This document shows positions 1 to 26,660 of a stretch of 26,660 nt of DNA, one piece after another; within the stretch, counting starts at the first letter, position 1, and each line of letters starts with the position of its first letter. Source of the DNA: a virus; the IMG/VR virus record IMGVR_UViG_3300046471_000258, positions 1 through 26,660 of that record, one strand, 5' to 3'. A program made the position numbers and the translations under genes. The notes beneath the pieces are model-generated. The model saw only the letters and a list, made by a program, of their open reading frames with translations. It was not told the origin of the DNA and made no database searches.

Positions 1-504
1 TTATGCAGTGTTTTCTAATGATAAGAATAGTTCACGGTATGCGGATACCAGTTCATCCAGCGTCGCCCGGTTCAGGCCGCTTGGGTTAGGCAGCACCCAA
101 ACTTCCGTGTCACCGATTTTCAACGCCTGACGTCCCCAGTTCACCTTACTGATGCCAAACGCTTTACTGAATGCCTGTTTGCCTAAAACAGCCAGTGCAC
201 GCGGCTGATAGTATTCAATTTTTGCCGTCAACGCTGCGCCCCCTTCGCGCAACTCATCGCGAACCAGCTCCGTTGCCTCAACGGTCGGACGTTCCACCAG
301 CATGGTGATCCCGCAATCTGTATCCAGCAAATGCTGTTCTTCTTCAGGCTTAAGTAAACGCCCGGTAAAACCCGCCTGATAGATAACCTTCCAGAAGCGG
401 TTATTGGCATTAGCGAAATGGAAACCATGATGAGCAGTGGATAAGCCGGGATTGATGCCGCAAAACACGACAGAAAGATCCCGGGCGATAATATCTGTAA
501 TCAT
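1..504 (-). CDS. mug: G/U mismatch-specific DNA glycosylase Mug
   Basis: Removes uracil, ethenocytosine or thymine opposite G, starting base-excision repair in the cytoplasm. The 167-residue product has the family length (168 in E. coli) and both family signatures. These are GINPG at residues 16-20, whose N18 is the catalytic position in E. coli Mug, and NPSG at 140-143, which contacts the mispaired strand. The gene is complete, with its stop codon at the first bases of the window. It lies divergently from the ileX tRNA gene, the same mug-ileX arrangement as in E. coli, so this is host chromosome rather than prophage. From memory the sequence is clearly diverged from the E. coli protein, which points to another enterobacterial genus. 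Confidence 0.95.
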
Positions 505-607
505 TATTATCCCTTAAGATGTATTTACCTGAGTTATAGGTAAAAAACGCAGTGAACACAACAGACTAAAACTGTGCACAAAACGCGCATACAAACCGAA
601 GACATAT

Positions 608-636
608 AGACCTGTAAGCAGAGTTTACCGTATAAT
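608..636 (+). promoter_or_regulatory. Putative ileX promoter
   Basis: A perfect TATAAT lies at 631-636, 10 bases before the mature tRNA 5' end. It is followed by a C-rich discriminator (cccgcac), typical of stable-RNA promoters. The -35 at about 608-613 is poor. This is a pattern call only. Confidence 0.5.
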
Positions 637-646
637 CCCGCACCTC

Positions 647-723
647 GGCCCTTTAGCTCAGTTGGTTAGAGCACGCGACTCATAATCGCTTGGTCGCTGG
701 TTCAAGTCCAGCAAGGGCCACCA
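647..723 (+). tRNA. ileX: tRNA-Ile2 (anticodon CAU, lysidine-modified to read AUA)
   Basis: This is a 77-base tRNA with CCA encoded. The acceptor arms GGCCCTT and AAGGGCC pair perfectly, and the T arm is GCTGG-TTCAAGT-CCAGC. The anticodon loop CTCATAA has CAT at 681-683. A CAU anticodon could mean Met, but the body matches the E. coli ileX/ileY type (TTGGTC variable loop, GCTGG T stem) rather than elongator Met, so it is the AUA-reading isoleucine tRNA that needs TilS. Its 3' half is the probable integration site of the prophage. Phage 186 uses the related ileY gene in the same way. Confidence 0.93.
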
Positions 724-728
724 AATTT
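687..728 (+). other. Probable attL core in the 3' half of ileX
   Basis: Prophage genes begin right after the tRNA, and integrase lies at the opposite end of the element, as in phage 186, where attP sits between the ogr-side end and int. The second att copy is outside the window, so the exact core cannot be defined here. A diverged copy of the same stretch occurs inverted at 12551-12592, with 27 identical bases matching 687-713. Confidence 0.5.
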
Positions 729-749
729 TAGCTTTAAAATCATATAATT

Positions 750-776
750 AAGCCACCACTTGCACGGTGGCTTTTT
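750..776 (+). terminator. Rho-independent terminator after ileX
   Basis: An 8-bp perfect stem (AAGCCACC/GGTGGCTT) with an 8-base loop is followed by TTTC. It lies 26 bases after the tRNA and probably ends its transcript. Confidence 0.7.
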
Positions 777-894
777 CATTTCTAAATATCATTGCCTCAA
801 AATTGCCTCACCAGAAATCTGATCCACCCATTGACCGCCATACCTTAAAATTGGATTAAGGCCTTTCAGAGCATAACAAGGAGACATACCCACA

Positions 895-1257
895 ATGGAA
901 AACTTAAACAAAACTTGCCGCCTGGGCATCATCTTAACCACACTACTATCAGCCACTTTTGCCACATCAGTCCAAGCAGAAGATCAGACCGATGTGATTT
1001 ACCAAAAGAACTACGGCGAGAAATGGGCGTTTACTATTGATAGAGCAATCATTGCTTGCGACCATCAAGCCGCATTTTTAATCAACCCAGCAACTCATAT
1101 TACGTATCCGCTAAACGGGCTAGCCAAAACGAAAATTCAGGCCAGTGGTAAAACAGCCGGTAATATTAATGATATCTGGAAAGACAATCCGAATATCCCA
1201 GGCGTTGGGATTGATATATCGCCTTTTATTGATAAGGCACTCGAACTGTGTGAATAG
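895..1257 (+). CDS. Secreted DUF2511/YebY-like protein (prophage cargo)
   Basis: The product is a 120-residue exported protein of unknown function. Residues 1-28 form a Sec signal peptide: a charged N-terminus, the hydrophobic stretch GIILTTLLSATFATS, and an AXA-type site at VQA just before E29. The mature part has the E. coli YebY (DUF2511) pattern. This comprises KWAFTI, a Cys near residue 55, INPATHITYPLNG, an ASGKT segment, and a C-terminal PFIDKALELC, with the two Cys probably forming a disulfide. An AAGGAG site precedes the ATG. It stands alone between the attachment site and ogr and points away from the phage genes, with its own terminator. That is typical of a lysogenic-conversion cargo gene expressed from the prophage. 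Its role is not known. Confidence 0.75.
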   Translation: MENLNKTCRLGIILTTLLSATFATSVQAEDQTDVIYQKNYGEKWAFTIDRAIIACDHQAAFLINPATHITYPLNGLAKTKIQASGKTAGNINDIWKDNPNIPGVGIDISPFIDKALELCE

Positions 1258-1266
1258 TTAAAAAAA

Positions 1267-1290
1267 AACCCGCTTCGGCGGGTTTGTTCT
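1267..1290. terminator. Terminator between the YebY-like gene and ogr
   Basis: A perfect stem (AACCCGC/GCGGGTT) with the tetraloop TTCG is preceded by an A run and followed by TGTTCTTTT. It can stop transcription from both converging genes, the secreted-protein gene on the left and ogr on the right. Confidence 0.85.
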
Positions 1291-1297
1291 TTTGGTT

Positions 1298-1519
1298 TTA
1301 GTGCATTTGCAAAGATTGCTGCTGATGTTTGTCGGGATGCAACTGAACAGCATGAACTGTTCCTGGCTCAACAATGATGTCCGCAATCGACTCATGCGTT
1401 TTGAACGTGCAACTGCAATTAATGTTCTGACACTGGTGATAACGTTCTTTGGTATTGATGCTCAGATAACGGCTTGAGCGGGCGTGTGCTGCGTGCTGGC
1501 ATTTCGGGCAGTGCATCAT
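1298..1519 (-). CDS. ogr: Ogr/Delta-type late transcription activator
   Basis: This 73-residue zinc-binding protein activates the late (head, lysis and tail) promoters of P2-type phages by contacting the RNA polymerase alpha subunit. All four zinc ligands are present with the exact Ogr spacing: C4-X2-C7, then C30-X4-C35. The segment HAAHARSSRYLS followed by TKERYHQCQN is nearly identical to P2 Ogr. The start at 1519 gives an N-terminus MMHCP aligned with P2 MFHCP and has a GGTGATT ribosome site; a start 12 bases upstream is possible. It lies next to gene D at the attachment-site end, its usual place. Confidence 0.93.
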   Translation of the reverse strand: MMHCPKCQHAAHARSSRYLSINTKERYHQCQNINCSCTFKTHESIADIIVEPGTVHAVQLHPDKHQQQSLQMH

Positions 1520-1637
1520 AATAATCACCATGTAATCATTTTAATCAGATACAATCATTGTATGTTATTGCTCAAAACATACATCCGGGATTACAGTGTT
1601 TTACATTACAGGTGACAAATTCCTCAAGGCAGACGAG

Positions 1638-1796
1638 ATGACAAATCAGGACGATATACAAAGCGCGATACGTGACGCTAACGAAAGGGAACGCTATATC
1701 TGGCGTCGTGCCCGTTGGTTTATGAAGGCCGTGTGTGTTGGCCTCCTTATATACGCACTCTTCCCAGTGGTGTTTTGGATATACTACTGTTTTTAG
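1638..1796 (+). CDS. Small single-pass membrane protein, unknown
   Basis: This is a 52-residue open frame, or 66 residues from an ATG at 1596. It has a charged, helical N-terminal half rich in D, E and R, and a C-terminal hydrophobic segment of about 20 residues ending in an aromatic tail (FWIYYCF). AAGG lies 8-11 bases before the chosen ATG. It lies between ogr and D, opposite in direction to both, so it may be expressed from the prophage independently of the late genes. I do not recognise a family. The layout (charged head, one membrane span) fits a small membrane effector or superinfection-exclusion peptide, but that is inference. Confidence 0.4.
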   Translation: MTNQDDIQSAIRDANERERYIWRRARWFMKAVCVGLLIYALFPVVFWIYYCF

Positions 1797-1837
1797 CAAT
1801 GTTTTATACGCTCACCTTGAAGCTTAGCATCAATCAT

Positions 1838-2998
1838 TCACAGCCTATGGTCCCCGCTCGCCTCATAACTCACATCCGACAGCAATACCTCCAGATTTAA
1901 CGTCGTCACAAATCCACTGCTGCCCAGGCTGTGTGTCACCTTGCTGATTATCCACGGCTGCGCGTCGATCACTGACTTAAAGCCTGATACCGCCACCGGC
2001 GTCTCAGGGAATAAGTCAGCCCGCCCGCGAGCCAGGGAGATCGAGAACTCGGCGACGCCGCGCTGGAGTTTGTCCCACTTCGCCTGGGCTGCGCGCATGG
2101 CGGCCTTTTGCGTGGCGTAGACCGTTGTCAGCGCAAACACGTTTTCATCACTGCCCGCCAGATAATCCCCTTCCTTAGCCTCCGGCGTTTTCTGCACCTT
2201 CGCGCTGGTCTTCTTTGCCTTCGGATGTTGCAGGGCGCGCAGATACTGCACTTTCGGTTTCCGCTGCACCTTCACCTTTTTCGGCTTCGGGTCTTTGGTA
2301 TGCAGCCAGCTTGCCGATACGCCGGTATAAGCGCCACGGTCAGCAATATTAAACGTATGCCCGTCGCCGTCGCTGCGCATAATCGTCATCTGCGGGATGG
2401 GCTTGCCGCTCGCCGTCTTTGCCGCGCCTGGCTTGATAAACAGCAGATTACCGGCCTTGATAGCGACAACCGCGCCGTTCAGCTCCGCCAGACGGGTAAT
2501 AAACTTCGCGTCGGTTTCCTGCGTCTGGTCGATATGCGACACCGGCACGCCCCTGAAAGGTTCAGCGATGGCGGGTTTGAGGTTATTCCGTGCCGCCACT
2601 GCCGACACTACAGCCTCCAGCGTCGTGTCGTGATAGGAGTTGTCGCGACGGGAATTCAGGCTGCCGCGATAGTCCGCACTGCGGGCGCGAATGGTCAGCG
2701 TGTCCGGCGTGCCGCGATGCTCCACCTCATCCACGGTAAAGTCGCCTTTGTTCGTCAGCGCCTGACCTTTCCAGCCGAGCGCGATATTCATCACCGCGCC
2801 GCGTGGCGGCATCTCCAGCAGGCCGTCGGTGTCGCTTAGCGCGATGTCGAGCTGGTCAGCCTCAAAGCCGCGATTATCCGTCAGCGTCAGAGAAATCAGC
2901 CGGTTGCTGACGTCCTGCGTGATGTCCTTACCGCCGACGGTCACCGTAAAATCCGGCGCAAACTGCGCACCGGCACCGATGGTCATATCCGTAATCAC
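1838..2998 (-). CDS. D: Tail/baseplate hub protein gpD
   Basis: This 386-residue homologue of P2 gpD (387) is the baseplate hub of contractile tails and carries the central spike under the tube. Recognisable parts are the N-terminal FTVTVGGKDITQDVSNRLISLTLTDN, the DGLLEMPPRGA segment and GDFTVDEVEHRGTPDTLTIRA near residues 80-105. A later segment runs VSASW…KPKKV. Its start overlaps the stop of U by 4 bases. It is the last gene of the tail operon. Full length, with no visible damage. Confidence 0.93.
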   Translation of the reverse strand: MITDMTIGAGAQFAPDFTVTVGGKDITQDVSNRLISLTLTDNRGFEADQLDIALSDTDGLLEMPPRGAVMNIALGWKGQALTNKGDFTVDEVEHRGTPDTLTIRARSADYRGSLNSRRDNSYHDTTLEAVVSAVAARNNLKPAIAEPFRGVPVSHIDQTQETDAKFITRLAELNGAVVAIKAGNLLFIKPGAAKTASGKPIPQMTIMRSDGDGHTFNIADRGAYTGVSASWLHTKDPKPKKVKVQRKPKVQYLRALQHPKAKKTSAKVQKTPEAKEGDYLAGSDENVFALTTVYATQKAAMRAAQAKWDKLQRGVAEFSISLARGRADLFPETPVAVSGFKSVIDAQPWIISKVTHSLGSSGFVTTLNLEVLLSDVSYEASGDHRL

Positions 2999-3465
2999 AA
3001 CAAGCCTCCCAGTTGGCCGGTTAAACCTCCGGCCTGGTTGAGCAGTCCGGAGGCCTGGGCTTTCATATCGCCGAACATGGCCGCCAGGGATTCATCCACG
3101 CGGGTCAGCGTCAGCGTAAACTCTATCTTTCGCGGCGCACCGTTGGAGAAGAATTCCGTGTGGGTTTCGCTGACGCTGTTCACCACGAACATCCCGTAAA
3201 TGGTGCCGCTGCCCTCCAGCAGCGGCCACGCCTTACCCTCGTCGGCCATCAGGTTCAGTGCCATCAGTGACAACTTTCCGCCGGTGATTTCCGGCATCAG
3301 CACGCCGGACAGGGTAATTTTCTCCTCATTCACGCCGAGGAACTGCGGCAGCGGACGCAGGCCGACGCGGTTGTTTACCGGCCATCGGTAATCGACATCC
3401 CGCTGCAAGCTTTGATAGGGGACGGTCTGCAACTGAAACACAAACAGTCCGAGGGTTAACATCAT
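2995..3465 (-). CDS. U: Tail assembly protein gpU
   Basis: This 156-residue homologue of P2 gpU (159) is needed to complete the tail near the baseplate. Matching segments are LGLFVFQLQTVPYQSLQRD at residues 4-22 and WPVNNRVG, then the C-terminal FTLTLTRVDE before a Gly/Leu-rich tail. An AAGGAGATGTC ribosome site lies before a double ATG. It starts 12 bases after T and overlaps D by 4 bases, so T, U and D are translated as one unit. Intact. Confidence 0.92.
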   Translation of the reverse strand: MMLTLGLFVFQLQTVPYQSLQRDVDYRWPVNNRVGLRPLPQFLGVNEEKITLSGVLMPEITGGKLSLMALNLMADEGKAWPLLEGSGTIYGMFVVNSVSETHTEFFSNGAPRKIEFTLTLTRVDESLAAMFGDMKAQASGLLNQAGGLTGQLGGLL

Positions 3466-3477
3466 GCGGACATCTCC

Positions 3478-6327
3478 TTAATCGTTATCCATGCGGGAAC
3501 GTTGCCGGGCGGCGCGGGCGCGGTCACGGGCTTCCAGCTCGGCGCGAATTTGGCGGCTGGTATCCTGGACGCCTAAACCGGCACCGGCGGCAATGGTGTA
3601 ATGGTGCGTGCTGCGGTCGATATAGCTGCGCCCGCCGCCGACGGAAACCGGCGTGTAACCGCCTCCCAGCAGGCCGCCCGGCGGCGGGACAATGGGGGCA
3701 GGATTATCCAGCGGATGCGCTTGCGGATCCCCGTCGCCGGATTGTTTCGAACGCCGGTCAGCCTTATCCGCCGTTTTATCAATGTCAGCCGATTCATCCT
3801 TGATGATGCCGAGTTTCTCCAGCAGCCAGACCACGCTGCTACGCAGCTTATTAGCCACCTGCAGCGGTGCGGTCAGTGCGTTAGCGACCAGCCGACCAAA
3901 CGACACCCCCGCATCTTTACAACTATTCAGCGTTTCCTGCGTGGATTTCACCGGTTGGATCAGGTCTTTGAACCACTGCCACAAGACTTTGAGCCTGTCC
4001 CCAAGCCAGTCAAACACCGGCTTAAGCGGCGCAAACATTTCTTTCACCGGTTCGAACGCCACCCCCAGCCCTTCAATAACGCCCGCAAAGAAGGCGCTGA
4101 TCGGCTCCCAGTATTTACGGATAAGCAGCGCACCGGCGACAATGGCGACACCGACGGCAACAATCGGCCACGTCAGGCCGCCGATCACCGTCGCAATCGC
4201 GCCGCCCACCGTGCCGAGAAGGGTCCAGAGCACGCCCGCAGCGGCGACGATCAGATTAATCCCACTGATAACGGGACCGGCCACCAGGCCAAACACGCCG
4301 AGCGCGCCGATAATCAGCAGCGCACCGCCCGCGATTTTGCCGAGCGTGTCCGCCAGGGCTTTATTGTTCACCACCCACTTATCCAGTTTCAGCACGTAGC
4401 CGGTGGCGGTCTGCACCAGTTTGCGCAGTGATGAATCCTGCTGGTCAAACAGGTCTGTGCCGACCGCCTCATAGGCGGACTGAAATTCCTTAAAGTCGCC
4501 GCCGAGGTTGTTCTGCATGATCGCCACCAGCGCCTCGGTTTTCCCGTCCGAGGTTTTCAACGCCTGGGTAAGCTTGTCGAGCTTGCCGGAAGATGCCCCG
4601 TCCATCAGCACTAATGCCGATTTCATGGCCTCCTCACCGAAAATGGCTTTTATGTATTGTGCCTTTTGGGTGTCACCAAGCTTATTTTTTGAAAAGCTCT
4701 TTTGCATTTCTTTCAGGATGGTGAACAGCGGGCGCATATTGCCCTTACTGTCTGCCGTTTTTACACCAAGTTCACCGAGTGCAGTGGCTGCCGTTCCTGT
4801 GGGAGCCTGTAAGCGAGTAATAACCGCACTGGTTCCCGTACCCGCCATGGAGCCGGTGATATTGGCATCGGCCAGGGCGGCAGCCATCGCCGCTGTTTGT
4901 TCAAGGCTAATTCCTGCACTTTTTGCCACCGGCGCTGCATAGGTCATGGTGTCAGACAGACCATCAAATGTAGCCATTGACTTATTCATAGCTGTCGAAA
5001 TGACATCGCCAATGTGAGCAATATTATCGTTACTCAAACCCATTGCAGCTTTAACACCCATCAGTAGGGTGGCGTTTTCCTCCATGGTGCGCTTGTTTGC
5101 CAGGGACAGATTCAGGATGGTCGGCGTGGCCGCCAGGATCCCGTCCTTATCCCCCCCACCTTTCGCGACAATGATTTGCGCGGCGGCGGCATCATCGGCA
5201 GAGGCGGCGGTGTTGTCGCCGAGCTGCCGCGCCTGGGTGCGCAGCGCGGTCATATCGGCGGAGTCTTTTTCCAGGCCGAGCGTCGCCTGTAACTCGGAGT
5301 TTTTCAGGGCAAAGTCATAGCCGGGTTTGAGCATCCCGGCACCGGCTACCGTGCCCGCCGTCGCAATCCCGACACCCGCCGCCCCTGCGCCGGTGACGCT
5401 GCCGGCCAGTTGTTTGCCCGCCTGATACCGGCCTTTCACGGCGTTGAGCTTGGCCTGCTGCGCGCTCACCCGTGCCAGGGATTCGCGCTGCCGGTTGAGC
5501 TGGGCGGTGGTTTCACTGATAGACGTTCTCAGGCGGCGCTCAGAGTCAGACAGCGTGCGGGTGCTGATGCCCGCCTGGGTAAGTTCGGTGCGCTGACGCT
5601 GCACCGACTGGCGCAGCCCGTTGAACTGGGTCTGCAACTGCGCGGCGGTACGCTTCGCGGACTCCATGGCCTGCGCCTGGGCACGGGTCGGGCTGGCAGT
5701 GTTTTTAAACTGAATCGCCAGCGCCGCCGCTTCCGCTTTAGCGGCGTTGAGCTTCTGGCCGGTGACGGCGAGCTGCGCGCTGGATTTGCGGAAGCCGTCA
5801 ATCTTTCCGGCCTGGGTGTTCAGGTCTTTGAGCGTGGTCTGCGAATTTTTAATCTCTCCGGCCAGCAGGTCATTCACATATTGCTCGGTGGCCATAATCA
5901 CCGAGTCGTCGATCAGCAGGCTGATGGCTTCGGTATTGCTGACCGCAATCACCATCCGCAAAGTTTGCGTGCGCCCTGAACCTTCCGCCAGGGTAGGCTT
6001 GTAGGTGTCCGCCATATTACAGACGGCAATCAGCGTGCCGTCGTCGGCAAACAGCCCCATTTCGCGCATCCAGAAACCGCCGACGCTCGCAGAAATCACC
6101 GCCTCAGCAATCACCCAGTTGCCGTGAGTCGGGTCCAGCTTTAAGGAGTTGAGCGGCGTGCGGTACACCTCTTTAACCAGTTTTGTCTGTGTGGCGACCG
6201 GCGTGGTCGTTTTGCCGTTGCCGTCGCCGACGGCCAACTGCGTAATGTTGATGTCAGTCCCCGCCGCAATGGCCGCCGCAATGCGCGACTGCCCGAGCGT
6301 GGTGACAACGGATTTAAATGTGCTCAT
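3478..6327 (-). CDS. In-frame fusion: tail-fibre H N-terminus joined to tape measure T
   Basis: A 949-residue uninterrupted frame made of two unrelated P2 proteins. Residues 1 to about 157 are the N-terminal, baseplate-binding domain of tail fibre gpH: NITQLAVGDGNGKT, VGGFWMREMGLFADDGTLI, LAEGSGRTQTLRMVI and MATEQYVNDLLAG. From about residue 158 the sequence is tape measure gpT: TLKDLNTQAGKIDGFRKSS, QLNRQRESLARVSAQQAKLN, RQLGDNTAASADDAAAAQI. These are followed by hydrophobic membrane-like stretches around 660-740 and the FDWLGDRLKVLWQWFKDL segment. Only about the first 30 residues of T are missing. The distal part of H and genes G, FI, FII and E/E' that lie between H and T in P2 are absent. 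The join is near 5845-5865. The protein is unlikely to work as either parent. Transcription would now come from the V promoter. Confidence 0.9.
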   Translation of the reverse strand: MSTFKSVVTTLGQSRIAAAIAAGTDINITQLAVGDGNGKTTTPVATQTKLVKEVYRTPLNSLKLDPTHGNWVIAEAVISASVGGFWMREMGLFADDGTLIAVCNMADTYKPTLAEGSGRTQTLRMVIAVSNTEAISLLIDDSVIMATEQYVNDLLAGEIKNSQTTLKDLNTQAGKIDGFRKSSAQLAVTGQKLNAAKAEAAALAIQFKNTASPTRAQAQAMESAKRTAAQLQTQFNGLRQSVQRQRTELTQAGISTRTLSDSERRLRTSISETTAQLNRQRESLARVSAQQAKLNAVKGRYQAGKQLAGSVTGAGAAGVGIATAGTVAGAGMLKPGYDFALKNSELQATLGLEKDSADMTALRTQARQLGDNTAASADDAAAAQIIVAKGGGDKDGILAATPTILNLSLANKRTMEENATLLMGVKAAMGLSNDNIAHIGDVISTAMNKSMATFDGLSDTMTYAAPVAKSAGISLEQTAAMAAALADANITGSMAGTGTSAVITRLQAPTGTAATALGELGVKTADSKGNMRPLFTILKEMQKSFSKNKLGDTQKAQYIKAIFGEEAMKSALVLMDGASSGKLDKLTQALKTSDGKTEALVAIMQNNLGGDFKEFQSAYEAVGTDLFDQQDSSLRKLVQTATGYVLKLDKWVVNNKALADTLGKIAGGALLIIGALGVFGLVAGPVISGINLIVAAAGVLWTLLGTVGGAIATVIGGLTWPIVAVGVAIVAGALLIRKYWEPISAFFAGVIEGLGVAFEPVKEMFAPLKPVFDWLGDRLKVLWQWFKDLIQPVKSTQETLNSCKDAGVSFGRLVANALTAPLQVANKLRSSVVWLLEKLGIIKDESADIDKTADKADRRSKQSGDGDPQAHPLDNPAPIVPPPGGLLGGGYTPVSVGGGRSYIDRSTHHYTIAAGAGLGVQDTSRQIRAELEARDRARAARQRSRMDND

Positions 6328-6336
6328 AACGTCCTC

Positions 6337-6864
6337 TTATGCGGGGTAAACGGTCAGCAGTTCGCCCAGGTAGTGCGCCGCGCCGGTGTAAACGTCGCCT
6401 TTAATATCCTGGGTGATGGTCAGGCCAATCAGATGGCGGCTGGCCGGTTTGGCGTCGGCAATCAGCCGCTCCATCTCCAAATACATGTCTTCGGTGATGC
6501 CGGTTTCCAGCACGCCGATATCCAGGCGAAACGTGCCGGGTTCGTCATTCGTCTCCCACCACTCGGTCACGTTAATCAGGTAGCCGAGCGGCTCCACCAC
6601 GCGGCGGATAGCACCGATAGTTCCTTTATGGCAGTGAATGAACCAGGCGGACTGAATCACTCGGCGCTTGGTGGCAACCGGCCAGTTTTCATCCCAGCGG
6701 TCAACCGACAGCGCCCACGCCAGGTACGGCAAGAACTTCACCGGACAGGTCAGCGGATCCCAGAGCTGCCGCAGGGGCACCGGCACGTTTTCAAGCGAGG
6801 CGCAGGCCTCGGCGGCGGCAACCTCAAGAGCCGAGGAACCGGCGGGCAGCAGGCGATCACTCAT
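6337..6864 (-). CDS. I: Baseplate protein gpI
   Basis: This 175-residue homologue of P2 gpI (176) belongs to the tail wedge/baseplate periphery that links the hub to the fibre. Family segments are LRQLWDPLTCPVKFLPYLAWALSVDRWDENWP at residues 37-68 (long stretch seen directly) and HCHKGTIGAIRRVVEPLG. It overlaps J by 8 bases and ends 9 bases before the H-T fusion, the normal J-I-H order. Intact. Confidence 0.93.
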   Translation of the reverse strand: MSDRLLPAGSSALEVAAAEACASLENVPVPLRQLWDPLTCPVKFLPYLAWALSVDRWDENWPVATKRRVIQSAWFIHCHKGTIGAIRRVVEPLGYLINVTEWWETNDEPGTFRLDIGVLETGITEDMYLEMERLIADAKPASRHLIGLTITQDIKGDVYTGAAHYLGELLTVYPA

Positions 6865-7765
6865 CGTAGCCGCCCACTTTCAGGGTGTACGCGGTGCAGA
6901 ATGACGCCTGCGTTTTATCCAGTTCGATGTCAGCGGCGGGGCTTTTCAGCTCCACCCGCTGCACGCCTTCAACGTGCAGCGCGGCATAAATGGCGGACAG
7001 CCGGATGTCGCGGCCTAACCGGTGCTGCGCGGTGGTATAGGCGATCAGTTTTGCTTCGGCGGCTTCGCGGATAGGTTCAGCTTCCGGACCCGGAAACAGA
7101 TACAGCACGGCGTCAATGGTGTAATTCACCACCGTAGCTGACTGGACGGTCACGCGGTCAGCCACGGGGCGCACGTTCTCATCGTTGAGCGCGGCCTGCA
7201 CTTTCGCCAGCAGGTCAGCGGGGGCGCTGCCGTTGCCGGTCTGTGCCAGCACGGAAATCGTCACGCAGGCAGGCGACGGACTGATGACCGAAATATCCGC
7301 CACCCGCCCGTCAGCCGAGCGCCCGTGATACTCATAGGAACCGACCGGACCGGCGACGCTCAGGCCTTCGAACGCCTGCTGCGCACGGATCCGCAAATCC
7401 GCATCGCTTTCCATGACCGCAGCCACGGCGGGCACGCTGAACGTATCCACAGGCGTGATGGTCAGGCGTTCCACGCTGAACGTGGCGGCGATGTTGTCCA
7501 GGTCTGTTCCGGCAGCATAGGCCAGCATCACCGCCTGCGCCGCCTCGTTTACCCGCTGACGCAGGATCACTTCGCGGTAGGCGTTCTCCTCCAGCAGCTT
7601 CACCATCGGCTCAGACTCCAGCGTCAGCGTGCGGGCGATGGCGGCCTGCTGGTCTTCGGGATACAAAGAGACCAGCGTGGCTTTGCGCTCCGCCAGCAGG
7701 ATTTCGTAATCCAGCACCTCCACCACGTCGGGGGCGGGTAACTGGCTCAGGTCGATAGTTGCCAT
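6857..7765 (-). CDS. J: Baseplate wedge protein gpJ
   Basis: This 302-residue homologue of P2 gpJ is a gp47-like baseplate component of contractile tails. Typical features are the N-terminal IDLSQLPAPDVVEVLDYE, an acidic helical segment (LKTLESEP-type, here TLTLESEPMVKLLEENAYRE), and the YEYHGRSADGRVADISVISP block in the middle. It begins 2 bases after the W stop and overlaps I by 8. Full length, with no defects seen. Confidence 0.93.
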   Translation of the reverse strand: MATIDLSQLPAPDVVEVLDYEILLAERKATLVSLYPEDQQAAIARTLTLESEPMVKLLEENAYREVILRQRVNEAAQAVMLAYAAGTDLDNIAATFSVERLTITPVDTFSVPAVAAVMESDADLRIRAQQAFEGLSVAGPVGSYEYHGRSADGRVADISVISPSPACVTISVLAQTGNGSAPADLLAKVQAALNDENVRPVADRVTVQSATVVNYTIDAVLYLFPGPEAEPIREAAEAKLIAYTTAQHRLGRDIRLSAIYAALHVEGVQRVELKSPAADIELDKTQASFCTAYTLKVGGYDE

Positions 7766-7767
7766 GG

Positions 7768-8118
7768 TTAGCTCACAGGAAGGGTTAAGGAAATGGCGGC
7801 GGACGTGTCTTTGCGGGTGCCGGTAATATCCACCACCATTTTCCCGTCAAACGTCGTTTCAAATGTGATGCCGGTCAGGCTGACGCGTGGCTCCCACTTG
7901 AGGATCGCGCTGTAGCAGGCCGCCATGATTTGCAGGCGCAGCGCCGCATTCTGCGGGCGGTCGGTCAGCATCGATAGCAGTGAACCATAGTCACGGCGCA
8001 TGACGCGGGAACCGACGGGCGTGCGCAGAATGTCGCTGACCGACTGCTGAATGTGCGCCAGGTCTTCGACGCTGCGCCCCGTGTCGCGAGCCAGACCGAT
8101 GTATTTCGCGTTAGTCAT
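7768..8118 (-). CDS. W: Baseplate wedge protein gpW (gp25-like)
   Basis: This 116-residue homologue of P2 gpW and T4 gp25 is part of the baseplate wedge that triggers sheath contraction. The gp25 signature is clear: LAHIQQSVSDILRTPVGSRV followed by MRRDYGS, and a C-terminal KWEPR segment. An in-frame ATG 30 bases upstream would add ten residues, but the 8118 start gives the usual MTNAKYIGL N-terminus. The start overlaps the stop of the small membrane gene by 8 bases. Confidence 0.92.
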   Translation of the reverse strand: MTNAKYIGLARDTGRSVEDLAHIQQSVSDILRTPVGSRVMRRDYGSLLSMLTDRPQNAALRLQIMAACYSAILKWEPRVSLTGITFETTFDGKMVVDITGTRKDTSAAISLTLPVS

Positions 8119-8242
8119 TTTTGAACAATAAATAGAGGCCAATACCACCCACCAACCACCAGCCAGGCGTCCCGTTTGCCAGCATGACGCCCGCTGTCGT
8201 TGCTGCGAAAACTGACAGAAAAACGCTTAAATTCTTACTCAT
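8111..8242 (-). CDS. Small hydrophobic protein between V and W
   Basis: This 43-residue protein has two short hydrophobic stretches: LSVFLSVFAATTAGVMLA, and GWWLVGGIGLYLL with the sequence TPGW between them. That suggests a membrane hairpin. The ATG at 8242 has a strong AGAGGA site, so longer upstream starts are unlikely. It sits 10 bases after V and overlaps W by 8, so it is co-translated with baseplate genes. I know no function. Similar small membrane genes occur at this place in other P2-like phages, as far as I recall. Confidence 0.65.
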   Translation of the reverse strand: MSKNLSVFLSVFAATTAGVMLANGTPGWWLVGGIGLYLLFKND

Positions 8243-8252
8243 ACAATCCTCT

Positions 8253-8897
8253 TTATGTTGTCGGTGTACCGGAACTGCCGCCGCCCGTCTGGACGCCACT
8301 GTGTTTATGGGTATGAACAACCACGCCGTTTGAAGTGAGGCTGCCGCCTGAGTGGGTGAGGTTGCCGGTTAGGGTGCCGCCCTGTTTCACCTCCAGGCTG
8401 CCCGTGGTGAGCTTCTTGGTGCAGACCACTTCCGGCGTGTCGAGCGTGATACGCGTTTTCGCCGTGCAGGTGATCAGCGGGGCAGTGACTGCCACCTTAT
8501 CCGACGCGTTTACCGTGGCGGACTTGATACCGGTTGCCAGCAGTGCGCCGGTTTTTGGTTCGTACTCGATCACCGCGCCGTCAGGGAAAGTGACGTGTAC
8601 GGCTTCGGCTGACGCTGACGGCGCTGGAAATTCATCAGAGAAAACGCCTGGCATCACAAAGGCGGTATCCAGCTCACCGCCCAGGCAAAACAATAAAACC
8701 TGCTCACCGACAGAAGGTGCCCACCAGGAACGCGAGCGCCCTGCGCGGGAGGTCAGCCAGTGCAGCCAGTCGGTGACGTTGCCGCCGGTGTTCACGCGAC
8801 AGGTGCCCGCAACTAAATCCACCTCGGCAACGGTGCCAATGCGGATCAGATTGCGCAGCAGGCGCGGAATATCGTTGTTTGGGATGGATGTATTCAT
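8253..8897 (-). CDS. V: Baseplate spike protein gpV
   Basis: This 214-residue homologue of P2 gpV (211) forms the trimeric, membrane-piercing needle under the baseplate. It has an N-terminal OB-fold region (GTVAEVDLVAGTCRVNTG, DWLHWLTSRAGRSRSWWAP, GEQVLLFCLGGE). A beta-helix repeat region follows. The C-terminal HTHKH motif at residues 195-199 is the HxH iron-binding site of the spike tip. It is the first gene of the V operon, with a late-promoter-like dyad about 50-65 bases upstream and a hairpin in its short leader. The site before the ATG is a weak ribosome site. Confidence 0.95.
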   Translation of the reverse strand: MNTSIPNNDIPRLLRNLIRIGTVAEVDLVAGTCRVNTGGNVTDWLHWLTSRAGRSRSWWAPSVGEQVLLFCLGGELDTAFVMPGVFSDEFPAPSASAEAVHVTFPDGAVIEYEPKTGALLATGIKSATVNASDKVAVTAPLITCTAKTRITLDTPEVVCTKKLTTGSLEVKQGGTLTGNLTHSGGSLTSNGVVVHTHKHSGVQTGGGSSGTPTT

Positions 8898-8907
8898 GGA
8901 TAAAAGA

Positions 8908-8929
8908 ATGCCGCCCTGTCAGGCGGCAT
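8908..8929 (-). repeat. Hairpin in the leader of gene V
   Basis: A perfect 8-bp inverted repeat (ATGCCGCC/GGCGGCAT) with a 6-base loop lies 10-30 bases upstream of the V start codon, just in front of the weak ribosome site. It could affect mRNA stability or V translation. Confidence 0.5.
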
Positions 8930-8943
8930 ACAATTTGAGGCGG

Positions 8944-8964
8944 GTTGATGGCGGGTGGCACAAC
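8944..8964 (-). promoter_or_regulatory. Candidate Ogr-dependent late promoter site for V
   Basis: The dyad GTTG-N13-CAAC is centred 57 bases upstream of the V start. The surrounding block CGGGTTGATG-N5-TGGCACAACGT is repeated exactly between O and P at 18537-18562, in the same orientation. P2 Ogr sites are dyads near -55 with consensus TGT-N12-ACA; this one is similar but not identical. Confidence 0.6.
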
Positions 8965-9140
8965 GTAGGGATCACTGACTGAGGAATATTAGTCAAACTT
9001 GAGCTGACACATCTAGTAGGTAGAACATCATCAAATCTGACAGCCTGGTTTGAGCGAACAGCAGACATTACGCGCACAACGACTGATTGTTATCGTTATA
9101 TTTGATATAACATCCCTGTACGTCCTGCGGCTATGTACGT

Positions 9141-9377
9141 TCAGCGCCAGCGTTCCATTCGGTACTGGACAGTGATTCCACTCTCAGACATGGTATGAAT
9201 GTAACCGGGTTGGTTCAACGTCTGATCGATTGCCTTAGTACGATGCGTTTTATATTTTTGTCTAGCCTCTTCTGGAAAGTTTTCACCAGTCACCATTTCA
9301 TCCCAGCTTTCATAGGATTTCTCCCCCGGAACCATAATGACTTTCCAGCGTTGAAACCGACGTTCGATCTTCTCCAT
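9141..9377 (-). CDS. Small protein of unknown function upstream of V
   Basis: This 78-residue frame encodes a charged, soluble protein with segments RRFQRWKVIMVPGEKSYESW and EEARQKYKTHRTKAIDQTLN. Its amino acid mix and conserved-looking aromatic residues suggest a real protein, but the ribosome site is weak. It is oriented like V but lies upstream of the V late-promoter dyad, so it would need another promoter. It sits at the left edge of the accessory block, next to the IS remnant. I do not recognise a family. Confidence 0.45.
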   Translation of the reverse strand: MEKIERRFQRWKVIMVPGEKSYESWDEMVTGENFPEEARQKYKTHRTKAIDQTLNQPGYIHTMSESGITVQYRMERWR

Positions 9378-9441
9378 TTATGGCATCTCACCCAGTAAAG
9401 TTATCAATGATTCACCTTAACACACTATAAGCATAACCATT

Positions 9442-9560
9442 TTAGCTCCGCGCACTTTTTGAAGTTTCCGGTTTTTCTATCATCAGCCGGTACTCATCTG
9501 GTGACCGGTTATTCAGGTATTCATGAGGCCGCTCGCTGTTGTATTCCGTGAGCCAGCGGG
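9442..9560 (-). pseudogene. Remnant of an IS3-family transposase (OrfB C-terminus)
   Basis: Reading the minus strand from about 9560 to the stop at 9442 gives NPRWLTEYNSERPHEYLNNR and then SPDEYRLM, about 39 codons. This is the C-terminal end of an IS3-type DDE transposase, in which the motif TEYN…RPHE.L lies just after the catalytic Glu region. There is no start, no catalytic DDE, and no upstream transposase sequence, so it is a dead fragment. It marks the left boundary of the AT-rich three-gene block and suggests IS-mediated gain or rearrangement. Confidence 0.85.
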
Positions 9561-9591
9561 GATTTTGGGCTGAACACGCGCTAAGTTACAG

Positions 9592-9619
9592 TTGCTTACA
9601 AGAGAAAACTATGTATTAA
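9592..9619 (+). promoter_or_regulatory. Possible promoter of the three-gene accessory operon
   Basis: TTGCTT and TATTAA are separated by 16 bases, about 110 bases before the first ATG of the operon, between the IS remnant and the first gene. In AT-rich DNA such matches are common, so this is weak. Confidence 0.3.
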
Positions 9620-9729
9620 ATCAATGACGTTCCAAGCGTACTTACAACTAGGCGTCTATCATATTCAGCTTTGTCTTTGCTGAGGGCGGTAGCGTTCCTT
9701 CATATGCTCTCAATTAAACGGAATATCTA

Positions 9730-10710
9730 ATGAGTGAAACAAAGCATATATCTGAAATGGCAGAAAAAGTAGCAGACAACTTGTTCGCAGTTTTTAAATG
9801 GGAAAGAAAGGTTGTTTCTGATCATAGTTGGGATTGTAACAGTCCAGAAGAGCATGGTGGAAAAAAAGATCATCCTTCAGATTGTGTTTTTTATTACAGA
9901 GATCCTTACGATGGCGAAGTTAAATATATAAACACTGATCTAAAAAGTTATGCAAAAACTACAATAAATAAAGAGCAAATTAATAAGGCAATCCATTCAC
10001 TTTCATATGCAACTAATTGTGCGGCATATAATGACAATTGGAGAAAGCTTTTCAAGCCGATAGGGAGTTTTTCAGTTATAGGAATGCTCTTTGTATATAA
10101 TCATTGCGGTGGTTATAACGGGAATTTTTCAGAAATAGTCGCAGAGATTGGAAGTGATGATAATCATTTAGATAGTGACAAAATGATTTGTATTTTCTCT
10201 CCCTATCAAATTACTACTTTGAATAGCATTGCCAGTGATATTAGAGTAATGATAGGCAAGGATGAGTTACCTAAGTTGAATAAATTTAGTTACTATCATC
10301 CAAATGAAATGCTAATTAAAAATCATTTTGACCATGATTATACAGAGCCTGCTACCATTAATGTTTTATCTTCTCCTTGGATTATAATAAAACATGCGGA
10401 ATGTGATAAAGAGAAAGCTGGTTATTTAATATATTATACAAAAGATGGTTCAGAAGAGGAAGAGTTTGATTATTTTATTGATGCATTAAGTTATTATCAA
10501 ATAATAGATAATACTATTAACGTTAGGATTAAACTTACCAAAAAGAATGATCACGCTGCTAATAATTTAATAACTGCCATATGTAAATACTATAAGTTTT
10601 TAGGCCGCAGTGAAGAAGAGTCAAGAGCTTTAGCCAACAACATGGTTAAAGGTACAATTGATCAAGTTGTTCCACAATTTTCGCCGATTGAGTTGGGGGT
10701 GTTGTCGTGA
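9730..10710 (+). CDS. Unknown protein with a PD-(D/E)XK-like nuclease pattern, accessory gene 1
   Basis: A 326-residue soluble protein that I do not recognise by name. The N-terminal 90 residues show the order expected of a PD-(D/E)XK nuclease. There is a first helix with Glu (E12 or E25), then HPSD at 48-51 beginning a beta strand (CVFYYRD). A turn and second strand follow (EVKYINT), ending in DLK at 70-72, with a following helix carrying Gln 83 (KEQINKAIHSL). This D-X18-DXK spacing is typical of Mrr/RecB-type folds. The rest (about 100-326) has no motif I can name and no membrane segment. The gene is AT-rich, about one third G+C by eye, unlike the phage genes. Its stop overlaps the start of the next gene by 4 bases (GTGA), so the two are translationally coupled. 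A defence or DNA-targeting role is inference. Confidence 0.7.
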   Translation: MSETKHISEMAEKVADNLFAVFKWERKVVSDHSWDCNSPEEHGGKKDHPSDCVFYYRDPYDGEVKYINTDLKSYAKTTINKEQINKAIHSLSYATNCAAYNDNWRKLFKPIGSFSVIGMLFVYNHCGGYNGNFSEIVAEIGSDDNHLDSDKMICIFSPYQITTLNSIASDIRVMIGKDELPKLNKFSYYHPNEMLIKNHFDHDYTEPATINVLSSPWIIIKHAECDKEKAGYLIYYTKDGSEEEEFDYFIDALSYYQIIDNTINVRIKLTKKNDHAANNLITAICKYYKFLGRSEEESRALANNMVKGTIDQVVPQFSPIELGVLS

Positions 10711-11810
10711 GTGAGGTAGAGAAAAAATATGGTCATAGCATATATTATATGAATGATCAAAACATAAGAGATGGTCTTTTAGCTCAAAAAATAAAACCTT
10801 TGCATTTAATTAAAATCTTAAAAGAGCGAAATATCATTGTTTCGCCTTTAGCGTCTAAAGAAGAATTGATCAACATACTAAAATACCTCAGATTCGACTA
10901 TTATGAATATGTTTATTTATCCTCTTTACTTGCTAATCAGGATAAAAAGGAAAGTAAGTCGAGTATTGATATTGATAAAAAGGTTACAACAACGCAGATT
11001 GTACAAACCTTTGATGCAATAAAAGGCGCCTTAGAGGACCATCAAATAACTGCGAATGTTCAAAAGTTTGGGTATAAAAAAGTAGTAATCAATTATGAAT
11101 ATGTGGAATTTGATCATTCAAAACCACCTATGCGCCAAAAATCATTCCGCAAAGGCATTGTTGAATGTGACATAAATGATAAGGGAGCTATGTTAAATTA
11201 CCCCGCTAATAAAGTTGGCTCTATTATAAAGGAGCATTTAATTAGTCAACTTTCTGCAAAGCTACAAACAGAGTTAAAACCAATTGAGTTTGATTTTGAA
11301 TTCTCTAGCATAGAGACAAGAAACAAATTTTTCCTGGAAGTAATAAATAATGTCGAAAATTATGATGTTTATGATGTAGTCACTGTTGCAGTTAAAAAAG
11401 TTGATGAGAAGAAGGAGCAGGAAAGTTCTTTGACAGATGAAAGTGAAAGTGTAGACGAAGCTTTCACTGGAGAGGTTAGGAATGCTATATTAAGAGGAAG
11501 GCAAATATTAACATCTAAAATATATGGTAGTTTAAATGTCGATAACTATTACATTTATAAAATAACTTGGAAGATACGTAAGGTTATTCCAAAGGTTGGT
11601 TCGGATAAATCTGATTGTTACACTGTTGAGATAGAGTTTAGTGATAAAGATAAGGCTAAAGGGTTAAAATATTGTGTTAAAACAGTGCAAAAATATTCGT
11701 CAAGAGATAAACTTAATGTCACTACAGAAAATCCGTTGAAGAGCGATCAAGAAAATATAGGTAAGTTAATATATCAAACAGCTCTTAAAGTATATTCTTC
11801 ATTACCATAA
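10707..11810 (+). CDS. Unknown protein, accessory gene 2
   Basis: This 367-residue protein starts at a GTG inside the GTGA overlap with gene 1, with a GGGGG ribosome site 8 bases upstream. Residues 30-60 (LHLIKILKERNIIV, then SKEELINIL) resemble a SAP/HeH helix-extended-helix motif, which often binds DNA. A Lys/Ser-rich linker follows at about 80-95. The middle part (about 100-230) alternates strands and helices. An acidic, low-complexity linker around 233-250 separates a C-terminal domain (about 255-367). There are no membrane segments. The coupling to gene 1 and the DNA-binding-like start suggest a partner or specificity subunit for the putative nuclease, but this is inference and no family is recognised. 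Confidence 0.7.
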   Translation: MSEVEKKYGHSIYYMNDQNIRDGLLAQKIKPLHLIKILKERNIIVSPLASKEELINILKYLRFDYYEYVYLSSLLANQDKKESKSSIDIDKKVTTTQIVQTFDAIKGALEDHQITANVQKFGYKKVVINYEYVEFDHSKPPMRQKSFRKGIVECDINDKGAMLNYPANKVGSIIKEHLISQLSAKLQTELKPIEFDFEFSSIETRNKFFLEVINNVENYDVYDVVTVAVKKVDEKKEQESSLTDESESVDEAFTGEVRNAILRGRQILTSKIYGSLNVDNYYIYKITWKIRKVIPKVGSDKSDCYTVEIEFSDKDKAKGLKYCVKTVQKYSSRDKLNVTTENPLKSDQENIGKLIYQTALKVYSSLP

Positions 11811-11822
11811 AGAGACGCTGCG

Positions 11823-12491
11823 ATGGAAAAAAGAATAGTATTTTATGATTTCGAATCAAAACTAAATCACGAGCAAATCGTTAACCGATTTCTTGAGTAT
11901 CGTTTTACACATGATGCCAATTCTGGTTTTAGTCTAAATAAGAGAAATGATAATGGGATTTATTTTCGGCACATAAAAAAGAATATCAATATTGATAAGG
12001 TTGTGACGCCCTTCGGAGATGAGTATGAAAATACGACTATTGATTATGCTATCAATGAAGTTAAAATAAAAAACAATACGCTATATATTACTAACCCGAC
12101 AAGATCACTAATACCATTCAGGACTGATTTATTGAAAGCTTTGGGTTTTCAATGTATTATTGCTAATAAAATTATCAACTTAAAGAATGTTATATCGTTA
12201 CTGTGCAAACAGGAATATGATGTTAATTTGACTGATATTGAGCTTACAACCAACGAATTGTTCAAAGACTCGCGAGTGAAAATGGTTGTTTCTTCAAATT
12301 CTGATCTGATTAGCAAGATGAAAAACTATCTCGGAGATATTGATTCAAACTTAACTAAGATAGGTTTTAATATGAAAATCCTTAACGAGGAGTATTTTGT
12401 TGAAATTGGTTATAAAGGAAGCGTCAAAATTAAAGGAAGGTTAGTAGAGGATTTTGCGGAGAATTATGTTATTAGAAATTTTCTATCCTGA
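11823..12491 (+). CDS. Unknown protein, accessory gene 3
   Basis: A 222-residue soluble protein of unknown family, rich in Asn, Ile and Lys. It starts 12 bases after gene 2 with a weak AGAG ribosome site, so it probably belongs to the same transcript. The N-terminus (KRIVFYDFESKLNHEQIVNRF) looks like a strand followed by a helix. The centre has strand-rich segments (VKIKNNTLYIT), and the C-terminus has VEIGYKGSVKIKGRL. No catalytic motif, signal peptide or membrane span is seen. By position it could be a regulator, an adaptor or an immunity-like component of the operon; the sequence does not decide. No clear hairpin terminator follows. Confidence 0.65.
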   Translation: MEKRIVFYDFESKLNHEQIVNRFLEYRFTHDANSGFSLNKRNDNGIYFRHIKKNINIDKVVTPFGDEYENTTIDYAINEVKIKNNTLYITNPTRSLIPFRTDLLKALGFQCIIANKIINLKNVISLLCKQEYDVNLTDIELTTNELFKDSRVKMVVSSNSDLISKMKNYLGDIDSNLTKIGFNMKILNEEYFVEIGYKGSVKIKGRLVEDFAENYVIRNFLS

Positions 12492-12550
12492 CAGTTTTGA
12501 CGAAATTCAATTTTTTTGATGGCGTATTTATAATTGCGTAGTTCTTTGTT

Positions 12551-12592
12551 TTATTTGATGGACACTGCTGGACTTGAACCAGCGACCAAGCG
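12551..12592 (-). other. tRNA-Ile 3'-half fragment (fossil attachment-like site)
   Basis: On the minus strand, 27 bases (12592 down to 12566) are identical to ileX positions 687-713, covering the end of the anticodon stem, variable loop and T arm. Weaker similarity continues through the acceptor end and CAAAT. On the other side the loop reads CTTATAG instead of CTCATAA. The 5' half of a tRNA is missing, so it cannot be functional. It looks like the att copy that a tRNA-integrating element carries. Confidence 0.75.
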
Positions 12593-12626
12593 CCTATAAG
12601 TAAGCCATAAGTATTGTCGCATGGCA

Positions 12627-12660
12627 TCATGGGTAAATCATGCCTAGTAATTACCCATGA
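12627..12660. repeat. Perfect 10-bp inverted repeat beside the tRNA fragment
   Basis: TCATGGGTAA and TTACCCATGA are separated by 14 bases, 35 bases from the tRNA-like fragment. The spacing suits a dimeric DNA-binding protein or recombinase accessory site. It lacks the T run of a terminator. Confidence 0.6.
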
Positions 12661-12813
12661 GTCAGTGCACAATCTTGTATAAAGTCTCCCCCAAATATCC
12701 CTGAAAACTCAAAATAGCGAATAATATATTGTAAGTTATCGCGTTTAATTTTTTGTATATTAATAGTGAATTGAAACTGGCTAGTCTGAATTGAGTTGTT
12801 CACTTCCGCTTTT

Positions 12814-12853
12814 GGCACAGAGCTGCCTGTCAGATTAGGTTTGGCTCTGTGCC
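12814..12853. repeat. 10-bp inverted repeat downstream of S
   Basis: GGCACAGAGC and GCTCTGTGCC flank a 20-base loop, ending 9 bases beyond the S stop codon. It may be the 3' end hairpin of the head-lysis transcript, but there is no T run after it on the minus strand, so it is not a standard intrinsic terminator. Confidence 0.5.
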
Positions 12854-12862
12854 GCAGTTATG

Positions 12863-13321
12863 TCAGGTGAAGTCTGAGCTAATAAGTATTAGCAATTCAT
12901 CTTCCACAATCTTCATATCCTCCGCGTCCAGTCCTAACAGCGGGCGCGCCGGATACTGCATTTCTTTTGCACGGACGGAAGGACGATCCCGCAGCCCGTA
13001 CTGATGCACTTTTGCCATCCGTTGCACCTGTCCGGTGAATTCCACCACCGCGTCGTCAGCGGTACCTTTGGCCTTCATGTATTTTGCCGTGCGCAGTTTG
13101 GCGAACATTTCCCGCTTAATGCGGCCTTTCTTTGCCCGTAAAAGCTGCGGACGTCGCGGCGTGAACGGCTGCCCCTCCGGCGTGACCTGCTGTTTAATGC
13201 GCTGCTGCTGATGTTTGCGCAGACGCTTCGCAATGGTCGCCGCCATCGCCTTCCGGCTTTGTGGCGACAGTGCCTCAATCAGCCCCGCCAGGCGGGTATC
13301 AAACGCTGACAGTTCACTCAT
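12863..13321 (-). CDS. S: Tail completion protein gpS
   Basis: This 152-residue homologue of P2 gpS (150) completes the head-proximal end of the tail and is needed for head-tail joining. Matching segments are LAGLIEALSPQSRKAMAATI near the start, a strongly basic middle (KRLRKHQQQRIKQQ), and AMKEMQYPARPLLGL-type C-terminus (here KEMQYPARPLLGLDAEDM). It overlaps R by 8 bases and is the last gene of its operon, facing the accessory block. Intact. Confidence 0.92.
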   Translation of the reverse strand: MSELSAFDTRLAGLIEALSPQSRKAMAATIAKRLRKHQQQRIKQQVTPEGQPFTPRRPQLLRAKKGRIKREMFAKLRTAKYMKAKGTADDAVVEFTGQVQRMAKVHQYGLRDRPSVRAKEMQYPARPLLGLDAEDMKIVEDELLILISSDFT

Positions 13322-13781
13322 GCCACTGACTCACTAACTCGCCGTGCAGGTACAGTTCACGCGGCCTTTCCACCGGCGCTGGCAACGGCGGTTCCGGAAA
13401 ATGCTCCACATACAGACCGGCATCAATCTGTTTCACGATCACGCGCTCGGTGAGCTGCACATCAATCGCGATATCGTAGGAGCCATCATCCAGCATATCG
13501 GCCTTGAATTTAAAGCCCGTCTGCTGCTTTTCCGGCGTCGCCATGATGTCCGGCTGGTTCTCACGCAGCCACGCCAGGATCGGGACAATAATCAGGTCGC
13601 AGTCCTGGGCAAAGTTGGTAATCAGCAGCTCCGTCTGATACTGATACTCAAACGACAGCGAACTGGCTAACGTGGAAACGATGCGGCCATTATCCACAAA
13701 CATCCGCAGGGTGTCGGGGCTGGTTTGCAGCACCGGCACGGCGTCAGTTAACGCTTTTCGCAGTTGAGCGGGTTTTAACAC
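13314..13781 (-). CDS. R: Tail completion protein gpR
   Basis: This 155-residue homologue of P2 gpR, also for tail completion, has LRKALTDAVPVLQTSPDTLR at residues 7-26, MFVDNGRI, VPILAWLRENQPDIM, and the C-terminal ELYLHGELVSQWHE. The start is GTG, preceded by an excellent AGGAGGAACACC site. It overlaps the end of lysC by 38 bases and S by 8. Intact. Confidence 0.92.
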   Translation of the reverse strand: MLKPAQLRKALTDAVPVLQTSPDTLRMFVDNGRIVSTLASSLSFEYQYQTELLITNFAQDCDLIIVPILAWLRENQPDIMATPEKQQTGFKFKADMLDDGSYDIAIDVQLTERVIVKQIDAGLYVEHFPEPPLPAPVERPRELYLHGELVSQWHE

Positions 13782-14034
13782 GGTGTTCCTCCTGGCATTG
13801 TTTAACCGCTTCCACCTGGAGGCCGCAGGCGGTCAGCGCGGCCTCCAGGTTTCTGACATCGGCGCTTAAATCGCCGTTAGTGACCGGTGCGCTTGCTGGT
13901 ATCGGGCAGCTCGTGACCGCCGGACAGCCAACGTAAATAATCTGCGGCGCTGGCAAAGGCGGGACGCGCGTGCATCCGGCCAATGCCGTCAGGCAGACGA
14001 GCGCTGTACCAGTCGCGCATTTCCTGATTTTCAT
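13744..14034 (-). CDS. lysC: Outer-membrane spanin lipoprotein (Rz1-like, LysC)
   Basis: A 96-residue lipoprotein forming the outer-membrane half of the spanin complex, which destroys the outer membrane in the last step of lysis. From the ATG at 14034 it has the positive start MKIRK, a hydrophobic core and the lipobox LAGC with lipidated Cys at residue 21. A Pro-rich segment (RVPPLPAP) follows, as in Rz1. Most of its length lies inside lysB in another frame, the usual nested Rz/Rz1 arrangement. An upstream in-frame ATG would put the signal sequence internal, so it is rejected. Confidence 0.85.
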   Translation of the reverse strand: MKIRKCATGTALVCLTALAGCTRVPPLPAPQIIYVGCPAVTSCPIPASAPVTNGDLSADVRNLEAALTACGLQVEAVKQCQEEHRVKTRSTAKSVN

Positions 14035-14302
14035 TAAGTAACCTTTGAATTGTGTATTCACGGACGCGTGCCTGCTCACCCGCCTGTGAGAGCTGGGTAC
14101 GCAGGTTTTGTTCCTGGCGTTCCCGCGTTACGGCTTCATCGTTCAGGCGATTAATGGCGTTGTCGCGGCTTTCAATACCGGCGGACAGCGTGCCGATAAT
14201 GCGCTGTGCCTGGTCGGCTTCATCATGCAGGCCACCGATACGCCAGGTTTGCAGCCCCGCCAGCGCGCAGGCTGCCAGCAGTAATAAAATTAAAATACGC
14301 AT
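13877..14302 (-). CDS. lysB: Inner-membrane spanin (Rz-like, LysB)
   Basis: This 141-residue inner-membrane spanin partner of LysC has an N-terminal uncleaved anchor (ILILLLLAACALAGLQTW, residues 3-20). A long coiled coil follows, with repeated E/R/Q heptads from about 25 to 100, and then a periplasmic C-terminus. This is the P2 LysB architecture. The start overlaps the endolysin stop, and lysC is nested in its 3' half. Confidence 0.88.
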   Translation of the reverse strand: MRILILLLLAACALAGLQTWRIGGLHDEADQAQRIIGTLSAGIESRDNAINRLNDEAVTRERQEQNLRTQLSQAGEQARVREYTIQRLLNENQEMRDWYSARLPDGIGRMHARPAFASAADYLRWLSGGHELPDTSKRTGH

Positions 14303-14811
14303 CAGACTCCCCGCAGGCAGTAGGCCAGCTCATTCGTGCGGCGGCGTTCCAAACCTGCTACGCGGGCACCGTTCACAAACACCCAGCGCGGCAACTGCTC
14401 GCAGGCGTCCCGCCATTTCCCTTTGTTGATGAAAAACGCCAGCGTGGATTTGCAGGCCGCCGTCACGCCGACGTTAAACGCAAAGGACACCACGGCGTCG
14501 TACACCGGCTGCGGCATGGCAACCGGCATACAGCGCGCAATGCCTTTCTCCACCCGCATCACGTCTTCCACCAGATTCACGGCGGCCTGACGTTCGCTGA
14601 TTTGGGTCTGCGGCCTCACGCCTGCGGTGTGCCCAATGCCGTTTGTCCAGACGCCCGCGCTGCACTGATAGGCGGACAGGCGGCAACCTTCAAAATCGGC
14701 AATCAGTGCCAGACCGGCGGCGGACGTTTTCAACGTCGGCGTTTGCGGCAGCAGCGCGGCAATCGCCAGAACGGCGGCGACGGCGCAGCGTCTAACGATT
14801 GATGGCTGCAT
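14302..14811 (-). CDS. Phage lysozyme (SAR-type endolysin)
   Basis: A 169-residue muramidase of the T4-lysozyme family (GH24) that cuts peptidoglycan between MurNAc and GlcNAc. The catalytic triad follows the family spacing: E41, eight residues, C50, five residues, T56 (motif FEGCRLSAYQ…GVWTNGIGHT). The N-terminus (RRCAVAAVLAIAALLP) is a weakly hydrophobic, Ala-rich segment like the signal-anchor-release domains of P1 Lyz and P21 R. It is therefore probably exported by Sec and held inactive in the membrane until the holin depolarises it. It differs from P2 K, which is of the lambda R type, so the lysis gene has been exchanged. It overlaps the holin gene by 20 bases. Confidence 0.92.
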   Translation of the reverse strand: MQPSIVRRCAVAAVLAIAALLPQTPTLKTSAAGLALIADFEGCRLSAYQCSAGVWTNGIGHTAGVRPQTQISERQAAVNLVEDVMRVEKGIARCMPVAMPQPVYDAVVSFAFNVGVTAACKSTLAFFINKGKWRDACEQLPRWVFVNGARVAGLERRRTNELAYCLRGV

Positions 14812-15007
14812 TAATGTCCCCCCTGACGCCCATGGTTTTCAGCAGGCGGTACGTTTTGCGCCGGTAGTACCAGTTCACAAGGAAGGTCGCGACGCCGACG
14901 CCTGCCCCCACCAGAAAGGCGATATCCTGCGGTGACATTGCGCCGAGCCAGGCAAGAAAGGCCGCGACGCAGTAACAGATAAACGAGGTGATGCGCTCCA
15001 TGGTCAT
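14792..15007 (-). CDS. Two-span holin (pinholin-like)
   Basis: A 71-residue membrane protein with two hydrophobic segments, residues about 6-22 (ITSFICYCVAAFLAWL) and 27-46 (DIAFLVGAGVGVATFLVNWYY). A basic cytoplasmic tail (RRKTYRLLK) follows. This is the class II holin layout, and with a SAR endolysin it probably acts as a pinholin that only depolarises the membrane. The ATG at 15007 shares its A with the stop codon of X (TGATG). A second ATG two codons later gives the dual-start arrangement used by many holins to make holin and antiholin, though no residue difference shows which would inhibit. It is not homologous to P2 Y. Confidence 0.8.
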   Translation of the reverse strand: MTMERITSFICYCVAAFLAWLGAMSPQDIAFLVGAGVGVATFLVNWYYRRKTYRLLKTMGVRGDINAAINR

Positions 15008-15210
15008 CAGTCCCAAAGTGAGACGGTTTCACTGACTGCGGGCAGGCTTATGTCCGGCAGTTCCACCGCGTAGCCATGGGGCAGAATTGCCCCCTGTGCG
15101 GCTAAGCCAACGTTAGCCGCGTAAACTTTTTCAACTACCGATCCCGTACGCCCGTAGTACCGCCAGCAGAGCGAATCTACGGTGTCGCCCTGTTCGGCAT
15201 AGACTTTCAT
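15007..15210 (-). CDS. X: Tail protein gpX (LysM-like)
   Basis: This 67-residue homologue of P2 gpX has a LysM-like fold and is needed for tail assembly. Family sequence includes MKVYAEQGDTVDSLCWRYYG at residues 1-20 and AILPHGYAVELPD around 45-57. The start at 15210 is shared with the last base of the L stop (TGATG), which rules out the longer upstream frame. Intact. Confidence 0.93.
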   Translation of the reverse strand: MKVYAEQGDTVDSLCWRYYGRTGSVVEKVYAANVGLAAQGAILPHGYAVELPDISLPAVSETVSLWD

Positions 15211-15680
15211 CAGAGCAGACCGATGATGCAGTGAGACACACCGGCGACGTCGCTGATTGCATTGCGCCCGTCCCGCCATAAATCATCCACCGTACTTTCC
15301 ACGATCTCGGCCTTTTTGCTGCCCTTGTCCGTGGTGTCGTTATTCGGGTAACGCTCCGCCAGGAAGGCCGCCGCGATAGACGCCACGGCGCGCTGATAGG
15401 CGCAGACCTTCACGCTTTCATCATCAATCTGATCGGCAGGAACATCAGCCAGGCGTTTAAAGCCCTGCGAAATCTGCGCATCACGAAAACTGAATAGCTC
15501 GGCATTCACTTCGGTCATGGCAAACTTTGCGGCAGTTCTCAGCCGTTTAGCGGTGACGGTGCCCTCCAGGCGCAGCGTGTCGCGCAGCTCAACCGGATCG
15601 ACATCAGGCCAAAAGTGGGTGTTTTTAATCGCGGGTTCCGTCGCGGCGTCCGGCTTTGGTGCAGGTACAACAAGGGACAT
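15210..15680 (-). CDS. L: Head completion/stabilisation protein gpL
   Basis: This 156-residue homologue of P2 gpL (169) is the head-completion protein that seals the packaged capsid at the portal. Recognisable parts are DVDPVELRDTLRLEGTVTAK near 25-45, RLRTAAKFAMTEVNAEL, and the C-terminal DLWRDGRNAISDVAGV. It overlaps X by one base. Intact. Confidence 0.92.
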   Translation of the reverse strand: MSLVVPAPKPDAATEPAIKNTHFWPDVDPVELRDTLRLEGTVTAKRLRTAAKFAMTEVNAELFSFRDAQISQGFKRLADVPADQIDDESVKVCAYQRAVASIAAAFLAERYPNNDTTDKGSKKAEIVESTVDDLWRDGRNAISDVAGVSHCIIGLL

Positions 15681-15776
15681 AATGACCTCTGAATAGGTGG
15701 ACGGTGGACGCCAGCGTTGAACGAGGTCACTGACCTGCCGCGGCTGGCGTGCCGTCCGGCGCGGGGCGCGTTCTGT

Positions 15777-16433
15777 TTAGCCGTTGGCTGCCTTTTTGAT
15801 GGCTGATTCCAACCGCTCAATGTCTTTTTTAACGCCGCAGTTTGCATTCAACTGAAAAGCACGTTTCAGGTGTTCCAGGGCAAGCGTGGGTTTCTCGGCT
15901 GCGCGGTATACATAACCGGTGATCTTGTGCAGCTTCGCCCTCACCTGATCCGGCATATCCTGGGTTTCCGTCAGTTCCATCGTGGTCATCAGTACGTCGA
16001 GGCTCACCGGCTCACCGGCGGCATAAGCGCGGGTGCTCATATCGGCGATTTCCTCAACCACCACATAAGCAGCCGGACGGGAACCAAAAGGCATAGACAA
16101 CTTGTGTTTCAGTGCATAGCGGGCGATTTCCAGCGCACCAGCATAATCACCGGCGTCGATACGCCAGACCATGATGGTCATCAGGATGGCATCCTGTGCG
16201 CCTTTGCCTTCGGACAGCACGCCATCCACCCACGGCACGTAATCGGGCAGCATGGAGCGTTTCAGCTCCGCTTTCTTTTCGGTGCTGTGTGTCTTTTTCA
16301 GGGTTTTCATGTCTGCATTAAGCTTTTGCAGCAGCAATTCATAGCCGGTGGAATGACGCAGCAGGCGGGGATCCTGCTGCGCGGCCTGAATAGCAGACTG
16401 CCGCAGCAAATGCTGACGGGCAGGGCTGGTCAT
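15777..16433 (-). CDS. M: Terminase small subunit gpM
   Basis: This 218-residue homologue of P2 gpM is the terminase subunit with endonuclease function. It works with gpP at cos to generate the cohesive ends. Segments include PARQHLLRQSA at the N-terminus, YVPWVDGVLSEGKGAQDAIL, MVWRIDAGDYAGALEIARY at about 96-114, and a C-terminal TPR-like helix pair. The start lies 3 bases after the N stop. There are about 95 bases between M and L that hold nothing I recognise. Confidence 0.92.
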   Translation of the reverse strand: MTSPARQHLLRQSAIQAAQQDPRLLRHSTGYELLLQKLNADMKTLKKTHSTEKKAELKRSMLPDYVPWVDGVLSEGKGAQDAILMTIMVWRIDAGDYAGALEIARYALKHKLSMPFGSRPAAYVVVEEIADMSTRAYAAGEPVSLDVLMTTMELTETQDMPDQVRAKLHKITGYVYRAAEKPTLALEHLKRAFQLNANCGVKKDIERLESAIKKAANG

Positions 16434-16436
16434 GGC

Positions 16437-17582
16437 TTATTCCTTCGGTTCTTCGGTTTCGGTTGTTTTGCCTGACGCGGCGTTGATTGCGCCAACCAGT
16501 GCCGCAGTCAGTTCGCTGAAATCGGCTTTTTCAGGCGAGGTTTCCGCAGTGGCGACAATCTCGATGTTTTCAATCAGAGCACCGCAGCCGTAATCTTCCA
16601 CCACGTAATCCTCATTAATAGATTCGTAGTTTTCGATGCGGTCACGCTTTGGCACCTCCTCAATGTGACGGCGGTGTGTGCCGTCCTGCCAATAAATAGA
16701 CAGGTTATCGAGGCGGGTGATCAGCATGGCATTAGCAGGGAAGCCAGGCACGCGGACAGCAGGCAAATTGCCGATACGTTTTTGACTGACAATCAGGTCA
16801 GCGGCCAGCGTCTCTGTGTTGGCCTGGTTTTTATTGACCAGCGGGAAATACTTGTCAGCCATCAGCTTACGACCGCAGATCACTACCAGGTCAGTGTCGT
16901 CCTGATAAACGGGGTCAATCAGTTCGTTAACGGCATCAAAAACCACCGCATCCAGATTTTGATAGGTGTTGTCACCCCCGACTTTGACCGGCGCAGCCGT
17001 GGTCTTGCCGTCAGCGTCAGTTTTGCTGCCCAGCACGCGCTGCGGTGCATTGAGGCGGTACTTTTGCAACCAGCCCACGCCGACATCCTGCAACAGCGGA
17101 TTCTGAATGCGGTTTGATGTTGGTGCGCGGGCAACACCGTTAAAGCCGACCAGGATACGATCCAGCGCCTGACGCTTGATAATGGCGTCACGCAGACGGG
17201 TCTGGAAATCGTTATAACGCGCCCACAAATCCAGCTTGTTATACATCCAGTGAAAATCGTAGTTAGTCTTGGTGCAGTGGTATTGCTCCTGATCCAGCTT
17301 GGTAAAATCAGCCGTTTCACGCTCGTCACCGCCGTCAGTATTTGCCGTGCTGGCAATCGTGCCGGTCACGCCAACGCCCACTTTCGCCCCCATCATTTCG
17401 TCTACCGGAATGATGTTGATACGGGTCAGAAACTCTGACGATTCCTGTAAGCGGGTCATCAGCGTCTGCGTGACCGATGGCTCAACGTTAAATTTTTTGC
17501 TCAGCGTATCAGGCTCAACGTTGTTGAGTTTTGCGAGCTGGGAGAGGAACGCATTAAATTTAAAGCGCGTTTCTTTTTTCAT
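16437..17582 (-). CDS. N: Major capsid protein precursor gpN
   Basis: This 381-residue homologue of P2 gpN (357) is the HK97-fold major capsid protein. It is made as a precursor and trimmed by gpO. Family segments are RFKFNAFLSQLAKLNNV at residues 5-21, FLTRINIIPVDEM near 56-68, LDLWARYNDF, and LPAVRVPGFPANAMLITRLDNLSIYWQ-type late sequence. The C-terminus is longer than in P2 and rich in Glu, Thr and Ala. It follows O by 44 bases. Confidence 0.94.
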   Translation of the reverse strand: MKKETRFKFNAFLSQLAKLNNVEPDTLSKKFNVEPSVTQTLMTRLQESSEFLTRINIIPVDEMMGAKVGVGVTGTIASTANTDGGDERETADFTKLDQEQYHCTKTNYDFHWMYNKLDLWARYNDFQTRLRDAIIKRQALDRILVGFNGVARAPTSNRIQNPLLQDVGVGWLQKYRLNAPQRVLGSKTDADGKTTAAPVKVGGDNTYQNLDAVVFDAVNELIDPVYQDDTDLVVICGRKLMADKYFPLVNKNQANTETLAADLIVSQKRIGNLPAVRVPGFPANAMLITRLDNLSIYWQDGTHRRHIEEVPKRDRIENYESINEDYVVEDYGCGALIENIEIVATAETSPEKADFSELTAALVGAINAASGKTTETEEPKE

Positions 17583-17626
17583 GACCTGTTTCCTAATGAT
17601 GAATTCAAATGTGATGGAGTACGGGA

Positions 17627-18460
17627 TCAGCAGTCGGTGACTGTTTCGTCTGCACCTGCGCCGCCGGTTGCCTGCGGGCGTTTTCCAAAGGTGTGCGCCG
17701 GTTCTTTCTCCAGCTTGCTTTTCAGCGCGCTGAATTCTGTGTGGTCGGCAGAGGTGGATTGCTCCAGGGCATCAAGGCGCTTCACCAGGCCAGACAGCTT
17801 GGTTTCCTGCTGTTCCAGACCGGCCTGAACGTGATCGGCGACCTGAGCCACAGCGTCATGCACATCAGAAAAACGGGCATCATCTGAGGCAGATTTGCGG
17901 GAAAATGCTTGTTTAACACGATCAACCAGAGACGGACGGCTTTCGATTTCCTCAAATTCCAGCGTGGTTTCCTCTGCTGCGGTAAAGAGGTTGTCAGCGT
18001 CCTGCTTGCGTGCTGCCAGCGGGTTTTGCTGAGCCTTTGCACTGAATTGCAGGTACTCGGTGCCCAGGCTTGCAGGGCTGTCGGTCACAGCCAGGCCAAT
18101 CAGATAAGCTTTGCCGGTGTCAGAGAATTTCGGATTCACTTCAATGGAGGTGTAAACCTTCTGACGGGCTTTCACCATCGACACCAAATCCGGCGTAGGG
18201 TCGATATCGGCGTACAACGCTAGCTTGCCTTTCAGCGCGCCGTCGTTAATTTCTTCGGCAGTGACGCTGGTGACGTCGCCATACATACGAAATGCACTAT
18301 CAGGGAAATAGCCTTTGATGTGCTCCATATTGATGCGAGCGCCGTAGACCTTCGGGTCATAGCTCGCTGCCATCTGTTCAATCCATTCGCGGGTGATTTC
18401 ACGCCCGTCGGTGGTTGCACCCTCTACGCAAATACGAAAGCGCTTTGCTTTAACTGTCAT
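17627..18460 (-). CDS. O: Capsid scaffolding protein and maturation protease gpO
   Basis: This 277-residue homologue of P2 gpO (284) is an N-terminal serine protease fused to a C-terminal scaffold. The protease part shows the expected triad positions: D18 in TTDGR, H47 in NMEHIKG, and S105 in VYTSIEVNP (P2 uses D19, H48, S107). The C-terminal half is highly helical with a coiled coil (QQETKLSGLVKRLDALEQ) that directs capsid assembly. It is the first gene of the head-lysis operon, divergent from P across a 144-base promoter region. Confidence 0.93.
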   Translation of the reverse strand: MTVKAKRFRICVEGATTDGREITREWIEQMAASYDPKVYGARINMEHIKGYFPDSAFRMYGDVTSVTAEEINDGALKGKLALYADIDPTPDLVSMVKARQKVYTSIEVNPKFSDTGKAYLIGLAVTDSPASLGTEYLQFSAKAQQNPLAARKQDADNLFTAAEETTLEFEEIESRPSLVDRVKQAFSRKSASDDARFSDVHDAVAQVADHVQAGLEQQETKLSGLVKRLDALEQSTSADHTEFSALKSKLEKEPAHTFGKRPQATGGAGADETVTDC

Positions 18461-18539
18461 TTTTTCTGACTCCAGTCGGTGTGTACTTCTGAGAAATCCA
18501 AGTTTCCCGACTCACGTCCGACACCGCCAGCCGATGCGG

Positions 18540-18560
18540 GTTGATGCTTGATGGCACAAC
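18540..18560. promoter_or_regulatory. Candidate Ogr-dependent site between O and P
   Basis: GTTG-N13-CAAC within CGGGTTGATG-N5-TGGCACAACGT, the same block as upstream of V. It lies 80 bases before O on the minus strand and 45 bases before P on the plus strand, so a symmetric site could serve both divergent late promoters, as in P2. Confidence 0.6.
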
Positions 18561-18604
18561 GTGGGCAGCGCGAAAAGCCGCAGCCCAGGCGGTAACGTGA
18601 CGGC

Positions 18605-20368
18605 ATGAATACATCAAACGCCACCATCATCAGCGACCCGCGCCGACAGGCGGCACTGCTTTACTGGCAGGGTTTTTCTGTGCGGCAAATTGGGGAAATG
18701 CTGAGCCAAAAAACGCCAACCGTGCAGAGCTGGAAAACGCGGGATAAATGGGAAGACATCGCCCCGATTTCACGCGTAGAAACCAGCATGGAAGCGCGGC
18801 TGATCCAGCTCGTCATGAAAGATGTTAAGGAGGGAAAGGACTACAAAGAGATTGACCTGTTAGGCCGACAGATTGAACGCCTGGCACGGGTCAACCGGTA
18901 CAGCCTGACCGGCAGTGAGGCGGACTTAAATCCGAACGTTGCGAACCGCAACAAAGGCGAAAGGAAAGCGCCTGAAAAGAACGTGGTCAGCGATGCAGCC
19001 ATTGAAAAGCTCAGTGATATTTTTATCAGTGAGTCTTTCGGATATCAGCGCGGGTGGCACCGCGCCGGACTCCAGTACCGGATCCGCAACATCCTCAAGT
19101 CACGTCAAATCGGGGCAACCTTTTACTTTGCCCGCGAGGCGTTTACTGATGCGCTGACCACCGGCCGCAATCAGATTTTCCTGTCAGCCAGTAAGGCACA
19201 GGCGCACGTTTTCAAAAACTACATTATCGACTTTGCCCGCCAGGTGGATGTCGATTTAAAAGGCGACCCGATTGTCCTGCCGAACGGCGCACGGTTGATT
19301 TTTCTTGGTACTAACGTGCGTACCGCGCAGAGCTACACCGGCAATCTTTACCTGGACGAATATTTCTGGATCCCAAAATTCCAGGAGCTGCGCAAAGTGG
19401 CTTCCGGCATGTCGCTGCATAAAAAATGGCGTAGTACCTACTTTTCCACGCCGTCGAGCCTGGCACACAGCGCCTATCCGTTCTGGTCGGGCGAACTGTT
19501 TAACAAAGGCCGCCGCAATAAGTCCGACAGGATTGACCTGGATTTGACCCACGCGCACCTGGCAAAAGGTGCGCTGTGTGATGACGGGCAGTGGCGGCAA
19601 ATTGTGACGGTGGAAGATGCGCTTTCAGGCGGCTGTAACCTGTTCGACCTGGATCAGTTGCAACTGGAATACAGCCCCGCAGAATACGACAACCTGCTGA
19701 TGTGTGAATTTGTAGACGATCAGGCGTCGGTGTTCCCGTTCTCTGAATTGCAGGGTTGCATGGTGGACAGCCTGGAAGAATGGGAGGATTTCGACCCATA
19801 CCTGGTACGCCCGTTTGCTTATCGCCCCGTTTGGATTGGTTACGACCCGTCACACACCGGCGACAGCGCAGGCTGTGCGGTGATCGCCCCGCCGTCCATG
19901 CCTGGCGGCAAGTTCCGCGTGCTCGAGCGTCACCAGTGGAAAGGCATGGACTTTGCCGCCCAGGCTAAGAGCATTGAAGACCTGACAAAACGGTTTGTTG
20001 TGGAATACATCGGCATTGATGCCACCGGCATCGGTCAGGGTGTTTTTCAGCTTGTTCAGCAGTTCTTTCCTGCTGCCAGAGAAATTAGCTACAGCCCCGA
20101 GGTAAAAACCGGTCTGGTACTGAAAGCGAAAGACACCATCAACTCAGGCCGTCTGGAGTACGACACAGGTCACACCGATATCACCGCCTCGTTTATGGCA
20201 ATCCGTAAAACCATGACCGCCAGCGGCAGCCGTGCGACCTATGTCGCCAGCCGCAGTGAAGAAGCCAGCCACGCCGATGTTGCATGGGCAATCATGCACG
20301 CCTTAGTCAATGAACCGTTGACCGCTGCCAATGGCGGGCAAAGTCCTAATATCCTGGAGTTTTATTAA
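18605..20368 (+). CDS. P: Terminase large subunit (ATPase) gpP
   Basis: This 587-residue homologue of P2 gpP (590) is the packaging motor ATPase. It has an N-terminal helix-turn-helix (GFSVRQIGEMLSQKTPTVQ, residues 23-41) that reads cos-side DNA. The Walker A-like KSRQIGAT is at 165-172, and Walker B is NLYLDEYFW at 247-255 with D251 and E252. The C-terminal nuclease-like domain includes VWIGYDPSHTGDSAG and the VEYIGIDATGIGQGVF segment. Its stop overlaps the ATG of Q. Intact. Confidence 0.95.
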   Translation: MNTSNATIISDPRRQAALLYWQGFSVRQIGEMLSQKTPTVQSWKTRDKWEDIAPISRVETSMEARLIQLVMKDVKEGKDYKEIDLLGRQIERLARVNRYSLTGSEADLNPNVANRNKGERKAPEKNVVSDAAIEKLSDIFISESFGYQRGWHRAGLQYRIRNILKSRQIGATFYFAREAFTDALTTGRNQIFLSASKAQAHVFKNYIIDFARQVDVDLKGDPIVLPNGARLIFLGTNVRTAQSYTGNLYLDEYFWIPKFQELRKVASGMSLHKKWRSTYFSTPSSLAHSAYPFWSGELFNKGRRNKSDRIDLDLTHAHLAKGALCDDGQWRQIVTVEDALSGGCNLFDLDQLQLEYSPAEYDNLLMCEFVDDQASVFPFSELQGCMVDSLEEWEDFDPYLVRPFAYRPVWIGYDPSHTGDSAGCAVIAPPSMPGGKFRVLERHQWKGMDFAAQAKSIEDLTKRFVVEYIGIDATGIGQGVFQLVQQFFPAAREISYSPEVKTGLVLKAKDTINSGRLEYDTGHTDITASFMAIRKTMTASGSRATYVASRSEEASHADVAWAIMHALVNEPLTAANGGQSPNILEFY

Positions 20369-21384
20369 TGAGTAAGCGCAGAACCCGAAAAACCACGCAC
20401 ACGCTGGCAGCACCTATCCAGCAAGGGGCAGAGGTGTTCAGCTTTGGCGACCCGACGCCGGTTTTAGACCGCCGTGAAATTTTGGATTATCTGGAATGCA
20501 CTGGAAATGGGCGCTGGTACGAACCGCCGATCAGCTTTGATGGCCTGGCTCGCAGCGTTCGCGCTGCGGTACATCACAGCAGTCCGATGTATGTGAAGCG
20601 CAACATTCTCGCCTCAACGTTTATCCCGCACCCGCTGCTAACCCAGCAGGAATTCAGCCGGTACGCGCTGGATTATCTGGTGTTTGGGAATTCATACCTG
20701 GAGCAAACTGATAACCAGCTAAATGAACCGCTGCATTTCAAAGCCAGCCCGTCAAAATATACGCGTCGTGGCGTGGATGATGGCGTTTACTGGTTTGTGC
20801 AGCCAGGACAGGATGCGCACCAGTTCGCGCCTGATAGCGTGTTTCATCTGATTGAACCGGACATTAATCAGGAATTGTATGGCCTGCCGGAATACCTCAG
20901 CGCGCTGAATTCTGCCTGGCTCAATGAGGCCGCCACGCTTTTCCGTCGCAAGTATTATCAGAATGGTGCTCATGCTGGTTATATCTTGTATATGACTGAC
21001 GCGTCTCAATCCAGCACTGACGTCGATAAGATGCGACAGGCCATGCGAGACAGCAAAGGCTTAGGCAACTTCCGCAACCTGTTTATGTACGCGCCAAACG
21101 GAAAGAAGGACGGCATTCAGATTCTGCCGCTGAGTGAAGTCGCCACCAAAGATGATTTTTTCAATATCAAGAAAGCCAGCCGCGACGACTTGCTAAGCGC
21201 GCACCGCGTTCCCCCGCAGATGATGGGTATTATCCCTGATAATGCTGGCGGTTTCGGTGATGTTGAAAAGGCGGCAAGCGTGTTTGTCCGTAACGAGCTG
21301 ACGCCATTGCAGGAACGAATGAAAGAATTTAATGACTGGTGCGGTCTGGAAGTGATCCGTTTCAAACCCTACCAATTAAATTAA
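20368..21384 (+). CDS. Q: Portal protein gpQ
   Basis: This 338-residue homologue of P2 gpQ (344) is the portal ring through which DNA enters and leaves the capsid. Family sequences include FSFGDPTPVLDRREILDY at about 25-42, GRWYEPPISFDGLA, PLHFKASPSKYTRRG, and the late LLSAHRVPPQMMGIIP. It starts one base before the end of P (shared TAATG). Its stop overlaps the stop of the convergent gene by 4 bases. Confidence 0.95.
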   Translation: MSKRRTRKTTHTLAAPIQQGAEVFSFGDPTPVLDRREILDYLECTGNGRWYEPPISFDGLARSVRAAVHHSSPMYVKRNILASTFIPHPLLTQQEFSRYALDYLVFGNSYLEQTDNQLNEPLHFKASPSKYTRRGVDDGVYWFVQPGQDAHQFAPDSVFHLIEPDINQELYGLPEYLSALNSAWLNEAATLFRRKYYQNGAHAGYILYMTDASQSSTDVDKMRQAMRDSKGLGNFRNLFMYAPNGKKDGIQILPLSEVATKDDFFNIKKASRDDLLSAHRVPPQMMGIIPDNAGGFGDVEKAASVFVRNELTPLQERMKEFNDWCGLEVIRFKPYQLN

Positions 21385-21695
21385 ATCTCAAAATAATTTT
21401 TAAAGCCCCGCCAGTCGGGGCGATACTTTGGCGGCTCAAACCGTACAGTAACCTTTTCCCACTCTATGCAATACTCCTCATAGCCATAGCTAAGGGCTGC
21501 ATTCGCGCTTTCAAATATCTGCTCAGGCTTTCTTTGCCACCCCGCCCCCTGCTGATATCGCAAGATTTCAAATCCGTCAGAATATGGGCGGATGAGGTTC
21601 GTATAATCGGAAAAAAATTCCTGGTCACCAAGCCTGGGTATACCTTCCTCTGGATCCAGAAATACAAACAAAGCCCCAATCTTTACTCGCCTCAT
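21381..21695 (-). CDS. Unknown 104-residue protein, convergent with portal gene
   Basis: The start at 21695 is chosen because GGGAGGGGG lies just before it; a start 57 bases further up would add 19 residues. The product is soluble and aromatic-rich (FFSDYTNLIRPYSDGFEIL, LSYGYEEYCIEWEKVTVRF). It reads like a small globular protein. Family not recognised. It lies between the portal gene and cos, a place where P2-like prophages often carry extra genes. The stop overlaps Q tail to tail, and the last 40 bases include the hairpin at 21405-21421. Confidence 0.6.
   Translation of the reverse strand: MRRVKIGALFVFLDPEEGIPRLGDQEFFSDYTNLIRPYSDGFEILRYQQGAGWQRKPEQIFESANAALSYGYEEYCIEWEKVTVRFEPPKYRPDWRGFKNYFEI
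21405..21421. terminator. Hairpin at the end of the portal gene and its convergent neighbour
   Basis: The stem GCCCCG/CGGGGC with a 5-base loop is followed on the minus strand by TTTAAAAATTATTTT. It lies within the last codons of the minus-strand gene, so for that gene termination would be slightly early; for Q it is 20 bases downstream. Confidence 0.45.
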
Positions 21696-21839
21696 TTTCA
21701 CCCCCTCCCCATCAGAGCGCCGCAGCGCCATTCTAAGAGCGTCAATTCCCAAATACCCCCCAACTCACCCACCTTGAGAAAGTCGCTCAGGGTTGCGCTG
21801 ACGCCCCCGATTTTATGGTTCCAGCACCCTCTGCGCGCA

Positions 21840-21858
21840 ATGCTATCCCCGCCTCGCC
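21840..21858 (-). other. cos site (cohesive-end cleavage site)
   Basis: On the minus strand the 19-base core reads GGCGAGGCGGGGATAGCAT. It differs at very few positions from P2 cos (GGCGAGGCGGGGAAAGCAC) and the 186 cos core. It lies between the portal gene and the early region, as in P2, so packaging by P2-type terminase remains possible. Confidence 0.88.
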
Positions 21859-22011
21859 TGCCCGCTTTATAGGGCGTTTTTAATGCAGTTGCATGATCCT
21901 TCTGGATCCTTGCCAGCACTGGCGTGAGGTATGATTTTTAATGACCCGATCGTCATGCAAAACAATGCACGTTATGCATGCAGTAGTCAGAAAAAAACAC
22001 ATACGCGGCAA

Positions 22012-22203
22012 TCAATGGATTTTTCCAGGCGCATTGGAGTTAAAAACAACTTTGAGCAACTCCTCATTTGCCGTAGCAGCTAGTTCTGAAATCCAAATAG
22101 CCACCATCTCCCTCTCCGCTTTATCACACTGGACGCGAGCAGAAAGTTTTGCAATCAATGATATGCGCTCTAACAAAACTGACGTCTCTTCTAAAAAATC
22201 CAT
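22012..22203 (-). CDS. Small helical protein of unknown function next to cos
   Basis: The product is 63 residues, almost entirely helical by appearance (LEETSVLLERISLIAKLSAR, then AEREMVAIWISELAATANEE). A strong GGGGGAG ribosome site lies 2-5 bases before the ATG. The periodic Leu/Ile and Ala positions suggest a small helical bundle, vaguely like DUF3077-type proteins. I cannot confirm a family. It is oriented like the early operon, downstream of A. Confidence 0.55.
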   Translation of the reverse strand: MDFLEETSVLLERISLIAKLSARVQCDKAEREMVAIWISELAATANEELLKVVFNSNAPGKIH

Positions 22204-22434
22204 CTCTCCCCCAAAGAAGTACTGTTTATTTGTCCAGTACTATAAAATCATCTGATTATAATTTCCATAAAAATCTGTGCCTTATTCGATAACTTGTTGA
22301 ATCCGAAAAGCATCCCGCTTAATTTATGTTCAATCTTCACCAAGAGAACTATTGCTGCTTTTTTATTCGACAATTGGTTTATACGCTTGATACACTCCTC
22401 TCAGTGAGAAATTAGAGCTATTTATGAGGTGAAC

Positions 22435-23190
22435 GTGGCTCGTTATTTACAAACGTTTGTAAAAATTTTTTCCCGTGAGGAATATAGAAATGATTTTCTC
22501 AATGGAAAACTTTACATGAATACAATTGAGTACTTTAAAAATTATGAAGAAGTAGCAAATTCAAATATCGCAGATAAAAATGAAGCCTTAATGGCGTGGT
22601 TGCAACCTAATGATGTTAAGGTGCAACTCCAACTTGGCGATACAGAATATGAATTATCGTCAAAGGATTTCGCATCTCCGCTAACTATAAGTATCAGTTC
22701 ACATAATAACTGCAATATTTTTTGCTTAACGTACTTACATGGAAAGGATATAGATATAGACTCACCATTTGATAGTGCTACCTTTGAGATTTTGCAAAAC
22801 TCTTTTATCTTGGATAAAAGGATAAGTGAGTTAGGTGAGTTTGCAGTATCAATTAACCCGGAGATTTTTCTTGAGAGAGTAAGAAAAGCCGTGGAGGATT
22901 TAGTTAAAAACAAGGCAATTGTGTCCGGAATTAGCAAAGCCGTAACATATTATGATGAGGATAAATCCAGTTTGAGTTTAGACTTACACACCGATGCTGT
23001 CTTTCATAAGCAAAGTAAATACTCCCACCAATCGGAATTTAGAATCTGCATATTTAGAAACAATACGACTGGGGAACCATTTATTCTAGATGTGGGGGAA
23101 CTCCGTGATATTGCTAAGATTATAAACACTAAGGATTTAAATAATTTCTTCAACCTTCAATTAGATAAAGTTTTTGAATCAGATTCATAA
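22435..23190 (+). CDS. Unknown 251-residue protein in the A-to-cos cargo site
   Basis: The protein starts at GTG 22435, chosen because GAGG lies 6-9 bases upstream; a GTG two codons earlier has no spacing to that site. The N-terminus has F-x-G-KLYMNTIEYFKNYEE followed by DKNEALMAW, a pattern I have seen in uncharacterised accessory proteins (hydrophobic strand, 'YMNT-x-x-YF', then an acidic D-x-E). The centre is beta-rich, with HNNCNIFCLTYLHG at about 88-101, and the C-terminus has HQSEFRICIF. No membrane spans. It is AT-rich against its neighbours and on the opposite strand. It occupies the site where P2 carries the phage-exclusion genes tin and old, so an anti-phage role is a reasonable guess but unproven. 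Confidence 0.65.
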   Translation: MARYLQTFVKIFSREEYRNDFLNGKLYMNTIEYFKNYEEVANSNIADKNEALMAWLQPNDVKVQLQLGDTEYELSSKDFASPLTISISSHNNCNIFCLTYLHGKDIDIDSPFDSATFEILQNSFILDKRISELGEFAVSINPEIFLERVRKAVEDLVKNKAIVSGISKAVTYYDEDKSSLSLDLHTDAVFHKQSKYSHQSEFRICIFRNNTTGEPFILDVGELRDIAKIINTKDLNNFFNLQLDKVFESDS

Positions 23191-23199
23191 TTTATAAAG

Positions 23200-24645
23200 T
23201 TATTGATAAAAGTCACCCCAATCATCGACCAGCTTGAAACTCTTCTCGATCCCACTGAAACTTATTTTTGCTCCACGGCTTAAAGCTTCCAGCTCCCAAC
23301 GCTCCGCAGTGATATTGCTTTTCATCAATTCGCGCTTAATTTCTGGTAGGCGCGCCCGTTCTTCTATCGTCAATCTTGCCGATGGAGCAACATCGCGCCC
23401 CTTTGTTGGGTCAAAACTTCGCTGCGCTTTGCTGACTCTCAGTGTTTCCTCCCGTATACGCGCCACAATCGCCCTCACGGCGGCTGTGTCTGTCCAGTCA
23501 ATAACTCGCAGGTTGTTCAAATTGGACGCAGTAAGGGCGCTCCCAGCCTGACTATCGCGCCTATTTGCAGCCTGTTTCTTTCCACCTAACCCACAGTTAT
23601 TGACAGGACTCCGAGGCGCGCCGGAGGCGCTTTTTAAGGCCAAAACCTCAACGTCAACGACGGAAGAAACGATGCGCCATTGAGTTGTACGGGTTTCATA
23701 AACGCGGGAGTCGCCAAGGTGGGGGGCAAAAATACCCACAACCTTTTTCACTTCTTCATCGTATGCGTTCAGCTCGTTAGCAACGCGGCGGGCAACACGC
23801 ACAGTCTGAACGTCACGTGGGACATTTGCGCCGCCCTGGGCTGACATGTACGCCATAAAATCACCGGCATCAGCAGCAGCGCGAACGGCTTCCACTTCTT
23901 CGTCAAAGGTTTCAGTCAGACTGATGGAACGGATGCGGCGGCACTCACGGTATGAACCCATCGTAGGCAGGCCGATAGGATGAAATTGAGGGATACGCCA
24001 GGTAGCAGCCCAGGCGGTAACAGCGGCAGCGGAGTCTGTCAGTAACTCGCCGGTTTCGTGGTCACGCTCGCCTTCCAGTGCGTAACCGTCGATGTTCTTT
24101 GCGATGTATTTGGCGATATAGCCAGCCGCGCCGCCGCGATTCAGGTGCTTACAGTCAAAGCGGTTCTTAGCGGCACCGCGTTCGTCACCGTCTTCTTTCA
24201 TGGCGTATTTGCGCATGATATCGATCACCCGCTGACGCATGGCTGGTTTGGTGAATAGCATCATGTGCCAGTGCGGCGTCGCGTCGTGGTGAGGCTCGAC
24301 AACGCGCATCCCATAAACAGACAGACCGCTAACGCCGATTGCGGCCGTGGCACTCAGAGCGTGCATGGGTAAATTATCGGGCTTCGCTTCATTCACTGGC
24401 ACCGCTGGCAAACAGTTAAGCTGAGCCAACAAGCCATCAAGCAGCGTTGAATCATCGGTGTAATCCGTGATGGTGATCAGCTCCACAATGGTTAAACGGT
24501 GCGGCTGCATTGGATTCAGCTTGTTCCGTAAAACCTGGGCAGTGATGCCCAAAACACTGGCAACCTCGGTCAGATTGTGCGCCAAAGAGAACCGGCGGCA
24601 CGCCGTATCAAAGCAGGGATGTATGGAGGTCTGATAATCAAACAT
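23200..24645 (-). CDS. In-frame fusion: CII N-terminus joined to replication initiator A C-terminal half
   Basis: A 481-residue intact frame with two sources. Residues 1 to about 104 are a 186-type CII regulator, whose N-terminus has a helix-turn-helix (VASVLGITAQVLRNKLNP at 28-45). It continues LTIVELITITDYTDDSTLLD and CLPAVPVNEA. From about residue 108 it is the P2 gpA rolling-circle initiator. This part has the HUH motif PHWHMM (H125, H127) and the tyrosine pair Y176-IAK-Y180 in GYIAKYIAKNIDGYAL, matching P2 Y450 and Y454. The distance from the tyrosines to the C-terminus also fits P2. About 380 N-terminal residues of A, the rest of CII, and the genes normally between them (such as fil) are missing. 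The join is near 24310-24335. A GAGGTAA site precedes the ATG. Whether it still nicks is unknown. Confidence 0.88.
   Translation of the reverse strand: MFDYQTSIHPCFDTACRRFSLAHNLTEVASVLGITAQVLRNKLNPMQPHRLTIVELITITDYTDDSTLLDGLLAQLNCLPAVPVNEAKPDNLPMHALSATAAIGVSGLSVYGMRVVEPHHDATPHWHMMLFTKPAMRQRVIDIMRKYAMKEDGDERGAAKNRFDCKHLNRGGAAGYIAKYIAKNIDGYALEGERDHETGELLTDSAAAVTAWAATWRIPQFHPIGLPTMGSYRECRRIRSISLTETFDEEVEAVRAAADAGDFMAYMSAQGGANVPRDVQTVRVARRVANELNAYDEEVKKVVGIFAPHLGDSRVYETRTTQWRIVSSVVDVEVLALKSASGAPRSPVNNCGLGGKKQAANRRDSQAGSALTASNLNNLRVIDWTDTAAVRAIVARIREETLRVSKAQRSFDPTKGRDVAPSARLTIEERARLPEIKRELMKSNITAERWELEALSRGAKISFSGIEKSFKLVDDWGDFYQ
23594..23636 (-). other. P2-type replication origin (nick region) inside A
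   Basis: On the minus strand the stretch reads GGCGCGCCTCGGAGTCCTGT followed by CAATAACTG, preceded by a second GCGCCTC copy. This is the sequence I recall around the P2/186 ori, which lies within gene A and is nicked by gpA. The exact nick base is not assigned here. Confidence 0.7.
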
Positions 24646-24671
24646 TGTCGCTTACCTCGAAATTCGGCAAG

Positions 24672-24896
24672 TTACTGCGCAGAAAGCGCAATATCGCATT
24701 CGCTTAACGCCTGAACCGTCAAGGCTGCCATGTTGATTTCTATGAGGCCATTTTTCTGTAAACCCTTCGGCTTAATAGGCAGCTTTCCATACTCAATAAG
24801 GTTGCGAGCTGTTTCAATCTTGAGGCCAGTACGGCGGCAGTACTCCGCTAACGGCAGGTACGGATCGGGGATGATGATTGTAATGTTAGGTCGCAT
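24672..24896 (-). CDS. Cox/Apl-like excisionase and repressor-control protein
   Basis: This 74-residue small DNA-binding protein is the first gene of the rightward-facing early operon (read on the minus strand). LAEYCRRTGLKIETARNLIE (about 17-36) is a winged-helix/HTH of the excisionase type. It is followed by KGLQKNGLIEINM, probably the wing. In P2 and 186, Cox or Apl represses the lysogenic promoter and directs excision. The ATG at 24896 has GGAG 9-12 bases upstream; longer starts would add a hydrophobic leader and are unlikely. The CII-A gene starts 26 bases after its stop. Whether it is closer to Cox or Apl cannot be told. Confidence 0.8.
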   Translation of the reverse strand: MRPNITIIIPDPYLPLAEYCRRTGLKIETARNLIEYGKLPIKPKGLQKNGLIEINMAALTVQALSECDIALSAQ

Positions 24897-24974
24897 AAGG
24901 CAAACTCCAGTTAGGCCGAATACCGTAAATAGTCGGCAATACAAGGCAATATTCGAAACCACACACATAGACTA

Positions 24975-25020
24975 ATGCGCAAAATGCGAATCGTCAATAC
25001 AGATTTCTCTTTATGCGCAT
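24975..25020. promoter_or_regulatory. Candidate operators between cox/apl and cI
   Basis: ATGCGCA at 24975-24981, ATGCGAA at 24984-24990 and ATGCGCAT at 25013-25020 form a cluster of three similar half-sites in the only divergent promoter gap of the early region. They probably bind CI or the Cox/Apl-like protein. Promoter elements themselves are not clear. Confidence 0.45.
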
Positions 25021-25036
25021 TTCTGGTGACCAAAAA

Positions 25037-25621
25037 ATGGCAAAATTCGCTCTAAACTTCGATGCAGACAGCACCCCTGTGCTTGATCGCGTTATTGAGG
25101 CCTATGGCTTCACTCAAAAAATACAGCTAGCCGAACACTTAGAAATGGCAGCTAGCAGCCTTTCCTCTCGCTATAAACGTGGAGGCCTGCCCTCAGATAT
25201 CGTGCTTCGGTGTATGGCTGATACGGGTGTTGAGCTTGAATGGCTCATTACTGGGCAGGGTAAGAAATTTGATGATGATGAATTAGATATTATGAAATTC
25301 ACTCGCAAGAAGCTTATTGATGGCCAGCTCTTCGATTCAGGGCATCTTTTATTAGATAAAGTTATGTTCCTTCCTGGCATTCCGCTGCCACAAGACCCTG
25401 CTTGCATAATTGACAACGCAGTCCAGTACATTGTTGACCGTAATTTTTCGGAAGTTTATGACGGCGATTGGTTGGTCGAACTAGAAGGTAAGGTCAGCAT
25501 CAGAACCCTAACAAGAATCCCAATAAAGCGGGTTCGAGTAAGCGGCGTTGGCATGGCCTTTGACTGCAACCTAGATGATGTGAATGTTATAGGTAAGGTT
25601 GTTTTGAACTGTCGCTTTTAA
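25037..25621 (+). CDS. cI: 186-type CI repressor
   Basis: This 194-residue lysogeny repressor is homologous to 186 CI (192). The N-terminal domain carries VLDRVIEAYGFTQKIQLAEH, then AASSLSSRYKRGGLP as a helix-turn-helix (about 25-50), and ELEWLITGQG. The C-terminal oligomerisation domain has DGDWLVELEGKVSIRTLTRI and ends CNLDDVNVIGKVV, matching 186. It has no RecA-type autocleavage Ala/Cys-Gly with Ser/Lys pattern that I can see, as in 186, where induction depends on Tum instead. The ATG at 25037 has GGTGA nearby; the ATG at 25013 overlaps an operator-like repeat. int follows 19 bases later, giving a cI-int operon. Confidence 0.93.
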   Translation: MAKFALNFDADSTPVLDRVIEAYGFTQKIQLAEHLEMAASSLSSRYKRGGLPSDIVLRCMADTGVELEWLITGQGKKFDDDELDIMKFTRKKLIDGQLFDSGHLLLDKVMFLPGIPLPQDPACIIDNAVQYIVDRNFSEVYDGDWLVELEGKVSIRTLTRIPIKRVRVSGVGMAFDCNLDDVNVIGKVVLNCRF

Positions 25622-25640
25622 GTGATAAGGAGCTTTTGCG

Positions 25641-26660
25641 ATGCCAGTAAGAAAACTCACTACTGGGCAGTGGGAAGCCGATTTTTACGTCGAAGATCGT
25701 AGCGCAGGGAAGCGCGGGAAACGTGTACGAAAAAAATTTAGCACAAAGGGCGAGGCACTTGCTTTTGAGCGGTACACTTTAGAAAAGGCACAGCACAGAC
25801 CTTGGAATGGTGACAAAAAGGAAAGCAGGCGGCTAAGTGAAATAGCGAAACTTTGGTATGACAATCACGGACTCACCCTTAAGGATGGAGAAAGGCGACT
25901 TCATGCTATGGAATGGGCAGCTGAATGTATGGGGCACCCTCTTGCAACAGAATTTAATGCACAACTTTTCGCAAGCTATCGGGCTAAAAGATTATCTGGT
26001 GAGTTTTCTAGAACTACCCGGATTTCCAAAGTCACACCCCGCACTATAAATTTAGAATTAGCTTATTTCAGGGCTGCCTTTAATGAGTTGAAGCGCTTAG
26101 GAGAATGGCTCGCACCAAATCCATTGGAAAATGTAAGAGCATTCCGCACTGAAGAAAGCGAGATGGCATATTTAACCCAGGAGCAAATAATCATTCTCTT
26201 GGAAGAATGTAAAAACAGTAGCGCCAAAGATTTGGAAATCATAGTAAGGGTGTGCCTTTCAACCGGTGCCCGGTGGAGTGAAGCAGAGGGACTTACAAAA
26301 TCACAGATATCTAGTGATCGAATAACTTTCACAAAAACCAAGGGTAAGAAAAACAGAACAGTACCCATTAACAAAGAACTAGCCGCATCTTTGCCAAAAA
26401 AATCTGGCGCATTGTTTACTCCTTGTTATTACGCTTTCCGTTCAGCATTGGGAAGAACAAAAATAACTCTTCCTGATGGCCAGCTGTCACACGTTTTGCG
26501 CCATACATTTGCCAGCAATTTTATGATGAACGGCGGAAACATCCTGGTATTACAAAAGATACTTGGACACACAGACATAAAAATGACAATGCGCTATTCC
26601 CACTTTGCCCCTGACCACCTTGAAGAGGCTATACACTTTAATCCTTTAAGAGAAAAATGA
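25641..26660 (+). CDS. int: Tyrosine-recombinase integrase
   Basis: This 339-residue P2/186-type integrase recombines attP with the ileX attachment site. All catalytic positions are present: R211 (STGARWSEAEGL), a beta-hairpin Lys at 234-237, H284-X2-R287 (HVLRHTF), H310 (LGHTDIKMTMRYSHF) and nucleophile Y319. The N-terminal arm-binding part has the GQWEADFYVEDR strand. AAGGAG lies before the ATG, and it is co-transcribed with cI. The stop codon is the last base of the window. Full length, so the element could still be integrated or excised if helped. Confidence 0.96.
   Translation: MPVRKLTTGQWEADFYVEDRSAGKRGKRVRKKFSTKGEALAFERYTLEKAQHRPWNGDKKESRRLSEIAKLWYDNHGLTLKDGERRLHAMEWAAECMGHPLATEFNAQLFASYRAKRLSGEFSRTTRISKVTPRTINLELAYFRAAFNELKRLGEWLAPNPLENVRAFRTEESEMAYLTQEQIIILLEECKNSSAKDLEIIVRVCLSTGARWSEAEGLTKSQISSDRITFTKTKGKKNRTVPINKELAASLPKKSGALFTPCYYAFRSALGRTKITLPDGQLSHVLRHTFASNFMMNGGNILVLQKILGHTDIKMTMRYSHFAPDHLEEAIHFNPLREK

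Follow-up and report, generated by a model that had tools for sequence, protein, structure and literature searches.

A three-gene system from P2-like prophages, without clear domains, protects E. coli against phage P1 (Rousset et al. 2022, PMC9122126), and Rst_3HP (here 3HP) was described in the DefenseFinder paper as mainly prophage-borne (PMC9090908). Standard defence-finding programs list 3HP, its proteins mostly still carry the name hypothetical, and our literature search for its mechanism found no paper. Two groups of described proteins serve as points of comparison. The first comprises nuclease systems: Hachiman (HamAB), in which mutation of HamA (E138A, K140A) abolishes defence (PMC12278908), and AbpAB and Cap4, whose effectors are PD-(D/E)XK nucleases. 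The second is the RdgC/RexA/Iml3-Chl4 fold class, in which RdgC and RexA are homodimers, Iml3-Chl4 is a heterodimer, and all bind DNA (PMC11077077). The system itself has been known since 2022; what is new here is a structural reading of all three 3HP proteins, obtained from a diverged copy.

The window analysed is a stretch of 26,660 nucleotides (positions 1 to 26,660 of IMG/VR record IMGVR_UViG_3300046471_000258). Inside a P2-like prophage it carries a cassette of three genes, hp1, hp2 and hp3, on the strand opposite to its neighbours V and S, with a GC content of ~31% against ~58% in the flanking late genes. The cassette and its surroundings are as follows.

647-723, plus strand: tRNA (anticodon CAU) towards the left end of the window
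8253-8897, minus strand: late gene V, flanking the cassette
9428-9558, minus strand: remains of an IS3-family transposase, immediately upstream of the cassette, 84.7% identical to annotated E. coli IS3 family transposases
9730-10710, plus strand: hp1, encoding Hp1 (ORF call, ATG start, 326 aa)
10707-11810, plus strand: hp2, encoding Hp2 (ORF call, GTG start, 367 aa)
11823-12491, plus strand: hp3, encoding Hp3 (ORF call, ATG start, 222 aa)
12553-12601, minus strand: tRNA-Ile 3' half in diverged form, adjoining the cassette on its downstream side, identical at 42/49 positions (86%) to the tRNA at 647-723 and matching E. coli tRNA-Ile
12863-13321, minus strand: late gene S, flanking the cassette

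The first two genes overlap by exactly four bases (GTGA, 10707-10710) and exactly 12 bases (11811-11822) separate hp2 from hp3, as given in the preliminary description of an AT-rich, plus-strand operon between S and V. In the reference phage P2 the S-V slot is occupied by the nonessential orf30, likewise on the opposite strand, which makes this position a known cargo slot. The IS3 piece and the tRNA-Ile half on either side mark the cassette as imported. Promoter and terminator scans performed no better than on shuffled sequence. The tRNA-Ile half adjoining the cassette could also be an old attachment-site footprint.

PADLOC, a search that the preliminary description had proposed, matched the three proteins in order: Hp1 to PDLC03004 (E 7.7e-63), Hp2 to PDLC03005 (E 1.8e-28) and Hp3 to PDLC03006 (E 2.9e-10), with the genes adjacent and on one strand. 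Hp1 and Hp2 also match phrog_7059 and phrog_6531, respectively, and a Vibrio phage record with a 50% identical Hp1 carries the same triad under the labels Rst_3HP__Hp1, Hp2 and Hp3. By these family matches the cassette is a diverged member of the known 3HP anti-phage system, and the PADLOC and Rst_3HP names suggest that the clone published in 2022 belongs to this family. The matches bear out the earlier suggestion of defence cargo in a P2-like prophage with no structural protein among the three, and they replace the idea of an uncharacterised, possibly new and unnamed system. GAPS4, then offered as a comparator, is by that description a two-part system, whereas the cassette has three genes.

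The cassette shares with published 3HP the three protein families, the gene order, carriage by a P2-like prophage and the absence of any Pfam domain, and differs in lying between S and V, not between Q and A. Its Hp1 shares only ~37% identity with the Q-A copies from E. coli; a rarer E. coli copy is closer, at 76%. Pfam and NCBIfam searches with Hp1, Hp2 and Hp3 returned chance-level matches only, and searching the PDB by sequence alone, whether with single proteins or with profiles, yielded nothing of use.

The three genes form an obligate triad. In a collection of loci that began from Hp1 and drew on genomes, viral contigs and annotated records, all three were present, ordered and on the same strand in every one of the 168 loci that no contig end truncates, a count that takes in the window and its copy L001, and each of five incomplete loci stops at a contig end; the co-occurrence that the preliminary description had proposed to examine is thus complete. 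At <95% Hp1 identity, 122 loci are distinct, and hosts extend from many proteobacteria to metagenome-assembled genomes assigned to cyanobacteria and Verrucomicrobia. The Q-A hotspot holds 55 of the 80 viral loci and the S-V slot two (L165 and L166, whose Hp1 identity is ~28%), and placement between S and V therefore arose more than once. The Pseudomonas filamentous phages 54-4 and 99-2 carry the triad at the end of their 13-kb genomes, an unusual carrier.

Hp1 is a predicted PD-(D/E)XK nuclease candidate and HamA-like effector, a reading that rests on its conserved residues and its modelled fold. Two sites carry the predicted catalytic residues.

9880-9882, plus strand: codon of D51 (HPSD motif), the predicted catalytic acid; invariant, aligned with HGxD of HamA, beside or in strand 47-57
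9937-9945, plus strand: codons of D70-L71-K72, the (D/E)XK motif; invariant, aligned with ESK of HamA, in strand 64-74

Across 68 diverse relatives D51, D70, L71, K72, H48, P49, W24 and C36 are invariant and E3 is invariant or nearly so; the invariance of D51 is partly selected, as the search patterns for genomes and viral contigs contained D51 and not D70 or K72. An AlphaFold2 model built with these relatives (pLDDT 92.6, pTM 0.92) contains helix 2-21, strands 47-57 and 64-74, helix 81-98 and strand 114-124, the order of the PD-(D/E)XK core, with D51 and D70-L-K72 on two adjacent strands, as judged from strand assignment and not from side-chain distances. In a Foldseek search of the PDB its top match was HamA of Hachiman (8vx9_A, E 3.9e-4, probability 0.99), followed at lower ranks by FokI, Cap4, MspJI, EcoO109I and Can2. 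A profile comparison of Hp1 with HamA gave a weak score that nonetheless exceeded those of 19 unrelated families in both directions, and placed D51 on the HamA D and D70-L-K72 on the HamA E-x-K. RefSeq independently names one E. coli Hp1 a 'PD-(D/E)XK nuclease domain-containing protein'.

Among solved structures, HamA is thus closest to Hp1 in both fold and D-(D/E)xK motif. The likeness is one of fold only, and Hp1 stands outside the Pfam HamA family: no PF08878 match appeared at E up to 1, and none was listed for the 68 members at 0.05. The preliminary description, which had read gene 1 as a PD-(D/E)XK nuclease candidate, is upheld for the nuclease and for D51, D70 and K72. The last residue of its proposed layout, Q83, is conserved only as far as close relatives, and the clustering of motif residues that it expected of the fold is seen at the level of strands.

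Hp2 and Hp3 were modelled together. The genes lie in the same frame, and the two proteins were treated as one chain by translating the hp2 stop codon (TAA) to Q under NCBI table 6; related loci supplied 120 further rows of the tandem alignment. Two parts of Hp2 are distinguished.

10797-10880, plus strand: Hp2 residues 31-58, a helix-loop-helix resembling SAP/HeH (helices 31-40 and 51-58 with a 10-residue loop in the AlphaFold2 model)
10956-11801, plus strand: Hp2 residues 84-365, the RdgC/Iml3-type core, with the same helix and strand order as Hp3 and a profile match to Hp3 above the null in both directions

Several results point to a shared RdgC/RexA/CENP-L-N-type fold in the Hp2 core and Hp3. 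The tandem AlphaFold2 model (pLDDT 91.9, pTM 0.76) matched E. coli RdgC first in Foldseek (2owl, E 1.7e-6, probability 1.00), a structural match to a solved member of the RdgC/RexA/Iml3-Chl4 class, with Iml3/CENP-L, CENP-N, RnlA, lambda RexA and TBP next; against a viral library it matched phage RdgC proteins. The RdgC match belongs to the tandem as a whole, and which protein it concerns is read from element order and profile scores. The secondary-structure strings of the Hp2 core and Hp3 (EHEEEEHHEEHEEEH and EHEEEEHEHEEHEEEH, respectively) follow the same order bar one short strand, and the profile match between the two proteins falls on equivalent elements. Hp3-RdgC and Hp2-Hp3 profile scores, individually weak like that of Hp1 with HamA (P ~0.003-0.01), exceeded those of 19 unrelated families in both directions, and the control comparison of Hp1 with RdgC failed in reverse. 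A shuffle-based null for these comparisons was too lenient, as the same negative control passed it, and was replaced by the 19 families. The Hp3 orthologue of Pseudomonas phage 54-4 is independently annotated as 'RdgC-like'.

Neither Hp2 nor Hp3 matches RdgC (PF04381) in Pfam, and Pfam-type domain searches found no helicase domain in either. The SAP/HeH-like N-terminus proposed earlier for gene 2 is borne out by two of the short helices modelled there, within a region of family consensus TxxxLxxLxxxRGIxxSxxxxRxxLA, and not by Pfam, which returned no significant SAP/HeH match there. Gene 3, for which no recognisable domain had been seen, falls by the tandem model and the profile scores in the RdgC-like fold class, and is modelled here as a predicted DNA-binding partner.

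Since the dimers of RdgC, RexA and Iml3-Chl4 bind DNA, the model that suggests itself for Hp2-Hp3 is a heterodimer like Iml3-Chl4. RdgC itself is a recombination-associated ring protein whose fold class is common to Hp3 and, by element order, to the Hp2 core; its dimers encircle DNA, whereas 3HP has two different subunits and a nuclease. Lambda RexA, of RexAB, is a prophage exclusion protein that likewise has an RdgC-type DNA-binding fold; its partner RexB is a membrane protein, where 3HP has a nuclease. Iml3-Chl4 (CENP-L-CENP-N) of the kinetochore unites two related RdgC-type proteins, the one larger than the other, in a heterodimer. It is eukaryotic and structural in role, and its resemblance to Hp2-Hp3 is one of fold only.

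We propose that 3HP is cargo in which a HamA-type PD-(D/E)XK DNA nuclease, Hp1, would serve as the effector, and an RdgC-like Hp2-Hp3 pair would sense phage DNA and license it. Probably the Hp2 core associates with Hp3, and the two together bind DNA or embrace it, with Hp2 contributing the additional SAP/HeH-like helical domain at its N-terminus. Upon infection, this pair would recognise intermediates that the phage produces, whether of DNA or of DNA with protein, whereupon it would place or unleash Hp1, whose cutting of DNA may block replication or kill the infected cell. So read, 3HP would be a counterpart of Hachiman with a DNA-clamp sensor in place of the helicase: Hachiman has the SF2 helicase HamB, and 3HP has two RdgC-type partners instead. 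AbpAB and Cap4, comparable in their effectors, have a helicase (AbpB) and a SAVED sensor (Cap4), neither of which occurs in the cassette. We consider this explanation as a whole rather probable, and count against it that the RdgC-type fold also resembles proteins of other roles (RnlA, TBP). A more specific proposal is put forward tentatively, and may well prove wrong: two different RdgC-type proteins would close around DNA as a clamp, on the plan of Iml3-Chl4 (CENP-L/CENP-N), and control a HamA-like nuclease, so that 3HP would detect foreign or damaged DNA without a helicase. If true, the clamp-gated nuclease would be a sensor-effector architecture without a description among defence systems in the literature searched. 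The pairing of a HamA-like nuclease with two partners of RdgC type gives 3HP named catalytic residues and a testable sensor, and would bring immunity among the functions of the RdgC/RexA/CENP-L-N fold.

The alternative that survives best, although we regard it as unlikely, is that Hp2-Hp3, with a DNA-binding fold re-purposed for recognising protein, respond to a protein of the phage (a structural, recombination or single-strand-binding protein, for instance) and then activate Hp1. Phage SSB triggers several nuclease systems, including AbpAB and Hachiman (PMC10732053), and the DNA binding of RexA in vitro is uncorrelated with phage exclusion in vivo (PMC11077077). Hp3 has almost no invariant residues among its relatives, which fits a sensor under rapid evolution. 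The proteins that the Hp2+Hp3 model matches best are, however, mostly DNA-binding, and the SAP/HeH-like helix-loop-helix of Hp2 likewise argues for DNA as the ligand.

A toxin-antitoxin arrangement, in which Hp1 would be constitutively toxic, held by Hp2/Hp3 and freed upon infection, appears improbable. It would suit the tight translational coupling of hp1 and hp2 and the copies in which hp1 is broken beside intact hp2 and hp3, namely E. coli M9682-C1 (L244), where two IS1 copies interrupt hp1, and Vibrio phage PQ189295, where hp1 is frameshifted. The reverse is seen in L143/L269, where an IS3-type insertion (7037-8226 of L143) breaks the C-terminus of hp2 and leaves hp1 and hp3 intact. With one copy reversed and counts too small for the loss of hp1 to serve as a toxin-antitoxin sign, the decay patterns do not favour a simple system of this kind. 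Cells with inactive HamA-HamB interfaces are also viable, indicating that HamA, the closest solved relative of Hp1, needs activation (PMC12278908).

Equally doubtful, in our estimate, is a restriction-type Hp1 for DNA that is modified or of particular sequence, in which direct binding of Hp2-Hp3 to the DNA of the phage would provide the specificity. The presence of FokI, MspJI and EcoO109I among the fold matches of Hp1 fits such a role, and the lack of a methyltransferase in the cassette would fit a modification-dependent enzyme, but the top match, HamA, degrades host and phage DNA indiscriminately (PMC12278908).

The host prophage itself looks defective. In the ORF at 23200-24645 (minus strand) the N-terminus of a CII regulator (Phage_CP76) is followed by the C-terminal portion of replication protein A, which is thereby truncated. 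A second ORF (3478-6327, minus strand) fuses the N-terminal part of a tail fibre (gpH-like, residues 1-160) with tape-measure protein T, and between I and T the genes G, FI, FII and E are absent. These fusions reflect either a defective prophage or an assembly artefact; if they are genuine, the prophage would yield no particles, and the cassette would have outlived it with its three genes intact. That the cassette is itself inherited debris without function, as the missing genes, the two fusions and the IS3 and tRNA remnants on either side might suggest, is improbable given three full-length ORFs with intact motifs and normal spacing. Elsewhere in the prophage, an AT-rich gene at 22429-23190 (plus strand), in the Q-A (cos) cargo hotspot, has no PADLOC or Pfam match; it belongs to phrog_26561, to which no function is assigned, and is possibly a second cargo gene.
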